From a virus: a DNA stretch of 64,000 bases. The translations under genes were made by a program, and so were the position numbers. Location: IMG/VR virus record IMGVR_UViG_3300045970_000046, positions 1-64,000 of that record, one strand, 5' to 3'. Shown here one piece after another: positions 1-64,000 of the stretch. The first letter of the stretch is position 1. The number at the start of each line of letters is the position of its first letter. Under the pieces are notes generated by a model. It saw only the letters and a list, made by a program, of their open reading frames with translations. It ran no database searches and was not told where the DNA came from.

Positions 1-68
1 GGGTCCGGGTCTACCTCTGCCCCAAGCATCGAGACCGCCCCACCCCGCCCACGAAGGGAGCACCGTGA
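1..68 (+). CDS. 3' end of an unidentified gene (partial)
   Basis: An open frame enters from the left edge and ends at TGA 66-68, giving the 21-residue tail VRVYLCPKHRDRPTPPTKGAP. The stop overlaps the GTG start of the next gene as GTGA, the same coupling seen throughout this region. Too little is present to name a function. Confidence 0.5.
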   Translation, partial: VRVYLCPKHRDRPTPPTKGAP

Positions 69-325
69 CTATCCCCGAACTAGAAGCGGAGATTAATCGG
101 TTATCTGCACTCCAGCAGGAGGGTGTGCACCTTACACTCTATTGGAGGGCGGAGGCTACCGAGCAGCGGGATAGGGCTATACTGGCCGAGGTTGAGCGGG
201 ATACCCTTAAGCTCTGCAACAAAGATCTCGTCCATAGGAATAAGTCTGGATCCGAACAGGTTGCCTATATGAAGGAGTATATCGCGCGTTTGGAAAAGCG
301 TATCAAGGAAGGAACCAATGCTTAA
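65..325 (+). CDS. small predicted coiled-coil protein
   Basis: An 86-residue protein rich in Glu, Lys, Arg and Leu, mostly heptad-like and therefore probably a coiled coil. It starts with GTG at 65 behind a GGGAG ribosome binding site (about 56-60) and overlaps the upstream gene by 4 nt. Its stop overlaps the next start (318). No family is recognised. Position suggests an early host-takeover gene. Confidence 0.75.
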   Translation: MTIPELEAEINRLSALQQEGVHLTLYWRAEATEQRDRAILAEVERDTLKLCNKDLVHRNKSGSEQVAYMKEYIARLEKRIKEGTNA

Positions 326-593
326 TCCACTTGTTGAGGTCGTGAAAAACTACGCGATTCAGAACTACGAGAAAAGCTTCGGATGGTCTGAGGTCGTTGA
401 GTGTTACTCAGATACCGATATCGCCGATATTATCGGTACGGCCCAGACGTCAGAGGAAGCCATTCAGCTAGTGAACAACATTGTAAACGTTCGGGATGAG
501 CGCTACAGTGAGGCAATTGGTCCGCTGATCGAGTGTCCTGAGTGTGGTACCAAGTTCGGTGAGAACACCGCTTGTCCTAAATGCCGTTACTAG
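318..593 (+). CDS. small protein with C-terminal zinc ribbon
   Basis: A 91-residue protein. The last 20 residues carry two CxxC pairs (CPECG and CPKC, about residues 74-89), a typical zinc ribbon. The N-terminal part is acidic and probably helical. It overlaps the preceding gene by 8 nt. Function unknown; many genes in this early block share the zinc-ribbon theme. Confidence 0.75.
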   Translation: MLNPLVEVVKNYAIQNYEKSFGWSEVVECYSDTDIADIIGTAQTSEEAIQLVNNIVNVRDERYSEAIGPLIECPECGTKFGENTACPKCRY

Positions 594-602
594 GAGGCAA
601 CA

Positions 603-899
603 ATGTTCGATCCTTCCGTTGAGTTGAAAATCAATAACAAGCGAGTTGCGGCTATCTGGCGAGCGAAGGATACAGGAGAGGATACGTGTGGTATTCGCCT
701 AGGGCACCTGTATATGGACACACCGGTCCGCCCGTTCCGATTCACGGATAGGCTATTCTTTGTCTGCTGGGGAGGTAAGAACCCGTGGCGTTTCTGGTTG
801 CGTCCCTTCCACTTCTCACTTAAGTTCGAGTCTTCAAAGTGGATCTACCGAAACCGGGCTCCTTGGGGACGCAAGTTCATCAAGTATGTGGAGGAGTAA
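603..899 (+). CDS. hypothetical basic protein
   Basis: A 98-residue protein with a strongly basic, aromatic C-terminal half (FRFTDRLFFVCW, FWLRPFHFSLKF). AGGAGG at 592-597 lies just before ATG 603. The aromatic clusters are short and do not form a clear membrane span. The stop overlaps the next ATG (TAATG). No family recognised. Confidence 0.7.
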   Translation: MFDPSVELKINNKRVAAIWRAKDTGEDTCGIRLGHLYMDTPVRPFRFTDRLFFVCWGGKNPWRFWLRPFHFSLKFESSKWIYRNRAPWGRKFIKYVEE

Positions 900-1135
900 T
901 GTCTAGCCTTAGCGGAAACACCTATTGTCTTGGATACGTCCACCTCTACACAGACTCCGACGTTCAGACCTTCCGTGATTTAATGCTTACGGCGGGTATT
1001 GAGTCTTACGACGATGACGATGAGACTACCGCTGGAAAGCGGTTCTGCGGTAACTGCGGTTGTGAGGTTCGTGACCATCACGACAACGGTGACTGTCCTG
1101 TAGACGATTCACAGGACGGTCCTCCAGGAACCTAG
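899..1135 (+). CDS. small acidic Cys/His protein
   Basis: A 78-residue protein starting at ATG 899, which overlaps the preceding TAA and follows GGAGG at 890-894. An upstream in-frame ATG at 839 lies inside the preceding gene and is less likely. Residues 48-70 contain CGNCGC, DHHD and DCPVD, a likely metal site. Function unknown. Confidence 0.7.
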   Translation: MSSLSGNTYCLGYVHLYTDSDVQTFRDLMLTAGIESYDDDDETTAGKRFCGNCGCEVRDHHDNGDCPVDDSQDGPPGT

Positions 1136-1150
1136 GCTCATAATTTAATT

Positions 1151-1179
1151 TTGTAGTATACTACTTCCTGTAGTATACG
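1151..1179 (+). promoter_or_regulatory. promoter with palindromic GTAGTATAC repeats before the HNH gene
   Basis: TTGTAG (1151-1156) and TATACG (1174-1179) are spaced by 17 nt, like a sigma-70 promoter. The perfect 12-bp palindrome GTAGTATACTAC (1153-1164) overlaps the -35 and its left 9 bases recur at 1170-1178 over the -10. Initiation would fall at about 1185-1186, on or beside the ATG at 1186, so the transcript could be leaderless. The palindromes may be an operator. Confidence 0.45.
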
Positions 1180-1185
1180 TAGGTT

Positions 1186-1629
1186 ATGACCTCGAAAAGA
1201 TGCCATAAGTGCGGTGTAACTAAGCCTGTCTCTGAATTCCATAAGCGCCGAATGTCGAAAGATGGGCTTAGTTACATCTGTATTGAATGTAATAAGAAGA
1301 AAGTAAAGGAGTATTATCAATTAGATAAGGTTAACCATAAAAAGAGAGTTAAAGCTAATAAAGAACGTACGATAATTTTAAATCGAAGCTTAATGTTAAA
1401 ATACCTTGCAAGTCATCCTTGTATAGATTGTGGTGAAACAGATATAAGAGTATTAGAATTCGATCATGTAAGAGGAAAGACCCATAATATAGCTAATATG
1501 ATGTACGACTATACATGGTCTAGTATTTTAGAAGAAATAGCTAAATGTGAAGTACGGTGCGCTAATGATCATAAGCGCCGTACTTATGTAGATTCTTATC
1601 GAGATTTAGACCTGTCGCCTAATGGTTAA
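1186..1629 (+). CDS. HNH homing-type endonuclease
   Basis: A 147-residue protein with an N-terminal zinc finger (CHKCG ... CIECN, residues 5-37) and a HNH nuclease core (CIDCG, LEFDHVRGK, CEVRCANDHKRR) in the last 75 residues. Such enzymes nick or cut DNA and usually move as selfish genes. The reading frame is clearly richer in A and T than its neighbours, which suggests recent transfer. There is no good ribosome binding site and the ATG sits next to the predicted transcription start. The last 21 nt and the stop codon lie inside a tRNA gene. Confidence 0.85.
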   Translation: MTSKRCHKCGVTKPVSEFHKRRMSKDGLSYICIECNKKKVKEYYQLDKVNHKKRVKANKERTIILNRSLMLKYLASHPCIDCGETDIRVLEFDHVRGKTHNIANMMYDYTWSSILEEIAKCEVRCANDHKRRTYVDSYRDLDLSPNG

Positions 1630-1679
1630 GGCCCTCGACTTATAATCGTTTGATTTGGGTTCGACTCCCAACAGGTCTA
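1608..1679 (+). tRNA. tRNA-Ile(UAU), imperfect anticodon stem
   Basis: The acceptor stem pairs 1608-1614 with 1672-1678 (7 bp). The D stem GCCT/AGGC is at 1617-1620 and 1629-1632. The T arm TTGGG-TTCGACT-CCCAA is at 1655-1671. The anticodon loop CTTATAA (1639-1645) gives UAU, which reads AUA. Only three of five anticodon-stem pairs form (27:43 and 28:42 are mismatched), so the molecule may be impaired. CCA is not encoded. The 5' part overlaps the end of the HNH gene. Confidence 0.7.
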
Positions 1680-1703
1680 TTTGGATCCAATGTACGTAGA
1701 GCA

Positions 1704-1712
1704 TGGTATAGT
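1704..1712 (+). promoter_or_regulatory. extended -10 promoter
   Basis: TGG followed by TATAGT (1707-1712) resembles an extended -10 element. A weak TTGGAT lies 20 nt upstream (1681-1686). It sits in the only gap between the tRNA and the next gene block starting at 1758, where a promoter is expected. Confidence 0.4.
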
Positions 1713-1757
1713 AGATCCGTGTAGGGTGCTGTACCCTCAAAGTGTGGGAGGTATCAC

Positions 1758-1919
1758 ATGAAGCAACTGAGCGTTAGGTTAGTGTTCTTCAACGCTGTAC
1801 GGCTGATGCTAGTCCGTTCCCCTAGATGCCACAAATATATGGAGGTATCCACTTGGATCTTCCGTAGGTTACAGAACCGACCGATTGTGTGGCTATACAC
1901 GGAGAATATCCATGACTAA
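1758..1919 (+). CDS. small basic hypothetical protein
   Basis: A 53-residue open frame (MKQLSVRLVFFNAVRLML...) with GGGAGG at 1746-1751 seven nt ahead of the ATG. The N-terminal 20 residues are hydrophobic and basic and could be an amphipathic helix. It overlaps the next gene by 8 nt, which supports it being real. No family recognised. Confidence 0.6.
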   Translation: MKQLSVRLVFFNAVRLMLVRSPRCHKYMEVSTWIFRRLQNRPIVWLYTENIHD

Positions 1920-2217
1920 TCCAGAAGTTTATCCGCTGACCGCAGAGTTAGAAGTCTTTCTGAATGACCGGCTACAACAGAATAATCTACGTGGCCTAGA
2001 TTATATGGCCGCGGAGAAGCTGGTCCATACTCTTACGCATACATTTGGTGAGTATGAGCACGGTACGGCGGAAGCCATCAACTGCATGCCCGATGAGTTT
2101 ATCGAGCGTTTCAAAGACGATACGGAGCTCGGTACTCTAGTAGCCCTTAAGACCCTCAAGGCGGTGTACGAGGATATTTTCCTCTGTCACATTCTTGATA
2201 TGTCGGGGGTGGACTAA
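1912..2217 (+). CDS. hypothetical acidic protein
   Basis: A 101-residue protein. ATG 1912 follows GGAG at 1901-1904; an in-frame ATG at 1885 has no ribosome binding site. It is acidic and predicted mostly helical (EVYPLTAELEVFLNDRL...). Its TAA overlaps the next ATG. Function unknown. Confidence 0.7.
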   Translation: MTNPEVYPLTAELEVFLNDRLQQNNLRGLDYMAAEKLVHTLTHTFGEYEHGTAEAINCMPDEFIERFKDDTELGTLVALKTLKAVYEDIFLCHILDMSGVD

Positions 2218-2492
2218 TGTATAAATTCATAGGAGGTTCTCTCTTTGGTGCTACGTTGGGCTGTCTCACGACGGCCCTTGTACTTTCCGGACTAGCCCAG
2301 ACAACCGCAGAACGTGTAAGGCGCCTTCCGATGGATAGTGCGCTTTTGAAAAGAATGGACGAGCTCGAGGTAAAGCTGGTAGCTAAAGCTAAGCCCAACT
2401 GCTTCGTCGTGGATAAGTTCGATATAGCTATCTACCCTATCGAGAACCTCGGTAAGCACAGGGTTGAAAAGCCCGAACTAGTCCGTAATTAA
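2217..2492 (+). CDS. small membrane-anchored protein
   Basis: A 91-residue protein with one N-terminal hydrophobic segment (about residues 4-27, FIGGSLFGATLGCLTTALVL) and a charged C-terminal part. Probably anchored in the inner membrane. The start overlaps the upstream stop (TAATG). No family recognised. Confidence 0.7.
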   Translation: MYKFIGGSLFGATLGCLTTALVLSGLAQTTAERVRRLPMDSALLKRMDELEVKLVAKAKPNCFVVDKFDIAIYPIENLGKHRVEKPELVRN

Positions 2493-2512
2493 TCAATACC
2501 TACAAGGCCGAA

Positions 2513-2552
2513 ATCCCCCGTATTTGCGGGGGATCTACCCGTTTATGCGGGT
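2513..2552 (+). other. two adjacent short hairpins
   Basis: A perfect 8-bp hairpin (ATCCCCCG at 2513-2520 with CGGGGGAT at 2527-2534) is followed by a 5-bp hairpin (ACCCG at 2537-2541 with CGGGT at 2548-2552). Both have six-base U-rich loops (TATTTG, TTTATG). There is no U-run, so they are not classic terminators. They lie in the leader of the gene at 2593 and may protect or process the mRNA. Confidence 0.5.
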
Positions 2553-2592
2553 ACTGACGAGGGCCAGAAGATCCCCGTGGAAAGGACACGAG

Positions 2593-2994
2593 ATGGACAA
2601 CGATCAGGAACGAGATACACAGGAAGAGCAGTATTGGAAGAACCACTGCAGTGAATGCGACTGCTCACCCTGTACCTGTGCAAGCGAGGAGAAGAGCTTT
2701 TTCTGTGTAGCTATTTATCTACACGATAAAGAGTTTGGTGGTCCGGAGGAGGGTGGCTGGTGGTATTCAACCTACGAGCCGGTTAAGTCCTACGCCCATA
2801 TGACCCGGGTATATAAAACTCATAACGAGGCTGTACTGTATCAATTTAAACTTAAGAAAGAGATTATCCTACTGGGACTGAACGACGACCGTCGTTCGGT
2901 AGACTCAGTTCTTTCAGACGGTGAGGTTGTAGCTTACATCACGGAGAACGAGTATCCGTGTCATCTCCCAAAGGAGCGCCCTTACTATGAGTAA
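2593..2994 (+). CDS. hypothetical protein with Cys-rich N-terminus
   Basis: A 133-residue protein. Residues 19-29 (HCSECDCSPCTC) form a compact Cys cluster typical of small phage zinc proteins. The rest is mixed, with FFCVAIYLHDKEFGG and WWYSTYE stretches. ATG 2593 has AAAGGA at 2580-2585; an earlier in-frame ATG at 2524 would lie inside the hairpin leader. Function unknown. Confidence 0.7.
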   Translation: MDNDQERDTQEEQYWKNHCSECDCSPCTCASEEKSFFCVAIYLHDKEFGGPEEGGWWYSTYEPVKSYAHMTRVYKTHNEAVLYQFKLKKEIILLGLNDDRRSVDSVLSDGEVVAYITENEYPCHLPKERPYYE

Positions 2995-3178
2995 GACTGT
3001 ACCATGCGGTGAGTGTCCTAGTTGTGAGCAAGGACATACCTATAGGTGCTCCAGTCCTGTCGGTGTATGCGAATGCGGACACCCTATGGTTATCGAGCCA
3101 CCGAATTGTGCCCCGATTCCCCACTGTGAACTCTGCCATACGTGGCATTACAAAGGGCATCCATGCAAGCCATTGTAA
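2987..3178 (+). CDS. Cys-rich zinc-binding protein
   Basis: A 63-residue protein with nine cysteines and several histidines arranged as CGECPSC, CECGHP and CELCHTW, enough for two zinc sites. It overlaps the upstream gene by 8 nt. Probably a small host-interacting protein, but no function can be read from it. Confidence 0.7.
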   Translation: MSKTVPCGECPSCEQGHTYRCSSPVGVCECGHPMVIEPPNCAPIPHCELCHTWHYKGHPCKPL

Positions 3179-3414
3179 CGAGGTTCATGCCTCCTACTAA
3201 TCACCGAAACCCGCGTATCAAAGTTGAAGCGGCAGCTGGGAAGATGATTGTTAACTGGGTGGATCAGTTAAGTATAGAAGAGAATCACCGTAGTGCGGCT
3301 ATGAAGTTTGTCGTGAAGTTTGATTGGCCTAGGAATGACTGGTATCAGGGAACGATGCCGGATGGAACGGGTGATGTATTCGTGTGTATTCCACGCAAAG
3401 GGAGCTATCGGTGA
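3163..3414 (+). CDS. hypothetical protein
   Basis: An 83-residue protein. ATG 3163 is chosen because AAAGGG lies 7-8 nt ahead; it overlaps the previous gene by 16 nt. Contains no recognisable motif. Its TGA overlaps the GTG start of the next gene. Confidence 0.65.
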   Translation: MQAIVTRFMPPTNHRNPRIKVEAAAGKMIVNWVDQLSIEENHRSAAMKFVVKFDWPRNDWYQGTMPDGTGDVFVCIPRKGSYR

Positions 3415-3683
3415 AAATCACAGACACGTTCAAGGGTTATCCTCTTATCGCTTGGTGCAACACCGAAGTCCAAAGTGATAATAAGAAATGCGGCTTTTTT
3501 CTTGTTCAGACAAGAGAGACAACGGGTCCAAGCTATGGTCAGCAGGCCGAGTGGTGCGTCGCCTTCTATCGAGATGGTGACCACGAGTGGACTACTGGTT
3601 ACTACACGCAGTCTCTGAAGGATGCGTACGAGAATTTCATCAAGCGTACTATCGGAATGATGAGGCGTCCAAATGAGGACTAA
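3411..3683 (+). CDS. hypothetical protein
   Basis: A 90-residue protein with a GTG start at 3411 (GTGA overlap) and GGGAG at 3400-3404. The earlier in-frame ATG at 3384 lacks a binding site. Sequence features such as IAWCNTEVQSDNKKCGFFLVQ and WCVAFYRDGDHEWTTGYY suggest a small beta-rich fold. No family recognised. Confidence 0.65.
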   Translation: MKITDTFKGYPLIAWCNTEVQSDNKKCGFFLVQTRETTGPSYGQQAEWCVAFYRDGDHEWTTGYYTQSLKDAYENFIKRTIGMMRRPNED

Positions 3684-4092
3684 CTTCGACGGGGATAGTG
3701 ACTACGGTGACAATGAAGATGTTGGAATGGACCACGGTCCAGATGGTGAGGACGATGAGGTACCACACACGTTCCGTCGGGGATGTCCACACTGCAGTAA
3801 GCCTTCGAGTCGGTGTGGTTGTGAGCTCGACGGACCGGACGATATCGATGGCGTTGGGTTTGCAGATCCGGGTGGAGGTTCGGCTTTGCGAGCGGCTACG
3901 TGCTTCAATCCGCGGGATAGGCCGTGCCCTAGCTGTCATCGGGCCGGAATGCTGACACGAATTGACGTACAGCGTGGTTATCAGTGTGACTACTGCGCTA
4001 ATGCGGCAGAGCGTGGAGACGATAGTAACGAGTACGACTGTGGTGGTGCTGCGGGTGGATGTCAGATCTGCAAGGAAAACGAGGAGAACTAA
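3673..4092 (+). CDS. acidic Cys-rich protein
   Basis: A 139-residue protein with a very acidic N-terminus (about 30 residues rich in Asp/Glu/Gly) followed by four Cys clusters: CPHC, CGC, CPSCHRAG and CDYC, ending in CGGAAGGCQIC. This looks like two small zinc modules. It overlaps genes on both sides. Function unknown. Confidence 0.7.
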   Translation: MRTNFDGDSDYGDNEDVGMDHGPDGEDDEVPHTFRRGCPHCSKPSSRCGCELDGPDDIDGVGFADPGGGSALRAATCFNPRDRPCPSCHRAGMLTRIDVQRGYQCDYCANAAERGDDSNEYDCGGAAGGCQICKENEEN

Positions 4093-4379
4093 TGAAAGCC
4101 GTTATTCCGTCTGAGGTAGGAATCGCAACAGCTACAAATCGTCCGCAATTCCTTAGTATTCTAAAGCAGCGTATCCTAGCTGGTGATAAGGTCCTTTCTC
4201 CAGAAGAGGGGTTAGGACTACTCGAGTCTCTCTCCGAGTGTATGGAGCTACTCGAGGGACAGCGCCGTATCGTAAGGGGCTACGAGGCCCAGATCGACAC
4301 GGTACGTTTTCTACATGATGAGTATACGACGAAGCACGCGGAACTGAGCGTGGCTCTTAGCGATCTTTTCAAGAATTAA
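4092..4379 (+). CDS. predicted coiled-coil protein
   Basis: A 95-residue protein with long helical stretches (LSPEEGLGLLESLSECMELLEGQRRIVRGYEAQ...). ATG 4092 overlaps the previous TAA. It is the last gene before a promoter-bearing gap. No family recognised. Confidence 0.7.
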   Translation: MKAVIPSEVGIATATNRPQFLSILKQRILAGDKVLSPEEGLGLLESLSECMELLEGQRRIVRGYEAQIDTVRFLHDEYTTKHAELSVALSDLFKN

Positions 4380-4430
4380 AACTCTCGATCACATGAAGCG
4401 GAGGGATCCAAATAGTAAGGATGGATCACA

Positions 4431-4459
4431 TTGACACGGTACGTCGTACGAAGTATGTT
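4431..4459 (+). promoter_or_regulatory. sigma-70 type promoter
   Basis: Consensus TTGACA (4431-4436), a 17-nt spacer and TATGTT (4454-4459). It is the best promoter in this early region and drives the gene at 4536. Transcription would start near 4466 and leave a leader of about 70 nt. Confidence 0.7.
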
Positions 4460-4535
4460 CCCCCTGTAGTTAACGCGGTTCAAAAATGACGAGGACCGCT
4501 TCACCTAAACCGTAGCTTCATATAAGAGGAAAATC

Positions 4536-4952
4536 ATGTCTGAGACCCCTGTTGTTGAGACCACGAAGAACGAGTCTGTTTCCCCTACCGCGGCGGCCGA
4601 GGCTGCTTCGGTTCCTGCCGTTGTGGCCGAGAAGGTCAAGAAGGTTAAGGAGCCGAAGGCCCCCCGCGTGACCCTCGCCAAGCAGAACGGCGTTACCCGT
4701 CCGGGTGGCGGGCTGACTGGTAAGGTCTGGGAGTGCGCTGATCGGATCTCGGCGGCCGTTGGTGCCCCGGCCCCGCGTAAGCAGGTGATGGAGGAGCTGG
4801 TGGCCGCTGGCGTCAATCAGGCGACCATCGCTACCCAGTACGGCCGGTGGCGCAAGTTCAACGGCCTTGGCAAGGAGAAGGCCCCTGTCGCTGACGCCGC
4901 CGCGGCTCCTGCTGCCGGTGGTGACACGACTGTAGAGACCCCTAAGGCGTAA
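4536..4952 (+). CDS. DNA-binding-like protein, Ala/Lys-rich (paralogue of 6237 gene)
   Basis: A 138-residue protein. An Ala/Glu/Lys/Pro-rich disordered N-terminus (about 1-50) precedes a compact domain (about 60-115) that reads KVWECADRI...RKQVMEELVAAGVNQATIATQYGRWRKF, which looks like a helix-turn-helix or winged-helix fold. The same domain ends the protein at 6237-6923. It has its own strong promoter and terminator and uses G/C-ending codons far more than its neighbours, as if highly expressed or of different origin. A nucleoid-like or regulatory role is an inference. Confidence 0.75.
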   Translation: MSETPVVETTKNESVSPTAAAEAASVPAVVAEKVKKVKEPKAPRVTLAKQNGVTRPGGGLTGKVWECADRISAAVGAPAPRKQVMEELVAAGVNQATIATQYGRWRKFNGLGKEKAPVADAAAAPAAGGDTTVETPKA

Positions 4953-4990
4953 TTCGCCCACGCCCGCCTAGTTACGCTTAGGTGAGTCGG

Positions 4991-5027
4991 AGGAGCCCTT
5001 TCAGAAATGGAGGGGCTCCTTTTTTAT
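4991..5027 (+). terminator. rho-independent terminator
   Basis: AGGAGCCC (from about 4991) pairs with GGGCTCCT before a T6 run at about 5019-5025. It ends the transcript of the 4536 gene just ahead of tRNA-Glu. Confidence 0.8.
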
Positions 5028-5028
5028 T

Positions 5029-5099
5029 GGCCCCATCGTCTATCGGTAGGACGCCACCCTTTCAAGGTGAGAAGCCGGGTTCGACTCCCGGTGGGGTCA
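5029..5099 (+). tRNA. tRNA-Glu(UUC)
   Basis: Complete cloverleaf. Acceptor 5029-5035 pairs with 5092-5098 and the anticodon loop CTTTCAA gives UUC. The T loop is GTTCGACT. The discriminator is A5099 and CCA is not encoded. It reads GAA/GAG codons, which the phage proteins use heavily. Confidence 0.93.
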
Positions 5100-5102
5100 T
5101 TC

Positions 5103-5184
5103 GGATGAGTGGCGGAATTGGCAGACGCTCGAGACTTAGGATCTCGTGACGAAAGTCGTGAGGGTTCGATTCCCTCCTCATCCA
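5103..5184 (+). tRNA. tRNA-Leu(UAG)
   Basis: Class II cloverleaf with the long variable arm typical of leucine. Acceptor GGATGAG (5103-5109) pairs with CTCATCC (5177-5183). Anticodon stem CGAGA/TCTCG encloses CTTAGGA, giving UAG for CUN codons. CCA is not encoded. Confidence 0.93.
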
Positions 5185-5187
5185 TTC

Positions 5188-5288
5188 GGGGGTACCCACG
5201 GCGCAAGCTATTCCCTCGTCAGGCGAGTACGTTAGCATCGAGGCCCGTAATTAAGCCACCTCGAAACGGGGCTTTCGCCTTCTCCCCC
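5188..5288 (+). ncRNA. candidate structured RNA, three-way junction
   Basis: Between two tRNAs there is no gene but a nested fold. GGGGG (5188-5192) pairs with CCCCC (5284-5288). GGCGCAAGC (5200-5208) pairs with GCTTTCGCC (5271-5279), 8 of 9 positions. Inside are two hairpins, CCTCG/CGAGG (5214-5218/5239-5243) and CCCG/CGGG (5244-5247/5267-5270). Their loops hold CGAG (5224-5227) and CTCG (5260-5263), which could kiss. It has no T loop or CCA-proximal tRNA features. No known family recognised. Confidence 0.5.
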
Positions 5289-5322
5289 GTCCACTCCATT
5301 AACGTATAAGCCGAATAATAGT

Positions 5323-5340
5323 CCCTAGAATAAGCTAGGG
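5323..5340 (+). other. 6-bp hairpin before tRNA-Gln
   Basis: CCCTAG (5323-5328) and CTAGGG (5335-5340) form a perfect hairpin with loop AATAAG. A short pyrimidine-rich stretch follows (GGTCTTTC). It may be a weak terminator or a tRNA-processing element. Confidence 0.4.
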
Positions 5341-5352
5341 CTGTGGTCTTTC

Positions 5353-5423
5353 TGGGGTATCGTCTAATGGCAGGACGTCAGATTTTGGATCTGACTATGG
5401 AGGTTCGACCCCTTCTACCCCAA
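5353..5423 (+). tRNA. tRNA-Gln(UUG)
   Basis: Acceptor TGGGGTA (5353-5359) pairs with TACCCCA (5416-5422). Anticodon stem TCAGA/TCTGA encloses TTTTGGA, giving UUG. The U1-A72 end pair is characteristic of glutamine tRNAs. Discriminator A5423; CCA not encoded. Confidence 0.93.
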
Positions 5424-5452
5424 TGCAGTTCACAATGTGGAAAGGAGCACAT

Positions 5453-5656
5453 ATGACACAAGAGGAGAAACTAGTCTACCTCCGTAGCCAGATTGTTTGT
5501 ATGGAAGCGGAGATAAAAGGTATGGAGGTAGAAAACCTAGAGCGTGAGCGTAACGGTTATGCTCCAGCTTACGACGGTAAGGCGTTCTACGAGCTAAGCT
5601 CCAAGTATGGCCTTAATCATAACCAAGTAATCGGTTATCTTACAGATAGGAGGTAG
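5453..5656 (+). CDS. small helical protein
   Basis: A 67-residue protein starting at ATG 5453 with AAAGGAG (5438-5444) upstream; the earlier in-frame ATG at 5423 lies on the tRNA end. Acidic, helical N-terminal half (QEEKLVYLRSQIVCMEAEIKGMEVE). Function unknown. Confidence 0.7.
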   Translation: MTQEEKLVYLRSQIVCMEAEIKGMEVENLERERNGYAPAYDGKAFYELSSKYGLNHNQVIGYLTDRR

Positions 5657-5657
5657 T

Positions 5658-6086
5658 GTGGGCGTCCGAACTGTAGGCATGTGGAATAATAGCTACTCCA
5701 TCGACGGCCTCTCTGATATCCGTTGGTTAGTGACTTGGGTCGGAGGCCATATAGCTGTTATCGAGGATACCTATGTAGTTAGTAAGGAGCCATTCACACA
5801 AGAGGAAGCGAACCAGTCGTACAACGAGTGGTTACGTGAAATGGACGCCGCTGTTCCCGAGGAACCCGCAGTGTGGCTATTCAACGACGTTATTTACCGT
5901 GTCGTTGAAGGCAAAGATAAGAACGCCAAAGAGTTCTTCTGCCAAAACCTAGCCGACGCTGATTTAGACTGGGAAACGTATGACGAGTATGAAAGGGCTC
6001 GTGATTTGAAGTTAGGGGAACAGTTCCAGAGTGAAGACGGTCACCTCTGGATTACGCGTATTCTAACGCCGTTTCCGGATGAGTAA
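5658..6086 (+). CDS. hypothetical acidic protein
   Basis: A 142-residue protein with a GTG start at 5658 behind AGGAGG (5648-5653). ATG 5679 is an alternative start. It is acidic, with repeated Trp and Tyr residues, and no motif is recognised. Confidence 0.7.
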   Translation: MGVRTVGMWNNSYSIDGLSDIRWLVTWVGGHIAVIEDTYVVSKEPFTQEEANQSYNEWLREMDAAVPEEPAVWLFNDVIYRVVEGKDKNAKEFFCQNLADADLDWETYDEYERARDLKLGEQFQSEDGHLWITRILTPFPDE

Positions 6087-6145
6087 GCCCCATTCAGTAG
6101 TTTTTTGATCCCAGTGCAAATTCTCCCTTGCAACACAATACGGGG

Positions 6146-6151
6146 TATAAT
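6146..6151 (+). promoter_or_regulatory. probable -10 element
   Basis: A perfect TATAAT lies in the 150-nt gap before the gene at 6237. No good -35 is found at 16-18 nt; TTGCAA (6129-6134) is too close. An activator or an upstream element may compensate. Confidence 0.4.
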
Positions 6152-6236
6152 ATCCTGGGACGCATCAAAGGCATCTATAGGTCGTGCACGTAGTGGGCGC
6201 AACAATATGGACCCCTATTACAGGAGGGCGTAGCTA

Positions 6237-6923
6237 ATGATCGAAGAGACCAAGCCGAGGCGCGAAGGTAAGGTTTACGAGCTGAAAAAGTCCGCTGTTC
6301 GTGCTGCTAGGGAGGACGGACTCGAAGAGGGTCAGTTCACCGTTAAGCAGACGAATAAGGGTTTTGCTTACGAGAAGAGTGGTAGTAAGAAGAACGGTGA
6401 GGAGAAGGTAAAGGCCGCTCCCCCTAAGCCGAAGGTTGAGGATAAGCCAAAGGCTGAAGTTAAGAAGTCCGTCAAGAAGAAGGACCCCATTCAGGAACAG
6501 CTTGATAAGGACCTAACCGAGGCTAGTGAGGCTCGTAAGGCTGAACGGGCCCGTATCGCGGCAGAAACTCCCCCAATTCCGGAAGTCACTACCAAGGTTC
6601 CGGTCCCGGAGGTTCGGACTAAGTCGGCCACGTCAACGGAGGGTGGGCCTCCTCCGATGCGTACAGCCGTTGCTGAACGTGTTAAGGTTGTGAACGACGG
6701 TAAGTTGCACAAGTCCCTCCTCGAGTCTCCGACCAAGCGTGTTTGGTCTATAGCCGAAGAGCTTGTGGCTGCTAATCCAGCTATTACCCGTAAGCAGGTT
6801 ATAGCTGAGTGTGAGAGGCTTGGTATCGCCTATTACACCGCCCGTACTCAGTATCAGCAGTGGTTGACGACTCTCCGTGAGTCTAAGGCTAATGCCGGTA
6901 AGGTTCACGTGAAGGAGAAGTAG
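6237..6923 (+). CDS. Lys/Pro-rich protein with C-terminal DNA-binding-like domain
   Basis: A 228-residue protein. Residues 1-150 are highly charged and low-complexity (Lys, Glu, Pro, Ala). The last 75 residues read KRVWSIAEELVAANPAITRK, then QVIAECERLG and TARTQYQQW, closely parallel to the C-terminal domain of the gene at 4536. Both have their own leader and are flanked by tRNA genes. CAGGAGG at 6221-6227 supports the start. A chromatin-like or transcription role is possible but unproven. Confidence 0.75.
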   Translation: MIEETKPRREGKVYELKKSAVRAAREDGLEEGQFTVKQTNKGFAYEKSGSKKNGEEKVKAAPPKPKVEDKPKAEVKKSVKKKDPIQEQLDKDLTEASEARKAERARIAAETPPIPEVTTKVPVPEVRTKSATSTEGGPPPMRTAVAERVKVVNDGKLHKSLLESPTKRVWSIAEELVAANPAITRKQVIAECERLGIAYYTARTQYQQWLTTLRESKANAGKVHVKEK

Positions 6924-6929
6924 TTGCAC

Positions 6930-6947
6930 CGGGGTCGTAAGACCCCG
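6930..6947 (+). other. hairpin with GTAA tetraloop
   Basis: CGGGGTC (6930-6936) pairs with GACCCCG (6941-6947) around the GNRA-type tetraloop GTAA. It lies between the stop at 6923 and tRNA-Leu, with no U-run, so it is more likely an mRNA 3'-end or processing hairpin than a terminator. Confidence 0.5.
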
Positions 6948-6950
6948 TCT

Positions 6951-7033
6951 GGGGCCGTGGTGGAATGGTAGACGCAGGGGACTTAAAATCCCCAGATCGC
7001 GAGATCGTCCCGGTTCGAGTCCGGGCGGCCCTA
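6951..7033 (+). tRNA. tRNA-Leu(UAA)
   Basis: Class II tRNA. Acceptor 6951-6957 pairs with 7026-7032 (G-U at the end), U8 is present, and the stem GGGGA/TCCCC encloses CTTAAAA, giving UAA. It has a long variable arm and T loop TTCGAGT. CCA is not encoded. Confidence 0.92.
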
Positions 7034-7049
7034 ATGCAGTAGAAGTGTC

Positions 7050-7344
7050 GGGCCTGAACTGGTTTCGACAGGGAACCGAAAGTAGTAGATGCGTGCCGTG
7101 GTTGGTCAGCAGGCCACGTAAAAAGCAGACCAAACAGAGAAGCGAACGAGCCCATGGCTCTGCTAGCTGTAGCGTAAGTTACACTAGCCGTTGTACCGGA
7201 AGGACCTCGAGTACCGGATACAACGTCATACACGAGGATCGTAGTTAGTACCGTATCAAAGATGTACCGGCTCCGGTAGAGCTACGCACGTAGTATCTGC
7301 TATACTAGATTTTCTGGACCGGGGTTCGATTCCCCGCAGGTCCA
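7050..7344 (+). ncRNA. ssrA: tmRNA (one-piece), tag ANEPMALLAVA
   Basis: The 5' end GGGCCTGAACTGGTTTCGAC is the tmRNA signature. It pairs (7050-7056) with CAGGTCC (7337-7343), and a tRNA-like T arm (CGGGG-TTCGATT-CCCCG) precedes it. The tag frame runs from GCG 7142 to TAA 7175-7177 and encodes ANEPMALLAVA, starting AN and ending in small hydrophobic residues like known degradation tags. tmRNA with SmpB frees stalled ribosomes and marks the product for proteolysis. CCA is not encoded. Phage-borne tmRNA is known but uncommon. Confidence 0.9.
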
Positions 7345-7363
7345 TGTTGTTCGCGTGGGTAGG

Positions 7364-7392
7364 GGACCTCCGGTGAGTGCCGGGGGTCCTTT
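7364..7392 (+). terminator. terminator 1 after tmRNA
   Basis: A 10-bp stem (7364-7373 with 7380-7389, one G-U pair) and a short T run follow the tmRNA. Confidence 0.7.
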
Positions 7393-7403
7393 ACTCGTTT
7401 AAG

Positions 7404-7440
7404 AAACGCTATGGCAATCCTGTCATGGCGTTTTGTCGTT
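7404..7440 (+). terminator. terminator 2 after tmRNA
   Basis: AAACGCTATG (7404-7413) pairs with CATGGCGTTT (7424-7433) and runs into TTTTGTCGTTT. It is a second, stronger terminator in tandem with the first and isolates the RNA cluster from the next gene block. Confidence 0.75.
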
Positions 7441-7464
7441 TAAATACCAAGTGAGAGGTTCCAC

Positions 7465-7794
7465 ATGGGAAAGTCGCAGGTTGTCGTCAAACGTTCTAAG
7501 CAGGTAATGGAGAGGTTTAGGGACTCAATCTACGAAGCGACAACCGGTAGAAATTACGAGTCCCTTCTAGTGTCCTCCGCTAGGGCTCGTTATAAGATTA
7601 AGAAGCTTAAAGAGCCCACGCCTCGTCAGGCACGGGCTCTTCGTTTTGTGTGGATGAGAAAACTAACCTTCGAAGACTGTATCGGGATTAACTGGGTAGA
7701 TCTTGGTGGTCTGTTCTGCCGTGGTTATCTCACTTGGGACGGTGATAAACTTGTCGTCATCAAAGACGCCGAAAAGTTCTTTCTCGATCGGTAA
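7465..7794 (+). CDS. hypothetical basic protein
   Basis: A 109-residue protein with a Lys/Arg-rich N-terminus (KSQVVVKRSKQVMERFRDS) and a beta-like C-terminal part (WVDLGGLFCRGYLTWDGDKLVVI). It is preceded by GAGAGG at 7451-7456 and opens the block after the tmRNA terminators. No family recognised. Confidence 0.7.
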   Translation: MGKSQVVVKRSKQVMERFRDSIYEATTGRNYESLLVSSARARYKIKKLKEPTPRQARALRFVWMRKLTFEDCIGINWVDLGGLFCRGYLTWDGDKLVVIKDAEKFFLDR

Positions 7795-7945
7795 TACGAT
7801 TCCAGAGAATATTCCTAGTGGAAAAAAGTGGGTCTGCCAGTCATGTGGTTTTCAATGGAATAGTGTTCAGCGTATTAGGTGTAGGAAGTGTGCTAAACGT
7901 AAAACCACTGATGTGACTACCTGGAACTATACTAGAAAGGATTAG
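7703..7945 (+). CDS. small zinc-ribbon protein (start uncertain)
   Basis: The C-terminal 40 residues hold a clear zinc ribbon, CQSCGFQWNSVQRIRCRKC. The frame opens at ATG 7703 (80 residues), but that overlaps the previous gene by 92 nt. GTG 7742 and TTG 7751 are alternative starts. The zinc ribbon, downstream of 7795, is the well-supported part. Confidence 0.55.
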   Translation: MVVCSAVVISLGTVINLSSSKTPKSSFSIGNTIPENIPSGKKWVCQSCGFQWNSVQRIRCRKCAKRKTTDVTTWNYTRKD

Positions 7946-7946
7946 A

Positions 7947-8207
7947 ATGGATCTCTCTAAGGTGCGCCGTTACGGAAAGTATGGACCACTCTCCCTTATG
8001 AAAGCTAAGGGCTCCGAGTTAGTTGCAGGTGATGTTTTCTGTCACGGAAAAGAGATGGCCGTTGTTCTCCGTTCCTATCCTCTGGATCATATGAAGAAGC
8101 AGAACCTAACCCTCGAGGTTGGTGACCCAGAGGTAAGTCCACTTCACGCTATGGTTTCATCTACCGAAGACTTCATCATCTACCGGGCGGAGGGTAAAGA
8201 TGACTAA
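7947..8207 (+). CDS. hypothetical protein
   Basis: An 86-residue protein with AAAGGA at 7935-7940 before ATG 7947. It has a beta-rich pattern (SELVAGDVFCHGKEMAVVLRSY) that recalls small SH3-like phage proteins, but the resemblance is weak. It overlaps the next gene by 8 nt. Confidence 0.7.
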   Translation: MDLSKVRRYGKYGPLSLMKAKGSELVAGDVFCHGKEMAVVLRSYPLDHMKKQNLTLEVGDPEVSPLHAMVSSTEDFIIYRAEGKDD

Positions 8208-8598
8208 GCTGGTTAAGCACGAGTATATATTTGAGATGTGTTCCCCGGACGGAAAGGCCATTGAGTATACAATGGTTATCTCCTTCACTCCGGGGATACC
8301 CGCCAATATTACAGCCCGAATGGAAGACAGCTACCCGGCTGAGGGTGCGGAGCTTGATAGTGTAGAGGTCTACTATCGTAACTCTACGCCCTGTAAGGCC
8401 ACCACCCACGGTCCAGACCACACCGGTATCGGCGAAGGCGGCCTGTGTCCATTCTGTAAGGGTATGAAGTATATCAAGGTTAACGAGAGGCGTAAGGAGC
8501 TAGACGATATTCTTACAGACGAACAGCTCTATGCCATTATCGACGAGGTTGAACCCGAAGAGTCGGACGAGCCGGACCTCGAGCGCGACGATGACTGA
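8200..8598 (+). CDS. hypothetical protein with CxxC motif
   Basis: A 132-residue protein. Residues 65-88 hold CKATTHGPDHTGIGEGGLC and CPFC, a likely metal site. The C-terminus is very acidic (EPEESDEPDLERDDD). It overlaps genes on both sides. Function unknown. Confidence 0.7.
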   Translation: MTKLVKHEYIFEMCSPDGKAIEYTMVISFTPGIPANITARMEDSYPAEGAELDSVEVYYRNSTPCKATTHGPDHTGIGEGGLCPFCKGMKYIKVNERRKELDDILTDEQLYAIIDEVEPEESDEPDLERDDD

Positions 8599-8815
8599 AA
8601 AGAAGCGGTCGATCCGTATAGAGCACGGTTGGATCCGATGTAGTTGTTCGGATAAGACCCCCGATCATGCTTCGGATAAAGAGCGGGCTCAGTCCGTTAA
8701 GTTCGAGCTCTTTGTTTCGTCCGATAGCCACAAATGGGCGGTCTGCCAGAATTGTAGCTACGAACACAAGTTGTCGTTCATCTTTAACGAAATGAACGAC
8801 TACACGGCGGACTAA
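8591..8815 (+). CDS. Cys-containing small protein
   Basis: A 74-residue protein starting at ATG 8591, overlapping the previous stop. It contains CSCSDKTPDH and CQNCSYEHK, a probable zinc site. The in-frame ATG at 8531 lies well inside the previous gene and is not favoured. Confidence 0.7.
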   Translation: MTEKKRSIRIEHGWIRCSCSDKTPDHASDKERAQSVKFELFVSSDSHKWAVCQNCSYEHKLSFIFNEMNDYTAD

Positions 8816-9258
8816 TGAGTTTCATCGGCCCCTGCATGTGTCGCGGAGTTGTTTCAGTCTGGGAAGACTGGAATAAAGAGTATCCGTGTTGCGAACAGGG
8901 CGTTATGCACTCTCCGGTAGGGTGTATCCGGCGTGATCTCTCTATAGGGCAACTAAGAGCGCTCTATAGAGAGATGTCCGGGTACATCTTCCCGGATAGC
9001 TCTAAAGCTGTTCTATTCCAGGCTGTAATGTCTCAGTTTAAGATAAATCCTGAAATAGCACAGAAATACCCTGTAGTCCTTACCCCCGTAGCCACCGTTT
9101 CTACCATTTTCAACGTAGAAGAAACCCCGCCTCTAAAACGAAAACGTGTAGGCGGTACGGTGGACGGGGTGGGATCAACCGTTACACCGGCGAAGTTACA
9201 AAAGAAGCCCGATGTCGTAGTAAATCCCGGTCCGATCAAACCTCCGTGGGTGAAATAA
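8815..9258 (+). CDS. hypothetical protein ending in KPPWVK
   Basis: A 147-residue protein. The N-terminal third has CMCRG and CCEQG clusters, and residues 40-80 look like a small helical domain. A basic, Pro/Val-rich linker follows, ending in PGPIKPPWVK. The next protein and that at 10721 end the same way. ATG 8815 overlaps the preceding stop. Confidence 0.7.
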   Translation: MSFIGPCMCRGVVSVWEDWNKEYPCCEQGVMHSPVGCIRRDLSIGQLRALYREMSGYIFPDSSKAVLFQAVMSQFKINPEIAQKYPVVLTPVATVSTIFNVEETPPLKRKRVGGTVDGVGSTVTPAKLQKKPDVVVNPGPIKPPWVK

Positions 9259-9470
9259 TGGCAGATCAGGTTTTAGTCGTAGAACCATATACAAGAAAGA
9301 TTCTGAATTTAGAGTCTATGGACAAGAAAGTCCTAAGGCAATACGCCAGAAAGGCTGACGCGAAATTTCCCGAACTGCAGAAGCAGGTACTGGACTTTCT
9401 AGGAACAGATATCGGTCCAGCCCCTATTGTGACCGGTGAACAGAACTTCAAGCCACCTTGGGTGAAATAA
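9258..9470 (+). CDS. small protein ending in KPPWVK
   Basis: A 70-residue basic protein. ATG 9258 overlaps the TAA of the previous gene. It has a helical central part (DKKVLRQYARKADAKFPELQKQVLDFLG) and ends in NFKPPWVK, like its neighbour. The nucleotide junction at its end (TGGGTGAAATAATG) repeats the one at its start. Function unknown. Confidence 0.7.
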   Translation: MADQVLVVEPYTRKILNLESMDKKVLRQYARKADAKFPELQKQVLDFLGTDIGPAPIVTGEQNFKPPWVK

Positions 9471-9673
9471 TGAAACTCGTCTATAAAGAAGAGCCTACTA
9501 GGGAAGTTAAGCTGGGTGACGCAGTTAAAGACTTCAGAGGTCATCCCGGTATTATCGAAAACGTCTATGCCCCAGGAACTTCCGGCGGTGGTCGCGGTGG
9601 TAAGATCAAGCTAAAGGACCGGGTAGGCCTGTTCTTCCCTAGTGTTATCGGAACGGAGTTTGTAGATGAGTGA
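9470..9673 (+). CDS. hypothetical small protein
   Basis: A 67-residue protein with a central Gly-rich loop (APGTSGGGRGGKIKL). Beta pattern and length suggest a small barrel. The motif V-x-D-x-x-G-x-x-G-I-I is common in phage small proteins of unknown function. ATG 9470 overlaps the previous stop. Confidence 0.65.
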   Translation: MKLVYKEEPTREVKLGDAVKDFRGHPGIIENVYAPGTSGGGRGGKIKLKDRVGLFFPSVIGTEFVDE

Positions 9674-9866
9674 TACCTATACCATTAAGAGGCTTTTTCA
9701 AGATTCAACTAAAGTAGCTGAAACTATCAAGACAGGTCTTACGCTAGAGGAGGCACAGAGACATTGTAACGATCCTGAAACGTCAAGCCGTACCTGTCGT
9801 AAGCGGGAAAATACTAGACGTACACAGCAGTTTGGAAAGTGGTTCGACGCTTACGTAGAGGAGTGA
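9666..9866 (+). CDS. small conserved-type phage protein (LTLEEAQRHCNDPETSS)
   Basis: A 66-residue protein, MSDTYTIKRLF...LTLEEAQRHCNDPETSSRTC...WFDAYVEE. From memory this pattern recurs as a small protein in many phages, but no function is known to me. It overlaps both neighbours. Confidence 0.75.
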   Translation: MSDTYTIKRLFQDSTKVAETIKTGLTLEEAQRHCNDPETSSRTCRKRENTRRTQQFGKWFDAYVEE

Positions 9867-9868
9867 TT

Positions 9869-10171
9869 ATGATTCAAAAGTGTCCGGAGACGCAGCCGTT
9901 TGTAGAGGATAAGGCTAGAGCCGATGACGAACCGGCTTGGTGGTCTTTATCCTATCCACCGCCACCTATCGGTACACCTGTTAAGATTACAGCATGGGAG
10001 ACTCTAGACGAAGGTACGTATCGAACGGGTACGGTTGTCGGATATACAATTAGTCATGGCTGGTTGATGATTAACGTTAGGCCTGATTCTAGGCCTCTTT
10101 GGCATCTTGTTCAAAATCCAGAGAGATCGATTTGTCTTTTTGCCGGAAGAGAGCTAGACTGGGTTCGTTAG
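9869..10171 (+). CDS. hypothetical protein
   Basis: A 100-residue protein with ATG 9869 behind GAGGAG (9858-9863). It is Pro/Trp-rich in the first half and beta-rich later (GTPVKITAWETLDEGTYRTG), suggesting a small barrel domain. No family recognised. Confidence 0.7.
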   Translation: MIQKCPETQPFVEDKARADDEPAWWSLSYPPPPIGTPVKITAWETLDEGTYRTGTVVGYTISHGWLMINVRPDSRPLWHLVQNPERSICLFAGRELDWVR

Positions 10172-10282
10172 ATGTTTATCATCCAGCTTATTGTCTGTAT
10201 CATGCTACTCCCTTTCGCCTTAGTGAAAGGTGCATGGGAGCTACACGTATATAATGAGTTAAAGCGAAGAGGAGAACTATGA
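10172..10282 (+). CDS. 36-residue membrane peptide
   Basis: An open frame from ATG 10172 (touching the previous TAG) to TGA 10280-10282, which overlaps the next ATG as ATGA. Residues 2-18 (FIIQLIVCIMLLPFALV) form one membrane span, followed by a basic tail ending KRRGEL. Size and overlaps fit a small membrane-active phage peptide. The ribosome binding site is weak. Confidence 0.6.
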   Translation: MFIIQLIVCIMLLPFALVKGAWELHVYNELKRRGEL

Positions 10283-10470
10283 CAGTAGAACAAAAAGCAT
10301 GGATTGATAAGTCGGCCTACGACGAACTCTTACAGAGGTGGAAGTTCGCCCCTCCCGGTGACCCAATGTTCATGGGAGACATTGGAAAATACTACATGAA
10401 GGTAATGGACGAGAAAAGGCATACCGATCCAGAAGGTGTAGCAAGGGCCCGTGCGAAGATGGGTGGCTAA
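10279..10470 (+). CDS. hypothetical small protein
   Basis: A 63-residue protein with GAGGAG at 10268-10273. Charged and helical (DKSAYDELLQRWKF...). The stop is directly followed by the next ATG. Function unknown. Confidence 0.65.
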   Translation: MTVEQKAWIDKSAYDELLQRWKFAPPGDPMFMGDIGKYYMKVMDEKRHTDPEGVARARAKMGG

Positions 10471-10740
10471 ATGCGTACATTCACAAAAGATCAGTTAAAG
10501 GAAGCCTACGAGCAATATATTCATTTCTACCAGGACGGGATGTATGATACAAGTTCCCTGCTGGAAGATGTGGAATACGACCTTCCTAGCCTACGTAGTA
10601 ATCAGGAACTACTCAACCCGGAAGAGCAACACAGAGAGGAGATAGCCATTATTGAATGGAAGCTTAATTTTATGAAGGCTGTACTCGAAGATTTCATCGA
10701 GTGTACCTTCGAAGGTTTAAATGGGACCACGACTAAGTAG
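10471..10740 (+). CDS. hypothetical helical protein
   Basis: An 89-residue acidic protein, predicted all-helical, rich in Tyr and Glu. It overlaps the next gene by 20 nt. No family recognised. Confidence 0.65.
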   Translation: MRTFTKDQLKEAYEQYIHFYQDGMYDTSSLLEDVEYDLPSLRSNQELLNPEEQHREEIAIIEWKLNFMKAVLEDFIECTFEGLNGTTTK

Positions 10741-10960
10741 CTACTGCCGTTGTGGATTCCAACGTACAGCCATCCACGAAATGGGTGAATGTCCGGCTCT
10801 ATTAGCGTACCTCGAAACTCTAAGGTCTGGAAAGAGAGAAAAACCATGCCAATCCCCGGTTACACCTTCGAAGATCCAAACGAACCAAAGCCCTCGAGCT
10901 GCTCCTGCGGTGGTAACTGTTCACGGGGAAAAGAAGTTCAAGCCCCCGTGGGAGAAGTAA
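10721..10960 (+). CDS. small Cys protein ending in KPPWEK
   Basis: A 79-residue protein. The N-terminus (CRCGFQRTAIHEMGEC) is a compact Cys cluster. A Pro/Ala-rich linker leads to the ending KKFKPPWEK, the same C-terminal signature as in the proteins at 8815 and 9258. That shared end supports this frame although a second frame overlaps its last 115 nt. Confidence 0.65.
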   Translation: MGPRLSSYCRCGFQRTAIHEMGECPALLAYLETLRSGKREKPCQSPVTPSKIQTNQSPRAAPAVVTVHGEKKFKPPWEK

Positions 10961-11142
10961 GGCCAGAAGACGCGGTACATACCATCACGACTGTTGTTAA
11001 GTGGGCTAAGTGCACAGCGTGTGGTCAATCGGGTGTAGTCTGCTGTAGCGAGCGTTGTTCGGGTGAACAGGATAAGCCTGGAATGTCAGGTTGGTCTGTA
11101 GAGCCCTATTGTATCAAGTGCTGTGAACACAAATGGAGCTAA
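10846..11142 (+). CDS. Cys-rich zinc protein (start uncertain)
   Basis: A 98-residue protein with CSCGGNC, CTACGQSGVVCC and CIKCCEHK clusters. From ATG 10846 it overlaps the KPPWEK gene by 115 nt in another frame. A GTG at 10948 would give 64 residues, only a 13-nt overlap, and would keep the CTACG and CIKCC clusters. I cannot decide between the two. Confidence 0.6.
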   Translation: MPIPGYTFEDPNEPKPSSCSCGGNCSRGKEVQAPVGEVRPEDAVHTITTVVKWAKCTACGQSGVVCCSERCSGEQDKPGMSGWSVEPYCIKCCEHKWS

Positions 11143-11144
11143 CC

Positions 11145-11549
11145 ATGGAAATCGTTCAGGATATTCCCCTAAGCCGTTTCGCAGATCTTCTCGTTTCTGC
11201 TTTTGAGGGAGGTTCGAACTACTGGTATAATATCGAGAGCTTTAAGAAGCCTGAGAAGTTCACAGAGTTGTGTGGTCACGAAACCGCGGAAGAGGCTGCG
11301 ATGTACAGGCATATGTCCTATGCCGTTAATCCCGGAGGTGCGATTGTTGTAAGTGATCGTGTCGGTTGTGAGGAGGGTGATACTGTCACAAAGGCCGAAC
11401 TTAATCTATCCGTTATCCGGGTAGGGGCCATACTCATGGCAAAGCAGTATCCTCTTCACTGGGCTAACTTTGTCAGTGGGAATGACGACGCGGAGACTGG
11501 GGATGTATTCCTGCAGTGCTGCGTATTTGGGAAGATTATCTATGGGTAA
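11145..11549 (+). CDS. conserved-type phage protein (LLVSAFEGGSNYW)
   Basis: A 134-residue protein. ATG 11145 has GGAG at 11134-11137; an in-frame ATG at 11133 is closer to the previous gene. The ADLLVSAFEGGSNYWYNIE start and the ETGDVFLQCCVFGKIIYG end match a pattern I know from many phages, where it is of unknown function. Confidence 0.75.
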   Translation: MEIVQDIPLSRFADLLVSAFEGGSNYWYNIESFKKPEKFTELCGHETAEEAAMYRHMSYAVNPGGAIVVSDRVGCEEGDTVTKAELNLSVIRVGAILMAKQYPLHWANFVSGNDDAETGDVFLQCCVFGKIIYG

Positions 11550-11748
11550 ACGACAAGCGAAGATTAGGCACGAGAGGGTAGGCTTCTCCTGCGCGGACTG
11601 CGAAGGCCCCCTCGAACCATACTGGAATAATCAGGAAGGGCTAATGAAGATTAACCGAATGAATGAACCAGTCGAGGACAATGGGCGCTACACCTACTGC
11701 CCGCATTGTGGCCACAAAAATTGGTATCCGGTTCTCTTTGTGAGGTGA
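11542..11748 (+). CDS. zinc-ribbon protein
   Basis: A 68-residue protein with two CxxC pairs, CADCEG and CPHCGHKNWYP, forming a zinc ribbon. ATG 11542 overlaps the previous stop by 8 nt. Function unknown. Confidence 0.7.
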   Translation: MGKRQAKIRHERVGFSCADCEGPLEPYWNNQEGLMKINRMNEPVEDNGRYTYCPHCGHKNWYPVLFVR

Positions 11749-11750
11749 TC

Positions 11751-11960
11751 ATGTTAGATTTAGAGTACGACGGTGAGAGTGTTAGACGTATAACCGATAC
11801 TAGTAATCCTAGAGTCGGATGGACCGAGTATCTTTGCCCGACCTGTAAGAAATGGAATGAATCCGATGATGTAATTTGGTACGACGAGACAATCGACGCC
11901 TACGTAATGGATACAGCTAACGCGAGGCCTTACTGTCAGGGTTGTGAACCCTCCGAATAA
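11751..11960 (+). CDS. zinc-binding small protein
   Basis: A 69-residue acidic protein with CPTCKKW and CQGCEP, a second probable zinc ribbon adjacent to the previous gene. GAGGTGATC precedes ATG 11751. Confidence 0.7.
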   Translation: MLDLEYDGESVRRITDTSNPRVGWTEYLCPTCKKWNESDDVIWYDETIDAYVMDTANARPYCQGCEPSE

Positions 11961-11978
11961 GTGAAAGGTTAGACTCCT

Positions 11979-12224
11979 ATGAATCCTCCTGATACGGAAA
12001 CTAAAGCCGAAGAGCTTGTGGGTACAAACATCCCAGAGTTCTTCGCCGCTGTAAGAGAGGCTGTTTCGCTAGCCCACGGCTACTACTGGAAGCCGATGAC
12101 GATCTGGCGTAGTAGGTCGAATAAGCGGCGCTTCGTAGTGGTTAGAAAAGACTACGTAAATGTGGATAAGACGGAGTGGGAACGTATCACTACTATCACT
12201 CCACATGGAGGATTTTCTCGATGA
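11979..12224 (+). CDS. hypothetical protein
   Basis: An 81-residue protein with a helical N-terminal half and a basic strand-rich C-terminus (WRSRSNKRRFVVVRKDYV). GAAAGG at 11963-11968 lies ahead of ATG 11979. The stop overlaps the next start. Confidence 0.65.
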   Translation: MNPPDTETKAEELVGTNIPEFFAAVREAVSLAHGYYWKPMTIWRSRSNKRRFVVVRKDYVNVDKTEWERITTITPHGGFSR

Positions 12225-12445
12225 GTTACCATCGGTTCAGATCTTCCGAAGGGGATGAGTATGGATCCTTCGAAGTCTTCTATGAAGATGGTTCGAACTC
12301 CGACTTTAGAGATGAGGAAGATCAGGCCCTACCTCCCGGCTGGTATTGGTGGCCGTGTTCTGTAGGATGTATGCCAGAATCTATGGCCTTCGGACCATTT
12401 GATTCAGAAGAACTAGCCCTAAACGATGCTCATAAGGATACCTAA
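12221..12445 (+). CDS. hypothetical protein
   Basis: A 74-residue acidic protein with GYFEVFYEDGS-like strands and a WYWWPCSVGC stretch. ATG 12221 overlaps the previous TGA; GGAGG at 12207-12211 supports it. No family recognised. Confidence 0.7.
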   Translation: MSYHRFRSSEGDEYGSFEVFYEDGSNSDFRDEEDQALPPGWYWWPCSVGCMPESMAFGPFDSEELALNDAHKDT

Positions 12446-12696
12446 TGCCTATCCGTCCAAGGTATGTTAAGAATCCAAAGAAACTGTTTACCGGCTCGTG
12501 CCATGCAGCCTTAGTCGAACTAAATATAGCTCTTAATAAGAGTAGCTACAATAACCCCATCAACGAACCGGAGATACGTAAAGTCCTCAAGGCGACATTT
12601 GGTTCAGAAGCCAAGGGGTTTGGTACTATCGTAGCTCTTCGTAACGCCCTACACGCCCTAGAGAAGGAACTTGTCAATGAACGACTTAAGTGGTAA
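12445..12696 (+). CDS. hypothetical basic helical protein
   Basis: An 83-residue protein, basic and helical, starting at an ATG that overlaps the previous TAA. It overlaps the next gene by 20 nt. Function unknown. Confidence 0.65.
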   Translation: MPIRPRYVKNPKKLFTGSCHAALVELNIALNKSSYNNPINEPEIRKVLKATFGSEAKGFGTIVALRNALHALEKELVNERLKW

Positions 12697-12949
12697 GGAC
12701 GCAGCTTACGCTCTAGAGAATTTTATCAATAAGGCGTCTAAGGAAGACCTGGAAGAATTTACGTTATATATCGTAGATACTATGCACCGCACTCTTCAAC
12801 AGAAATTGATGAGGGTGCTTGTAGTCTTAATTCGTCGCTGGGGTAAGATGCCGCCGGGTGGGTATGACCTTAGAAACGAATCGACTATTAAGCTTTGCCA
12901 GCGTCTTACCCTAACCTTAGCCGAGTCTAGCTATCTACCGTTTATCTAG
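12677..12949 (+). CDS. hypothetical helical protein
   Basis: A 90-residue all-helical protein. ATG 12677 has AAGGA at 12664-12668; a TTG two codons earlier is also possible. No family recognised. Confidence 0.65.
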   Translation: MNDLSGKDAAYALENFINKASKEDLEEFTLYIVDTMHRTLQQKLMRVLVVLIRRWGKMPPGGYDLRNESTIKLCQRLTLTLAESSYLPFI

Positions 12950-12957
12950 GAGATATC

Positions 12958-13161
12958 ATGAGTGTTATTCCGAAAAAGGTTTCGAAGGACGATCAGCTTG
13001 AAATGAATCAGATTACGGCTCGTATCCGTAAGCTGGTTAAGAAGCTTAAGGCGGAGGCTTACACGGGTGAGTTGAGTAAGGATGGAAAGTTTAGTGGAAA
13101 GATTAGATGGGCTACGCCGGTCATCACAGCTCAAGCCCTACCGGAAGTAGAGGACGATTAA
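12958..13161 (+). CDS. small basic protein
   Basis: A 67-residue Lys-rich protein (QMNQITARIRKLVKKLKAEAYTGE) preceded by AGGAG (12949-12953). It could bind nucleic acid. The stop overlaps the next ATG. Confidence 0.65.
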   Translation: MSVIPKKVSKDDQLEMNQITARIRKLVKKLKAEAYTGELSKDGKFSGKIRWATPVITAQALPEVEDD

Positions 13162-13562
13162 TGCGTTGCCCTGACTGTAACAAGTTCGTTTCAATGGATC
13201 TGGCGGATCCAGAAGTCGACGAATTTGAATTTAGTGTTGATGAGAAAGGTGTCCACATTGGTTGCGCGGTCCGTATCGTCCGGGTATGCTCCGACTGTGG
13301 CGTCGAGATGAAAGAAGCCAACGAGGAGGAGGGTATAGACCTCACTTGGGCGGATATGAAGTTACCCGGTAAGCCCGAGGGTGAGGAAGAAATCACCATC
13401 GAAGAGGATAGTGTAGACCAACTCGAGGAAAGTGGGGGTCGCTTCAAGAAGTCGTACTTTGGAGCAACCGTCAACTATAGCATCAAGCACGGTGACACGG
13501 TACTTCACACCGGGCAAATCGAGCTAAAGGTAGCTGCTGGGGATATGGAAGAAATCGGTTAA
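13161..13562 (+). CDS. acidic zinc-finger protein
   Basis: A 133-residue protein starting MRCPDCNKFV, with a second CxxC (CSDCG) about 40 residues later, so a zinc finger split by a beta insert. The middle is very acidic. From memory, similar small proteins occur in other phages without assigned function. It ends the plus-strand block, directly before the terminator. Confidence 0.75.
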   Translation: MRCPDCNKFVSMDLADPEVDEFEFSVDEKGVHIGCAVRIVRVCSDCGVEMKEANEEEGIDLTWADMKLPGKPEGEEEITIEEDSVDQLEESGGRFKKSYFGATVNYSIKHGDTVLHTGQIELKVAAGDMEEIG

Positions 13563-13565
13563 AGA

Positions 13566-13608
13566 AAGCGGAGTTGGCACGAGTTGCACGCCAACTCCGC
13601 TTTTTTAA
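13566..13608. terminator. strong bidirectional terminator at convergent junction
   Basis: AAGCGGAGTTGGC and GCCAACTCCGCTT form a 13-bp perfect stem with loop ACGAGTTGCAC, followed by T6. The leading AA of the stem and A-rich flank give a weaker signal in the other direction. It lies exactly between the plus and minus gene blocks. Confidence 0.88.
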
Positions 13609-13640
13609 TGCCCACAATTTCCGGCTGAATGCAAGCTTTG

Positions 13641-13868
13641 CTAGAACGGGACGATAACCATCCAGTGCTCGCAGGCGTGTACAAGCACATCGGGTGGCGG
13701 TACTACATTGAATTTGTGACACTTTTGTATCTTCATCTCTTGCCGTTCACAGCTATTATCTCCCCAATGTTCGCAATTTAGACAGCACTTCCAGTACGAG
13801 GTCTTAACCAAACCCTGCTGGAGTACACGCTGGAGATCGTTTATAGTAGAATTAGCTTTCAAACTCAT
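13641..13868 (-). CDS. small Cys protein
   Basis: A 75-residue protein with CCLNCEHWGDNSCERQ, CHKF and a final ACEHW, a likely zinc site. It overlaps the end of the helicase gene by 17 nt and is the last gene of the minus-strand operon. Function unknown. Confidence 0.7.
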   Translation of the reverse strand: MSLKANSTINDLQRVLQQGLVKTSYWKCCLNCEHWGDNSCERQEMKIQKCHKFNVVPPPDVLVHACEHWMVIVPF

Positions 13869-15621
13869 GGCCGGTTATCTCCGGATGGGGCCTATTTGTA
13901 TGGATAAGAATCGAACTGGGTATGTTTATCTCACCATGACGACTAATAGCTTCTTCAACTGTCTCCGGGATACGTAACCCGTGTTTGACGTTAGGATCTT
14001 CTATACTGACCCCAGCCTGTAACTGTCCATGAGCCCATGTATAGGCCTTAGACATCTTCTTCCACCACTCCCTCGCCTTACGGCCCGGGAACCCTTCGTG
14101 TTCTAGACAAATCCATTCGTCAAAAGTACGTAATCCACAAAGATATGTCACACGTAGGACAGGGGGCCGATCTTCGATCGGAACCATCCCACCAGAATCC
14201 TTATCGAACCGCTGCTTACGATGTTCCCGGAATGTAACCCGGGATACCTTCATCTTTTCGATCTTTGGAACATTCGTTTTAATGAGTTCATCAGTCGACG
14301 CAGTTTGCTGGAGTTTGACATGGATAGGGAACTCGACACGGCAATAGACACAGAATCTGACACTGGCGTGATTGTAGCATCCGCATGCTTCACATAGCTT
14401 GACAGGGGCAGCCCCACCGCCTCCGGCTCCTTTAGGTCTTGGTAGGACGGGGTCGTTGATTGGACCAAGTCGCCTAGTGTTCCCGGCGAAGTCCAAGACG
14501 AGGCAGTTCTTTTTAGGTCCGGCTTGCTGCGCGCCAATTCTTCCTGTAGCTGTTTCGAGATCGAATCCTTCGGCATATACGGGCCTCGTTCCTCTGCCGA
14601 GCATCTGCACCCACAAACCGGGTGAATTAGTCGGCCGTAGCATTACGATTAGATCGATTTCGGGAAAATCGAAACCTGTCGTTAAGATACCATTATTGAC
14701 CATAGCCTTGTATCTACCAGCCTTAAAATCAGCTATGTTCTTATCCCGTTCCTTATCTGGCATCTTAGAATGTACACACGTCGCTGTAATTCCAAGTTCG
14801 TTAAGAGCGTCAGTGATATGAAGTACGTGGTTGATACCCGAACCAAAGACCAACCAATGTTCGCGGTCAGTGGCGAGTTCTACCGCTTCCCGTAGCGTAG
14901 CACTTGTAATCTCGTTTTTATCAACGGCTTCTTGTAGGTCCGACTGTACGTACTCCCCACCTTGGATCCTCACCCCTTCGACGGGTAATTCAGTGGATGT
15001 ACGCTTAGGTATTAGGGGACTAAGGTACCCTTCTGTGAGTAACCAGTTAAAGGAATCTAGTCTAGTAAGGTCGAAACATAGACCATCGAAAATACCTTCG
15101 CCTTCAGTTAACAAACCCTGACCAACACGATAATGCGTCGCGGTAAAACCTACGACTCGTAGATAAGGATTAATATCTTTAAGGTCGCCCAAAAAGCTCT
15201 GGTACATAGTACCCTGCTTCGGCGACAGTAGGTGGGCTTCATCGATGAGTACAATATCTATATGACCAAAGATACGGGCCTGTTTATAGACCGACGCTAT
15301 ACCCGCGAACGTTACAGGAAAACAAGCTTGTTTCTTACCTAAACCAGCTGAGTAGATACCAGCGGGGGCGTTAGGCCAAATCTTACGAAGAGTCTTATGG
15401 TTCTGTGCGATTAGTTCTTTAACGTGAGTTAACTTAATGATACGCTGACCCGGATAGGTTGTATAGGCCCGACGTATGAACTCACTTAAGACTAATGATT
15501 TACCTGTACCGGTAGGCATCCCAACAAGCGGATTTCCACCCGGTCGACCATCCTTACCCCCGTGGGCGAAGTAATCGAAGATAGACTGTACCGCGGCGTT
15601 TTGATAATCTCTAAGTTTCAT
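13852..15621 (-). CDS. superfamily 2 DNA/RNA helicase (DEAH type)
   Basis: A 589-residue helicase. Walker A GMPTGTGKS (residues 34-42), DEAH (127-130), motif III GFTATHYR (about 160-168) and motif VI QMLGRGTRP (about 335-345) are all present, with an N-terminal RDYQ Q-motif. A zinc ribbon (CEACGCYNHASVRFCVYC, about 409-427) follows the helicase core. Similar to the restriction-subunit/phage SSL2-like helicases. It probably unwinds DNA during replication or recombination and sits in an operon with the nuclease, SSB-like protein and Sak4. Confidence 0.9.
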   Translation of the reverse strand: MKLRDYQNAAVQSIFDYFAHGGKDGRPGGNPLVGMPTGTGKSLVLSEFIRRAYTTYPGQRIIKLTHVKELIAQNHKTLRKIWPNAPAGIYSAGLGKKQACFPVTFAGIASVYKQARIFGHIDIVLIDEAHLLSPKQGTMYQSFLGDLKDINPYLRVVGFTATHYRVGQGLLTEGEGIFDGLCFDLTRLDSFNWLLTEGYLSPLIPKRTSTELPVEGVRIQGGEYVQSDLQEAVDKNEITSATLREAVELATDREHWLVFGSGINHVLHITDALNELGITATCVHSKMPDKERDKNIADFKAGRYKAMVNNGILTTGFDFPEIDLIVMLRPTNSPGLWVQMLGRGTRPVYAEGFDLETATGRIGAQQAGPKKNCLVLDFAGNTRRLGPINDPVLPRPKGAGGGGAAPVKLCEACGCYNHASVRFCVYCRVEFPIHVKLQQTASTDELIKTNVPKIEKMKVSRVTFREHRKQRFDKDSGGMVPIEDRPPVLRVTYLCGLRTFDEWICLEHEGFPGRKAREWWKKMSKAYTWAHGQLQAGVSIEDPNVKHGLRIPETVEEAISRHGEINIPSSILIHTNRPHPEITGHEFES

Positions 15622-15623
15622 AG

Positions 15624-16535
15624 TTACATCGGAATACCGATATAATCAGGGCAACCTTTAAGCTGGTCGGACTTAGTTAGAACGTTCTTATACAGTGAAC
15701 AGGTCCACGTACCTCCACCGGTAGGAGACGAATACTGACACGTCCTACAATTCATCTGAGGCTTCTCGTTGTAGTGACACACCTTCTGAAAGTCGCAGAA
15801 GCGACACTTCCACCAGCCCGGACTATCGCTAACCTTGGGCGGGGCCTCTGTGGCCAATACGACCAACTGTGCGCGCTGACGATATTTATCTACCTGCTCT
15901 TTTTCGTAATAGATTATCTCACCGTATAGCTCATCGTCGTTCTTGTTTACGGCGAGGTATAGGGCAGCGGGTAGCTTATATCCATCCATGTATAACTGCA
16001 TCTGGATGAAATGTTCATACTTAGAAGAACGAACCCCCTCTTTGACTAACTTCGTAAAGGATTTATCGCCATGTGTCTTAAACTCACCCAGTATGGCCAC
16101 ATTGGGGTCGAAGTCTGGGCACCCGCGTAAGACGGCGTCGAGAGAACCACCGAAGTGTCCGTCCGCCCCAGTGATTCTGAATTGGTTACCCTTTTCGTCA
16201 TGTTGCCATACCTTACAACCAATCATCCTTAGTAGGGCGACAAACCTCGGTTCCTCGAGGTGTCCGCGGTTGAAGAGGCGTAGTAGTCTCCCGTGAGCAC
16301 GTTTGGTGGTTGCCCATCTAAAGATGTACCAAAGCTCTCGGACACAGTCCCGACCTATCTGGGACGCCCCGAGGTGTGTACGCTCGGAGTTAGTTTCTTG
16401 CCTATAAGCGTCTTCCGCGAGGGGCATAGCCTCCCGTAGATAGTTCCTATAGAGGTTACCTTGATCTTGCTCTAGTAGGGCGTTTATACGAGCAATCGTA
16501 TTAACCGCTAATCTAGGCTTTGTAAGAGTAAACAT
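15624..16535 (-). CDS. PD-(D/E)XK nuclease, RecB/Cas4-like
   Basis: A 303-residue protein with the nuclease motifs RGHLEEPRF, GGSLDAVL (acidic ligand) and GEFKTHGDKSF (E-x-K), then QMQLYMDGY. Cysteines CRFCDFQKVC and CRTCQYS...C in the last 60 residues may bind zinc or an iron-sulfur cluster, as in Cas4/AddB-like enzymes. In phages such exonucleases work with Sak4-type recombinases. Directly upstream of the helicase gene. Confidence 0.8.
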   Translation of the reverse strand: MFTLTKPRLAVNTIARINALLEQDQGNLYRNYLREAMPLAEDAYRQETNSERTHLGASQIGRDCVRELWYIFRWATTKRAHGRLLRLFNRGHLEEPRFVALLRMIGCKVWQHDEKGNQFRITGADGHFGGSLDAVLRGCPDFDPNVAILGEFKTHGDKSFTKLVKEGVRSSKYEHFIQMQLYMDGYKLPAALYLAVNKNDDELYGEIIYYEKEQVDKYRQRAQLVVLATEAPPKVSDSPGWWKCRFCDFQKVCHYNEKPQMNCRTCQYSSPTGGGTWTCSLYKNVLTKSDQLKGCPDYIGIPM

Positions 16536-16921
16536 TAAGCCGCCAGTACCCGAATAACCTCAGCCATAGTTTCTACATGAGTTAAGGGTAGGTGGTAGAA
16601 GATATTCTTCATATGTCCGGTAATATCACGGGCACCTACGATAATGACAGGAATACCATATCCAAGGGCTGCACCAAATTCAGTTGCCATACCACGACCC
16701 CTATCGTCGTGAAGTACAATTACGACCTCGGCGGTACGCACACCGTTCAGGTCTTTACGGGCAGCGTTAGCTAGATATAACGTTAGTTCGTTACCGGTAC
16801 GATCTCCCGCGTCTTCGGGGGTCCAATCCATTGTAATAGTATGACCAGCCTTCTGTAGGAGGAACATAGCGCTACGGACTTGGTCTTTATTATGGAAGCT
16901 GGACGCTACGTAGACGCGCAT
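16535..16921 (-). CDS. nucleoside 2-deoxyribosyltransferase-like protein
   Basis: A 128-residue protein beginning MRVYVASSF and containing GVRTAEVVIVLHDDRGRGMATEFGAAL; Glu81 matches the catalytic glutamate of the family and the length is normal. These enzymes swap bases on deoxyribose, or hydrolyse deoxynucleotides. In a phage with 7-deazaguanine genes it may help balance or alter the dGTP pool. That link is inference. It overlaps the nuclease gene by one base. Confidence 0.7.
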   Translation of the reverse strand: MRVYVASSFHNKDQVRSAMFLLQKAGHTITMDWTPEDAGDRTGNELTLYLANAARKDLNGVRTAEVVIVLHDDRGRGMATEFGAALGYGIPVIIVGARDITGHMKNIFYHLPLTHVETMAEVIRVLAA

Positions 16922-16936
16922 TTATAACTCCGGATG

Positions 16937-16971
16937 AAAAGGGGTGGGACCAAGAATCGATCCCACCCCTC
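16937..16971 (-). terminator. terminator/attenuator after the SSB-like gene
   Basis: GGGGTGGGA (16941-16949) and TCCCACCCC (16961-16969) form a perfect 9-bp stem. On the minus strand it runs into TTTTC. It would reduce expression of the nuclease/helicase genes relative to the abundant SSB-like protein. Confidence 0.7.
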
Positions 16972-16992
16972 TATTTACTATTTGATTAACGA

Positions 16993-17757
16993 TTACCCTG
17001 CAGGACGAGCCCACGGCGGAACAGCGCTACCGGCCGGAGCGTCCGGAACACCCGGAGGCGGCGGGGGAGCAGCGGGAGCCGGGGGAGCCGGCGGAGGAGC
17101 TGCCGGAACCGGAACCCATGCACCACCAGTCAGCCGGTGACCGTTAACGACGTCACCCTCCTTGTACGAAGGGGGAGCCGCCGGCGCCTGTACAACAGGG
17201 GGAGCAACGGGGGCCGCGACCGGTGTAGGGGCGGGAGCAGCGGTGGTCTGAGCCGCCGCACTAGCCCACGGCGGAGCCGCCGGAGTAGCGGACGGGGCCT
17301 GGGTCGGAGCGTGACCCGGAGCCGCCACCGGGGCCGGACCCTTCCCATCAACAGCCTTGAAACCCTTCACCTCGTTCGACGGATCGTACGGCTGACCCGT
17401 AGTCGGATTGATCTGCCCAGACTTAATGCTGAGGCGAACCTGGAGGGGAAGACCGTGGAGCTGCTGGCTATCTTGAACCTGGATAACACCAATGGCGTGG
17501 CAGATAGCGGACAGCTGCTTCTGTGCGATCTCCACGGCCACGGGATTAGCGTTCTGAAGGTTCAGGTTGGTGAAAATCTTCCGGTTACGGTACTGGCCGT
17601 CGATAACCTCTAGGGTCAGCTTGAGGTACTGACCGTCGTTGTTCTTAGTCGCCTCCATAGACGACTCTTTGATCATTGCATTGTACCACCCGGCCGGTAG
17701 CGGTTCAAATGCATCGGCAGGCTGGACATTCGTCGCGTCGAAATTCAGATTAGCCAT
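16993..17757 (-). CDS. DUF669-type single-stranded-DNA-binding-like protein
   Basis: A 254-residue protein. Residues 1-130 (FEPLPAGWYNAMI..., GQYLKLTLEVIDGQYRNRKIF) match the DUF669 phage family, which has SSB-like folds and is found beside Sak4 or Erf recombinases. The last 120 residues are Pro/Ala-rich, disordered and end in VPPWARPAG; a similar PPW occurs internally. SSB tails recruit partner proteins. It is followed by a terminator hairpin, consistent with high expression. Confidence 0.75.
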   Translation of the reverse strand: MANLNFDATNVQPADAFEPLPAGWYNAMIKESSMEATKNNDGQYLKLTLEVIDGQYRNRKIFTNLNLQNANPVAVEIAQKQLSAICHAIGVIQVQDSQQLHGLPLQVRLSIKSGQINPTTGQPYDPSNEVKGFKAVDGKGPAPVAAPGHAPTQAPSATPAAPPWASAAAQTTAAPAPTPVAAPVAPPVVQAPAAPPSYKEGDVVNGHRLTGGAWVPVPAAPPPAPPAPAAPPPPPGVPDAPAGSAVPPWARPAG

Positions 17758-17766
17758 TACTACTCC

Positions 17767-18450
17767 TTACGGGGTGAGGATTTTGTTGAACAGCACTGTG
17801 AGGTTGGGTTCTTCTATCGGGTTCAGCGCACCACTACGGTCTTTGGATACATACTGAATATCCGGTTGAGTCTGGAGATAACGATACGTCTGATTACCAC
17901 TACCTCCAATACGAAGGGCGAATACTTCGTCGAAGAAATACGGAAGGGCTGGACCAAGCTTAGCCCCCGGCATCGATGGTCCATACTGAATTACTCCCGT
18001 CATCTCGTCTTTGGCTGTCTCCATCTTAGCCGTAACACAGACGTGCTTACCGGGTAGGTCACGGAAGGCCCGAATTAACTCGGACATCTGAGGAATAATC
18101 TCCCCATACGCCTTTCGTGGATCCTTAGCACCAACTGTCTTAACTAGATTGGACAAGACCACCTCGGCCATCTCCGTAATAGAGTCGAGGCAGATAGTCC
18201 AGAACTGCTGTGCTTCCTTTGAAGACACACACCACTGATAGGCTTCGTACAGTTCGGTCAGTGTACGAATTTCGATCGCCGCAACCTTCTGTTTACGGAG
18301 TGAAAGTAACCCCTTTTCAGCTGATAGGATTACCGGGTTAGGTGCTGTAGAACAAAGAAACGTCTTACCGACACCGGAGCCTCCGAACACTAGACATTTA
18401 ACACCACTAGAAGAAGAAACCTGATCGGTCGAAGTGAGCTTAATGGTCAT
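17767..18450 (-). CDS. Sak4-like RecA-fold recombinase ATPase
   Basis: A 227-residue AAA/RecA-type ATPase with Walker A GGSGVGKT (23-30), a Walker B-like WTICLDSITE (about 104-113) and the PRKAYGE sensor region typical of phage Sak4 proteins. Sak4 promotes single-strand annealing with the SSB protein encoded next to it. Neighbouring nuclease and helicase complete a recombination set. Confidence 0.82.
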   Translation of the reverse strand: MTIKLTSTDQVSSSSGVKCLVFGGSGVGKTFLCSTAPNPVILSAEKGLLSLRKQKVAAIEIRTLTELYEAYQWCVSSKEAQQFWTICLDSITEMAEVVLSNLVKTVGAKDPRKAYGEIIPQMSELIRAFRDLPGKHVCVTAKMETAKDEMTGVIQYGPSMPGAKLGPALPYFFDEVFALRIGGSGNQTYRYLQTQPDIQYVSKDRSGALNPIEEPNLTVLFNKILTP

Positions 18451-18465
18451 TTGGAGTACCGTATA

Positions 18466-18879
18466 CTACTTCACTTTGGGGGCGACTATCTCCAACGTTG
18501 GTGCTCCGTTTCGGATGATGAGGCACTGATCGAAGATTAACCGAGCAGCGTCAGATAACTCGCGGTAGGCCTTTATGTTCACTTCAGGTACTTCGCGGAT
18601 TAGTCCTTCCGTATTGAACAACTGCTTCTGCATAGCCTCGATAACGGCTTGACGTGCAGCGGGATCAACCTTACGGTCTAACTTGTGTGTATACTTGAGG
18701 GTGTAACCTAGCGGCAAAGTAGTCTTATTGACACCTTCTTCCGGCTTAGGCCAGAAGGTAGAAGCTACCAGACGGCGTAACTCCATCTCCTGAGCAACAA
18801 GTGGCTCCATAGCCTGTTTCATAGCATCTAGGTCATTTCGGGCCGCGTACCACATATTCAATAGTTCATCATTCGTCAT
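18466..18879 (-). CDS. conserved-type protein next to Sak4
   Basis: A 137-residue protein: helical N-terminus (DELLNMWYAARNDLDAMKQAMEPL), then KTTLPLGYTLKYTHKLDRKVDP. Proteins of this type often sit beside Sak4/DUF669 genes in phages; their function is unknown to me. Lies between the HNH gene and Sak4. Confidence 0.65.
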   Translation of the reverse strand: MTNDELLNMWYAARNDLDAMKQAMEPLVAQEMELRRLVASTFWPKPEEGVNKTTLPLGYTLKYTHKLDRKVDPAARQAVIEAMQKQLFNTEGLIREVPEVNIKAYRELSDAARLIFDQCLIIRNGAPTLEIVAPKVK

Positions 18880-19260
18880 TTACTTCTCCAGATAAGCTAT
18901 AGCTAGGCGTAAGATTGCGTGGTCTTCCTTGAAGAGCCCTAATCCACTATTGCAAGAATAACACAGAATGCCACGTATAGCCCCTGTTTTATGATTATGG
19001 TCTACACAAGTTTTTATTGTCGTGGAAATATCTTTTAAACAAAGGGCACATTTACTATCTTGTTGTATAATCATTCTTTCAACATCTTCAAGACTAATTC
19101 CGTAATTATACTTCAAGGCGTGACGTTTATGACGTTCTTTATTCTTAATAACCCATGATAGAGCCGCACACTTACCCGGGCAATATACGATATTGGACTT
19201 AGCCGCTTCAAATACCTCTTTACAGACAGGACACGTCTTTTTATAAATCTTCTTAACCAT
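18880..19260 (-). CDS. HNH endonuclease, endonuclease VII family
   Basis: A 126-residue protein. CPVCKEVF and CPGKC form an N-terminal zinc finger; CALCLKDI, VDHNHKTGAIRGILCYSCNSGLGLFKED is the recombination endonuclease VII signature. Start at ATG 19260: the longer frame from 19401 would begin upstream of the promoter. The gene is A/T-rich compared with its neighbours and is either a Holliday-junction resolvase or, more likely, a mobile HNH gene. Confidence 0.8.
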   Translation of the reverse strand: MVKKIYKKTCPVCKEVFEAAKSNIVYCPGKCAALSWVIKNKERHKRHALKYNYGISLEDVERMIIQQDSKCALCLKDISTTIKTCVDHNHKTGAIRGILCYSCNSGLGLFKEDHAILRLAIAYLEK

Positions 19261-19270
19261 TAGAAGCCCT

Positions 19271-19298
19271 ATATTACTACAGCCGATTTTCTGTACAA
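19271..19298 (-). promoter_or_regulatory. leftward promoter
   Basis: On the minus strand TTGTAC (19298-19293), a 16-nt spacer and TAATAT (19276-19271). Initiation would fall near 19264, four nt from ATG 19260, so the HNH mRNA would be almost leaderless. It drives the leftward recombination operon. Confidence 0.55.
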
Positions 19299-19364
19299 GT
19301 GATATTTTGTGCGCCTTTGGATCCCCGTATTGTGGGTAACTGATCCGGGGGTTCACCTTTTCAC

Positions 19365-19392
19365 TTGTAAGTAAATAGGGGTGACGTATAAT
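19365..19392 (+). promoter_or_regulatory. rightward promoter
   Basis: TTGTAA (19365-19370), a 16-nt spacer and TATAAT (19387-19392). It faces away from the leftward promoter about 70 nt distant and drives the HTH gene, the preQ0 operon and the replication genes. TAGGGAG at 19409-19415 serves the first gene. Confidence 0.65.
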
Positions 19393-19424
19393 GGGCTTCA
19401 CTCTTCATAGGGAGCTTACGTTTT

Positions 19425-19661
19425 ATGGCCAGTAAAATCGGAACATTAATGGAGGAGACAATCAGTCTTCTTCGTGAGAGAACAAAAGCCTTTCCGCATA
19501 TTGCACAGGAGACTGGTATCTCGTTCTATTGGTTGCGTAAATTCGCATACCATGAGATCGATAATCCAAGCGTAAATACCGTTCAGCAACTGTACGAGTA
19601 CCTAGCCGAGCGGAAGTTGGATGTCAAGGTGGAACGTACAGGACCACGGTATGCTGAATAA
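19425..19661 (+). CDS. small HTH (Cro-like) regulator
   Basis: A 78-residue protein with a phage Cro/CI-like fold: LLRERTKAFPHIAQETGISFYWLRKFAYHEIDNPSVNTVQQLYEYLAE. The second and third helices (about residues 28-48) would read DNA. As the first gene after the divergent promoters it is a good candidate to control them. It overlaps queE by 11 nt. Confidence 0.75.
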   Translation: MASKIGTLMEETISLLRERTKAFPHIAQETGISFYWLRKFAYHEIDNPSVNTVQQLYEYLAERKLDVKVERTGPRYAE

Positions 19662-20349
19662 TCAAAATCCTGAAAAGGTAACTAAGGATGAAGAGGGTCG
19701 GCTAGATGTACATAGTATCTTTTACACTATACAGGGCGAGGGTCCGTTTGCTGGAACACCTTCGATCTTTGTTCGGTTAGCTGGATGTAATCTTCAGTGC
19801 CCTAAATGTGATACAGAGTATACGGATAACCGTAAGTTAATGGCTATAGAAGCTATAGGCGCCCGGCTAAACGAACTGTGGCCGCGTAGGGCCGGACAGC
19901 TTATCGTCATTACTGGCGGTGAACCATTTAGGCAGACTAATTTAGGTAACTTTGTTACATATCTACGTTCGTTAGAGTATACTGTCCAGATTGAAACTAA
20001 CGGGACACTCTATGTACCGGGTCCTTGGTCTGAAACAACTATCGTCTGTAGTCCTAAGACTTCAAAGATAAACGAGTTCCTTGGTAGGTATATCAAAGCT
20101 CTTAAGTATGTTGTAGATGTAGGTGGTATAGACTCTAGAGATGGTCTACCGTTACAGGTTATGGGTCACGATAGATTACAACCTGTAGCTCGTCCACCGG
20201 CGGGGTACACAGGATTAATCTATCTACAACCTCTTGACGAACAAGACGAAGGCCGTAATCAGCGTAACAAAGAAATAGCTATCAAGAGCTGTCTCCTATA
20301 TGGTCACAGGTTGTGTCTCCAACTCCATAAAATGCTGGATTTACCGTAG
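19651..20349 (+). CDS. queE: 7-carboxy-7-deazaguanine synthase
   Basis: A 232-residue radical SAM enzyme that turns carboxy-tetrahydropterin into 7-carboxy-7-deazaguanine, step 3 of preQ0 synthesis. TIQGEGPFAG (26-35) and the cluster motif CNLQCPKC (C46, C50, C53) are diagnostic, as is ITGGEP (87-92). ATG 19651 overlaps the HTH gene; the ATG at 19621 is too far inside it. Confidence 0.93.
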   Translation: MLNNQNPEKVTKDEEGRLDVHSIFYTIQGEGPFAGTPSIFVRLAGCNLQCPKCDTEYTDNRKLMAIEAIGARLNELWPRRAGQLIVITGGEPFRQTNLGNFVTYLRSLEYTVQIETNGTLYVPGPWSETTIVCSPKTSKINEFLGRYIKALKYVVDVGGIDSRDGLPLQVMGHDRLQPVARPPAGYTGLIYLQPLDEQDEGRNQRNKEIAIKSCLLYGHRLCLQLHKMLDLP

Positions 20350-20362
20350 CGAGGTTAGATTA

Positions 20363-20536
20363 ATGGACAGAGAAATGCTTGTAAAGTTTCTTGAGTTACT
20401 TGTTGACAAGGAGCGCCGTCTAGAGAAGGGCGCCAAAGACGGATTTGTGGATACTATGACGCACGGGGACCTAATGGAGATCCGGCGCTTTAAGTATCAA
20501 GTTGAAGACCTTCTTTCAGGGCGTAGGGTGGCTTAA
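20363..20536 (+). CDS. small protein between queE and queC
   Basis: A 57-residue helical, charged protein starting at ATG 20363 (GAGG at 20350-20353). Its TAA overlaps queC as TAATG. No known role in the pathway; possibly an unrelated inserted gene. Confidence 0.65.
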   Translation: MDREMLVKFLELLVDKERRLEKGAKDGFVDTMTHGDLMEIRRFKYQVEDLLSGRRVA

Positions 20537-21396
20537 TGGATAACGAACGTTCTAGGACACGGGAGCACGGTGAAATGCGCGCGGTAGTCGTTCTTTCTGG
20601 TGGACAGGATTCTACAACGTGCCTTTTCTGGGCGTTAGAAAATGGGATCGATAAGGTCTACCCTGTAACCTTCGACTATAACCAACGGCATAGCCGAGAG
20701 ATCGACTCAGCGCGTACAATTGTTGATCTCGCTCGTAGGTGGTACGGCTACAATAGGGTTATGGAACATGAAGTTGTAACTCTCGGTCCTGTCCTGAAGG
20801 GAGCGTCACCCCTTGTTTCTCAGAGTAATCTCGAGCAGTACAAAGATCCAGACTCTCTACCGGGTGGACTCGAAAAGACATTCGTTCCAATGCGTAACCA
20901 GTTATTCCTCACGTTGGCAGCCAATCGTGCTGCGGTACATGGCTGTGAGGCATTGGTTACTGGCGTATGTGAAGAGGATTATGGCGGTTATCCCGACTGT
21001 CGACAAACGTTTATCCATGCACTGCAGCATGCATGCAACTTGGGTACGTTCACTGGAGAAGACGGTGCACCACAGTCACTCGCCATTCTTACGCCGCTGA
21101 TGAAACTCTCTAAGGCAGCTACCGTAGCCTTAGCTATGAATCTGAACGGGTGTTACGCAGCCTTAGCCTATAGCCACACCTCGTACGATGGTCAGTATCC
21201 CCCTACAGGTCACGACCACGCAACCCTACTCCGTGAAAAGGGTTTCCGTGACGCTAATGTACCCGATCCTCTTGTCCTGCGGGCATATCTCGAAGGTTTG
21301 ATGGACCTTCCGGAGTGGTATAGGAAGATCGCTAACCTACGGAATTTCTTCGCTATGGCAAACCTTGACTACACTACTGTAGCGGAGAAACTCTAA
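20536..21396 (+). CDS. queC: 7-cyano-7-deazaguanine (preQ0) synthase lacking zinc cysteines
   Basis: A 286-residue ATP-dependent enzyme that converts 7-carboxy-7-deazaguanine to preQ0. The PP-loop SGGQDS is at 21-26 and the C-terminal region aligns well with the family. However, the usual zinc site (SCY...CG-x-C-x-x-C) reads TSYDG (215-219) and PPTGHDHATLLR (222-233), so the four cysteines are replaced by Ser216, Thr224, Asp227 and Thr230. The operon context implies it is active; it may belong to a zinc-free phage subfamily. Confidence 0.9.
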   Translation: MDNERSRTREHGEMRAVVVLSGGQDSTTCLFWALENGIDKVYPVTFDYNQRHSREIDSARTIVDLARRWYGYNRVMEHEVVTLGPVLKGASPLVSQSNLEQYKDPDSLPGGLEKTFVPMRNQLFLTLAANRAAVHGCEALVTGVCEEDYGGYPDCRQTFIHALQHACNLGTFTGEDGAPQSLAILTPLMKLSKAATVALAMNLNGCYAALAYSHTSYDGQYPPTGHDHATLLREKGFRDANVPDPLVLRAYLEGLMDLPEWYRKIANLRNFFAMANLDYTTVAEKL

Positions 21397-21845
21397 TGGA
21401 GCCGACGTTCGTTTACGGTGGTTATCATACGGCTACGAGGTACCATGACATTTCGTGCGGACACAGAGTCGTCGGCCATGAAGGCAAGTGCCGGTTCCTA
21501 CATGGTCATAATTATCGCGTGCATTTTACTTGCCGCGCTAGAAATCTGGACAGCGTTGGCCGGGTAGTAGACTTCGGTGTTATCAAAGAAGCCTTATGCA
21601 TGTGGCTAGAGGTGCATTGGGACCATAAGATGTTACTATGGGACCAAGACCAAATGTGTGCTGCGTTCGAAGTTGAGGATGTAGACTATGTTCCGGTACC
21701 GTTTAATCCAACCGCCGAGAATATGGCCGAGTATTTAGTTCGGAACGTAGCACCCGCGCAGCTTGGCGACCTAGATGTAGAATGCTTCCGCGTTACTATC
21801 GAAGAAACCTCTAAGTGCTCCGCTACCTACGAGATTCAAAAATGA
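21396..21845 (+). CDS. queD: 6-carboxy-tetrahydropterin synthase
   Basis: A 149-residue QueD, step 2 of preQ0 synthesis. The zinc/catalytic set is visible: CGHR (His23 region), GKCRFLHGHNY (catalytic Cys, two His), VHWDHKMLL and the terminal IEET glutamate. Normal length. ATG overlaps the queC stop; its own TGA overlaps the next ATG. Confidence 0.92.
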   Translation: MEPTFVYGGYHTATRYHDISCGHRVVGHEGKCRFLHGHNYRVHFTCRARNLDSVGRVVDFGVIKEALCMWLEVHWDHKMLLWDQDQMCAAFEVEDVDYVPVPFNPTAENMAEYLVRNVAPAQLGDLDVECFRVTIEETSKCSATYEIQK

Positions 21846-22723
21846 TCCGGAAGATTACCAACAGCGAAGTAAATCAATTTGCCTTTATGACGGCTGTAGA
21901 CATTGGCCTTAATCATACAGCCCCAAAGGTCTACCCTATTCCTCGTGGTGGTATTCCGGCAGCCTATGCGGTTAAGACGCATATGTCAGGTATGACGGTT
22001 GTAGATAGTCCTGAAGAGGCCACTATCTTTATCGACGACCTTATCGACTCTGGGGCTACGCAGGATAAGTACGCCGCGCAGTATCCGGGTAAGCCATTCT
22101 ACGCATTACTAGATAAACGAACACCGTCATGGAAGCAGGTGTGGATTGTCTGGCCTTGGGAAGAGACGGCTGAGTCTTCAATTGAGGATAATATTCTCCG
22201 ACTACTTGAGTATGTTGGAGAGGACGTTAGTCGTGAAGGTCTTAAGGAGACTCCTAAACGTGTTGCTAAGGCGTGGAGGGAGTGGTGCTCTGGTTACTTC
22301 CAGAAGCCGGAAGATATCTTAAAAACCTTTATCGACGGAGCTGATGGTTGTGACGAGATGGTAATTCAGAAGGACATTCCCTTCTACTCGCACTGTGAAC
22401 ACCATCTAGCTCCGTTCTTCGGAACCGTAACTATCGCCTATATCCCGAGCGGTAAGATCGTAGGTCTGTCTAAGCTGGCTAGGTTGTCTGACATCTACGC
22501 CAAGCGGTTACAGGTTCAGGAACGGTATACCAATCAGATCGCCAACGCCCTAATGGATAATCTACAGCCTAAGGGTGTCGGAGTAGTCGTTAGGGCGCGC
22601 CACCTCTGCATCGAGTCCCGAGGTGTGGACAAGCAGGGTCACTACACAGTCACCAGTGCGTTACGCGGAGTAATGCGTAGCCTTCCGGAGGCTAGGGCCG
22701 AGTTTCTCTCCCTAGCGAGATAG
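21842..22723 (+). CDS. folE: phosphoribosyltransferase fused to GTP cyclohydrolase I
   Basis: A 293-residue fusion. The N-terminal 110 residues have the PRPP-binding signature FIDDLIDSGAT (63-73) and VYPIPRGG. From about residue 112 it is a full FolE with HCEHH (184-188), GKIVGLSKL and HLCIESRGV, which converts GTP to dihydroneopterin triphosphate, step 1 of preQ0 synthesis. The PRTase part might salvage a base or attach ribose-phosphate to the deazaguanine. That is inference. Confidence 0.92.
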   Translation: MIRKITNSEVNQFAFMTAVDIGLNHTAPKVYPIPRGGIPAAYAVKTHMSGMTVVDSPEEATIFIDDLIDSGATQDKYAAQYPGKPFYALLDKRTPSWKQVWIVWPWEETAESSIEDNILRLLEYVGEDVSREGLKETPKRVAKAWREWCSGYFQKPEDILKTFIDGADGCDEMVIQKDIPFYSHCEHHLAPFFGTVTIAYIPSGKIVGLSKLARLSDIYAKRLQVQERYTNQIANALMDNLQPKGVGVVVRARHLCIESRGVDKQGHYTVTSALRGVMRSLPEARAEFLSLAR

Positions 22724-23730
22724 TGCGCCTATTCCTAGCTGCTTGTTATACTTCGAACTTCGGTAAAGTCGGTACGATTTATTCGAAGCTTACGGACGGT
22801 GAGAAGTATCACCGTGACATCTATAAGAATATCCTCGAGTCGTATCACTATATCCACAAAGAGAGTTACGTCGAAAAGATTAAGACCGATAAGCAAACCG
22901 TGTTCCTAGACTCTGGTGCGTTCTCCGCCTTTACTAAGGGTGTCGAGATCGATATACCTGAGTATTGCGACTATGTAAAACGGAACAAGGATATTATCGA
23001 GGAGGTACCTGTAGACTTTCACGGGTGGAAGGGTAATGTTCAGCTCTTCTCCGTACTCGACTGTATTGGTGACAAAGAGAAGGGTGCCGGTACTCTCCGT
23101 AATCAACAGAAGATGGAGAAGCTCGGAGTATTCCCCCTACCCTGCTTCCACTACGGAGAAGATGAAAAGTATCTAGAACATTATATTAGAAACTATCCGT
23201 ATATCACGTTAGGAGGTATGGTTCCTATCACAACTAAACAGCTCTATCACTGGCTGGATAGGATGTGGGATAAGTACCTTACAGATGAGAACGGCGTTCC
23301 GAAGGTCAAGGTGCATGGGTTCGGCTTAACAACACTAGAACTAATGACGAGGTACCCTTGGTACTCCGTGGACTCGTCGTCGTGGGTACAGATAGCGGTT
23401 CACGGTAACATACTGATCCCCGACGGTCACCTAGACGGTGTACAGATTAACCCCAACGAGATCCACACACCCGGCGACAAAATTCTCGCGATATCGTCGG
23501 ATAGTCCCCGCACCAAAGAACAATGGGCACATTACGATACCTTACCCGAACAGATGCAACAGGCTGTTCTTAAGTGTATCAATAAGACTGGTTTCGAAGT
23601 TAACAGACTACGGACCAGTGCTTATTCCAGATGGGCGTGGAACTTCTTCGCCTTTAGAGAAATCGAAAAGCGGGTTAACGCTCACGATACTATTCATTTT
23701 AAACCCGAACAGAGATTACTTTTCGGATGA
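22723..23730 (+). CDS. dpdA: DpdA-like 7-deazaguanine DNA transglycosylase
   Basis: A 335-residue protein of the tRNA-guanine transglycosylase superfamily in its phage DNA form. FLDSGAFSAF, GGMVPITTKQ and VHGFGLTTLELM ... YSVDSSSW carry the conserved Asp residues expected in the active site. DpdA enzymes swap guanine in DNA for preQ0 or a derivative. Starts with GTG 22723, overlapping the folE stop by one base, so it is coupled to the synthesis genes. Confidence 0.85.
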   Translation: MRLFLAACYTSNFGKVGTIYSKLTDGEKYHRDIYKNILESYHYIHKESYVEKIKTDKQTVFLDSGAFSAFTKGVEIDIPEYCDYVKRNKDIIEEVPVDFHGWKGNVQLFSVLDCIGDKEKGAGTLRNQQKMEKLGVFPLPCFHYGEDEKYLEHYIRNYPYITLGGMVPITTKQLYHWLDRMWDKYLTDENGVPKVKVHGFGLTTLELMTRYPWYSVDSSSWVQIAVHGNILIPDGHLDGVQINPNEIHTPGDKILAISSDSPRTKEQWAHYDTLPEQMQQAVLKCINKTGFEVNRLRTSAYSRWAWNFFAFREIEKRVNAHDTIHFKPEQRLLFG

Positions 23731-24251
23731 TATCTTGGGACTACGAAGGTTCTGAAGGTATAGGTCCTGGTCAACAGGCTTTTTGTGCTATTCCATACTG
23801 TACACGGGCAACCGAACAGCGTGGTTTATGTAACTCATGCTTTCAGGCGTGGTACCGCTATGGAATGATTGGTTTGGAAAGACGGGCTCGTCGTGTAGAG
23901 TTAGGCCTCGGTACCCGAATTATCGTTCCACTACAATTAGAGCCAGCCTTAGAGTTACTAACATCGACGTATGAAAAACTACTAGAATCTGAAGAAAACG
24001 ATAGTGAATACCAGAAGATAAGACAGTGCCTTATCAGGATATGTAAGGCAATTGGGACCATAGAACTTCGTAAAGAATATCGTCGCCAACAGAACCGTCG
24101 TAAACTTGAATATATCGCACGTTATGGTCGAAAGGCATGGTTAAAGAAACAGAGTGATAGTCAACTAGCCTATAGGCAACGTAAGATAGCTAAGGGTTGG
24201 AAAAGAACAACAGTCGACGGTCGTCAAACTTGGATAAAAGCTAATGAATAA
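23727..24251 (+). CDS. zinc-finger protein, basic C-terminus
   Basis: A 174-residue protein with an N-terminal zinc finger (CAIPYCTRATEQRGLCNSCFQAWYRYG, about residues 20-46), of a type found in phage DNA-binding proteins and beside HNH genes. Its C-terminal half is very basic. It overlaps dpdA by 4 nt and the next HNH gene by 8 nt, and may travel with that HNH gene. Confidence 0.65.
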   Translation: MISWDYEGSEGIGPGQQAFCAIPYCTRATEQRGLCNSCFQAWYRYGMIGLERRARRVELGLGTRIIVPLQLEPALELLTSTYEKLLESEENDSEYQKIRQCLIRICKAIGTIELRKEYRRQQNRRKLEYIARYGRKAWLKKQSDSQLAYRQRKIAKGWKRTTVDGRQTWIKANE

Positions 24252-24705
24252 CGATAGGCCTACATACTATTCTCGTAATCGAGAAAGATTACTAAAACAA
24301 CAAAAAGAACACTACCATAGTGAGCAGGGTCAAGCCGTAAGAAAGGCTTATGTATCTAGTGATGACTTTAGGAAAAAAGACTCAGCTTACCATAAACTTT
24401 ATCTGAAGACACCAAAAGGTAAGCTAATCGCTTATAAACGTGGGGCTAAATCTAGAGAACTTAGTTTTCTATTGACAGTAGAACAATTTAATAATCTGAT
24501 AAGCCAGTCTTGCCATTACTGCGGTGGAGAGGGAGGTGGAATCGATAGATTACATAGACATTTAGGCTATGAACTACGGAATTGTGTTCCAGCATGCTAT
24601 AGATGTAATTTAAGTAAGCATACAATGAACGAACAAGAATTTATGGAATGGATTACAAGAGTATATACACATATGGTAAGTAGTGGTAAGGTAAGGGTAG
24701 GTTAA
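24244..24705 (+). CDS. HNH endonuclease
   Basis: A 153-residue protein. CHYCGGEGGGIDRL, NCVPACYRCNLSKHTMN and EFMEW match the phage HNH family of homing-type nucleases; the long basic helical N-terminus would bind DNA. A/T-rich codon use, as for the other two HNH genes in the window. Confidence 0.85.
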   Translation: MNNDRPTYYSRNRERLLKQQKEHYHSEQGQAVRKAYVSSDDFRKKDSAYHKLYLKTPKGKLIAYKRGAKSRELSFLLTVEQFNNLISQSCHYCGGEGGGIDRLHRHLGYELRNCVPACYRCNLSKHTMNEQEFMEWITRVYTHMVSSGKVRVG

Positions 24706-24711
24706 TACTGT

Positions 24712-25707
24712 ATGAATTTAGAGGCCCTTACCTTTGCCCAAGGTGGCGTATCACGCAAAGATTTTGTTCCCTCTTTGCAGTTCTTTAACATAGCTGATGG
24801 CCGTATTCTTGGATTTAACGGTAATATCGCAATGAGTAGCCCTATCGACGTAGGGATCTCTTGTAATCCAAAAGCCATCCAGTTCATTAAAGCTATTAAG
24901 ACTTGTCGCGACCCTCAAGTTTCTATCTGGGTAACCGCGGGTAATCGCCTCGCTATTAAGAGTGGTGGGTTCACAGGATTTGTGGACTGTATCGAAGAAC
25001 ACGACTTTCCCGGTATCAAACCCGAAGGTCAGATAATCGATTTACCTACTGACGAGAACGGTCAGGGTACGTTACTTAAATCTCTTGCTATACTAGCCCC
25101 CTTTATCGCAGCAGATGCTTCACGTTCATGGGCCCGTGGTATTCTATTTCGTGGTCGCTCTGCGTACGCGACCAACAATATTATCTTAATCGAACGCTGG
25201 TTAGATGTACCCTTCCCGGTCGAGATTAACATACCGGAAGATACGGTCTACGAATTACTCCGTATCCGTGAAGAGCCGATCAAGTTACAAATTTGTGAGA
25301 ACTCGGCTACATTCCACTATAGGAACGATAGGTGGCTGCGGACCTGTCTGTACGCTACATCTTGGCCTAACCTAACACCTATTCTGGATAAACCCTGTAA
25401 TCCGACACCGATACCGTCTGGTATGCCGTATGCACTAGACGACCTTACAATCTTTACCGATGATCTACAACGTATTTACTTTCAGAAGAACAAGATGTCC
25501 ACAAAGCCGGTCGTAACTGATACGGGGGCCTTTTTCGAAGTTGAAGGTACACCTGACACCGGTTGCTACAATCTTTCTCAGTTGAAGTTACTAATGCAAG
25601 TTGCCCATACCGTAGATTGGACGTTATTCCCTGACTCTCCTTGCTTATTCTTTGGTGACCAACTTAGAGGCGCAATCGTTGGAATGCGTGAAGCTAATGA
25701 GCTGTAA
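24712..25707 (+). CDS. sliding-clamp-like protein (DNA polymerase beta-clamp type)
   Basis: A 331-residue protein. The order of elements (GRILGFNGNIAM, WARGILFRGRSAYATNNIILIERW, WPNLTPIL, FFGDQLRGAIVGMR near the C-terminus) resembles bacterial beta-clamp domains 1-3, with a length close to 360 residues. It would hold the family A polymerase on DNA. The match is from pattern reading only. Confidence 0.55.
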   Translation: MNLEALTFAQGGVSRKDFVPSLQFFNIADGRILGFNGNIAMSSPIDVGISCNPKAIQFIKAIKTCRDPQVSIWVTAGNRLAIKSGGFTGFVDCIEEHDFPGIKPEGQIIDLPTDENGQGTLLKSLAILAPFIAADASRSWARGILFRGRSAYATNNIILIERWLDVPFPVEINIPEDTVYELLRIREEPIKLQICENSATFHYRNDRWLRTCLYATSWPNLTPILDKPCNPTPIPSGMPYALDDLTIFTDDLQRIYFQKNKMSTKPVVTDTGAFFEVEGTPDTGCYNLSQLKLLMQVAHTVDWTLFPDSPCLFFGDQLRGAIVGMREANEL

Positions 25708-25787
25708 ATTCGGGCATATAAGCGGAAAAGCCCAGAATGGCGTACAATGGTGGAATGGTTAGACCTCAAACACAAGTTAGGAATCTA

Positions 25788-26012
25788 ATGATTAACGTTA
25801 ATGATGCACAGCCACCGCCTACTGGAACAGGTAAGCCTGTCTGGCCTATTGTCGTAGCCGATATGATCGAACGTAATCAAATCGGTACGAAGAAGTACGG
25901 TACTCCACTCCGAGCCTATAATGGTCGAGACGCACTTATGGACGCCTATCAGGAAGCCTTAGATCTTGTTGTGTATCTCCGGCAGTCTATTTATGAGAGG
26001 GATGGAAAGTGA
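25788..26012 (+). CDS. MazG-like small protein
   Basis: A 74-residue protein with KKYGTPLRAYNGRDALMDAYQEALDLVVYLRQ, an all-helical E/D pattern seen in MazG-like NTP pyrophosphatase domains. ATG 25788 is preferred over 25737, which has no ribosome binding site. It overlaps the next gene by 4 nt. Confidence 0.6.
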   Translation: MINVNDAQPPPTGTGKPVWPIVVADMIERNQIGTKKYGTPLRAYNGRDALMDAYQEALDLVVYLRQSIYERDGK

Positions 26013-26329
26013 GCACACTTAACGAGCTAGCTACAGCTATTAGGACCAACGCTATCAAGAAGGGGTTCTGGGACAAGGACCGTAACTTCGGTGAGATGAT
26101 TGCACTAATTCACAGTGAGGCCTCGGAAGCCCTCGAGGAACACCGTGCCGGTAAGCCGGCACTATACGTAGGTGATCATGGTAAGCCTGAAGGTTGGGCT
26201 ATCGAGATTATCGACGTTATGATTCGGTGTTTAGACACGATTGGTCCTGGTCACGACATCGACACCCTAATGCGGGCTAAGATGGAGTACAATGCCACTC
26301 GACCCAAGATGCACGGTAAAGCCTACTAA
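26009..26329 (+). CDS. MazG-like nucleotide pyrophosphohydrolase
   Basis: A 106-residue protein with LIHSEASEALEEHRAG and WAIEIIDVMIRCLD, the E-x-x-E and E-x-x-D metal motifs of MazG enzymes. It may remove dGTP or other nucleotides and help shift the pool in favour of modified DNA. GTG start at 26009. Confidence 0.75.
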   Translation: MSTLNELATAIRTNAIKKGFWDKDRNFGEMIALIHSEASEALEEHRAGKPALYVGDHGKPEGWAIEIIDVMIRCLDTIGPGHDIDTLMRAKMEYNATRPKMHGKAY

Positions 26330-26492
26330 TCGTAAGAAGCTCTATGTAGCCCATATCGGCTACACTATACCAGACCATATCTTATACATTGGGGCTTACT
26401 CTAGAAAACAGGCTTGGGTCTTAGCCCCTAAGTATAGTTCTAATATGAACGTATTTTCGATTGAAGAAAAAGGCCCTCTGGTAGAACCATAG
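26292..26492 (+). CDS. hypothetical small protein
   Basis: A 66-residue protein (KKLYVAHIGYTIPDHILYIGAYSRKQAWVLAPKY), mostly beta. ATG 26292 overlaps the previous gene by 38 nt but has GGAG at 26286-26289. It lies just before the polymerase. Function unknown. Confidence 0.6.
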   Translation: MPLDPRCTVKPTNRKKLYVAHIGYTIPDHILYIGAYSRKQAWVLAPKYSSNMNVFSIEEKGPLVEP

Positions 26493-26500
26493 GAGTATCT

Positions 26501-28612
26501 TTGTCCCGTTTCGATAGCATTGGGATGTTCTGGGAAGATGTTCGTGTCCGTAAACGTGGAGAAAGGGCCCCAAGACAGCTAGCAGAGATTCCTACAACGA
26601 ACTGGAAGCATCCCACCGAATTTCCCAATCTATCGGCAGCGCCTGCTATTTCGTTTGACTTGGAGACTTATGACCCGGAGCTACAAGATCATGGGCCCGG
26701 ATGGGGTAGAGGAAGAGGTCACATCGTCGGGTTTTCTGTCGCTGTCGAAGGTGGACATCGATGGTACTACCCTATTCGACACACAGTTAGGCCGGAAGAA
26801 AATCACCCAAATCCAGAAGGATGCCTCCTCTGGTTACGAGATACACTCGGTCGCGCGTCTCAACCGAAGATTGGGGCGAACCTTCTCTACGACGTTGGTT
26901 GGTGCCGTCAAGAGGGTATTGAGGTCGCTGGTGACCTTGTGGACATCCAATTTGGGGAAGCGCTCTTAGACGATAGGGCCCGCGTTAACTTAGATGCGAT
27001 GGCGGGTAAGTGGCTCGGTGAGTCTAAGCAGACCGATCTACTTAAGAAGTGGATCATGGACTCGTACGCACCACCTAAGGACGAGTGGCGTGGTTGTATC
27101 CACAAATCGCCACCGTCGTTGACTGGTCCTTACGGCGAAATGGACGCTGATCTACCCCTACGGATTGCACCTAAGCTTTACGACGCCCTCTGGCGCCACG
27201 GTCTGATTAATCTCTTTAGGATTGAATGTGGTCTAATTCGTATCCTAGTTGAGATGAGGTTCCGTGGTGTCTCGGTAGATGTAAACAAGGCCCAGGAGCT
27301 AAACGATAAACTCGGTATTCGTATCTTGGATGAAACCGCACAGTTACGCGAAGCTACAGGTGTTGATGTCAACGTAAATGCTTCGGCTAGTATAGCTAAG
27401 GTCTTTGATAAGTTAGGTCTTAAGTATCCTAGAACAGCATCTTCGAAACAACACCCGAAGGGTCAACCAAGCTTCCGTAAAGAGTTCTTAGAAACAGTAG
27501 ACCATCCGTCTATTGCCCTGATCCGTAACATCCGCCGTCTACATAAACTCAAAGATACTTTCATCGAGGGGTACATACTCAATGGACACGTCAACGGTAA
27601 GCTTTATTGTTCATTTCATCCTCTCCGAGGAGAGGGTGGAGGTACTATCGTTGGACGGTTCTCGTCCTCCGACCCTAATCTGCAAAATATCCCAATTAGG
27701 GATAAAGAACTTGGTAAACCGATACGTTCGATCTTTAAACCGGACGAAGGTCACAAGCAGTGGCGCAAATACGACTACTCGCAATTCCAGTTTAGGGCGC
27801 TCGTCCACTACGCCCAAGGCCCGGGGGCGGAAGAAGCGCGGATGAAGTATCGTAACGATCCCACAACCGACTATCACAACATGGTTAAGGCGACAGTCGA
27901 CGCCATGACCGGTCAGACGTGGGATCGTAGACCTATCAAGAATCTTAACTTCGGTCTAGCCTTCGGAATGGGTAACGAGAAGGCTGGTCGTTCGACAGGC
28001 CTATCAGGTAAGAAGCTTGTAGAGTTTATTGCCGCGTACCACAAAGCTGTTCCATTCTCTAAACAGACAATGCGTTGGGTCATGGAACTAGCTGAAACCG
28101 ATGGAATGGTTCCAACCATCTTAGGTCGCCAGGCTAAATATGACTTATGGGAGAAAGATGTACCGTGGGGTCAAGGAGAAGAGCTTAATCCCAAGACAGG
28201 GAAGCCTTATCCTCCTCTACCTTACGATTTGGCTATTCGCTCTTATGGGCGCGTTCGCCGAGCTTATCTTCACACGGCCCTAGCCAAACTACTCCAGGGT
28301 ACGGAAGGAGATACAATTAAGTCGGCTATGTATAAGTGCTGGACAGAAGGTGTCTACGCCTATACGGGTGTCCCACGACTAATTGTACACGACGAAGAAG
28401 ACTTCTCCGACCCGGGCGACATTCCAGAAGATGCTTGGTCTCATATGAGGCATATCATGGAAACAGCCCTACCGTTGAAAGTTCCCGTGATGTGTGGGTG
28501 TGACATCGGACCTAACTGGGGTACGACCAAAGAAACGTGCCATACCTGTGGCCACTTCTTAGCGGACGGTGAAGAATTCTTCTGTGTGAACTGTAAACCC
28601 ACGAAACAGTAA
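26501..28612 (+). CDS. family A DNA polymerase with 3'-5' exonuclease
   Basis: A 703-residue polymerase. The exonuclease motif FDLETYD (D53/E55) and polymerase motifs A (DYSQFQFR, 425-432), B (RRPIKNLNFGLAFGMG) and C (VHDE, about 628) are present. The 5' nuclease domain is absent. Motif A has Gln430 where the steric-gate Glu of E. coli Pol I is found, and motif B has Phe for Tyr. A zinc ribbon (C680, C683, C695, C698) closes the protein. A TTG start at 26501 is supported by AGGAG (26491-26495). Confidence 0.93.
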   Translation: MSRFDSIGMFWEDVRVRKRGERAPRQLAEIPTTNWKHPTEFPNLSAAPAISFDLETYDPELQDHGPGWGRGRGHIVGFSVAVEGGHRWYYPIRHTVRPEENHPNPEGCLLWLRDTLGRASQPKIGANLLYDVGWCRQEGIEVAGDLVDIQFGEALLDDRARVNLDAMAGKWLGESKQTDLLKKWIMDSYAPPKDEWRGCIHKSPPSLTGPYGEMDADLPLRIAPKLYDALWRHGLINLFRIECGLIRILVEMRFRGVSVDVNKAQELNDKLGIRILDETAQLREATGVDVNVNASASIAKVFDKLGLKYPRTASSKQHPKGQPSFRKEFLETVDHPSIALIRNIRRLHKLKDTFIEGYILNGHVNGKLYCSFHPLRGEGGGTIVGRFSSSDPNLQNIPIRDKELGKPIRSIFKPDEGHKQWRKYDYSQFQFRALVHYAQGPGAEEARMKYRNDPTTDYHNMVKATVDAMTGQTWDRRPIKNLNFGLAFGMGNEKAGRSTGLSGKKLVEFIAAYHKAVPFSKQTMRWVMELAETDGMVPTILGRQAKYDLWEKDVPWGQGEELNPKTGKPYPPLPYDLAIRSYGRVRRAYLHTALAKLLQGTEGDTIKSAMYKCWTEGVYAYTGVPRLIVHDEEDFSDPGDIPEDAWSHMRHIMETALPLKVPVMCGCDIGPNWGTTKETCHTCGHFLADGEEFFCVNCKPTKQ

Positions 28613-28655
28613 CTTAGACACTAAAAACACAACGCGCCGTCGTTTGCCAAACGGT

Positions 28656-29066
28656 TTAATTTAAAGCACTTGTACCAATATAGGGGGTGGATCTTTGGTG
28701 AGGTTCCCAGAAGATCCTTCCCTCAGTTGGAAGTAGGGCCATATAGGCCATAATTAGATTACGGGCTTGTACTTTCGTGCAGCATTTCAGGTATAACCAA
28801 CTTGCAAGATAGCCCGAACATTCTTCTAGGCTGTCCCCCATGGCCACAGATACGGCGTAGGCCTCGGCTTCGGCCTGGAATCGCGCTTCAGGACTAAACA
28901 AATAGCGGAGGCGAAAACGCCATCCGCCATATTGTACTTGATCTAAATGAACCTTTTCGTGCTCTAGTACCCAACTCGGTAGACCGTCTTTCAACCATAT
29001 ATGATTTTTGGTTAAGAACGTACTACCGGCCATTGGCATCCATTCTGGAAGCTTATGTAGTTTCAT
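28656..29066 (-). CDS. putative metallopeptidase-like protein (HExxH)
   Basis: A 136-residue protein with WVLEHEKVHLDQVQYGG and, 25 residues later, EARFQAEAEAYAV, the HExxH...E pattern of zinc peptidases. ATG 29066 has GGGGGA upstream; the longer frame from 29120 overlaps the previous gene. It ends the lysis operon and may act on the cell envelope. It has no signal peptide. Confidence 0.6.
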   Translation of the reverse strand: MKLHKLPEWMPMAGSTFLTKNHIWLKDGLPSWVLEHEKVHLDQVQYGGWRFRLRYLFSPEARFQAEAEAYAVSVAMGDSLEECSGYLASWLYLKCCTKVQARNLIMAYMALLPTEGRIFWEPHQRSTPYIGTSALN

Positions 29067-29082
29067 TAGGATCCCCCGACCC

Positions 29083-29583
29083 TTACCTAAGTGAACCAAG
29101 TCTATCCCCGATACGTGCACGCCAAGTTTCTAGATCTTTAGTAATAGCTTCCAGACGCTTCAGAGTATCTTCTATAGCTACAAGGCGCGGCCCACGTTCG
29201 GCCATAATCGCATGTAATTCTTTTAGCGAAGCGTTTACGGTCTCGTAGAGAGCTCCAACACCTTCTATTTGAAATAAGGCTACTTCCAAGTTCTTCTTAC
29301 TTTGAAACATCAGTGAACTACCTAATTCCAACCTATCGGCACGTTCTACGTGTTCATGTTTAATAAAGCGCCGTGCCATAGTCCATTCGATAAAAGCTAG
29401 GACTATAAAAGTAATGGCCAAGGCGAGAATAACATCGGTATGTTCGTTTTCTCTACCTAGAAAGACGGCCCCGAAAAGAATGCTACCGGTACTACCCATG
29501 ATAACAGCTACGGGACCACCTAGAGCTAGAATCTTTAATGTACTCAGAGGTACAGCGGCTATAGCCTCTAGATTATACTTCAT
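29083..29583 (-). CDS. two-span membrane protein with coiled coil
   Basis: A 166-residue protein. Hydrophobic segments at about 17-42 and 50-68 are followed by a long charged helix (SSLMFQSKKNLEVALFQIEGVGALYETVNASLKELHAI...). It lies in the lysis cassette next to the spanin-like gene. It may be an accessory holin or a membrane anchor. No family recognised. Confidence 0.6.
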   Translation of the reverse strand: MKYNLEAIAAVPLSTLKILALGGPVAVIMGSTGSILFGAVFLGRENEHTDVILALAITFIVLAFIEWTMARRFIKHEHVERADRLELGSSLMFQSKKNLEVALFQIEGVGALYETVNASLKELHAIMAERGPRLVAIEDTLKRLEAITKDLETWRARIGDRLGSLR

Positions 29584-29969
29584 TTCTTTAGTTCCTTAAC
29601 GACGGGCTTATCTTCGGGTAACGGGGCACCGATACGTGTGATTAGGATCGTAAGGGCGGTATGCGTATCCTCCGACGTTTCCTGAAGCTTTTCACTAAGT
29701 CTTTCGGTGACGGCTACCTGTTTAGCGAGTGTAACGTTAAACGCCGTAGCCTGCTTGTCCATGACATCTATACTGTAGTTGACAATACGGTAGATGCCGT
29801 ACATTAGGAATAGGGCGAAAAATGTAGGAAGACCAAACCGATCTAGTGTACGATACCAGAGGGGAACGTCATTCCAACGTTTCCACTTACGCTCGTTCGG
29901 TGGCTTCGCCGCGTTAGACAAAAGTTCATACCTTCCGGTTGTAGCCCCTTGCGGTTGCTCGTCGGCCAT
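29580..29969 (-). CDS. inner-membrane spanin-like protein
   Basis: A 129-residue protein with one membrane segment at about 45-66 (FGLPTFFALFLMYGIYRIV) and a helical C-terminal domain (AKQVAVTERLSEKLQETSEDTHTALTIL). This is the layout of an i-spanin, although the N-terminal tail is longer than usual. ATG 29969 follows GGAGGTGA. Partner candidate: the lipoprotein at 30087. Confidence 0.55.
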   Translation of the reverse strand: MADEQPQGATTGRYELLSNAAKPPNERKWKRWNDVPLWYRTLDRFGLPTFFALFLMYGIYRIVNYSIDVMDKQATAFNVTLAKQVAVTERLSEKLQETSEDTHTALTILITRIGAPLPEDKPVVKELKK

Positions 29970-30086
29970 AGCCTTCACCTCCAGGGGATCAAATTAAGTC
30001 AAAAAAAGGGGGGACTAAGACAACCAGTATAACCTCAAGCAGCGACACCCCTAGCGTAATAAAAGATACAATTTAGAGGCTGGGTC

Positions 30087-30317
30087 TTATTTTACCGGCT
30101 CTGGGTTAACAACACTCGGTGGAGCTAACCACCATCCCCTCGAGGCCCGGATTTTACATCTCGTCCAAGAAACATCTTCAGGACCGTGGCACCAGATTTC
30201 TAAGTCGGCATCGCTAGCTATCTGGTGGACCTGACCTTCATCCGGGAGGACGATCCTTTTCGGGCAACCCACGGATAGCAGCACCAACCCGAGCAAACCG
30301 AGCTTTTTGATCTTCAT
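30087..30317 (-). CDS. lipoprotein, outer-membrane-spanin-like
   Basis: A 76-residue protein with a signal peptide and lipobox (KLGLLGLVLLSVGC, Cys18) and a Pro-containing end (APPSVVNPEPVK). Small lipoproteins with Pro-rich tails next to a coiled-coil membrane protein are typical Rz1/o-spanins. AAGGGAG lies upstream of ATG 30317. Confidence 0.65.
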   Translation of the reverse strand: MKIKKLGLLGLVLLSVGCPKRIVLPDEGQVHQIASDADLEIWCHGPEDVSWTRCKIRASRGWWLAPPSVVNPEPVK

Positions 30318-30348
30318 CGGGACGTAACTCCCTTGTTGCAGATTCGTA

Positions 30349-30395
30349 CCTTGCTCGAGTCGTCCAGTAGGCGACCCAAAACGACTCGAACAAGG
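30349..30395. other. long inverted repeat in lysis region
   Basis: CCTTGCTCGAGTCGT (30349-30363) and ACGACTCGAACAAGG (30381-30395) pair over 15 positions with a single mismatch and a 17-nt loop. No U-run follows on the minus strand. It lies between the holin stop and the lipoprotein start and could set relative expression or protect the mRNA. Confidence 0.6.
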
Positions 30396-30410
30396 CAGCG
30401 AAAAATTCGG

Positions 30411-30635
30411 TCACGGGGCAGGGGGAGCAGGAACCTTATTCTGTTCCTTGTAGAACATCAGTAGGCCGCCAACGATAGTGGCCACAGTGCTGATGATCTT
30501 ATTCGGCGACGGGGCATAGACTTCGACGAAGTAGCCCACCACCATAACAACTAATCCGATGAGGGACGACTTGTAAGAGAGGATAATGCGCTGCCAGAGG
30601 GTAAGCATGATGCCTTTGAAACCGGTGTTTTCCAT
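30411..30635 (-). CDS. holin-like protein
   Basis: A 74-residue protein with two membrane segments (about 24-41 and 47-62) and a basic C-terminus (KEQNKVPAPPAP). Directly upstream of the endolysin gene in the transcript order endolysin-holin-spanin. Size and topology match class II holins. Confidence 0.7.
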   Translation of the reverse strand: MENTGFKGIMLTLWQRIILSYKSSLIGLVVMVVGYFVEVYAPSPNKIISTVATIVGGLLMFYKEQNKVPAPPAP

Positions 30636-30643
30636 GAGGCCTC

Positions 30644-31012
30644 CTATTTAGGGTCAAACTCAATATGGATATGAGGCCCAGTAGACTTACTGGACGGATT
30701 ACGGCTGGGCCGTTCATCAACAACGTCGTATTGTCCACCTCCCGACTTTCCAAGTACAGCATTTATTTGAGCATAGATGACATCTACATCGCGATCCGGT
30801 AGGAGGGATCCATGTAATGTCCTTACGGAAAGATCTATTGCGCAACCTGTACCATGGAGTAGAACTTCATCCCATGTACCATTTCGCACAGCCGAAGTAA
30901 GAATACAGTCATAACCTAACGTCCCATAGGCTGTATCTGCTACCATAAGGGCTACAATCATTTGAGGTTGTATACCCTTAAGATTAACTCCCGGCATGAT
31001 ATGTATACCCAT
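30644..31012 (-). CDS. endolysin, M15-type peptidase
   Basis: A 122-residue protein. LTSAVRNGTWDEVLLHGTGCAIDL and TGPHIHIEFDPK match the zinc ligands of M15 (VanY/L-alanyl-D-glutamate) peptidases. It cuts the peptide part of peptidoglycan. It has no signal peptide, so it depends on the holin. Confidence 0.75.
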   Translation of the reverse strand: MGIHIMPGVNLKGIQPQMIVALMVADTAYGTLGYDCILTSAVRNGTWDEVLLHGTGCAIDLSVRTLHGSLLPDRDVDVIYAQINAVLGKSGGGQYDVVDERPSRNPSSKSTGPHIHIEFDPK

Positions 31013-31036
31013 TGTACTCCTTAGCTTGAAATTAAA

Positions 31037-31486
31037 TTAGGGAAGATCACCAGTATCTACACGCTTGGCGTTGTGACTCAATAGACCATTTGTCTGGTAG
31101 GTTGAGGCTGTTTCAACGGTAATACGGACTACCGGAATTTCACCTACAGATTGTACGCTCGCAACAACGCCCGGTCTGTCGCCATCGATACGCGCCCCCG
31201 GGATCAGATTCTGCACCTCTACCCATCCACCGTCGCTAAACACACGATGGTTACTAGACATCTCTAGTATCCGACCATCTACCAAGGTTAGGCGTGAGGC
31301 TACGTTGGTTTCGTTACTGACGGCGGACACCCGGTTGAACGTACCACCATCTTGTGTTAACCCGTCTGAAAGCTCACGCCAGGTCCAAACAAAGTCACCC
31401 ACCTTAATATCACCCGCGGGTTTATCGTAATGTAGTGGCGAAACGTGAGGTACACCCACGGAGATGGGTACCCACGGGGCAGGGCA
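31037..31486 (-). other. Hint (intein-like) domain region
   Basis: This stretch of the fibre gene encodes the Hint domain (about residues 1612-1760). The N-terminal Cys, the NH pair in block B, and C-terminal His-Asn are present. The residue after Asn is Ala, not Cys/Ser/Thr, so cleavage rather than splicing is expected, as in bacterial intein-like domains. Confidence 0.75.
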
Positions 31487-34400
31487 GTTACCGCCACCAA
31501 TGGCGCCGCTACCGCCGCCGGGATCAGGAGCAGGAGGCGAATTGTTCCATGAACCGGGAAAACTAGTTCCATCAGTAGCCATTGTCTCGTAATCATCAGC
31601 TGGTCTGTATGAGGAGGTAAGTTGACTCCATATCAACTGAGTATAGTAGCACCCCATAGCTGACTGTCCGAAGGCATTATGTAACGTGACAGTAAGCGCT
31701 GGGTAGCCACCGGTCACATACGGACAGAAGATGGTGAAGTCGGCGATAACATGGTTATTTCCGGAATTATCTGTGTAAGGATCCACAAATTTCCTATCCG
31801 GTAGCGTGACGAAAGCCGATTCCTGCCATTGCAGTGCGGCCTGGGCACCTATACCAGCCGCCGACTGCTGGTATAGGGTGAGAGCGGCGTAACGCATAGC
31901 CTCATAGTTGTCTGACACAGCATTAACCATGAGAACTAAGTATCCTGAGAACATCTTTCTACTAGAGTCCCAGCGGCGACGAGCAATACTTAGATTATAG
32001 ATGTTAGGGGCACCGTTCCGGGCTGCACTCGATAAATCGATATTACCTTTATACCAAACTCGATTGGTACCTCCACCTTCGACGGAGGTACCCCACAAGG
32101 CGTTGATACTACGGAAGAACGAATCGCGTATAGTGTAAGCCCCGATCTTTAAGTTATTCGCCGCAACCTTAATGGCATCGCCCTCCGTAGCGAGCTTAGC
32201 TCCAAAGATGGGATCTCCAACGGCGTACTCGGGGTGCGCGGCGACGTAGGCTGAGTTGGCTTCTTGGTATCCTGTGGTCTTGATTGTATCAGTGGTTATC
32301 ATCCCACCGTTAATCGTAGTCTTTCCGGCCGATAGATATGTCGCCTTATCTAGTGACTTTCCGGCTATAACCTGTAAATCCCCATCAGAAATAGTACCGA
32401 AAACACCAACAGCTATCCAATCTACGTAGATAACGGCTAACATGGAATTACATAGGTCTAACCGTAGACCCTGAATGGTACCACCTGAGATATAATCCGT
32501 ACCGCTAGTAAGAGAGCGCATATCCCAAACGACTGTCACCCATTCGCCGATAGGTGGAGCTGCTACAGTCTTCTGGTTTGTCTCTGTAAAGGTATGCCCT
32601 GCATTTGCAAAGTAGCACGTACCCTGCCATGCACCTGACACAAGCTTTAGTCTAGCTGCCACAATATGGTTGGATGCCGGACTTAGGCTTAGACCCTGTA
32701 GAGTTAGTATCGGATCGGTTGTAAAAGCCGTAAATCGCGTATACGTATTATCGATTGTGGCTATAGCGTTATTACTAGATACCCACCCAGCCGGCAACGT
32801 GGCTGTTGTAAAATCATAGAAACTAGTAGGTTTTACAGTCTGGGAGGCTAGTTGCTGGGCAACTAAAACAGCAGCAGCAGCTCTATCTATAGACGCCTGG
32901 ACTGATTCTTTTGTACGTGGATCTACACTATCGTTTGTAAACTCCGTATTTCCGTCGATACTAATCTTATCTCCGGTTATACGCATACCTTCGGTACTAG
33001 CCTTAATCGAAGCTATAACCTTACCTTCTAGTGGTCCAGTAGAACTAGATGTTACAGGATAGAAATCGAGTTGGTATGTACCGATAGAACCTTCAACGAG
33101 TAAATTACCATCCATCATACGGCGGACATATAAAGCATCCGCGTAGAACGAGGCTCTAGCACTAAGGAGTACGGACTGTATCTCCAATGTAAAGTGAGCC
33201 GTTACAGCACCGCTAGGGGCCGTGGCATGTAGCTGGCGTAGATTCCATCCAGCCTCTGTTAAGGCTAGAATCTCATATGAAACTGTTCCGTTATTAATAA
33301 CTGAATTATCTTTGTCTTTGAAACGGATTGTTAGATTACCGGTACCATTCGTATCTAACCTATAAATTTGAGCCGCGAAATAATAGATCTCACCGGGAGA
33401 GCATGGAATTTTAAGCTCAGGGAAGTCGGACTGTATGTAGACGTTACCGGCGCTTCTAGACATCCATATAGAGCGGACCCAGTTACCAGAGAAAGAAGCC
33501 GCGTCCGCTTTATATCTGGCAGACCACTGAGGCTCCTCGCTTGTCGGTGTATACTCAGAGGGTGGTAGATCTTCACTATTAGCGTTTGGCCACAGGTTAT
33601 CGAAATTGACCAGTGTAAGCTGCTTCGCTGTAATAGAGCCGGCTACAATCTTAGAAGCCGTTATAGAACCATCAACAATAAGACTAGCACCGATACGCCG
33701 TCTAACTAGGATATTCCTAAAGTAAGCTGTTCCAAAACCTCCGGAGGCGTTAATCTGTGTCCAAATGCGGGCATATGTAACGCCAAGTGGAACAACTAAG
33801 CGGCCTGTTAGAAGCTGCTTACCCGTTATAGAAGGGCTACCGGATATACCGCTCCATATACACGAATTATCGGCTACCTTTTCATCGTGGAAGATAAATC
33901 CGACTTGTATTGGATTAGGACAATCTCTGGTATAACCGACGTAATCGATCCAGAACTCATCGCCAGGCTTTACAGAGAACCATTCACCAAGATAGTTATC
34001 CCGAACCGACTGAGCTATAGCCCAACTACCCGTGGGTAATGAGTTATCTACTAGTGTTTGGGCGTCTACGGCCGTGGCGGCTGTAGAGCTACTTACGGCA
34101 TACGTTGAAGTATCGTGTAGTTCGCCGTTAGGATCGAGGCATAAATTCGTAAAATCTGTTAAGACAAGTTCCCGTGTTGTAATAGAACGGGCTACAAGTT
34201 TTTCTCCTGTAATGGTATCGGCCGCGATACGATCCGCCCCTAGATAACCGGTTGTAATCTGTTCTGCAGCTAGCGTACCTATGTAGCCTACTTGGGCCCC
34301 GAGTGTACCTGTTGTAAGCTTGGAGGCATCAATCGTACCGGCTGTAAAGCTATCGGCATGTAATCTATCCGCGTGAATATACCCGGCTGTAATCTGAGAC

Positions 34401-36319
34401 GCGGTTATAGAACCGATATAGGCGACCAAAGCCCCAAGTGAACCGGTGACAATCTTACCAGCATCGATAAGACCGGCCGTTATAGAGGCGGCATTTAGAC
34501 GAGCAGCATCTAGTACACCGACTGTAATATGGGCTGCATCTAAACCGTCTACATTAACCTGAGCGGCCGTAAGGGTGTTCGTGTAGATATAGTCAGAGGC
34601 TATCTGTTCAGCTGTTATCGTATGTGCGGCTAGGTGTCCTGCCGTTACGGTACCTGCCGCAATCAGATTAATCCAACCAGTACCATTCCAAGCCCGGATA
34701 ACTGTAGGACTAACACTAGTATCGTTCCAGATATCACCGCCTGTAGGATTAGACGGTGCTGTAATGCCGGTTGTAATCTTGTTCTCGTTTTGTGTAATCC
34801 ACCCTGTACCGTTCCAAACTTTGAAAAGATTACTACCTCCGGTAGTATCACACCAAATATCACCGTTTTTAGGCGTAGACGGCGCGGTTATACCGGTCGT
34901 AACACCGACACCGGGGGTAACGGCAGGGGTAACCGAGATCCAACCTGTTCCAGATTCGTAACGGTAACAACGGCTATTCTCACTGGCCACAAAGCAGAGG
35001 TCACCGGTAGCTAGACCGGTTAAGGCATCGCGGGCCGTAATGTCTGCGGCGTAGAATGTCTTAGAACCACTAGTTGCGGTACTCGTGGCATTTACCCAAC
35101 GTGAACCAGAAGCCTGTGTACTATCAAAACGATATACTCGGTAGTTATCGTTAGTATCGAACCAGAGGTCACCTGTTAAACGACCAGTTTCACTAGGGGC
35201 ACTATCCTGGTAGAACGTAGATAGACCGCTAACGGTAGTCGTAACATCTACCCATCTAGAACCGGGAGCCTGCAGGGCGTCGAATCTATAAAGACGATTA
35301 TTATTGTCTACATCGAACCAGAGGTCCCCGGTAATACGGCCTTCTTCCGAAGGGGCTGTAGCCGTATAGAAGGTGCTGTTACCCCCGGATGCCGATGTAC
35401 CTGTGGCTAGAACCCACTTAGAACCATCAGGCTGTGTAGCGTCAAAACGGTAGAGTTTGTAGTTATCGTCGGTATCAAACCAGAGATCACCAGTAACACG
35501 GCCAATCTCACTTGGTGCGTCTGGTTGAAAATATGTCCCCGCCTTAGCCGCTGTAAGATTACCGAGAGCTTGAATATCTATACCAGCCTGAGTAGCTTTA
35601 TGATCCGCCTCTTCGGCTAGGAGGGCCGCGTCCTCTGCGGCCTGCTGGGCTAGGCCCGCCAGATTAACGGCGTTAAGTCCAAGGGCATAGGCTAAGGCGG
35701 CATTATTAATCGCTAGGTCCGCTAGGATTTTAGCTTTTTCATAAATAGCGGTAAGTAGGATTTGACGTGTATCGTAAACCGCTGCGAAACGAGCTTCGAA
35801 GGTACTGGCGACAATAATGGTCCGACCAAGTGTAGAATCCCAATTAGTCGGTGAAGTAAGTGTCGCTAGGTAGCTTGTTAGATCGGCTATAGCGGTCTGA
35901 TAGTTAGCTGTTTGGATGGTAAGATTATACGAATTACCTTGAATAAGTAAGCGAGTTTGTTCTCCAATTAACGTATTATAATCTCGGATTACAATCCGTT
36001 TCTCTAGAGGTACTAAAATACCGTCGGCAGCTATAGCTCCTAGTTCATCCTGGGCTAAGGCGGCCTGCTCTGCGGCGTCTATAGCGGCCTGATGGGCTAA
36101 TTGGGCCTTACTTAAAGCTTCAGAGGCATTGCCTAGAGCTAGACCGATATCCCCTACACGAGCAGACATACCGCTAATAGCATGGGCTAACGTCTCGATG
36201 GTACGGCCTGTCCTGGTAGTGACTATACTACCAAGACCAGACTCAGGACCATTGACAACATCGGCTAGGGATTGAGCATCCAACCCCGCGATTTCAAAAG
36301 TATCAGCGGATATAGTCAT
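31037..36319 (-). CDS. tail fibre/tip protein with C-terminal Hint domain
   Basis: A 1,760-residue protein. Residues 1-250 are Ala-rich and helical. At about 260-560 there are three or four repeats of APSExGRxTGDLWFDTDDNYxxYRFD. At about 560-700 come many short repeats (ITAEQIASDYI, LDAARLNAASITAG, GTLGAQVGYIG) like those in the central fibre of gpJ-type proteins. Beta-rich domains follow. The last 150 residues form a Hint/intein-like domain: Cys at about 1612 (CPAPWVPI), AGDIKVGDFVW, SNHRVFSDGGWVEV and the end LLSHNAK. Autocatalytic cleavage at the Asn is likely. It directly follows the TipJ-like gene. Confidence 0.8.
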   Translation of the reverse strand: MTISADTFEIAGLDAQSLADVVNGPESGLGSIVTTRTGRTIETLAHAISGMSARVGDIGLALGNASEALSKAQLAHQAAIDAAEQAALAQDELGAIAADGILVPLEKRIVIRDYNTLIGEQTRLLIQGNSYNLTIQTANYQTAIADLTSYLATLTSPTNWDSTLGRTIIVASTFEARFAAVYDTRQILLTAIYEKAKILADLAINNAALAYALGLNAVNLAGLAQQAAEDAALLAEEADHKATQAGIDIQALGNLTAAKAGTYFQPDAPSEIGRVTGDLWFDTDDNYKLYRFDATQPDGSKWVLATGTSASGGNSTFYTATAPSEEGRITGDLWFDVDNNNRLYRFDALQAPGSRWVDVTTTVSGLSTFYQDSAPSETGRLTGDLWFDTNDNYRVYRFDSTQASGSRWVNATSTATSGSKTFYAADITARDALTGLATGDLCFVASENSRCYRYESGTGWISVTPAVTPGVGVTTGITAPSTPKNGDIWCDTTGGSNLFKVWNGTGWITQNENKITTGITAPSNPTGGDIWNDTSVSPTVIRAWNGTGWINLIAAGTVTAGHLAAHTITAEQIASDYIYTNTLTAAQVNVDGLDAAHITVGVLDAARLNAASITAGLIDAGKIVTGSLGALVAYIGSITASQITAGYIHADRLHADSFTAGTIDASKLTTGTLGAQVGYIGTLAAEQITTGYLGADRIAADTITGEKLVARSITTRELVLTDFTNLCLDPNGELHDTSTYAVSSSTAATAVDAQTLVDNSLPTGSWAIAQSVRDNYLGEWFSVKPGDEFWIDYVGYTRDCPNPIQVGFIFHDEKVADNSCIWSGISGSPSITGKQLLTGRLVVPLGVTYARIWTQINASGGFGTAYFRNILVRRRIGASLIVDGSITASKIVAGSITAKQLTLVNFDNLWPNANSEDLPPSEYTPTSEEPQWSARYKADAASFSGNWVRSIWMSRSAGNVYIQSDFPELKIPCSPGEIYYFAAQIYRLDTNGTGNLTIRFKDKDNSVINNGTVSYEILALTEAGWNLRQLHATAPSGAVTAHFTLEIQSVLLSARASFYADALYVRRMMDGNLLVEGSIGTYQLDFYPVTSSSTGPLEGKVIASIKASTEGMRITGDKISIDGNTEFTNDSVDPRTKESVQASIDRAAAAVLVAQQLASQTVKPTSFYDFTTATLPAGWVSSNNAIATIDNTYTRFTAFTTDPILTLQGLSLSPASNHIVAARLKLVSGAWQGTCYFANAGHTFTETNQKTVAAPPIGEWVTVVWDMRSLTSGTDYISGGTIQGLRLDLCNSMLAVIYVDWIAVGVFGTISDGDLQVIAGKSLDKATYLSAGKTTINGGMITTDTIKTTGYQEANSAYVAAHPEYAVGDPIFGAKLATEGDAIKVAANNLKIGAYTIRDSFFRSINALWGTSVEGGGTNRVWYKGNIDLSSAARNGAPNIYNLSIARRRWDSSRKMFSGYLVLMVNAVSDNYEAMRYAALTLYQQSAAGIGAQAALQWQESAFVTLPDRKFVDPYTDNSGNNHVIADFTIFCPYVTGGYPALTVTLHNAFGQSAMGCYYTQLIWSQLTSSYRPADDYETMATDGTSFPGSWNNSPPAPDPGGGSGAIGGGNCPAPWVPISVGVPHVSPLHYDKPAGDIKVGDFVWTWRELSDGLTQDGGTFNRVSAVSNETNVASRLTLVDGRILEMSSNHRVFSDGGWVEVQNLIPGARIDGDRPGVVASVQSVGEIPVVRITVETASTYQTNGLLSHNAKRVDTGDLP

Positions 36320-36321
36320 AG

Positions 36322-39243
36322 TTAGACAAGCTCACCATATTCGTCTACGACGTTATTTAGATGATCGCTGTCGTTCCGGTAGTAACGATCATCATAGTTT
36401 ACAGCACGTAAGGTCGTCGTGTAATTATCTTTTGGATCCTTTTCCGAAACCAAGAAGGCTTTTTCACGTGAACTAATATTGTCTACGATATGATAGACAG
36501 CCCTAGCATATAGGTCTTGATTTAAAGCTAGCGGTAACCGAGGAGCATGGTCTAGAAATACACTGCTTTCGGTCGAACCGTTACTAGCAACGAAACTCTC
36601 AATAGAACCATCGATATGTTGGATAAAGATTGTATACGTATGACCCGCAAGTAGCGTTACGGTCTGGGATAATTCTACTTCTAGTACGTTCTGGCCGATA
36701 ACCTCACCGTCCTGTGTTCCAGTACGAGTATTATCGGCTACGAGGATTCTATCTTGTACAACAAGGATCTCGGCTTCTTGTGTAGCTTCAAATTCAACGG
36801 AAACGTTTTGGTATTGGATCCTATTCCAGGCCCTTCTAGCAAGAAGATAAGCATGTAATTTACTGCGGATACCAAGACCTTCGATCTTACGTGGATTTAT
36901 AGAGCCGTATTGTGGAATACGGTATGTTAGAGGGGCCTCATCCTCAGGATCAACATAAGTTAGTTCAACACCGTCATAATTCTCGAGTGTACCGAAAGAT
37001 ATAGTCCGTGTTTCTGAACCAGGAAGCTTATTACGGTGGTTGAATAGTAGGATACTATCGTTTGTCTGTTTTTCAAACGATAGCATTATTAAGCTACCTC
37101 TCCGGTAAGCCATACAGAATACTGCCGTGGCTATAACCGTTATCATCTCTTCAAAAGACTCATTATCCTGATCGAACGCATGACCGAATTCAGATGCGTG
37201 GTATGTACCGAAATAAGGCTCAATTAGAGCTATAGTCTCGTATATATTCGATACATCTAGTTCACTTATAGCCCTACGACCAATATGCAGATCTAAACAG
37301 GCAGCACAGATCATATCTGCTACATTCTGTGTAGGAGATAGGGTAGTTGTGAAAGTATTCGTTGATCCTATACGAGTAGGTAGCTTCCTCGTAGTTAACA
37401 TATTGATCTTACGCTCTTTAACACTCGTTGCCGAAAGAGTCGCGTATGTTGACACATAGGCTGTAGTCACATCCCCAAAATCTACCGTAGCTGGAACTTC
37501 AACCAACGAATAAAGATCACGCCATTTAACCGTATCTACGACAGAAGTAGATCCCGTCGTTATCCGTTCATGGGCCGTATCGTTAACTGTAGTACGCCTA
37601 ACACGAATTTGAACCCTATGTCCAAAGAGCGAAGTTCCTACAATAGGGATATACATCGAAATAGCACATTGGGATCTTGTAGAGGCCGAACCAATTAATG
37701 TTGAAGTACGGAGAATAGTATCCGTAAGGATTGGTTCGTCGGCGTTATCTAAAGGTGTAAGCTCTACTTCGACATCTACCGCTAAACGTCGTTGATGATT
37801 CTCTCTATTCGTATAATATATACCGGATGGAGCAATAAAGTTTAACTGATAGGCTGTGGCTGTTTTATCATCGATAGTCACCGCCTTTATCCAGTTTGGT
37901 CCTACAGAACTGATAACTGGACTAAGGTAACCAGTCTTACCGGGAATACTAGCCCAACCTGGATTAATTGAATTAGGTGAATCTAGAACTATAGAGTCAT
38001 AACTAACGGCTAGAATCGTATAGGTACCGTTTAGATTTATACCTCCTGATCCAATAGTCGTGTTAAAGCATTCAAGTACACCGTTAGATCCTATGGTCGT
38101 CTGTAAACTAACTTCATCGTATTCGTAATAGTTAGTCTGGAGTAGAGTTTCAAAAGCTCCACTAATTACCGGATAATCTTGAGTATTATAGGGGTAGCTA
38201 CAGATAATAGCGTTAGGCGTACGGGCTAGTACCGTATATCCATAATCGAAGCACACGAAGCTCCGAACGTTACTAAACGCCGCACTAATCTGTAGTATGT
38301 CGCCCCCGTTAAGTGGAGGAGCGTCGTTATTTGGGAAGTGGACTGTAATAGGCCAATCCATAAAATCCGCCGTAAAATAGATATACGTGCCGGCTGTCGG
38401 TGGATTGATAATCACGTTTGATATATAAACCGACTGGCCAGCTACAAAGAGAGCGGCGAAATCTTCTTCCGGAGCCCCTATTAAATCTAGTTGTCCGGCT
38501 GCAGAAAATTGGACGTTAGCTATACCTCTAAAGACATTCGAGTTCTCAACTACTAGTTCCTGACCGTTAACAGACGAGTAGCGTTGTGTTGTATAGAGTG
38601 GTTCACCGATTAAGGACCCGGTTAATTGGTCTGGTTCAGAGCTATTAGGCTGCTTACCCGGACCGTAGATTTCAGCGGACAGACCTGTTATATCCGTGAT
38701 TAATGTACTACCGTCTTTAATATCACCAATCTCGTAAGAACCACGACCGATACATAGGTACGAAAATTCTACTTCCTGGTTATTAATAAATCTAGAACGC
38801 GGTACAGATATTAAATCTGGAGTACACCGTACAGTACCTAAGATATCCGGTATACGACCGTAAAGGCGCTCTCTATTCTGTCTACCCGATAGATCGTTTG
38901 TTGAAGAACGAGGGATCCTTTCCTTGTCCGGTTTAAATAGAATAGCCATCGTAATAACGGCTGCGATAGCTATGATAGATATGACAAGGGCGGTCACACC
39001 CATGTCGGCCGGATAGATAACAACGATAAACGAACCTTCTAGTGTCTTCAGGTGCTCTGTAGAGGCTTCGTCCTTGGGAGTAACATCATGGGTATTGGCC
39101 ACATGGTTATGGTAGATCCGGCCACCCTTTGGAAAAGACTCGTAATGCTCTTGTAAAAAATCTACAAGACTTTCATGTTCGTATGCAATCCACGAACTAG
39201 GTTCAAACGGATTCTCCGCTAATAGGATAGTTTTTAAGGACAT
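36322..39243 (-). CDS. tail tip host-specificity protein, TipJ/gpJ-like
   Basis: A 973-residue protein. It starts with the ubiquitin-like tip region (VYPADMGVTALVISIIAIAAVITMAIL, a hydrophobic segment near residues 80-100), followed by NDLSGRQNRERLYGRIPDILGTVRCTPDL, which is typical of TipJ/gpJ. It forms the tail tip and contacts the receptor. Its order with NlpC/P60 and DUF1833 genes is that of lambda-like tails. Confidence 0.82.
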   Translation of the reverse strand: MSLKTILLAENPFEPSSWIAYEHESLVDFLQEHYESFPKGGRIYHNHVANTHDVTPKDEASTEHLKTLEGSFIVVIYPADMGVTALVISIIAIAAVITMAILFKPDKERIPRSSTNDLSGRQNRERLYGRIPDILGTVRCTPDLISVPRSRFINNQEVEFSYLCIGRGSYEIGDIKDGSTLITDITGLSAEIYGPGKQPNSSEPDQLTGSLIGEPLYTTQRYSSVNGQELVVENSNVFRGIANVQFSAAGQLDLIGAPEEDFAALFVAGQSVYISNVIINPPTAGTYIYFTADFMDWPITVHFPNNDAPPLNGGDILQISAAFSNVRSFVCFDYGYTVLARTPNAIICSYPYNTQDYPVISGAFETLLQTNYYEYDEVSLQTTIGSNGVLECFNTTIGSGGINLNGTYTILAVSYDSIVLDSPNSINPGWASIPGKTGYLSPVISSVGPNWIKAVTIDDKTATAYQLNFIAPSGIYYTNRENHQRRLAVDVEVELTPLDNADEPILTDTILRTSTLIGSASTRSQCAISMYIPIVGTSLFGHRVQIRVRRTTVNDTAHERITTGSTSVVDTVKWRDLYSLVEVPATVDFGDVTTAYVSTYATLSATSVKERKINMLTTRKLPTRIGSTNTFTTTLSPTQNVADMICAACLDLHIGRRAISELDVSNIYETIALIEPYFGTYHASEFGHAFDQDNESFEEMITVIATAVFCMAYRRGSLIMLSFEKQTNDSILLFNHRNKLPGSETRTISFGTLENYDGVELTYVDPEDEAPLTYRIPQYGSINPRKIEGLGIRSKLHAYLLARRAWNRIQYQNVSVEFEATQEAEILVVQDRILVADNTRTGTQDGEVIGQNVLEVELSQTVTLLAGHTYTIFIQHIDGSIESFVASNGSTESSVFLDHAPRLPLALNQDLYARAVYHIVDNISSREKAFLVSEKDPKDNYTTTLRAVNYDDRYYRNDSDHLNNVVDEYGELV

Positions 39244-39590
39244 ATGTAGAACCTAATGTCGGGATAAATTCCGCGAAGTGTATCTAAGGACTCGTACTTA
39301 GCACCTGTTCCGGTAAGATGCAAGACGCGCCTACGGAGATAGACGCCCATATGTGGAGTGTCGCTCTTATTTCGCATAAGTACAAAGCACGGATCCACAG
39401 GTTGGGGTACACGGCTAAACTTTTTCACCGTATTTTTAGTAAGAAGTCCGTGTTTTGGGGGTAGGATCTCGGTAAACACGGGGGTCACGTTAGTCCCGGT
39501 AAGATCCTCCCAAACGTCACAAGCGAAATGTAGGCAGGTATAGGAGTTAATTTCATAGATACGCGAAAGATAGGGATCTACAGAGGTCAT
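39234..39590 (-). CDS. NlpC/P60-like tail protein (gpK type)
   Basis: A 118-residue protein with YTCLHFACDVWEDLTG (catalytic Cys region) and PHMGVYLRRRVLHLTGTG (His region), the Cys/His pair of NlpC/P60 peptidases. In lambda-like phages this protein helps tail tip assembly and cuts peptidoglycan. It overlaps the gene on each side. Confidence 0.7.
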   Translation of the reverse strand: MTSVDPYLSRIYEINSYTCLHFACDVWEDLTGTNVTPVFTEILPPKHGLLTKNTVKKFSRVPQPVDPCFVLMRNKSDTPHMGVYLRRRVLHLTGTGAKYESLDTLRGIYPDIRFYICP

Positions 39591-40123
39591 AAGAAACCCC
39601 TTAACATAGGGAATCTATCAACCGTATAGTATTCCCCGATACGATTAACGTTTAGTCTAGGTAGGCGGGCTTCGAAAGAAGAGCCTTCCCTTTTAAAGTT
39701 GAAACTATCTACCTCTAGGTTAATAGGACCGAGAATACGTTCTAGAGTATCCGAACGATATATCCTATAAACTACGCGGGGCTTTTCAGCGTATCCACTA
39801 CCAGGAGTCTGAGTTTCTGAGTCACGCGGAACCTGAGGAGAAGAAGCTATAGCGTCTAGTTCCTTCGGAAGAACCTCGCCAAGATCCCCTAGATCGATCT
39901 GGAAACCACCATCCAGATCGGCCTTAGATTTAATAGGCGTAATCCTAAGTGGATAGTAGTCAAAATGAAAGGTAGTAGCATCCTCTAGGACGACGGTTAT
40001 ACCTTCTATAGCGTTACGAACTATACGATAGGTACGAGTAAAGTTCGGATGACTAATCTCTAGTAGCTCTAGGGCTACTACATCTGATTGTGAATTTAAG
40101 AAAAATTCAGTATATAGACTCAT
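39587..40123 (-). CDS. tail assembly protein, DUF1833-like
   Basis: A 178-residue protein beginning with LNSQSDVVALELLEISHPNFTRTYRIV, then FHFDYYPLRITPIKSKADLDGGFQIDLGDLGEVLPKELD, matching the DUF1833 family found between minor tail proteins and the NlpC protein. Probably part of the tail tip. Confidence 0.65.
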   Translation of the reverse strand: MSLYTEFFLNSQSDVVALELLEISHPNFTRTYRIVRNAIEGITVVLEDATTFHFDYYPLRITPIKSKADLDGGFQIDLGDLGEVLPKELDAIASSPQVPRDSETQTPGSGYAEKPRVVYRIYRSDTLERILGPINLEVDSFNFKREGSSFEARLPRLNVNRIGEYYTVDRFPMLRGFL

Positions 40124-40124
40124 A

Positions 40125-41441
40125 TTAACCCGGGAGTAAACCAGGAAGCTGATTATTAATCAGGAAGTTCAAGGCGTCAATAGTAGCTTGGTCTGTAGTA
40201 CCATTCAGGACTATAGCAGCGTATTCGCTAATAGCCTTACGTGTCTGGAAAACTTCCATTGTTGCCTGAATCGTAATATACTGCCCTATCTTACTTGCAA
40301 CCTGAACACTCCCTGGAAGGAAACGAGCCGTACATTCAGAAGGAGTGGAAGAATCTAGTATTAGATCAACCTGGAACGGTAGAGAACAATCTCGAAGTCT
40401 ACCGTAGAGTAACCAGAAAATTTTATAGTCTGTGGGATTTAGCTTCCATTTAGCCGTTACAATAGACGAGGAATTTTGGATACCGGGACTATACCGACTT
40501 AGACCAATTCCATATTCGATACTGATAACTTCGTCGTCTTTATCGGTAACGGTATATCCGTCCTGCAGTGGAACAAGGTATAGCTTCCGTGCCGGAGAAT
40601 CCGTAGCTACTGAAGCATGACCCGAAGCTGAACCACCTAGACCAACAGGCCCGTAGGTTCGAATATCGTCTTTAGTGGAAGCATGACCCGCGGCTGTACC
40701 TGTAAGGTCTACGGTACGAGATGTATGAGGTAAGGCCGTAGCTCCGGCATGACCTCCGGCGGTACCTCCCAAAGGAACAGGACCGGTAGTCTCTCCGGTT
40801 ACATCCGCATGTCCGCCAGACGTACCCCCTAGTAGAACGTCGGTCTGTAGCCCTGTGGCCACAGCACCCGCGTGACCAGAAGCTACCCCTGAAAGTGGAA
40901 TACTGCTTGGGTTCGTCCCGAAATAACCGGTAGGTACAATTTGAATGGCAGCTGTACCTCCGTCTGTACCTACGAAGTGGATAGGTGCTAGTTTAAGTGA
41001 AACCGTTGAATTATCAGTGCTAGTAAACGAGAGTAATGTACCAGAGGTATCTAGTACATCGGCCGTAGCCGTTATATCTACTACTGTACTATGACCGGAG
41101 GCTGTACCGGATAGCCGTGTAGGTACAGTATACGAGAGTACGGACGTTAAAGCACCGCGACCACCAGCGGTACCGGCTAGTGAAGTAGGCCCTGTACTCG
41201 TCACACCGGCTGTTCCGGAACCATGACCGGCAGACACACCACCTAATGACGTCGCTGTTGGAAGTTGAGTTGTTACCGTAGGACTAGATACAGTCGCCTG
41301 TCCGGAAGCGGTCCCGGAAAGCGGTATACGTATAGATTCTACCGTCACGTCATTAACAGTAATGGCTCCAGATCCGGGTACTACCCGTAAGGATAGAGTT
41401 GCATTACCTAGCGGTAACGTGAGGGTAGTTATAACCTTCAT
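40125..41441 (-). CDS. tail protein with GTAxGHA repeats
   Basis: A 438-residue protein. Residues 1-310 contain many copies, about 20 residues apart, of a repeat like PLSGTASGHATV. The last 120 residues (VISIEYGIGLSRYSPGIQ...TIQATMEVFQTRK) form a minor-tail domain that is the paralogue of the protein at 48919-49281. So a structural tail protein has gained a long repetitive N-terminal extension, probably exposed on the tail. Confidence 0.7.
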   Translation of the reverse strand: MKVITTLTLPLGNATLSLRVVPGSGAITVNDVTVESIRIPLSGTASGQATVSSPTVTTQLPTATSLGGVSAGHGSGTAGVTSTGPTSLAGTAGGRGALTSVLSYTVPTRLSGTASGHSTVVDITATADVLDTSGTLLSFTSTDNSTVSLKLAPIHFVGTDGGTAAIQIVPTGYFGTNPSSIPLSGVASGHAGAVATGLQTDVLLGGTSGGHADVTGETTGPVPLGGTAGGHAGATALPHTSRTVDLTGTAAGHASTKDDIRTYGPVGLGGSASGHASVATDSPARKLYLVPLQDGYTVTDKDDEVISIEYGIGLSRYSPGIQNSSSIVTAKWKLNPTDYKIFWLLYGRLRDCSLPFQVDLILDSSTPSECTARFLPGSVQVASKIGQYITIQATMEVFQTRKAISEYAAIVLNGTTDQATIDALNFLINNQLPGLLPG

Positions 41442-43060
41442 GGAGTAGCCGGAAGTGTAAGTGTATCTACTACAACACCGTTAACTAGAACTTCCACCTG
41501 ACCACCTGTCGGAGAAGTGGCGTCAAGCTGCAACTGTAGGGGACGAGTCAGAGAATTCACAGTTTGAATATCCAGACCGGTGTCAGGGTTTAACGGTGCA
41601 TTCAATGATATGGTACCACCGTCTACCACAATACAATGCTGATTTGAAACCACCCCTACCTGAGAATCAACATCGGCCAGGTAGTCTCTAGTTCCAACCA
41701 GACCACCTACAGTTCTGGCTACTACGCGTACCTGCCAGTAATCGTCACCCCATGAGGTTAATTGATAGGCGTTATCGGTCCATCTGGAAACAGGTGGACC
41801 CTGATATACGCGTGTACCGTTAAGCCATAGCTCCACTTGGTTTACTGTATCGGAAGAACAGAAAGCTCCGAGGTCAACACTTACAGTACCACGAACTTTT
41901 ATATGAAGCAACCCTTCGGAATGCGTATCTTCGATCCCAATATCGTTATGAGCAACATTGTACCAGTCATCTGTATGCGTCTCCCCACGCCCCTTGAGGC
42001 GTAGATACGGAAAGACTTTATTGCTATTTCCTGGGAGCGTTGATTCAGCCTTCAGTACGGCGAGTTCTGCGTCAACTACACCGACCCCTGCGGCAGTATT
42101 GTAAAACATATCTACTTTCCATCCCTTTTTAGGTCTGGTAGCTGTCGAGATTAGTATATTTCTAACCTGTTCATTTGTTAGTGAGGGATTTTTCGCCCAC
42201 ACAAGTTGAGCAACACCACCAACCACAGAGGCGATATTAATCAGATTTGGGTTCCAAAAACCTACTGTTCCAGGAAAGGGAAACTTACCGTTTTCGTGAA
42301 TAGCCGAAATTCCCATATGGATCTGAGAGGCCAGTATGTCTACACGAGGTCCGTACTGGCCTCGGTAGGTGGATCCGGGATGCAGCATACTAAAGACACA
42401 CCGGGCCTCATCGTCAATCCTAACTCCTCCAACACATAGAACGTGCGGGGCATCACTAGGGCTGTAGGCGGTAGCTGTTGGATTAGCTATAAATGTTTCA
42501 TCGTCTCCAATATAAGAAACGACTAGGCATCCAGCCGACCACGCATTGGCAACGGCAAGGGCTACAGCCGAGCCGGTAACGGTAGGACCAGCCGGGGCTG
42601 TTGGATGGACGGTGACGATTACACGAGCGCCTGATGCAACGAGAAAATCTATCCCAGCTGCCATCGCCGAGGCACTTACACCCATGGCGAGCTGAATCCC
42701 ATCTACTGCCGTCGCTAGAGTAGCTTCCGGGGCAACACCGTATAACCGTCCGGTTCCACCCTTACCTACAAGAGTAACAGCCGGATTGATAGAGTAGCTA
42801 CCTCCACCACGGCCACTATTGATATTAGTCCCGCCGGTGGAGATATTCCGAGCAGCTATAACCTTACCTGTTAGTTCAGGGGTGTTGGGAAAGAAGTTAG
42901 GGTAGGATCCAGCCTCGCCAGGATATTCAGCACATATAAGTCCAATAGGAAAGGTTGCCGCTCCCGTACCTATTGTCCACGCCTCGTATACATGGGACCG
43001 CTGGAACGTATGCTGCCTACCAAACAAGGTGCTCTGATATGGGAGCTTATACCGGATCAT
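41438..43060 (-). CDS. subtilisin-like protein without catalytic residues (pseudoprotease)
   Basis: A 540-residue protein. It follows the subtilase scheme: GVAPEATLATA, AMAAGIDFLVASGARVIV, VLCVGGV and a helix like the one after the catalytic Ser. But the His site reads GRGGGSYS, the Ser site reads LINIASVVGGVAQL rather than GTSxAxP, and no Asp is found at the DTG position. A C-terminal domain (VELWLNGTRVYQG) matches one in the next gene. ATG 43060 follows GGAGGAG. Confidence 0.7.
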   Translation of the reverse strand: MIRYKLPYQSTLFGRQHTFQRSHVYEAWTIGTGAATFPIGLICAEYPGEAGSYPNFFPNTPELTGKVIAARNISTGGTNINSGRGGGSYSINPAVTLVGKGGTGRLYGVAPEATLATAVDGIQLAMGVSASAMAAGIDFLVASGARVIVTVHPTAPAGPTVTGSAVALAVANAWSAGCLVVSYIGDDETFIANPTATAYSPSDAPHVLCVGGVRIDDEARCVFSMLHPGSTYRGQYGPRVDILASQIHMGISAIHENGKFPFPGTVGFWNPNLINIASVVGGVAQLVWAKNPSLTNEQVRNILISTATRPKKGWKVDMFYNTAAGVGVVDAELAVLKAESTLPGNSNKVFPYLRLKGRGETHTDDWYNVAHNDIGIEDTHSEGLLHIKVRGTVSVDLGAFCSSDTVNQVELWLNGTRVYQGPPVSRWTDNAYQLTSWGDDYWQVRVVARTVGGLVGTRDYLADVDSQVGVVSNQHCIVVDGGTISLNAPLNPDTGLDIQTVNSLTRPLQLQLDATSPTGGQVEVLVNGVVVDTLTLPATP

Positions 43061-45473
43061 AAACTCCTCCTTCAATGTTACCGGAGATATCAATCCCGTA
43101 GAATTGTAGCTTTCCCGACTGGGGCGTAAGCGGAGCAAGATACGTGCTCCACGCTCCAGAACCCCACCGGTACCTAATTGTTACAGGAGCATTCTCACTA
43201 ACAGACGACAGTATGATAGTACCACGGGTGGCGGTAGGCCACGAAACCGTGGTAAGTGGAGCAGCAGCTGCAGAGGTGTGACCAATAACGTCGACATACT
43301 CCTGCTCGACGGTAAGCGTAGAGGTTCTAGCAACTAATTTTAGAAGATTCCCAGCTAGAAGTCCGGAGTTCAAAGGGATTAGCGAGTCCCATGTAGTTCT
43401 AGCCCCTCCTTGGTAAACCATTGTAGATCCGGCCCATAATTCCAAGGAGGTAATAGGATCCGAAGAATAGGCTATGAGCTCTACATATATAGTTCCATGG
43501 AGATGAACGGTAGGAACCCCCGAGCTCCAAACTACAGCATCACTGATAAGAATGGGAATATACCGCCCCATGATATCTCTTTTAAAGAAATTGCAGTAAG
43601 GAAAGATATGTCCTGCAAACTCCGGGACTAATGACAGCGCCTTGCTAACGGCCTTTCCTGCATTCCAAATACCCGGTAACTCAGGAAATAATGTTGTAAA
43701 ATCTGGATTCTGAGGCTTATCCCAAGTATCTTTAGCTATCTGACAGATCTGAAGCCCCGTTAAATCCATGTTAGCTGAACCGATTAGGGCACAAATTCCC
43801 ACTGAAAAGGGGGTAGCAGAAGACGTACCGTTAAAATAGGTGTAGTCCACTAGAGCGTTGTTTGGATTAGAAGGAGTGAACCACTCGAAATCGCTATCTA
43901 TAGCTCCGGACGTTGCGATCCCAGTTCCAGCCTGGTGGTAGACAGAGGCTAGAATCTGATGTCCATGAGCCACCGCATTAACCTTAGGACCGTAATTTGA
44001 ATAGCAAGCACGCTCGTCAAGCCGGGTGGTCTCTAGACATCCAACAGACAAAAATCCATATTCCTTACAAAGATTTCCGGGACTTCCCGACATGCCCGTA
44101 GAGTAATTACACGCGGCAAATAGGGCTGCGTCGCCGCGATCTCGGAGCAGGTCGAATGTTGTCCTATACTCCGCCAATAATCCACCGGTAGAAGTGTACG
44201 CAGAGCCCCAGGAATTATTCGAAATTTTAGCCCCCAACAGGGAACCCATTATCAGGCCCTCTGTTAGAGCCACAATGGTGACATAAGTTTCTCCCGGGGC
44301 TAGTTCCGTCCGCCAAGAGAAACCATTACAGCTAAACAAGGAGCATTCAGGAGCGACGCCAACAGGCCCGGCCTTTAGAGGTGAGGATCCTACGTAGTCC
44401 GGTTTGTTAGCGTTAGCCAAAATGACACCGGAGCAGCAGGTCCCGTGAGTTGCGGATCCAGCCGAATTATCCGTGCTGGGCCCGAATACCCCCTTACCGG
44501 GATTAAAACGGATTACTTTCTTTCCGGCAAACGCAGGCCACTGCTCTGCCGCAGTTGGGTAAAGGGGGCCTCCAGGGACTCCTAGGGTCGGATCACTAGC
44601 GGGACCCGTAAATGTAGAGTTAATTATTAATCCAGAATCATTTACCGTGACTAAGAAATCCGGGTGCCCCATCGTATACTTCCACGCCGAAAAGACATCC
44701 GACCGTAAGTGAGAATACTGTCTGGGAAGAGCCGCATCGCTGGCCCCATGGTATTTGCGTTTGGAAGTTTGATAGTTAGGGAGCCTAACATTAGTCGTAG
44801 TAGCCGAAGCGTGGGCTGTATCTACAGATGTTCTTGGCCCAGAGGAGGAAGCCCGCAGCGAAATATAACGGCCTTGTTTGGTACCTTCTACAGAAATTGT
44901 AGATGAGGGAACAGGCCCTGCACTCGGTTGCACCATACTCCATATACCTAACCCGTGGTTGAGTGCGTCAGGTCCTAACAAAATATCTGTAGATAGCGGA
45001 GGACCTACAGGCGTAGTCCACCACGTACTCAGAGTATCATAGTCATAACTAAACTCGTAATTATGGGCTAATAACAGAACAAGGCTGTTCTGCCCTAAAG
45101 TCGTAATTGAAGGAACAACTAGATCCGTGTATACAGTGATGTCGGGACTTGTGGCCGTAGCGAGCGAACCCACAACCTCTATCGGGGCTGTGGGATCACA
45201 ATCTCTATAGGCCGCCATAATAATATAGCCTGTACTATGGGCTATGTCGACGTTTTCATCAGTTAATACTTTGTAGCAAATAGCGAAGAAAGTTGAAGTT
45301 CCTCCCGCAGAATTTGAAGCTCCTGGGACTAGGGTCCAACCTGTAGGAGCCGAGCTAGTTCCGGTGATGAAGGCTATAACTACATCACCAGCTTCGAGAC
45401 CCGAGGGTACACCTTCCTTAGTGGGATCATCCCCACGGTACTTCCCTGTACTTACAAGATATGGGATTCTCAT
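43047..45473 (-). CDS. subtilisin-like serine protease, tail-associated
   Basis: An 808-residue protein. The N-terminal 190 residues form a beta domain common in phage tail proteins (GDVVIAFITGT...GWTLV). The protease domain holds THGTCCSG (His, about 343), ISNNSWGS (oxyanion Asn, about 420) and NGTSSATPFSVG (Ser, about 551). The usual Asp (DTG) seems to be Asn in RFNPG (about 322). A C-terminal LELWAGSTMVYQG domain follows. It overlaps its paralogue by 14 nt. It may process tail proteins or host surface proteins. Confidence 0.75.
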   Translation of the reverse strand: MRIPYLVSTGKYRGDDPTKEGVPSGLEAGDVVIAFITGTSSAPTGWTLVPGASNSAGGTSTFFAICYKVLTDENVDIAHSTGYIIMAAYRDCDPTAPIEVVGSLATATSPDITVYTDLVVPSITTLGQNSLVLLLAHNYEFSYDYDTLSTWWTTPVGPPLSTDILLGPDALNHGLGIWSMVQPSAGPVPSSTISVEGTKQGRYISLRASSSGPRTSVDTAHASATTTNVRLPNYQTSKRKYHGASDAALPRQYSHLRSDVFSAWKYTMGHPDFLVTVNDSGLIINSTFTGPASDPTLGVPGGPLYPTAAEQWPAFAGKKVIRFNPGKGVFGPSTDNSAGSATHGTCCSGVILANANKPDYVGSSPLKAGPVGVAPECSLFSCNGFSWRTELAPGETYVTIVALTEGLIMGSLLGAKISNNSWGSAYTSTGGLLAEYRTTFDLLRDRGDAALFAACNYSTGMSGSPGNLCKEYGFLSVGCLETTRLDERACYSNYGPKVNAVAHGHQILASVYHQAGTGIATSGAIDSDFEWFTPSNPNNALVDYTYFNGTSSATPFSVGICALIGSANMDLTGLQICQIAKDTWDKPQNPDFTTLFPELPGIWNAGKAVSKALSLVPEFAGHIFPYCNFFKRDIMGRYIPILISDAVVWSSGVPTVHLHGTIYVELIAYSSDPITSLELWAGSTMVYQGGARTTWDSLIPLNSGLLAGNLLKLVARTSTLTVEQEYVDVIGHTSAAAAPLTTVSWPTATRGTIILSSVSENAPVTIRYRWGSGAWSTYLAPLTPQSGKLQFYGIDISGNIEGGVYDPV

Positions 45474-45871
45474 TAGGTGAACCGAAAAGACGGATTAGAT
45501 ACTCGTAAGATATCTCCAGTATCACTCATCAGCCTTGTCTTATGGCCTAGTTCTAAAATGGCGATTAAGGCTCCGGAGGTTCCGGAGGCAACCGTGACAA
45601 GTCCGATATACCGGATAGGTACGGCGGCTGTAAATCCAGTAAATTCAAAGTTCCCCGAGCACGTAAACTGGCCTGCAACAACAGTCATATTCAACTGTGG
45701 ACAATTAATTCGAGAGTATGTCCCAGTTACGGCAGTAACTTCCGCCATATTCGCCAACGTGGTAGTATCGGATCTATCCGTTAGAGCCGCTAAATAAATA
45801 CCGCCCGGCAAGGACGCGATAAGTGCAAGACTTAGGGCCTGAGAACCCTCGATAGGAATTACAACGGCCAT
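45473..45871 (-). CDS. tail-associated structural protein
   Basis: A 132-residue protein, GGIYLAALTDRSDTTTLANMAEVTAVTGTYSRINC..., with the small beta fold common to phage tail fibre or tip proteins (LxxLxxA...E..GTYSR). It overlaps the protease gene by one nt. Confidence 0.55.
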   Translation of the reverse strand: MAVVIPIEGSQALSLALIASLPGGIYLAALTDRSDTTTLANMAEVTAVTGTYSRINCPQLNMTVVAGQFTCSGNFEFTGFTAAVPIRYIGLVTVASGTSGALIAILELGHKTRLMSDTGDILRVSNPSFRFT

Positions 45872-46110
45872 TATTGTGTCTCCACTAATGACTCGAACCA
45901 GACATTGGCCACAGCAGGGTGGGCTTCATAACGAAGGATTGCCGTGGATACGTTTGCGGTACCGACAAAAACCTCTAACACCATCGCGTTCGGATACATA
46001 TTTAGCGTACGTCCCCCACACTCCTGAACTACACATAGACCTAGATCCTGGTCCCAATACTTCAGTCGTACCATCAATCTATCTAGTAGTATAGGGAGGG
46101 CCATATCCAT
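45871..46110 (-). CDS. hypothetical small tail-region protein
   Basis: A 79-residue protein (RLMVRLKYWDQDLGLCVVQECGGRTLNMYPNAMVLEVF), probably beta-rich. It lies between two fibre-like genes. No family recognised. Confidence 0.55.
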   Translation of the reverse strand: MDMALPILLDRLMVRLKYWDQDLGLCVVQECGGRTLNMYPNAMVLEVFVGTANVSTAILRYEAHPAVANVWFESLVETQ

Positions 46111-46112
46111 AC

Positions 46113-47108
46113 CTAGTATGATAAGCCACCTAGTTTAATGTCGTAAATTAGTCCGGATCCGAAGAGGTATAAGAACGTGCTCGCCGGAGTAGGCCAAGCA
46201 CCAGCCGTATTTAAGGTTACGTTTTGAATCCCATCTATGAAAGATAAAGTAGCACTCGTTCCCAGTCGGAATTCTATCCTGTATAGTTTATTTACCAACG
46301 GAGTTGGAACTAGATTAATTTGTTCTAAACCACCAGCTACACTAATACCAGACCAAGTCCCTAGCTCAGAGTCGTACCCAGCAGAGAATCCGTTTGTATT
46401 GGATAATAGAGTCTGCAAGCTTGCGGCGGTAGTATAAGTGCTTCCAGACAGCAAGGAAAATAGTCCGGAGCCATTGATACTATTCGTGGTCCTAGCGGCG
46501 CACCTAAATTCGAGATACCAAGGAGCGTCCTGCATTCCGGTAATACTAGCCTTAATAACGTCCGCGCCAGCCATGGTGACTATACCAGCCGAAACCGTAG
46601 GGGCACCTGCTACAATAGAGAACTGACCTAGAGTATTGGATGCAAAATCTTCATAGAGGACAACGCTGGGAGTGGTTTGAATAGTTAGAGTACGAGGACT
46701 CGCGAATAAGGCCGAAATATTACCAGCCGCGTCTTTGGCCCATGGGTAGAACGTTACGGATCCACGACCCTCCGCAATCCAGGAAGTTGGCACAGTAGCT
46801 ACCCACTTAGGATCTGCGGGGGACGGTTTAGTAGCGGATTCTGTAATTAAGTATCCTGCTATACCGCCAGCATGCGTTGCGTTAAGATTGTTAATCAGAA
46901 TACGAGCCCCGAGATGGGCTGTGTCATTGGCGTAGAGATTAAACGCATTCATTGAGGGAAGAGTATCTTCCACCGTAAAGGACCTACCGGAGACTACCAC
47001 CGTACCGTTTACTTTCATATCAACAGACTGAGCACCCCCGGCCATAGCTACATCCGGAATGGACCAATTTCCTGCCCCGTCAGCCGTAGTGGACCCAAGT
47101 AAAGCCAT
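46113..47108 (-). CDS. fibre-like protein, second half of a split Ig-like protein
   Basis: A 331-residue protein. The first 35 residues (MALLGSTTADGAGNWSIPDV) complete an Ig-like domain begun at the end of the previous gene. The middle has FYPWAKDAAGNISALFASPRTLTI, another Ig-like piece. The last 170 residues (VLYEDFASNTLGQFSIVAG...) look like a concanavalin/LamG-type lectin. It may be a host-binding protein. Confidence 0.6.
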   Translation of the reverse strand: MALLGSTTADGAGNWSIPDVAMAGGAQSVDMKVNGTVVVSGRSFTVEDTLPSMNAFNLYANDTAHLGARILINNLNATHAGGIAGYLITESATKPSPADPKWVATVPTSWIAEGRGSVTFYPWAKDAAGNISALFASPRTLTIQTTPSVVLYEDFASNTLGQFSIVAGAPTVSAGIVTMAGADVIKASITGMQDAPWYLEFRCAARTTNSINGSGLFSLLSGSTYTTAASLQTLLSNTNGFSAGYDSELGTWSGISVAGGLEQINLVPTPLVNKLYRIEFRLGTSATLSFIDGIQNVTLNTAGAWPTPASTFLYLFGSGLIYDIKLGGLSY

Positions 47109-47110
47109 AG

Positions 47111-48112
47111 CTATGTCCCCGTATCGTAAATAGTAACAGTTGATCCGGCCGCCGCGGTACCCGAGAACGTAACGGAGGCCGATGTAGTCTGACCAGCGGT
47201 CGGTGTTGCAAGTGTGTTCGAAACCGAACCACCTGAAATACTGACGGTTGAGGTTGCCCCCGCAATCCCAGCTCCGCTTCCCGCGATAGGCGCCGGAGCC
47301 CCCGTCTGGGTTCCGCTGCCACCAGAGCCAAGGCCTCCAGCCGAACCACCAAGAGATACTGTAGTAGCTGGTGCACTGGTAGTATCGGCCTGACCACCGG
47401 CAGCCCCGGAGAGGGCCGAGTCTACGATAACCGCACCGGCCGAATGTATCTCAATCGTCGCGTTAGGAACGACGACGCCGCTGAATGTAACCAAGGCCCC
47501 AACAGTAGACCCTTCAACCGGGAATTCCATAGACGCATCGGAGCCCGTCGATAGAGTCCCAAAAGATCCAGCCTGACCAGCGGCGGTACCACCCTGTGGA
47601 CCAGAAGTTGCCGCGGTTCCCTGTCCACCGGCGTGCCCCACGGAGGTCCCAGAGAGAGGAACAACCTGAGACAACGGGGCCGTAGCACCGGCCCGACCAC
47701 CAGCCGTAGCTTGTAACGGAGTTTGACCCGGTGTTGTTGTAGATATCGGACCTAGTTCGTTACCGTGGCCACCCGCTGTACCACCTAGGCCAGTAGAAAC
47801 ACCAAGAGCGGCGGTGGTTCCCCCTAAACCACCTGCCGCGCCTGTTGTTTTCCGTTCAGTGGATAGAATCCCACTTACATCTGCGTGACCCGACGTTGTT
47901 CCACCAGCTCCACCAGTGTCTAGTTGAGCACTAACGGTGGCCCTACCCGCAGCCGTTGCTTCTAGTATAAGTCCGAAGGGTAAAGGTGATTCCCAATAAC
48001 CTGAACTGTTGGCCTGAACAGGAGTAAGAGCCTGGCCGGCGACGGTAGGCGTCACAAAAGCGTTTGGAGTGGTTGAACCCCAAACCTTTACTCCACCAAT
48101 CTGAACAGGCAC
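47111..48112 (-). CDS. fibre-like protein with GTAxGHA repeats, first half of a split Ig-like protein
   Basis: A 333-residue protein, almost wholly Gly/Thr/Ala/Ser. It starts with a short domain (MPVQIGGVKVWGST...), has about ten repeats like PLSGTSVGHAGG, then PVEGSTVGALVTFSGVV and a final VTFSGTAAAGSTVTIYDTGT. That end is the first half of an Ig-like domain; the second half starts in the next gene after TAG-CT-ATG. Confidence 0.65.
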   Translation of the reverse strand: MPVQIGGVKVWGSTTPNAFVTPTVAGQALTPVQANSSGYWESPLPFGLILEATAAGRATVSAQLDTGGAGGTTSGHADVSGILSTERKTTGAAGGLGGTTAALGVSTGLGGTAGGHGNELGPISTTTPGQTPLQATAGGRAGATAPLSQVVPLSGTSVGHAGGQGTAATSGPQGGTAAGQAGSFGTLSTGSDASMEFPVEGSTVGALVTFSGVVVPNATIEIHSAGAVIVDSALSGAAGGQADTTSAPATTVSLGGSAGGLGSGGSGTQTGAPAPIAGSGAGIAGATSTVSISGGSVSNTLATPTAGQTTSASVTFSGTAAAGSTVTIYDTGT

Positions 48113-48127
48113 GAAAACCTCCGGAAA

Positions 48128-48307
48128 CTACTTCGTACCGGTAGAACTAGCCGCGCGGGCCGTACCAGATAACGGAGTAACTTTTCCGGTAGTCTTCTCC
48201 TTCTGACCTGCGTTACTGGCCCCCTTAGCATCACCGCTTAACTTAGTGGGAGGAGTTTGAACACATGAACAAAGGACGACTACTAGAGCCACTAGAAGGA
48301 TCTTCAT
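48128..48307 (-). CDS. 59-residue lipoprotein in the tail region
   Basis: An open frame from ATG 48307 to TAG 48128-48130. The signal peptide ends in a lipobox-like VLCSC (Cys15), then a charged linker leads to KVTPLSGTARAASSTGTK, which resembles the repeat unit of the two neighbouring fibre genes. The ribosome binding site is poor. It may be a surface lipoprotein that blocks superinfection, or carry a single repeat for binding. Both are inference. Confidence 0.6.
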   Translation of the reverse strand: MKILLVALVVVLCSCVQTPPTKLSGDAKGASNAGQKEKTTGKVTPLSGTARAASSTGTK

Positions 48308-48318
48308 AGTGGCACCGA

Positions 48319-48891
48319 TTACTGCTCTGTAACGTGAAGCGCCCCTGCCGTAAACGACGCCGTCGAGTTCTGCGTAACGGCTACAGGGGCGTTATTCACA
48401 GCACCCCAGTAGAGTAGGTTACCGGCGGTAGCTGCATCGTAAATCCCAAAGCACTGAACGGACCACGAAGTACCGCTGCTGTTAGTCCAGGCGGCGCTAC
48501 CGGAAATGGAACCGGCATTAACGTACTCGTCGGTATTCGTGTAGGTATTGCAGTTACCGGTACCGGAACCAGTGCAGCAGGTAAACGGCGCCTGGCTAGT
48601 GGTGCACGCACCGTTGGTCGCGTGTGTCCAACCGGTACCATTAGCGATAGCCGCCGAACGAGTAGTATATCCGGGTTGCGAACCGCTATTAAATTCAACT
48701 CCGGCGGTACCAGCCGCAGGGCACGTCGAGAATAACCCGACATAGGTATTGACCGGAGCCGAGAACGCCGTATTACCGAAAATCTCACCAAGCACCTTAG
48801 CCGAAAGATACGAATACTTCCCACCGGCCACGGCTAACAGCGGAAGAACTAGGGCGAGGGCAACAACTGCGAACTTCTTATTAAACTTCAT
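48319..48891 (-). CDS. exported tail-region protein with signal peptide
   Basis: A 190-residue protein. ATG 48891 follows AAGGAG; the frame could start at 48906. Residues 1-22 (KFNKKFAVVALALVLPLLAVAGG) form a classic signal peptide. The rest has VNTYVGLFSTCPAAG...YTTRSAAIANGTGW, a phage structural fold, and six cysteines that could form disulfides. A signal peptide on a structural-type phage protein is unusual. Confidence 0.6.
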   Translation of the reverse strand: MKFNKKFAVVALALVLPLLAVAGGKYSYLSAKVLGEIFGNTAFSAPVNTYVGLFSTCPAAGTAGVEFNSGSQPGYTTRSAAIANGTGWTHATNGACTTSQAPFTCCTGSGTGNCNTYTNTDEYVNAGSISGSAAWTNSSGTSWSVQCFGIYDAATAGNLLYWGAVNNAPVAVTQNSTASFTAGALHVTEQ

Positions 48892-48918
48892 CGGATACTC
48901 CTTCAAGCGGTGGAACAG

Positions 48919-49281
48919 TTAGGAAACGATAGCTAAAGTAGCCTTAACAAGATACTGATCTCCGTGAATCTCCGCCAACTTCATCGTACCTTTTACGAAT
49001 TGTACAGTATGCTCAGATATTGTAGGATCGTCTACCAATAAATTGATCCGAAAAGCTGATGCCGTAAACTGGACTAACCTATAAAACGCACGAATATAAT
49101 CGTATTCTTGAGCATTACAATACCATGTAACGTCAATATGAGGCAATGTTTTATTTATAGGCTTAATTGAAGCCCTCCGGAATTTAGAGAAGCCTCCTTC
49201 AACAGCGAACTTTATTACATCAGCCTCAAATGTAATCCTATAACCTGATTCTTCCGGTGTAAGGTCTAGGGCTATAGACAT
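48919..49281 (-). CDS. minor tail protein
   Basis: A 120-residue protein right after the tape measure, RITFEADVIKFAVEGGFSKFRRASIKPINKTLPHIDVTWYCNAQEYDYIRAFYRL..., where phages commonly encode the distal-tail/gpM type protein. It is the stand-alone form of the C-terminal domain of the protein at 40125. It overlaps the tape measure by one base. Confidence 0.65.
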   Translation of the reverse strand: MSIALDLTPEESGYRITFEADVIKFAVEGGFSKFRRASIKPINKTLPHIDVTWYCNAQEYDYIRAFYRLVQFTASAFRINLLVDDPTISEHTVQFVKGTMKLAEIHGDQYLVKATLAIVS

Positions 49282-52200
49282 TAGCGCTTCCGTCCAGTCG
49301 TAGTATGCGACGAGAGGGCCTTACTGACTCGACTATTAGCGTTTATAATATCTCTGGCCACAATGCTAGGTGTATGCGTCTGGACGGCGGCCAGGGCCTC
49401 TTCGCGGGCGATAATCCGAATATCGTTCCCATTACGTTCAACACTGATATTGGAAGGTGTGTAATTCTCAATTTTCACGTTAACTTGGGTTCCGCTGGCG
49501 CCCGCCTTACCGGGGGATCCCCCACCACCCGCACCAGAGGACCCCCTATTTAGAGCCTCTAGCATTGGACGGTAGCGCCGGGTAGCCTCGGCATTAACAA
49601 CATACTCCTGCCCATGGACTAGTCCAGCTACTTCACCTGTAGGACCATCACCGGTGTAGCCACCGACCATATAACCGGTAGAGATAAGATCACGCTTTAC
49701 CGTAGAAGTTGTATCTAGAGCTTGGTAAGTAGACTTATTCTGGAATGTCGAATTAGTAGACGAGCTATACGACCTGAACATCTCGGGTGTAATGGTCTTG
49801 CCCTTGTTTAGATCTTCTAAGAGAGGGCGGTTCTTTTTAGTAGCGGTGGCGTTAAGTACATACTCCTGACCGTGATAGAAGCCCGCTACACTATTAACGG
49901 GACTATCACCGGTGTAACCGCCAGACTTCATTCCAGCCCCACCGATAGCTGCTGCGATAGCCGCGGTAGAGAGCATCGATGCGTCAGCCGCTAGACCAGC
50001 CGCGCCGAAGGTCGCGATACTCACAAGAGCTGCCGGTCCTGCCCACATGGCCCCCGTTTCGGCGGCCATGGTAGCTCCGGCTGCCGTTGCGGTCGCCATA
50101 CCCATAGTGGCTATAGCCCTGTTAACGAGGAATTGTAGGCCAATCTTAATTAAGGAGCTAAGTAATTCGGCTAGGATATTACGAGATATATCACCTAACG
50201 TCTTTTCTAGGTTTTCACCGAATACAATAGCTCTTGCGAACGCCGTACCAATACCATCTATTAACTGTGTGACGGGTTTCGCAAAGGTGGAGCCTAACTG
50301 ACGGGCGAAGTCAGTGGTACGTCGGCTAAGTAGGTCGATCTGTTTAAGCATACCGTCGAAGAAGGTACCTTCTCCGGACTGTATATTAGCTTCCGCTTGT
50401 AAATCGCGGAGGTCCATCTTAACACTCTGTATCCCAGATTCCACCGCTCCCCAATCCGTTTGACCAAAGATTGGAGTAGCATACGTATTTCCGGTTTCCC
50501 AGTCGCTAACCGGATTCACGTGACCAATTACAGGGGTGTTATCTTTAATCAACTGAGCTGTAGACTTCTCTAACACTTCTTTGTTAACCTGTTCTTGGAC
50601 CTTAGGCTTTTCGGCACGACGATTAATCGTACTATAGAGACGGTCTACTTCCTGTGCTATACGCTTATACTCGGCCCTCTCTTCCTGTAGTTTATTAATA
50701 CGAGACTGGGCTGCAAGCTCATTAGTTGTAGGTACGTGGCCAAGCTCCCGTTTAAGTTTAAGCTCATCCTCCATAGCTTGAAGTAAGCCCTTACGGGCTG
50801 CGGAGGACCCCTTGTAAATACTAATCTCGCGTTCAAGAGCGGCTTCTAATGTCTCAAGTGGGAATAGGGCTTCCTTAGAATGTTCCACATAAGCGGCGAG
50901 TAACCTGTTACGCTCTGCCATCGTAATAAGCGTCTCTTGTGTAACAGTACCGTCAGGTTGCACAACAGGGGCGGCGACCGGCAGGGCTGCAGAGGCGTCT
51001 AATAATCCCTTAGCTTGGTCTAGGCGGATCTGAGCTGCAAAGACAGGACTCATCTGTTTCTGAATCTCTTCTAGGCCGCGCTTGTATTCTTCAATCTTGC
51101 CTTTGTCTAAAGCAAAGATGGGTTTCTTGGCATCTTTACTGATATCGTCCTTAGTCCCCTTATTAGCGGCGTCTGTACGGGCTTTAGCCGTCTCCCGGAA
51201 CTTAGAAATAAGCCCATCTAACTGGGACATTACGCCATCGGTCCAATCCCCAATACGATCACCACTGAAGGACCAAGTCTTTAACTTCTCCATATCAGCT
51301 AAGAGTTTATCGAACGAACCCTTAGCATTATTTTCTACTTCAAACTTAACTGGAGTAATGGTTGCCGTAGTGCCAAAGAGTTTCTTAAAGATAGCACTTT
51401 GGGCTACAGAGTTTAGCCCATCTATAAGTGTATTTATGATAGGAGCGGCTAACTGGGCTAGGCCGCTAAGAGCTTGTGAGAAGATATCCGTGAGTACACT
51501 AGGTATGCTACGGAGTAGTAGAGGAATAAGATTAGCTACATAGTCTACACTACCCAGAATACCATTCAGGATCCCCTTAAAGATTGTTATCGTCGCCTTT
51601 GTAATCCATTCAAAGAGGCTATAAATCTTACGTTCAATAAAGACGAGTAGTTTATCCCAACCGCTCAAGGCCTCTATAGGATCGATACCCTGAGGCTTAT
51701 GCGACGACATACTAGATGTTACAGAAGAGGCCTGAGGAGAAGAGGCTAGTGAAGCTCCGCTGCCCGGGGCCTGTCCTTGGACTAGAGTAGATTGTACCGT
51801 CTTAGCTATTGTATTCTGAAGAGTAGAACCGCTCGTAGGACTAGTATTATCCTTGAAAACGTCAGTCTTATAACCGGCCCTCTTATTTAGATCGCGTGTA
51901 ATTAAGGCGATATAAAGCTTAGTTTCATCGGCTAATTGATCGAAGACGGTAGTTAGATCCTTAGTCTTATCTAAGAGTTTTCCACCGTTAACTTTATCGG
52001 CCCGGTTAGGTCCGCCGTTATAACCAGCTAGGGCTTTCTCTACACTACCATCGAATTTATTTAATAGCTCACGGAGGTAAGACGTACCTCCTTCGATATT
52101 ATTCTTTGGAACATTTGGGTTAACACCCAAATCCGCAGCAGTCTTTGGCATCAGCTGCATTAAGCCAATCGCTCCAACAGGTGAAAGAGCGTTTGGATTA

Positions 52201-55200
52201 TTATTAGACTCCTGCTTCATTACGGCCGCTATAAGATGTACGCTTACATCGAACTGCTTAGCCGCATCGATAATATCCTTACCGTAAGGATGACTCGTCA
52301 TCGAGGCGTCGTCTTTAGGATTATAGCCCCAAGCTACTCCCTCTTCAGAACGCGGAACAACCGACGGTACCTGTAACGCGGTGGCCACAGGCTCCGGGGC
52401 GCCGAATCCGAGCTTCTGTAAGAAGGGGAACGTATCGGATACAATCTTACCGAGTGTCCTAAATACGTCACCTAGTGTAATCCCGGCTACTTCGATATTA
52501 TCCCTAAAGAGGTATAGACCTGCGGTCAAAGCCGCTAAAGCAGCTACACTAACACCTAGCGGGTTAGCGGACATAAAGCCAAGCATACCGGAACCGACGG
52601 CTCCACCGGCTGCAGCCCCCACCGCCCCTCTAGTCGCGACTCCACCAGCCGCTGTAAGCGGTGTAACGCCCCATGCCGGTAGAGCAGAAACGGCAGCACC
52701 CTGCGCTGTTTGACCAATCAGTTTAGATATACCAGAAAGGGCCGCGGGAATGGCTAATGCGGCTAGTGCGGCGGCTACCGTACCTAGACTGGCCGCTAGT
52801 TTATCGAGGTTACCGCCTAACCAATCGATCATCGTATTAAACTTATCGGAAATCTTATAAGCTTCGTTAATCTCTCCTACGAATTTAGTAACATTCGTAG
52901 ATAGGTTGTTAAAGCCTTGAGCGAACGATCTCTGAACGGTGTCGACTTCTTTATCAAGTTGACTTGTATCTGCCAAGAAAGCCTTAAACACTACCGACGA
53001 ATCGATAGTTTCTTCTTCCTTACCCTTAATAAGCTGCTTCCAGTTTAGACCACCACCACGACGATTCTGTTCTTCTACGGCCTTACGAAACATCACAATA
53101 GACTTACTACCACCCTGTAGATGATCGGCTATACCCTTTAAGATTCTAGGTGTATTTTCTGAAATCGAGTTAAACTCCTGCATACGAATCTTACCCATAC
53201 CTAGCATCTGACCTAACTGTAAGAGGGAACCTCTCGCAGCGTCAGCACTGGTACCTTGAATGAGTAAGGCTTTACCGACGTTCTCTACAAATTGGATGGC
53301 CGTAGCTTGTGAAGCGCCAACGGTTAGGGAGGCCATAGAGATACGACGGTAGAGTGTAACGACGTCGTCAAACGGTTGACGAGTACGTAAAGCGACTTGG
53401 ACTAGTTCTTCCTGGACAGCCGTAGCCTCTTTAACACTTGAGGTTGAAAGTCGGACGCTGTTACTGGCGTTAATCCAACCGTCAGCCGATTGCTTTAACT
53501 CACGAATCATTAGGAAGCCCGCAAACATTTCGGCCGCCATCCGGATATACCAGAGTTGGCGAACGAAATGAGCGGCAGAACTAGTGGCCTGCTGGGCGGC
53601 CCTGGCATGAGAGTTGTATCCGGCAGTCGTCGAAGCTAATGCCCGGCCTGTTCCGTAGATCGCGTTATTATACTGCTGGGCTGTGATTGTACCTTCCCGG
53701 TATAGACGGTTAGCGGCTTCCTGGCGAGCCGTACTAACTCCCGGCGCCGGAGAATTGTACAACGAGTTCAACTTAGCCATCTCGGCATTTAAGGCTACAA
53801 CGGCCTGTCGCTCTTCGACACGGCTCCTAACAAGTTCCCGATTAGTATTGTTGAGAGGTTGAACTGCCTGACCCGGGGCTGTTGTAGCTTCAGCGACACG
53901 GGTATAAGCCCCTTCCATCTGGACACTACGTTGATATTCCTTATGGGAGGCTACCCCCTTAGCTAGAGCGTCACCTTCCTTATTCAAGGCGGCTACTTCA
54001 CGATCTAGTTGAGCAATGTAAGCGTCGATAGAGGTAGTCGTCGCCTGTATCTCGTTTGAAAGCTTACCAGTACCGCTCATTGTAGCTTGTCCGAGTTTAC
54101 CAGCCGCCGTACCAGCCCTATCGAAATCAAGGGTTAGTTGGCCTACACCAGCAGAGGCTAGTTTGGCCGCGGTAGAGATAGTCTTAACTTCGGTGGCCAC
54201 AGTACCGGCGCGAGAAGCGGCCTCTTGTAGGAAACGTTCCTGCCGGGCGGAGTCTTCCAACCATGTTACGCCGGTCGACTTATCTGTAAAGTCAAGTTGA
54301 CGGGTAGTAAGTTCTTCTTTAGTCTGACCCTTCAAAGCTTGCTTATCAGCACCGGGAGCCGTCAGATTAAGACTCATCTGGGCTTTAGTTTGCGCCGCGG
54401 CTAGTTCTTCAGTAGCCTTCGTCTTCTCACGTAAGGCCCGAGCTTCCGCTAGGATACGTTGTTCCTCGATCGGAGAACCGGCAAACGCCCTACGACCAAC
54501 ATCACGGGAAGCTAGTTCGTCCTTAATCTCCTGATTTACATCTTTGGGCTTAGTTCCAGGGATCGTCGGAGTAGTGGGTGCGAGTCTACCACCTTGTAGA
54601 TTCAACGTAAGTTGTTGAATGTTCTCGGCAGCTTCTTTAGCCTTAAGGGCAGTACCTCCTAATTGAGCTTCCATTAGAGGCATGAAGCCTAGAGACTGTT
54701 GACCTACAGTTCCAAGCTGACGCAGCTTAACCGAAAGTATCTCAGCCTCGTCCGTCATCCGCTTAATAGCGAAGCCACGGGAATTACGGTCTACCTCTTC
54801 GTTCCAAGGAACACCACCCGTAGCGAATTCACGCTGGGGTGGGCGCATGGCGTTAGTTGTGGCTAATTCAACTTCACGTTGCCTAACAACATCTTGATAG
54901 TGTGCTTTTGTATCCGGAGGATGAACTACTTCGGGCCGGGCAAACATATCCATTTGCCCAGTAGTACCTAAATCTTTATTAGCGACCTTTAACTGTGCCA
55001 GTAGGTCTAACTGCTTCTTAGTCTTATCCCCAAGCTGGACTAACTGGTTAGAGCACTCAGTAATAAGTGTCCTTGGTTCAACCTTAAGTAATTCCGCACG
55101 GATCTGATTTATCTTAGCTTCGTACTCCGCCATTCCTTTGTCTTTAGGAATAGGCGGAGGCTCGTCCCAAGGATCGGGAAGCTTAGGCCGAGGAACATTC

Positions 55201-55661
55201 GGTAGGGGTAGTTGAACAGGCGGTGGTACAATGACCGGGGCAGGCGCCATCTTAGCACCGAACATCTCACCCTGTTCACCCACAGCCCCCTTAAGAGTAG
55301 GGGCGGCCATCGAAGCCAGCACAGATTTAAACTGTGTGGCTAACCCCATCACACTTTCAAATTCTTTCGCCAGGCCTTCCAGGTCCTTAGTGATCTCTCC
55401 GGGGGCCTTACCCCGTAGGGAATTTAATTGATCCCGTAGTTTTCCAACCGCCGTCGAACTGGTACCTACTTGACTTGTAAGGTCGGTAAACTGTTTTCCC
55501 AGTTCCGAACCGGGCTTAAACGAAAGGTTTTTTAGATCTCCCTGCAACTCCGATATAACCGACTGGGCCTTTTCGGCAGACTTAGCCACATCCTCGAAAC
55601 TCCGCGCAACTACACGCGAACCAGTTTCGGATATGGATATAAGAATTGTTTCGTCGGCCAT
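49281..55661 (-). CDS. tape measure protein with transglycosylase domain
   Basis: A 2,126-residue protein whose length sets the tail length (roughly 300 nm at 0.15 nm per residue, an estimate from known phages). Long helices fill the N-terminal half, hydrophobic segments lie at about residues 980-1060, and a lytic transglycosylase (SLT) domain at about 1125-1270 (VMKQESNNNPNALSPVGAIGLMQ with catalytic Glu, and ALAGYNGGP). Near the C-terminus GGYTGDxPxxxVAGxxHGQEYV occurs twice. It is expected to be ejected into the cell and cut peptidoglycan. Confidence 0.93.
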   Translation of the reverse strand: MADETILISISETGSRVVARSFEDVAKSAEKAQSVISELQGDLKNLSFKPGSELGKQFTDLTSQVGTSSTAVGKLRDQLNSLRGKAPGEITKDLEGLAKEFESVMGLATQFKSVLASMAAPTLKGAVGEQGEMFGAKMAPAPVIVPPPVQLPLPNVPRPKLPDPWDEPPPIPKDKGMAEYEAKINQIRAELLKVEPRTLITECSNQLVQLGDKTKKQLDLLAQLKVANKDLGTTGQMDMFARPEVVHPPDTKAHYQDVVRQREVELATTNAMRPPQREFATGGVPWNEEVDRNSRGFAIKRMTDEAEILSVKLRQLGTVGQQSLGFMPLMEAQLGGTALKAKEAAENIQQLTLNLQGGRLAPTTPTIPGTKPKDVNQEIKDELASRDVGRRAFAGSPIEEQRILAEARALREKTKATEELAAAQTKAQMSLNLTAPGADKQALKGQTKEELTTRQLDFTDKSTGVTWLEDSARQERFLQEAASRAGTVATEVKTISTAAKLASAGVGQLTLDFDRAGTAAGKLGQATMSGTGKLSNEIQATTTSIDAYIAQLDREVAALNKEGDALAKGVASHKEYQRSVQMEGAYTRVAEATTAPGQAVQPLNNTNRELVRSRVEERQAVVALNAEMAKLNSLYNSPAPGVSTARQEAANRLYREGTITAQQYNNAIYGTGRALASTTAGYNSHARAAQQATSSAAHFVRQLWYIRMAAEMFAGFLMIRELKQSADGWINASNSVRLSTSSVKEATAVQEELVQVALRTRQPFDDVVTLYRRISMASLTVGASQATAIQFVENVGKALLIQGTSADAARGSLLQLGQMLGMGKIRMQEFNSISENTPRILKGIADHLQGGSKSIVMFRKAVEEQNRRGGGLNWKQLIKGKEEETIDSSVVFKAFLADTSQLDKEVDTVQRSFAQGFNNLSTNVTKFVGEINEAYKISDKFNTMIDWLGGNLDKLAASLGTVAAALAALAIPAALSGISKLIGQTAQGAAVSALPAWGVTPLTAAGGVATRGAVGAAAGGAVGSGMLGFMSANPLGVSVAALAALTAGLYLFRDNIEVAGITLGDVFRTLGKIVSDTFPFLQKLGFGAPEPVATALQVPSVVPRSEEGVAWGYNPKDDASMTSHPYGKDIIDAAKQFDVSVHLIAAVMKQESNNNPNALSPVGAIGLMQLMPKTAADLGVNPNVPKNNIEGGTSYLRELLNKFDGSVEKALAGYNGGPNRADKVNGGKLLDKTKDLTTVFDQLADETKLYIALITRDLNKRAGYKTDVFKDNTSPTSGSTLQNTIAKTVQSTLVQGQAPGSGASLASSPQASSVTSSMSSHKPQGIDPIEALSGWDKLLVFIERKIYSLFEWITKATITIFKGILNGILGSVDYVANLIPLLLRSIPSVLTDIFSQALSGLAQLAAPIINTLIDGLNSVAQSAIFKKLFGTTATITPVKFEVENNAKGSFDKLLADMEKLKTWSFSGDRIGDWTDGVMSQLDGLISKFRETAKARTDAANKGTKDDISKDAKKPIFALDKGKIEEYKRGLEEIQKQMSPVFAAQIRLDQAKGLLDASAALPVAAPVVQPDGTVTQETLITMAERNRLLAAYVEHSKEALFPLETLEAALEREISIYKGSSAARKGLLQAMEDELKLKRELGHVPTTNELAAQSRINKLQEERAEYKRIAQEVDRLYSTINRRAEKPKVQEQVNKEVLEKSTAQLIKDNTPVIGHVNPVSDWETGNTYATPIFGQTDWGAVESGIQSVKMDLRDLQAEANIQSGEGTFFDGMLKQIDLLSRRTTDFARQLGSTFAKPVTQLIDGIGTAFARAIVFGENLEKTLGDISRNILAELLSSLIKIGLQFLVNRAIATMGMATATAAGATMAAETGAMWAGPAALVSIATFGAAGLAADASMLSTAAIAAAIGGAGMKSGGYTGDSPVNSVAGFYHGQEYVLNATATKKNRPLLEDLNKGKTITPEMFRSYSSSTNSTFQNKSTYQALDTTSTVKRDLISTGYMVGGYTGDGPTGEVAGLVHGQEYVVNAEATRRYRPMLEALNRGSSGAGGGGSPGKAGASGTQVNVKIENYTPSNISVERNGNDIRIIAREEALAAVQTHTPSIVARDIINANSRVSKALSSHTTTGRKR

Positions 55662-55671
55662 TCAAACTCCC

Positions 55672-56220
55672 TTAACGGCGGCCGCGTTTGCGGCTCGATG
55701 CTTTCGTCGGAGGCTTTAAGCCGAGGGCTTGGATAGGCGCGTCAGCTCCAAGACGTTCCGCACCGACACCCATGATCAAACTGCTCTGGCCCTTCTTACG
55801 ACTACGAATAGCTTCACGGGCGTTCATCATCGCCGATTCTATGAAACCTGGAGGAGCTTGTGCTGAAGGTCTATTCGTATTAAGGTATTTGATATAGGGA
55901 GCATTATTCGTAATATAGAGTATACCGAAGCCTACGTATTTCGCAATGGTGCTATAACCCTCACTTAGAGCCTCAGAACCTCCCGCAGAACGAGAAGCTG
56001 GCTTTAAGGGCTTAGGATATTTATACTGAGTCGGTATACTACCGAGACCAACCTGCCAGTTAGATTTAGCTCGGCTGGTGTCAACCGGTGTAGCCGTGAC
56101 TAGTGTTGTAAGAACAGTTCGAGCTACGTCCTTGGTAACAGAGTCACCAAAGCGCTCGGCCCCCTTAGCATACATACGGAGCTTCTTTGCATAGTCACCA
56201 AAAGTTAGCTTATTAGCCAT
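55672..56220 (-). CDS. HK97 gp10-like tail protein
   Basis: A 182-residue protein with VLTTLVTATPVDTSRAKSNWQVGLGSIP and GILYITNNAPYIKYLNTN..PPGFIESAM, the gp10-like signature. It normally helps complete the neck/tail. Here it lies after the tail assembly chaperones rather than before the tail tube. The C-terminus is very basic (SSRKRGRR). Confidence 0.7.
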   Translation of the reverse strand: MANKLTFGDYAKKLRMYAKGAERFGDSVTKDVARTVLTTLVTATPVDTSRAKSNWQVGLGSIPTQYKYPKPLKPASRSAGGSEALSEGYSTIAKYVGFGILYITNNAPYIKYLNTNRPSAQAPPGFIESAMMNAREAIRSRKKGQSSLIMGVGAERLGADAPIQALGLKPPTKASSRKRGRR

Positions 56221-56223
56221 GAC

Positions 56224-56975
56224 CTATGCTTTAGACTCCGTCTGCTGATTCTGCCACTCGAGGTATACACCGTCTAAATGCTGGACATGAAAACTTAGAT
56301 CCGCTAACTGGTCTAAATCTATATCGTAGACTTCAGCGTAACGTACGACAGCTAGCCACGGGATTGGTCCCATTCCAAACCCAATGCTACGGCAAGAAGA
56401 AAGCTCCAAGAAGGCCGTGTAGAAAAACTCTAAGCCTTCAAGGAGCTCTGGTGCATTTTTAATTCTGTCGGGTATAGGCTGCCGTGACCTATAGCACTGA
56501 TCTAGTATTACTTTTTCTCTAGGTCCTAACTCAAGGGAGTAAAGGAGGACCTCGGCTAGTTTTTTGCGTCAGCCTCGAGGGCGTCAGCACGGAACAGGGC
56601 GACCTTAGCCGCACACTCGCGGATATCGGTAAATAGGTCAGGTAGATCGGTTAAGACCTTGATAATGTTCTCTTCCGTAAAGGGAAGAGCCACATTCTTA
56701 CTATCCTCAACGTTTTCCCAAGCGAGGATAATAGACTTAGCGTACACCCGGCGTTGAATAGCCTGGCCAGTCTCCTCATCTAGAGTCTCCGTTTGAATCT
56801 GACGACGGAAAGCCTTAGTCTCCTTCTCGAGCACCTTAGAGAACCTGGCATTGGAACCACCGGCCCGTGCAATCTTAATACGGATCGGAAGACCCTTGCT
56901 GTTCTTACCGTACTCGAGGAAGATACCGTCCTTCTCCTGATTCTCACTGGTAGCGAATTGCTTATACAGCGACAT
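56224..56975 (-). CDS. tail assembly chaperone, frameshifted long form (gpGT type)
   Basis: The 139-residue short form ends in DAKN-stop, and its last codons read GCA AAA AAC TAG. The heptamer A-AAA-AAC (plus strand 56559-56565) is an ideal -1 slippery site. After the slip the -1 frame is open for 111 residues down to 56224, with no stop between. The product would be 250 residues, joining 56975-56559 and 56559-56224. gpG/gpGT pairs bind the tape measure during tail assembly, and the gene sits exactly between tail tube and tape measure. Confidence 0.85.
56556..56975 (-). CDS. tail assembly chaperone, short form (gpG type)
   Basis: A 139-residue protein read without frameshift. It is charged and helical with FTEENIIKVLTDLPDLFTDIRECAAKVALF near the end. 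Made in excess over the frameshifted form in related tails. Confidence 0.82.
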   Translation of the reverse strand: MSLYKQFATSENQEKDGIFLEYGKNSKGLPIRIKIARAGGSNARFSKVLEKETKAFRRQIQTETLDEETGQAIQRRVYAKSIILAWENVEDSKNVALPFTEENIIKVLTDLPDLFTDIRECAAKVALFRADALEADAKN

Positions 56976-57030
56976 TATAGTAACCGTCCGATCTCGTCAA
57001 GGTTTAGGGTGGGACTACAGTGCAGCTTGA

Positions 57031-57060
57031 AAATAGGGAGGCCCATTACCCGGGGCCTCC
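57031..57060 (-). terminator. terminator after the tail tube gene
   Basis: GGAGGCCC (57037-57044) pairs with GGGCCTCC (57053-57060), 8 bp with an 8-nt loop. On the minus strand CTATTTTC follows. It likely lets the tail tube gene be expressed more than the chaperones downstream. Confidence 0.75.
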
Positions 57061-57078
57061 TTCGGGTTCGTACGTGTA

Positions 57079-58596
57079 CTAGCCGGCCACAGACGGAAGA
57101 TACGCGAACGAAGTCATTAGGAACGTGTGGAGCAGCACGGGGTGCTGAGCCGCAGTCATGTCCAGGGGCAGTTCGATCGGCTTGTCCTGAACAACCTGCA
57201 GTTCACCGTTACCTAGAGAAATCAGCGGTAAGTCGAACACATAACCGGCGTTCTTCTTAACCATGCAGATATCGAGGGTCACGTCGGCGTTGTTACGAAC
57301 CGCCTGTACACCGGCGACATCCGCGAAGTAGGCGGTAATCTTACCGTCTACAACGAAGTTACCAGCCACGGTATCGAAACCACCTAGAGTACCGATAGCC
57401 TTAACATCCGTCACGCTGTTCGAGAGCTTGATGCTAATGTCCGTTGCGTACGCGAACAGCGCCGTAGGTGCCGGGTCGGTCGAGCTAACAAGGGCCATCT
57501 TGATACGGCTGAAGTCGCTCGAAGTGTTGAACGGATCGCTACCGCTCAGGGGCGGCCGGATACCGACCTTGATACCAGTCGTACCGTTACGCTGCTCGTT
57601 ATCGAGGGCCACAAAGGCCATCTCGGCGGTCACCTTATCGGCGGTCTTAACGTTTAGGGTGAATTCGTTAGCGCAGGCCCCGATGAGGTATTCCGACATG
57701 ACGCCAATGGCGTCCGCGCCTAGGGTACGTTCGATCTGGTAGGTACGACGCTTGATTAGGTTCGGATCCGCTTCGTTCTTAACAGTCGTTCCGAAGTAAA
57801 GCTGGATGGTCTTACCGGTACCGGCATCGCCAGTCGCAACCCAGTCGGTCTTATCTAATTCAAGGTACGCCGCGGTAATATTACGGATACGGGCGAAGCC
57901 ACCACCGCTCGAGAAAGTGGTCGAGGCAATATCACCACCGATGTAGATCCACTCCCCAACAGTCAGCCGTAGATTCGACATCGTGACCGAAGCGCTAGTG
58001 ACACGCGGAAGACCACCGGCCATGACAATGCTTAGGTCCCCGCTAACGAACTGGTGACCGACACACGTAACCTTAGCAGCAGCAGGAGCGTCAGCCTCGT
58101 CCGAAAGTCCGGCCGAAACAGTAAGTAGACCACTCGCTACCGCGGTTACCGAGTGTAGACCATTATTACCGGCCACACTGAAGCCTTCGAAGAATACAAG
58201 GTCCCCAACAGTAAAGACATCAAGACCGGACGAAGCGGCTACGGTGTGAGCGGCCCCGTTGATGGAACCTAAGTCCACGGCCGTAGTATTCAGCGGCATC
58301 GTGGTGGCCTTCTCATGGGCATCCGCGAACAGGAAGCCCTGCATAAGGCGCAGCGTGTTCAGCTGGGTAAGGTCCTGCTCGAAAGCGCCAGAAGCCGTAA
58401 GGTCGGTCACAGTACCCTTTTGCTGCTGGCGGGACTGGGAGATCGGCTTACGGGCGATGGTGGTCAACTTACCACCGAAGTTAGTGTACTTGTTCGGCTC
58501 GAGCGGGAACCAGACAGGCGACCCGGGCAGAACCTTTAAGGTAGATTCTTCGGCGTACCGAAGACCTGTAACGTTTGAATCGATTTTGACGGCCAT
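57079..58596 (-). CDS. major tail (tube) protein
   Basis: A 505-residue protein. The N-terminus AVKIDSNVTGLRYAEESTLKVLPGSPVWFPLEPNKYTNFG and the SDFSRIKMALVSS ... LFAYATDISIKLSNSVTDVKAIGTLG part are typical of siphophage tail tube proteins. Codon use is more G/C-rich than that of its neighbours, as for a highly expressed gene, and a terminator hairpin follows. Middle inserts (about 110-250) look like extra Ig-type domains. Confidence 0.82.
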   Translation of the reverse strand: MAVKIDSNVTGLRYAEESTLKVLPGSPVWFPLEPNKYTNFGGKLTTIARKPISQSRQQQKGTVTDLTASGAFEQDLTQLNTLRLMQGFLFADAHEKATTMPLNTTAVDLGSINGAAHTVAASSGLDVFTVGDLVFFEGFSVAGNNGLHSVTAVASGLLTVSAGLSDEADAPAAAKVTCVGHQFVSGDLSIVMAGGLPRVTSASVTMSNLRLTVGEWIYIGGDIASTTFSSGGGFARIRNITAAYLELDKTDWVATGDAGTGKTIQLYFGTTVKNEADPNLIKRRTYQIERTLGADAIGVMSEYLIGACANEFTLNVKTADKVTAEMAFVALDNEQRNGTTGIKVGIRPPLSGSDPFNTSSDFSRIKMALVSSTDPAPTALFAYATDISIKLSNSVTDVKAIGTLGGFDTVAGNFVVDGKITAYFADVAGVQAVRNNADVTLDICMVKKNAGYVFDLPLISLGNGELQVVQDKPIELPLDMTAAQHPVLLHTFLMTSFAYLPSVAG

Positions 58597-58597
58597 G

Positions 58598-59050
58598 TTA
58601 TTTCACCTCTGAGTAGGAAAAACCGGCTTCCGCATTCATCTGAAACCAACCATTTTCTGGACCTATCTCTACGACGTGACAATTACGGAACCAGATGCCA
58701 TTTGGTGAAGCCTTTCCTTCAAAGGCATCTTTGGCTATAGTAGCTAAACCTTCAGCAATTGTCAAACTTTTTCCGCTCCCTGATGGACCGAAACACTGCA
58801 CATAAAGGATCCCTTGATATTCGTAAAGTCGGCTACCAACCGGTCCTAACGCAACCTGCCTACCAGACGTATGAATCAGTAGAGCTTTCGCGTAGGGGAT
58901 ACCAGCCGGTGGAGTATTGGTATATTCTACACCCTGCCAGTAGATCTCGGGAGCAATAGATTGATGCGGTAGGTTAAACGGTGGGGCATATAGCTCCCAG
59001 TCTAACTTAAGCATCGTAAAGATTTCGTCACGGGCCTCAGCCGACGTCAT
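58598..59050 (-). CDS. tail terminator-like protein
   Basis: A 150-residue protein (EIFTMLKLDWE, YKGILYVQCFGPSGSGKSLTIAEGLATIAKDAFEGK), in the position of gpU-type tail terminators. The GSGKS string is probably a loop in the family fold, not a Walker A, as no nucleotide-binding context exists. It overlaps the neck gene by 4 nt. Confidence 0.7.
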   Translation of the reverse strand: MTSAEARDEIFTMLKLDWELYAPPFNLPHQSIAPEIYWQGVEYTNTPPAGIPYAKALLIHTSGRQVALGPVGSRLYEYQGILYVQCFGPSGSGKSLTIAEGLATIAKDAFEGKASPNGIWFRNCHVVEIGPENGWFQMNAEAGFSYSEVK

Positions 59051-61200
59051 TGCCGTACCTGTAGAATATAGATAATAGCGTTACCGTCAGGGGCTACTTC
59101 CTGAATCGAAACAATAGTCCAAATAGATTCGGCCGATTCTCTAATCTGGGCTTGAATATTAGGTGTGGCCGTTAAACCCTGGGCCGCGATTAATAGGCGC
59201 TTTTCTTTGGTTGGTAGAAGTTCATTAAAATCAGGCTGCCTATAATCGGCTGCTCCACCGTCTTTATTCTTACGGGAAGTAAGCCAGACACCCTTCACAG
59301 TCTGACTCATCGTACCGATACTTTCGATACGCCAAGGCCTAGCGACTTCAGCTAGTTGATCTACAAAGACAACGAGCTCGATATTGGCCCCAAATTTCGC
59401 GATAAGGCGTTTAGCTGTCTGCATAGCCTTTTCTATTACTTCACTAGGTATCTGAAGATAACCGAGGTGCGGCGCGGTTCCGCTGGCTGTAGATAGTAGA
59501 CTTAGGCTTACAAGATCATAAGCTAAACCTACTACAGAACGTTCACCGGTAGCCGCTGCAACACTAGAAGCTAAACCTAGTATAACATCGCCTGTTACAT
59601 CGCGTAACCCTTCTAATACACCATATGTTGAAGCTGAAGTTATTCCCTCAGCTGGGCCTAAAGCTTCTATAGTTTCCGTACCGGTTAGTAGTCCTAGGGC
59701 TGATCCCGACGCTATACCTAAGACTTCACCGCTTACATTACGTACTCCCAGTACGAGAGTACAAGCGGAACCCTCCGAGATACCACTAGGCGTACCAGAT
59801 ACACTTCTATACCCACTTAAGCTAGTAGTTCCAGAACTTGAAACTAAAGAAGATACACTAGTGGATATACTTCTCGTACCTACTAGAGTTAGGGCTGTAG
59901 TAGATACAAGACTAGAAGCCGTTCCCGGTACCGCCCTACTCGCAAGAGGTATACCGAGTGTAGAGGAGGACGTAGTAGCTAGACCCGAGCCAGATCTTAC
60001 CTCTAGACTGTAGGAACTACCTGTAGCAGCCCCTACACTTGATGTAGAAACTAAGCCCGGGACTACCGCTGTGATCGCTCTAGTACCCGTAGAACCGGAT
60101 AAGACCGACACCGAGGTAACTGTGGCCACAGAGCTTACGTTTCGAGCTCCAGTGCCGGTACCTAAAGCGGATGTAGAAGTTACGCTACCGACCGTGGTTG
60201 TTAAGGAACGTGAGCCAGTCGATGTAAGGGTAGAGGTAGAAGTAAGAGTAGCTACCGCGGAGCTGACCGAGCGTGTGCCTGTAGCTACTGAAATAGCTGA
60301 TGTAGACGGATAGGTAAGTGTATCCGTGATATTACGTGAACCTGTACCGGTACCTATGCTCGATGTAGAACTTATACTTCCGGCCGTGGTTGTTATTCCA
60401 CGAGTACCAGTGCTAACCTCAGTGCTAGTAGAGGAGATACTACCGGCTGTAGTGACTATGGCCCTTGTGCCGGTTGGTGCACCTAGGCTAGATACAGAAC
60501 TACATGCCAAACCCGTACCAGAAGCAGCCACAGAGGCGGATCCGGTAGCTATACCAAGGGCTGAGGTAGATTGTACGCTAGCGGGCGTCGCCGTTACAGC
60601 CCGCGTACCTGTAGAGGCTGTAATAGTCGAACTAGAACTGAGACTAGTAGAACTAGCTACATCACGGGAGCCTGTAGAGTTACCCGCCGTCGATGACGAC
60701 GACGTAGCCAGTGCTGTATTAGTCCCCTGCCGTGTATTGGTAGTAGAACCTAGAACAGAAGTAGAAGAGAGTCCACCGGCGGTAGAACTAATACTACGAG
60801 AACCTGTACTAGAACCGAGGGACGAAGAAGAAGAGACATCTACCCCAGTTCCACTTCTAGATTCGCTAACGGTAGCGAAACCGGTAGAGACTGAATAGGC
60901 GCTAGACGATGTAAGAGCGCCAGCCGCTACAGATACAGCTCTAGCCCCGGTAGAATTATTAAGAGCGGAACTAGAGCTTGCGGTAGAGCCTGTACCTGTA
61001 GCATTACGGGAACCAGTAGAAGAACCTAAAGCGGAAGTTGAAGAGATCCCACTAGGTACAGAGCTAACACTACGTGTGCCGGTACTAGTACCGATGGTCG
61101 ATGTAGACGAAGTGTCTACCCCGGTACCACTTCGGGCTTCACCCGTAGCTCCAGCGTCGAAAACGCCGGTGTCGAAGATATTAGGGTCGAAGACCGCCAC
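59047..61200 (-). CDS. neck/head-closure protein with long Ser/Thr repeat
   Basis: A 717-residue protein. It starts MAVFDPNIFDTGVFDAG, then about 550 residues of Ser/Thr/Gly/Ala-rich repeats spaced 16-20 residues (ISSTSALGSSTGSRNV and variants). The last 130 residues (VIEKAMQTAKRLIAKFGANIELVVF...ARPWRIES) are a head-tail joining domain found in other phages without the repeat. The repeats may decorate the neck surface. Confidence 0.65.
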   Translation of the reverse strand: MAVFDPNIFDTGVFDAGATGEARSGTGVDTSSTSTIGTSTGTRSVSSVPSGISSTSALGSSTGSRNATGTGSTASSSSALNNSTGARAVSVAAGALTSSSAYSVSTGFATVSESRSGTGVDVSSSSSLGSSTGSRSISSTAGGLSSTSVLGSTTNTRQGTNTALATSSSSTAGNSTGSRDVASSTSLSSSSTITASTGTRAVTATPASVQSTSALGIATGSASVAASGTGLACSSVSSLGAPTGTRAIVTTAGSISSTSTEVSTGTRGITTTAGSISSTSSIGTGTGSRNITDTLTYPSTSAISVATGTRSVSSAVATLTSTSTLTSTGSRSLTTTVGSVTSTSALGTGTGARNVSSVATVTSVSVLSGSTGTRAITAVVPGLVSTSSVGAATGSSYSLEVRSGSGLATTSSSTLGIPLASRAVPGTASSLVSTTALTLVGTRSISTSVSSLVSSSGTTSLSGYRSVSGTPSGISEGSACTLVLGVRNVSGEVLGIASGSALGLLTGTETIEALGPAEGITSASTYGVLEGLRDVTGDVILGLASSVAAATGERSVVGLAYDLVSLSLLSTASGTAPHLGYLQIPSEVIEKAMQTAKRLIAKFGANIELVVFVDQLAEVARPWRIESIGTMSQTVKGVWLTSRKNKDGGAADYRQPDFNELLPTKEKRLLIAAQGLTATPNIQAQIRESAESIWTIVSIQEVAPDGNAIIYILQVRQ

Positions 61201-61220
61201 GGGCTAACCCCCTAGAACGG

Positions 61221-62156
61221 TCAGAAATCGCTTTCGACGTACAACCGAACCATAGCCATATTATGAGCTGCGGCTAGTGCACCGTTACGGACTTGAAAGC
61301 GAGGTCCGAGTAATGTCGTAGCCGCCGGGACGTTAGTCGTATAGCTAGTGTTGAGCAGGTCCGTTCCAACACCGCTGTTAGCGATCTGCTGCACGCGCAC
61401 GAACAACTCCGTAGTGCCCGGCTTCACATACATCGTCAGGTCGAAGACTTGTTCGGCAGCCGCAGCTACCAACGCGGAAGACCGGGTTGCAGCCGCCGTA
61501 CCGGCGCGGACGCAGAAGTACCAAGAAGCGTCCGCGGCGTTTAGGTGCATTCCACAGAAGTCGTTGATTGTGCTGGAGGGGTCACCGGCCAGAGCAACGA
61601 TGGTGCTACCCACCCCCACGCACTTCTGGACCCCTGTAGTGTGGAGCGTGCCCTGCGTGAAGCGGCAGTAGAAGAACCAGCCGCCGGGGGTGTTGGCGCT
61701 GCCACCAAACATCGAGGCACGAGGGGCCCACGCCCCTGCTGCGTTACCTGCCGTGGTGCTAGTAGCGAACTGTACCTTGTCGAGCGACGTACTCAGGTTC
61801 GTCAGAGCATTGGTGGGGTGCGAGAGCGTAGCGCCCGTGGTAGGCGTCATACCCTGCGAACCCATAGCGGTGGCCGTACCCGGCCCCCAAAGAATGACGC
61901 GATTCGTAAATAGCGACGTCTGGAGCATCGAATCTACTCCAGAGGGACCCTTAATCTTCGGCATAGCCCGGCCGGCGATAAGCTTAGCGTATAGGCTCAT
62001 CTTACCGGCGGCCGGTGTAGCCGGGTCGGTGGTACCCGCGGTCATTAAGATACCATCGGCGTCTGGAACGTGGTCAGCGTTCCATTCGTCTTTACTAGCC
62101 ACAGTACCGTCGGCGCCCTGTGCCTTGGCGCTAACGAAGGTATGCTTGAGCGCCAT
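61221..62156 (-). CDS. structural protein with EWNADH motif
   Basis: A 311-residue protein. TFVSAKAQGADGTVASKDEWNADH is a pattern seen at the start of phage fibre and appendage proteins. The remaining 200 residues are beta-rich with GGWFFYCRFTQG and a final VRLYVESDF. It may be a decoration or receptor-binding protein near the neck. Codons are G/C-rich. Confidence 0.6.
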   Translation of the reverse strand: MALKHTFVSAKAQGADGTVASKDEWNADHVPDADGILMTAGTTDPATPAAGKMSLYAKLIAGRAMPKIKGPSGVDSMLQTSLFTNRVILWGPGTATAMGSQGMTPTTGATLSHPTNALTNLSTSLDKVQFATSTTAGNAAGAWAPRASMFGGSANTPGGWFFYCRFTQGTLHTTGVQKCVGVGSTIVALAGDPSSTINDFCGMHLNAADASWYFCVRAGTAAATRSSALVAAAAEQVFDLTMYVKPGTTELFVRVQQIANSGVGTDLLNTSYTTNVPAATTLLGPRFQVRNGALAAAHNMAMVRLYVESDF

Positions 62157-62169
62157 GTTTAAGCCGGAC

Positions 62170-62553
62170 TTACGTGATGGAGATAGTTAGGGCGCTGACC
62201 GTGTAAGTGCCGTTAGAGCCGTAAGCACCTTCAGCCGCCGAAAGAGCTCCAGAGCCACAGAAGTCGGCGGCTACACCAGCCGCAGCGATACGCCACAGGC
62301 CGTAATGACTGAAGGCGTCACCGGCCTGGACGGAGATAACGGCACTTGCCCCAAGACCCTTGCTACCAGCCGCAGCCGCAGCCATATTTAACTGGACGCG
62401 GGCATACGGGGCTCCGGACATCTCGTTAGCCGACGCTGTCGCGAACACACCGGCCGGATCGGCACTGTGTAACGAGATATAGGTACCGGAGGAAGCACCC
62501 GTACCATAGCGCTGATCGAGTTCGTAGTTACGGGCATCTACTGACTGGGGCAT
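62170..62553 (-). CDS. small structural protein
   Basis: A 127-residue protein, TYISLHSADPAGVFATASANEMSGAPYARVQLNM..., a fold seen in small phage structural proteins. Follows the connector gene. Similar in pattern to the proteins at 48319 and 45473. Confidence 0.6.
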   Translation of the reverse strand: MPQSVDARNYELDQRYGTGASSGTYISLHSADPAGVFATASANEMSGAPYARVQLNMAAAAAGSKGLGASAVISVQAGDAFSHYGLWRIAAAGVAADFCGSGALSAAEGAYGSNGTYTVSALTISIT

Positions 62554-62561
62554 AAGTTCTC

Positions 62562-63395
62562 CTAGATACGAATAAGTTGCAGTCGGTTACCGAACCGGAA
62601 AAGTGGAGTAAGTAGAGCTTCTACTTTTGTGAGTTTGGGTAAGGGTGAATAGGTACCTTCGCCTACAGCGTACTCTGTTTCAATAACGTCTACCTTCTCC
62701 TTTTTAACAGGAGAGGCTAAACGTGTAGGGAGTAGATCATCGGTTGTAAGTAATTCAATAGCTAACTGGCACTGGGCGTCTTTTAATAGCTGAGGAATTA
62801 CATCTATAGCTATATCAAAAGAGTCTACCTGTACGTCTATCCTAGGCCATTGAAGGGCTTGTGTACCGGAAACTTTGGTACCACGATAACGATCCCGAAC
62901 CTGCTCGAGATAATCAATAGCCTTAGTAAGTAGTATCTCGAGGGCGGGTTCATTCACGCCGGCGTCAATACCACCCGTAAACAAGATAGGTGACGACCAG
63001 GCCATATCCGCGGTCAGTATCCGGGACGATGTACCCGGAGTAACTATATTAAACTCGGCTGTGAGGGCGTTATCTACATCGGCTACTGTAGAAACATCTA
63101 CCTCATAATGAACTTGTACAGCATTCGCAAGAATAGTAACAGTAACGCCAGCTGCAGGAACTGAATCACCGCTAAGTTGAAGGCTGGTTTCGTTTCCATT
63201 GAGACCGGCCACTTTTGCTTCAAGAATACTGTTATAACCAGAAGGAAGACCAGAAAGTGTAGCTCGGCTAGCAGGATAGGATGTTCCAGAAACGAAAGTA
63301 ACACCTCGCTTAGCGGCATAGGTCCTAGCCTCCCCTGTCGTTACGTAGGAGTTGGCCCCCGCCACGAGTGTACCATCTTCGATGACGAGGGCCAT
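62562..63395 (-). CDS. head-tail connector, DnaT-like, with insertion
   Basis: A 277-residue protein. The ends, MALVIEDGTLVAGANSYVTTGEARTYAAKRG and LTKAIDYLEQVRDRYRGTKVSGTQALQWPR, match a phage connector/DnaT-like family. A roughly 100-residue beta-rich stretch (about 40-140) is inserted between them. The protein joins head to tail. Confidence 0.7.
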   Translation of the reverse strand: MALVIEDGTLVAGANSYVTTGEARTYAAKRGVTFVSGTSYPASRATLSGLPSGYNSILEAKVAGLNGNETSLQLSGDSVPAAGVTVTILANAVQVHYEVDVSTVADVDNALTAEFNIVTPGTSSRILTADMAWSSPILFTGGIDAGVNEPALEILLTKAIDYLEQVRDRYRGTKVSGTQALQWPRIDVQVDSFDIAIDVIPQLLKDAQCQLAIELLTTDDLLPTRLASPVKKEKVDVIETEYAVGEGTYSPLPKLTKVEALLTPLFRFGNRLQLIRI

Positions 63396-63407
63396 TCCTA
63401 GTTCTCC

Positions 63408-63617
63408 TTACGTGGTAGCGATCGAGCGCCAGGCCGTACCGTTCCAGACAGACAGAACGTTAGTGCCGACTAAGAGGCACATAAAGCCAGACGGCGGAGT
63501 ACCATTAGCCGTGACCCAAGCGGTACGGGCAGTAGCATCGGCAACAGAGAGAATCTTAATAGCCCCGGGATCCTTGTAACCAGACGAATCGTGACCCGGG
63601 AATGAATTCTTAGCCAT
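63408..63617 (-). CDS. small structural-region protein
   Basis: A 69-residue protein ending SVWNGTAWRSIATT, a small beta motif also found at the tips of many phage proteins. Located between the connector and the 63621 gene. Function unknown. Confidence 0.6.
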   Translation of the reverse strand: MAKNSFPGHDSSGYKDPGAIKILSVADATARTAWVTANGTPPSGFMCLLVGTNVLSVWNGTAWRSIATT

Positions 63618-63620
63618 GGC

Positions 63621-63929
63621 TTACTTCTCCTTAGCGGCAGGGGCTGCAGGGGGAGGCGGAGGTACGGCCTTAGGAGGAGCAACCACTTCGGCCGGCGGAG
63701 CAGGTAGGGCACGCTTCTGCACGGCCTTAACAATCTCCTTATACTTCTCAACGTACGCGGCAGGTGGGTCGCCGGCAACACCATCGCAATGCTCGATAGA
63801 GTCACCGTCGCCGAAGTGCTGCTTGTTACGGAACATAGAGGTACCGAGATCCCAGGCCTCGTCAATTTGGGCCTGAGTTGGAACAGGACCGTCGATAAAG
63901 TAGAGGATTTTCCGCTTTGAGGTCTGCAT
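63621..63929 (-). CDS. hypothetical protein with Pro/Ala-rich tail
   Basis: A 102-residue protein. N-terminal part KRKILYFIDGPVPTQAQIDEAWDLG; the last 30 residues are Pro/Ala/Val-rich. In the head-tail region, directly after a strong hairpin. No family recognised. Confidence 0.6.
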   Translation of the reverse strand: MQTSKRKILYFIDGPVPTQAQIDEAWDLGTSMFRNKQHFGDGDSIEHCDGVAGDPPAAYVEKYKEIVKAVQKRALPAPPAEVVAPPKAVPPPPPAAPAAKEK

Positions 63930-63952
63930 TATTTCTCCTTGGTAGTTTTAGG

Positions 63953-63983
63953 AAGAACGAGGGGAGTCTAACCCCTCGTTCTT
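63953..63983. terminator. strong hairpin, probable terminator or attenuator
   Basis: AAGAACGAGGGG (63953-63964) and CCCCTCGTTCTT (63972-63983) form a perfect 12-bp stem with a 7-nt loop. On the minus strand the sequence then reads CTAAAACT, with no clean U-run. It lies upstream of the first gene in the window, where the capsid genes are expected on the right. Confidence 0.55.
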
Positions 63984-64000
63984 AGCCCGTGGAACCTTGA

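Follow-up and report, generated by a model that had tools for sequence, protein, structure and literature searches.

Phage-borne tmRNA (ssrA) genes are described for the mycobacteriophages Bxz1 and Wildcat and their relatives, for Bacillus phage G and for Melnitz (PMC4131195, PMC9004378). Ten phage tmRNAs were listed in 2014 (PMC4131195), and in 2021 the gene was reported for 402 of 18,146 phage genomes, about 2% (PMC9004378). The tmRNA described here is a further example of this known class. As in those phages, ssrA lies in the phage genome itself, but their host groups are others and Melnitz has the two-piece form. A comparison of tag head and tail with the host tag does not occur in the available portions of these two accounts of phage tmRNAs.

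A one-piece tmRNA gene in a tailed-phage contig

The window analysed here is a stretch of 64,000 nt, positions 1 to 64,000 of the IMG/VR record IMGVR_UViG_3300045970_000046. The record is a tailed-phage contig of 75,119 bases with 49% GC and five tRNAs, and encodes a portal, a major head protein, a terminase, a tape measure protein, a DNA polymerase A with clamp and a Cas4-type exonuclease. A complete one-piece tmRNA gene of 295 nt was found at 7050-7344 on the + strand, with the discriminator A at 7344. ARAGORN and Rfam agreed on these limits (7347 if the CCA positions are included). The covariance search that the earlier note had proposed as a check of its phage-encoded one-piece tmRNA confirmed the gene: RF00023 matched over the whole model length (1-374) with 119.3 bits (E 5.2e-46; gathering score 47), and this was the single tmRNA above the cut-off in all 75,119 bases. 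The predicted fold was better than those of 200 of 200 dinucleotide shuffles (minimum free energy z -3.7). The parts of the RNA are the following.

7050..7344, + strand: one-piece tmRNA (ssrA) gene (ARAGORN, Rfam)
7050..7056, + strand: acceptor stem, 5' strand GGGCCTG, pairing with CAGGTCC at 7337-7343 (7 of 7 pairs)
7057..7068, + strand: D-loop region of the tRNA-like domain, AACTGGTTTCGA (Rfam alignment)
7069..7096, + strand: long helix P2, 5' strand; 3' strand at 7286-7316 (segments of 7, 4, 6 and 6 pairs, all paired)
7097..7133, + strand: pseudoknot PK1, CGTGG/CCACG and TTGGTC/GACCAA (5 and 6 pairs)
7142..7177, + strand: tag reading frame, GCG AAC GAG CCC ATG GCT CTG CTA GCT GTA GCG TAA (sequence and register)
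7162..7188, + strand: helix P5, GCTAG/CTAGC and TGTA/TACA (5 and 4 pairs), with the stop codon inside the loop
7189..7237, + strand: pseudoknot PK2, CGTTGTA/TACAACG, CCGG/CCGG and CCTCG/CGAGG (7, 4 and 5 pairs)
7265..7278, + strand: hairpin TACCG-GCTC-CGGTA (position and stem; this pairing is absent from the minimum-energy fold)
7320..7336, + strand: T arm, CGGGG-TTCGATT-CCCCG (5 of 5 pairs)
7364..7389, + strand: terminator-like hairpin of 10 pairs with loop TGAGTG, followed by only TTT (read from the sequence; unreported by the hairpin scan)

All parts of a one-piece tmRNA had been claimed to be present, and acceptor, P2, PK1, resume codon, P5 and PK2 can indeed be drawn; the region 3' of PK2 is short and holds one likely hairpin (7265-7278), probably the remnant of the last pseudoknot domain. 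Loss of the G3-U70 pair of the acceptor stem had been named as evidence against charging with alanine. This alanine identity pair is kept as G7052-U7341, and G3 and T292 (gene numbering) were invariant across 11 aligned tmRNAs. CCA is not encoded by the gene and must therefore be added by a host enzyme.

Among PK2-PK4, PK2 is backed by compensating changes. Its layout recurs in two other viral tmRNAs, L132 and L134, while the inner stems are also present in L131 and Myxococcus phage Mx1; across phage tmRNAs the strands are altered yet complementary (e.g. CCTCG/CGAGG, ACCCT/AGGGT and CCCTC/GAGGG). PK2 is weaker in L133. Shuffling of single sequences gave P values of 0.03-0.10 for the inner stem in the window, L132, L134 and L131, a weak result, and no significance in Mx1 and L133. 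The support for PK2 lies in its shared architecture with compensating changes.

Integration into ssrA genes is known (PMC3203893, PMC3029335), and the phage RNA, at 295 nt, falls short of the roughly 350 nt of host tmRNAs. Both would suit a decaying, functionless relic left by imprecise excision at a host ssrA attachment site. We consider such an origin very improbable, as the gene is complete from the acceptor stem to the discriminator, PK2 carries compensating changes and the redesigned P5 still pairs. Moreover, a search of the record for a tyrosine integrase found none, and the gene lies within a cluster of phage-type tRNAs.

Phage tRNAs and codon use

ARAGORN located the five tRNAs at the following positions.

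1607..1680, + strand: tRNA-Ile (UAU)
5028..5100, + strand: tRNA-Glu (UUC)
5103..5184, + strand: tRNA-Leu (UAG)
5353..5423, + strand: tRNA-Gln (UUG)
6950..7034, + strand: tRNA-Leu (UAA), 15 nt upstream of the tmRNA gene and probably on one transcript with it

The start of tRNA-Ile is overlapped by the end of a frame with HNH/endonuclease VII matches (1186-1629). The tRNAs read ATA, GAA, CTA, CAA and TTA. Per thousand codons, the phage uses CTA 25.1 times, TTA 17.6, ATA 12.6, GAA 29.5 and CAA 13.2 times, versus 0.6, 0.0, 0.3, 4.0 and 1.0 in Anaeromyxobacter-type loci (counted from 16 long frames). The codons read by these tRNAs are thus frequent in phage genes and rare in Anaeromyxobacter-like ones, which points to codon compensation. 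The earlier note had read the tmRNA together with five tRNAs as a sign of strong control of translation; all five are real, but that interpretation is too general in view of the codon counts. The pattern fits a GC-rich host, without proving it. In the window genes between 13852 and 62156, leucine is strongly encoded by CTA (25 per thousand versus 7.5 for CTG), an unusual preference with a matching phage tRNA-Leu (UAG).

The contig also encodes queC, queD, folE and a tgt-like gene; at 19621-23730 the window holds a 7-deazaguanine pathway (radical SAM, QueC-like, QueD (PTPS), GTP cyclohydrolase I and tgt-like proteins). It probably serves DNA modification, because no phage tRNA has a GUN anticodon.

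Reading frame of the tag

The reading of the tag as ANEPMALLAVA, already proposed in the earlier note, rests on register. Between the 3' strand of PK1 (GACC) and the resume codon GCG there are 10 nt, a spacing equal to that in Anaeromyxobacter and Mx1. Of the phage tmRNAs sharing the PK1 core, almost all have 10-12 nt here, L129 being less clear. The 11 residues are encoded at 7142-7174 and followed by the stop codon at 7175-7177. The tag printed by ARAGORN (VVPEGPRVPDTT...) was rejected, since it is in the wrong register and starts within PK2. The program can fail on unusual tails, and other altered tags may have been missed.

The phage tag is hydrophobic and ends in Val-Ala (LAVA), not Ala-Ala. 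Some cellular tags end in LAVA, AFA or AYA; an Ala-Ala end is common and usual for tmRNA rather than defining.

Cellular tmRNAs with the same tag head

Using the PK1 core of the phage tmRNA as search pattern, we scanned 84,980 species genomes and obtained matches almost solely in Planctomycetota and Myxococcota. The tmRNAs of Anaeromyxobacteraceae (Myxococcota) carried the tag ANEPMALAA in all decoded Anaeromyxobacteraceae-type genomes. Up to 61 of 66 bases were identical between these and the phage gene from the end of P2 through the tag ATG, a stretch that includes PK1, the first half of the tag with its synonymous positions and the resume codon GCG at the matching place. In contrast, the phage tag has two more residues and ends in ALLAVA, and P5, PK2 and the 3' half differ and are shorter. 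This is the comparison with host ssrA that the earlier note had suggested, and it places the difference from the likely host group in the tail (ALLAVA versus ALAA).

Outside the Anaeromyxobacteraceae, the Myxococcota tag is mostly ANDNVELALAA; ANEPM-type tags also occur in two Myxococcota beyond the main clade (G009 and G025). No ANEPM...AVA tag was found in a tmRNA among 195 Myxococcota genomes, the two matches to the pattern falling outside tmRNA genes. Two LAVA-ended cellular tags were found in Myxococcota, ANNNSAKLAVA (L224; G184, 1.8 Mb) and ANNNVELAVA (L225; G183, 1.1 Mb). Further small Myxococcota genomes of the set (G179, G178 and G182) have tags ending in AYA or AFA, so that unusual degron ends are a feature of small-genome Myxococcota.

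Exact searches with the tag DNA and one tmRNA 5' pattern gave nothing useful, and a tmRNA tree did not resolve the origin of the phage gene (support of 50-58 near phage genes). Among cultured phages, the closest relatives by polymerase and portal infect Pseudomonadota (about 52% identical). BLAST found no phage sequence matching the 25 kb of the window that were compared, and a search of Myxococcota genomes with the portal, as a clue to the host, gave weak matches.

Other viral tmRNAs

In IMG/VR, only two other contigs had an ANEPM tag after a matching PK1 end: L133 with ANEPMQQLAVA and L132 with ANEPMVSLRAVA. All three viral ANEPM tags therefore end in AVA, whereas all decoded host ANEPM tags end in ALAA. 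L132 (83.6 kb) has about five genes in common with the window phage, at 27-50% identity; L133 (52.9 kb), which carries baseplate, tape-measure, portal and terminase genes, shares none detectably. The tag of a further viral tmRNA, L134 (ANQPMVNEFRAAA), closely matches that of L132 at its start and ends in AAA, so the penultimate tag position is variable among phage genes. The host/phage contrast in the tail holds only inside the ANEPM group. We dropped the idea that viral tags generally end unlike cellular ones, since by our count only a small minority of tags in either set has a non-AA end.

Myxococcus phage Mx1 has a complete, unannotated tmRNA (OR576727.2, about 46646-47022; L006, 3002-3378), which resembles that of the window phage in the PK1 core and PK2 architecture. 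It differs in its tag (VNTNVFGSQMMAAA), its valine resume codon, its length of 377 nt and the size of the phage, which at 169.6 kb is much larger. The 3' part of this tmRNA is overlapped by a possibly spurious CDS, annotated as 'Hef-like endonuclease' (WNM70103.1). By register, very long viral tags were read in L137 (10359-10762; AKNEEFDVPFDLIVANGFGVGHGVRALA, 28 aa) and L126 (9839-10212; ANDNVELPAYMIAAMSHGMFAAA, 23 aa). The tags of the viral two-piece tmRNAs L008 and L011 end in SAPVAV, with a non-Ala C-terminus, and that of the related L042 in SAPVAA.

The phage tail could also be a plain copy of its host's, if the true host were an unsampled Myxococcota lineage with a LAVA-ended ssrA; nothing would then be altered. 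The two small-genome Myxococcota with LAVA tags are in line with this, as is the 49% GC of the phage. We nevertheless regard it as unlikely. ANEPM...AVA was absent from the 195 Myxococcota genomes, every decoded ANEPM host ends in ALAA, the two other viral contigs combine a similar tail with different middles, and the AAA end of L134 indicates that the tail varies among phage genes.

The tag tail and its possible effect on degradation

In E. coli, the terminal Ala-Ala is the most important element of the tag for ClpX, and altering the last two residues raises KM but has little effect on Vmax (PMC7652416). Standard variants of the ssrA degron include LVA and AAV (PMC9382460). Altered protease recognition, as the earlier note had suggested, is plausible, and the likeliest consequence would be a modest shift in affinity.

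The tail may have been selected as a degron change, making rescued fragments less or differently degradable or lowering use of the host tag by competition. The E. coli data and the AVA end of three out of three viral ANEPM tags, found in none of the decoded host ANEPM tags, speak for such selection. However, the C-terminal Ala is kept, a Val next to it is mild in view of the LVA variant, LAVA tags occur in cells, and the three phage genes may share one phage ancestor and hence not represent three independent events. On balance, selection of this kind appears doubtful. Since LAVA also ends a few cellular tags, a tuned or drifting degron is more likely than a stealth tag. As to the conserved head, a role as binding site of the adaptor SspB was dropped: SspB (PF04386) was not found in seven Anaeromyxobacteraceae-type genomes, which makes ancestry the probable reason for its conservation.

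Discussion

Taken together, the sequence comparisons indicate that the window phage probably carries a working copy of ssrA that derives from a Myxococcota host whose tag is of the ANEPM type, with the head kept and the tail changed, and that this tmRNA would rescue stalled ribosomes. The gene was probably acquired, directly or via other phages, from such a host, e.g. a member of the Anaeromyxobacteraceae; ANEPM would have been retained from the host type and ALAA changed to ALLAVA. Counted against this reading are the core proteins, which are nearest to those of Pseudomonadota phages, the weak portal matches in Myxococcota, the tree support of 50-58 and the ANEPM-type tags of the two Myxococcota beyond the main clade.

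We propose that the tmRNA shares a transcript with the neighbouring tRNA-Leu, that host enzymes mature it and add CCA, and that host AlaRS charges it. It would be bound by host SmpB, as no smpB (PF01668) was found in the 75-kb record, which may be incomplete. The charged RNA would free ribosomes stalled in infection and add ANEPMALLAVA to their products. Ribosomes are likely to stall because the A-ending codons used by the phage are rare in a GC-rich host, and the five tRNAs would meet the same need as the tmRNA. Tagged proteins would probably still be substrates for degradation by ClpXP of the host or a related protease, with changed affinity.

These findings bear on the question of why phages carry tmRNA: here the phage tag has a known probable counterpart in cells, from which it departs only in the degron end. 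The pair ANEPMALAA and ANEPMALLAVA makes a direct comparison with ClpXP possible, and the tmRNA points to the group of bacteria that this uncultured phage likely infects. More tentatively, Myxococcota phages might use their own ssrA, with a host-type head and an AVA tail instead of ALAA, so that in infected cells rescued polypeptides would be routed to host proteases, or spared by them, differently from those that bear the host tag.

Follow-up and report, generated by a model that had tools for sequence, protein, structure and literature searches.

We consider it probable that a QueC subtype widespread in phages forms the preQ0 nitrile without a structural zinc and that, in some of these phages, an XGPRT-FolE fusion recycles the guanine expelled by DpdA. 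The representative studied here is encoded in a stretch of 64,000 nucleotides (hereafter the window), which covers positions 1 to 64,000 of the 75,119-bp IMG/VR virus record IMGVR_UViG_3300045970_000046. It very likely lies in an operon of the known DpdA type that serves to modify the phage DNA with preQ0, and the zinc-less QueC of this operon would be active. The result on QueC weighs more than the operon, which extends the set of known dPreQ0 phages by one uncultured member and, as a system, is a further example of them that is not surprising in itself. In the literature searched, we found no published description of the zinc-less QueC group or of the XGPRT-like phosphoribosyltransferase (PRT) domain on FolE.

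The preQ0 operon

The operon spans positions 19425-23730 of the window and comprises seven genes placed head to tail on the + strand, in the order HTH, queE, small ORF, queC, queD, PRT-folE, and dpdA:

19425..19661, + strand: small HTH/repressor-like gene, first of the unit (phrog_9425 transcriptional repressor, E 1.3e-9); its stop overlaps the queE start by 11 nt
19651..20349, + strand: queE (phrog_2076, 1.5e-48; Radical_SAM Pfam), with CNLQCPKC as the Cx3Cx2C motif
20363..20536, + strand: small ORF of 57 aa between queE and queC, no convincing family
20536..21396, + strand: queC-like preQ0 synthase, zinc-less subtype (PF06508, 6e-50; TIGR00364 match)
21396..21845, + strand: queD, 6-carboxytetrahydropterin synthase (PTPS Pfam, 1.1e-26; phrog_2389, 1.6e-48)
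21842..22180, + strand: N-terminal XGPRT-like phosphoribosyltransferase domain, fused to FolE (profile and AF2/Foldseek)
22181..22723, + strand: folE, GTP cyclohydrolase I domain (GTP_cyclohydroI, 4.5e-69; NF006825, above the cut-off)
22723..23730, + strand: dpdA, phage-type (DpdA1-like) DNA-guanine transglycosylase, GTG start (phrog_887, 8.4e-74; NCBIfam DpdA weak, 2e-4)
24712..25707, + strand: DNA polymerase processivity factor (clamp; phrog_947, 1.9e-55), a neighbour that relatives also keep downstream of dpdA

Family and profile matches recovered every gene that the original prediction had named in this region. From the HTH gene to dpdA, the junctions measure -11, +13, -1, -1, -4, and -1 nt. 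The predicted coupling by short overlaps holds for five of the six (1-11 nt) and fails at the junction between queE and the small ORF, where there is a gap of 13 nt. The arrangement is not a matter of chance, because the order queE-queC-queD-folE-dpdA-clamp-polymerase is kept in many other phages. The transcription unit may extend past dpdA, since a 174-aa ORF overlaps its end by 4 nt and is followed by an HNH gene.

The catalytic residues that we checked in the operon proteins are all present, the zinc site of QueC excepted. The queD product keeps CRFLHGH (Cx3HxH) and DH, and the FolE zinc ligands C185, H188, and C256 are invariant in 11 phage FolE. The product of queE matches the NCBIfam QueE models at 2e-24, which is under the cut-off. 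An in-frame ATG upstream, at 19621, is a possible alternative start of this gene. The 57-aa ORF has no notable family match in Pfam or PHROG, and a conserved role for it was rejected, as the gap between queE and queC is filled by unrelated small ORFs in the relatives.

In the proposed pathway, FolE would convert GTP to dihydroneopterin triphosphate, QueD would form 6-carboxytetrahydropterin, QueE would produce CDG, and QueC would yield preQ0. Acting on completed phage DNA, DpdA would then replace guanines by preQ0. Its targets are probably short motifs like GA, which is known as a modified motif alongside GGC, and the resulting dPreQ0 would block many restriction enzymes.

An XGPRT-like domain fused to FolE

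The N-terminal part of the fusion gene (21842-22723, + strand) had been labelled a PRT, which is right as to the fold and missed its XGPRT-like nature. A profile of the domain matches XGPRT/XPRT in the PDB at 2.9e-10 to 1e-8, and its AF2 model (pLDDT 94.9) has the XGPRT of E. coli and Y. pestis as top Foldseek matches (E 5e-6, TM about 0.7). It shows the type I PRT fold with a PRPP motif and a purine pocket, and carries the motifs PRGGIPAA, IDDLIDSGAT, and WIVWPWE.

The domain possibly recycles the guanine freed by DpdA, plausibly by way of GMP to GTP for use by FolE, or else senses guanine nucleotides. In the profile alignment, there is a gap of ~18-20 residues where the flexible loop of XGPRT aligns, and because this segment is absent, the domain may be non-catalytic. 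The missing loop, the shortness of the domain and its occurrence mostly in fusion with FolE, and the presence of a ppGpp-bound relative (5vog) among the structural matches make it quite possible that we are dealing with a regulatory sensor of nucleotides (e.g., GMP, PRPP, or ppGpp) that controls FolE, not with a salvage enzyme. What speaks against a sensor is the conservation of the PRPP motif, the PRGG loop, and the W..PWE base-pocket motif in 18-21 phage sequences. As a candidate salvage enzyme, the fusion suggests a testable fate for the guanine released in DNA transglycosylation.

A QueC subtype without the zinc site

The call of queC in the original prediction was correct, while the loss of the zinc site had escaped notice. 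The protein scores 155.2 bits against TIGR00364 (cut-off 150.3), and the best fold matches of its AF2 model (pLDDT 91.8) are the QueC structures 2pg3/3bl5. Among the QueC motifs taken from PMC13329287, it retains the SGGxDS phosphate loop, YxQxHxxE, VPxRN, YPDC, and Y189, the essential Tyr of the zinc region. None of the four cysteines that make up the C(x)8CxxCxxC zinc motif is present: alignments place Ser/Thr/Asp/Thr at these positions, and TSYDGQYPPTGHDHAT stands where the motif would be. Not one of the four cysteines is kept in any of 89 sequences of the zinc-less type, whereas all four are found in each of the 87 other QueCs compared. The zinc-less proteins conserve a replacement motif, [SA]-YDGxYPP-x-G-x-[DN]-H-A-[TSN].

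Of the 47 well-flanked IMG/VR loci, 44 have a strong or weak dpdA match next to the zinc-less QueC, a subtype that is also encoded on at least one bacterial chromosome. In a single-cell genome of Candidatus Hydrogenedens, the sole clear QueC is zinc-less and lies beside queE; since this genome, itself incomplete, also encodes QueF, TGT, and QueA, the subtype seems to serve in queuosine synthesis there. In trees built without the zinc region, the loss of zinc needs 3-5 changes (19-27 when shuffled), and a single zinc-less clade has a p-AU of 0.07 with the Hydrogenedens sequence and 0.16 without it. Decay of the gene was rejected, given 61 invariant columns in 40 zinc-less sequences, catalytic motifs among them. 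Zinc economy as the driver of the cysteine loss was also rejected, since FolE keeps its zinc ligands.

The zinc-less QueC most likely still catalyses both steps, from CDG to ADG and on to preQ0. An enzyme that halts at ADG or earlier, leaving dADG or another intermediate in the DNA in place of dPreQ0, is unlikely in our view. This alternative draws on the loss of all four cysteines of a motif described as the hallmark of QueC, on the reported requirement of zinc for QueC function (PMC13329287), and on the existence of phages with dADG (PMC8306585). Yet the preQ0-forming motifs YxQxHxxE, VPxRN, and YPDC and Y189 are intact, and Pseudomonas phage Iggy, whose QueC is zinc-less too, is reported to have dPreQ0. 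Furthermore, a match to QueF, whose substrate is preQ0, occurs in several zinc-less loci (MMDA13 and at least 11 IMG/VR loci), and Campylobacter phage CP220, which has dADG, retains the QueC cysteines. If the zinc-less QueC stops at ADG or does something else, the host could supply the preQ0.

A large group of phage QueC proteins, intact in other respects, and at least one bacterial chromosome lack a motif that is used to define QueC and whose alteration serves to predict the loss of preQ0 synthesis. If these enzymes are active as preQ0 synthases, zinc would be dispensable in the chemistry of QueC, motif-based annotation rules would need correction, and a natural zinc-free variant would be available for studying the nitrile-forming step.

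preQ0 as the predicted DNA base

The absence of QueF-like reduction stated in the original prediction was borne out in the whole 75,119-bp record, where the sole Pfam match to QueF falls inside FolE, a related T-fold protein. The record also has no GAT-QueC or class-II GATase, no QueF-L, no ArcS-type/DUF5591 domain, and no preQ0 transporter (YhhQ). With the full gene set and no QueF, GAT-QueC, ArcS-type domain, or transporter in the record, the virus matches the group 2 (dPreQ0) phages. FolE, QueD, QueE, QueC, and DpdA without an amidotransferase result in dPreQ0 in the DNA of CAjan and Rosebush, at ~28-32% of G; in CAjan, this base protects against restriction enzymes, and deletion of dpdA abolishes both the base and the resistance (PMC6884629). 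In Iggy, dPreQ0 is reported at a single GA motif, with protection from restriction and Cas9 in vitro (10.1093/nar/gkad622, as conveyed by PMC11008142).

Since the same minimal gene set leads to dPreQ0 in CAjan and Rosebush, preQ0 as the base is well supported by homology. The other half of the claim, a derivative formed by an unrecognised enzyme, gained no positive evidence, and on the best reading no such tailoring enzyme is needed. Other phages are reported to carry decorated bases of this sort (10.1093/nar/gkad657). A family assignment is lacking for many ORFs here, and a tailoring gene could sit outside the linear 75-kb record, which may not be complete. A preQ0 derivative (e.g., formylated, methylated, or amidated) is nevertheless improbable, as a Pfam scan of 54 other ORFs revealed no formyltransferase or amidotransferase and the minimal set suffices for dPreQ0 in CAjan and Rosebush. 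In addition, the decorated bases of a 2023 NAR paper, with the decorating enzymes DpdL, DpdM, and DpdN, reportedly start from preQ1 or CDG, and this record lacks QueF. On the best reading, the predicted DpdA would act after replication and place preQ0 in the phage DNA as a camouflage against restriction.

The window's DpdA shares 47-53% identity with that of CAjan, Iggy, and further phages, and its TGT-type catalytic positions are intact; D63, D113, H198, and D217 are invariant across 45 phage DpdA. A profile of 10 DpdA had no match in the PDB. The best match of a profile of 45, the bacterial DNA-guanine transglycosylase 7ui4, has an E of 1.1, which is not significant alone, so the kinship of fold rests on the motifs and phrog_887. 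The DpdA protein as sole query retrieved 0 relatives among viral contigs, its patterns being too specific, and the relatives were found with the QueC alignment. That the operon serves the tRNA of the host or the phage, by supplying queuosine or by modifying tRNA, and not DNA is very improbable. In favour of such a role, DpdA is a member of the TGT superfamily, "queuine tRNA-ribosyltransferase" is a frequent annotation, and this phage encodes tRNAs and a tmRNA. Against it, the TGT family PF01702 has no match at E<=1 anywhere in the record, DpdA included, the window's DpdA groups with DNA-acting phage DpdA, and the dpdA deletion in CAjan strips the modification from DNA (PMC6884629).

Comparison with known systems

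Canonical QueC (B. subtilis 3BL5, E. coli) shares with the window's protein the fold, SGGxDS, YxQxHxxE, VPxRN, YPDC, and the essential Tyr, and differs in its four zinc cysteines, all replaced here. The defence paralogues Cap9/QatC keep these cysteines as well. E. coli Gpt (XGPRT) has the fold, the PRPP motif, the PRGG loop, and the W-x-x-P-W pocket motif in common with the window's domain, which, unlike Gpt, is of about 113 aa, fused to FolE, and devoid of the flexible-loop segment.

Phages with dG+ (9g type) have a GAT domain on QueC, or QueF-L, neither of which is in this record. Like the group 2 phages of Hutinet et al., the virus has a phage-type DpdA with FolE, QueD, QueE, and QueC and no amidotransferase in its 75-kb, maybe incomplete, record. 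Within this group, CAjan has the same gene order beside the clamp and DNA polymerase. However, CAjan and one phage of the Rosebush genus keep the QueC zinc cysteines, and CAjan has a FolE without the PRT domain and a preQ0 transporter gene that this record lacks. Iggy (Iggyvirus, Queuovirinae) shares the order queE-small ORF-queC-queD-folE-dpdA-clamp-polA and the zinc-less QueC; its FolE has no PRT domain, and its DpdA and QueC are 47% and 45% identical to those of the window.

The closest named relatives are Variovorax phage VPv64, Pseudomonas phages PSASB_03 and Baskent_P4_1, and Stenotrophomonas phage ply2008005c. Their genomes are of 42-43 kb, compared with 75 kb for this record, and Baskent_P4_1, unlike the window, has no HNH or 174-aa gene annotated between dpdA and the clamp. 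Their proteins are 68% (terminase), about 71% (QueC), 62-63% (PRT-FolE), and 53% (DpdA) identical to those of the window, and all four phages combine, as the window does, a zinc-less QueC with the PRT-FolE fusion.

Organization of the preQ0 operon

The full virus record in IMG/VR is linear and 75,119 bp long, and the window covers its bases 1-64000. The original prediction of preQ0 pathway genes together with dpdA was confirmed by strong family matches of QueC (PF06508, 6e-50), QueD (1e-26), FolE (4.5e-69), QueE (phrog_2076, 1.5e-48), and DpdA (phrog_887, 8e-74). Endonuclease VII/HNH-type genes flank the operon on both sides.

18880-19401 (-): Endonuclease VII/HNH-type gene
19425-23730 (+): HTH protein, QueE, 57-aa ORF, QueC, QueD, two-domain PRT-FolE, DpdA
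24244-24705 (+): Endonuclease VII/HNH-type gene

The short overlaps that had been described are present at five of the six junctions (1-11 nt), the other being a 13-nt gap. The start codon of dpdA is GTG and its end overlaps a 174-aa ORF by 4 nt. Since a clamp gene follows dpdA in most relatives, either directly or past small genes, this ORF and the downstream HNH gene look like insertions.

QueE carries Cx3Cx2C, QueD carries Cx3HxH plus a DH pair, and FolE retains its zinc ligands. The TGT-like positions of DpdA are LDSGAFSA (D63), LDCIGD (D113), GGMVP, HGFG (H198), and VDSSS (D217). These four numbered residues are invariant across 45 phage DpdA, and we take D63 and D217 to be the TGT catalytic aspartates.

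A QueC subtype without the zinc cysteines

A C(x)8CxxCxxC motif is described as a hallmark of QueC, and zinc is reported to be required for function (PMC13329287). When aligned with QueC of B. subtilis, this region reads TSYDGQYPPTGHDHAT in the window, against the canonical TCYNG...GCGECPAC. Cap9 and QatC retain the zinc cysteines, whereas the window QueC lacks them. Its other motifs are intact, the AlphaFold model stays confident through the changed segment (block means 91-97), and the best structural match of this model is a solved QueC.

We aligned 176 QueC sampled by similarity to the zinc-less type, a choice that therefore says nothing on frequency in nature. The 89 window-type proteins lack cysteine at all four sites, always show D or N at site 3 and T, N or S at site 4, and all retain the essential tyrosine. 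The remaining 87 (79 from genome contigs and 8 from phages) have all four cysteines, making the split in this sample clean and real. Across 40 zinc-less sequences, 61 columns are invariant. The zinc-less form was found in VPv64, Baskent_P4_1, Me-ZS1, MMDA13, RHEph04, Iggy, and Pa-oumiga; the cysteines are retained in CAjan, BcepGomr, 033B, Dp-1, CP220, and one phage of the Rosebush genus.

Trees built without the zinc region imply 3-5 changes of zinc state, versus 19-27 in shuffles, and they neither establish nor reject one zinc-less clade (p-AU 0.07-0.16). A phage-like contig assigned to a Zixibacteria MAG encodes a close QueC relative that keeps the zinc cysteines, which places the zinc form close to the zinc-less group. 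Its gene cluster is likely a neighbour of that group.

Zixibacteria contig: queC (zinc cysteines)-queE-queD-PRT-folE-QueF-DpdA relative

The preQ0 of phages with zinc-less QueC could be supplied by the QueC of the host. Three independent hints suggest that the zinc-less protein is itself active. Iggy carries it and has dPreQ0, reported at a GA motif (10.1093/nar/gkad622, as cited in PMC11008142). In MMDA13, as in no fewer than 11 IMG/VR loci, it is paired with a match to QueF, which needs preQ0. Finally, in a single-cell genome of Candidatus Hydrogenedens (L099:5944-6729) it adjoins queE in an ordinary chromosomal setting and is the only clear QueC, with QueF, TGT, and QueA lying elsewhere; this genome is incomplete, which counts against reading its zinc-less QueC as active.

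The PRT domain fused to FolE

A profile of 21 phage PRT domains matched solved xanthine-guanine PRTs (XGPRT) over the whole domain length (2.9e-10 to 1e-8), and the first matches of the AlphaFold model (pLDDT 94.9) were the XGPRT of E. coli and Y. pestis. The domain has conserved PRPP, PRGG, and W..PWE motifs but lacks the stretch that aligns with the flexible loop of XGPRT. The domain is fused to FolE in most PRT-bearing loci; a few have it as an ORF of its own or as one that is cut off, and several phages lack it. It may salvage the guanine released by DpdA, or regulate FolE.

Search for tailoring genes

The sole QueF match in the whole record is the related T-fold of FolE, in agreement with the predicted absence of QueF-like reduction. 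The whole record also lacks matches to class-II GATase, DUF5591/ArcS-type domains, the YhhQ transporter, and PF01702 TGT, and a Pfam scan of 54 other ORFs revealed no amidotransferase or formyltransferase. These absences are not final, because the record may be incomplete.

Other genes were observed in this virus (L002 denotes a locus within its record). A nucleoside 2-deoxyribosyltransferase-like protein (16535-16921, -; PF05014, 4.8e-6; phrog_7995), adjoining a Cas4-type exonuclease, is possibly tied to deoxynucleotide or deazaguanine metabolism. A match to the phrog_757 "DNA methyltransferase" (L002:8898-9458, -; 6e-57) is possibly a second DNA modification or methyl-related enzyme. A PAPS-reductase-like ATP pyrophosphatase (PF01507; L002:11496-12488, -; record about 73495-74487) is of a kind common in phages, where its role is unclear. 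The phage also encodes a tmRNA (window 7050-7347, +; RF00023, 119 bits, E 5e-46). The 29-aa tag given by ARAGORN looks wrong; the likely frame gives ANEPMALLAVA*, ending in AVA versus LAA in canonical tags.

Comparison with known dPreQ0 phages

DpdA and the terminase have respectively 53% and 68% identity to those of Variovorax phage VPv64, Pseudomonas PSASB_03, and Stenotrophomonas ply2008005c. The order queE-queC-queD-folE-dpdA-clamp-DNA polymerase is common to BcepGomr, RHEph04, CAjan, Me-ZS1, MMDA13, Vibrio 033B, and Iggy, some with small extra genes. No earlier description of zinc-less QueC or of an XGPRT-FolE fusion was found in the open-access library searched, which leaves out two 2023 NAR papers; together they set the operon apart as a variant worth testing. 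Judged by its genes, the operon is a further member of the already known dPreQ0 phage system. Rosebush and CAjan have the same minimal gene set, and in them dPreQ0 amounts to about 28-32% of G (Hutinet et al., PMC6884629). This favours the preQ0 part of the original prediction of preQ0 or a derivative made by an unrecognized enzyme; the final step, in which QueC would provide preQ0 for DpdA, calls for no extra enzyme. The proposed protection from restriction is supported by analogy with CAjan, where inactivation of dpdA eliminated the base and made the DNA susceptible to restriction enzymes again (PMC6884629). Our best prediction is thus that this phage would end with dPreQ0 in its DNA and be protected from restriction as CAjan is.
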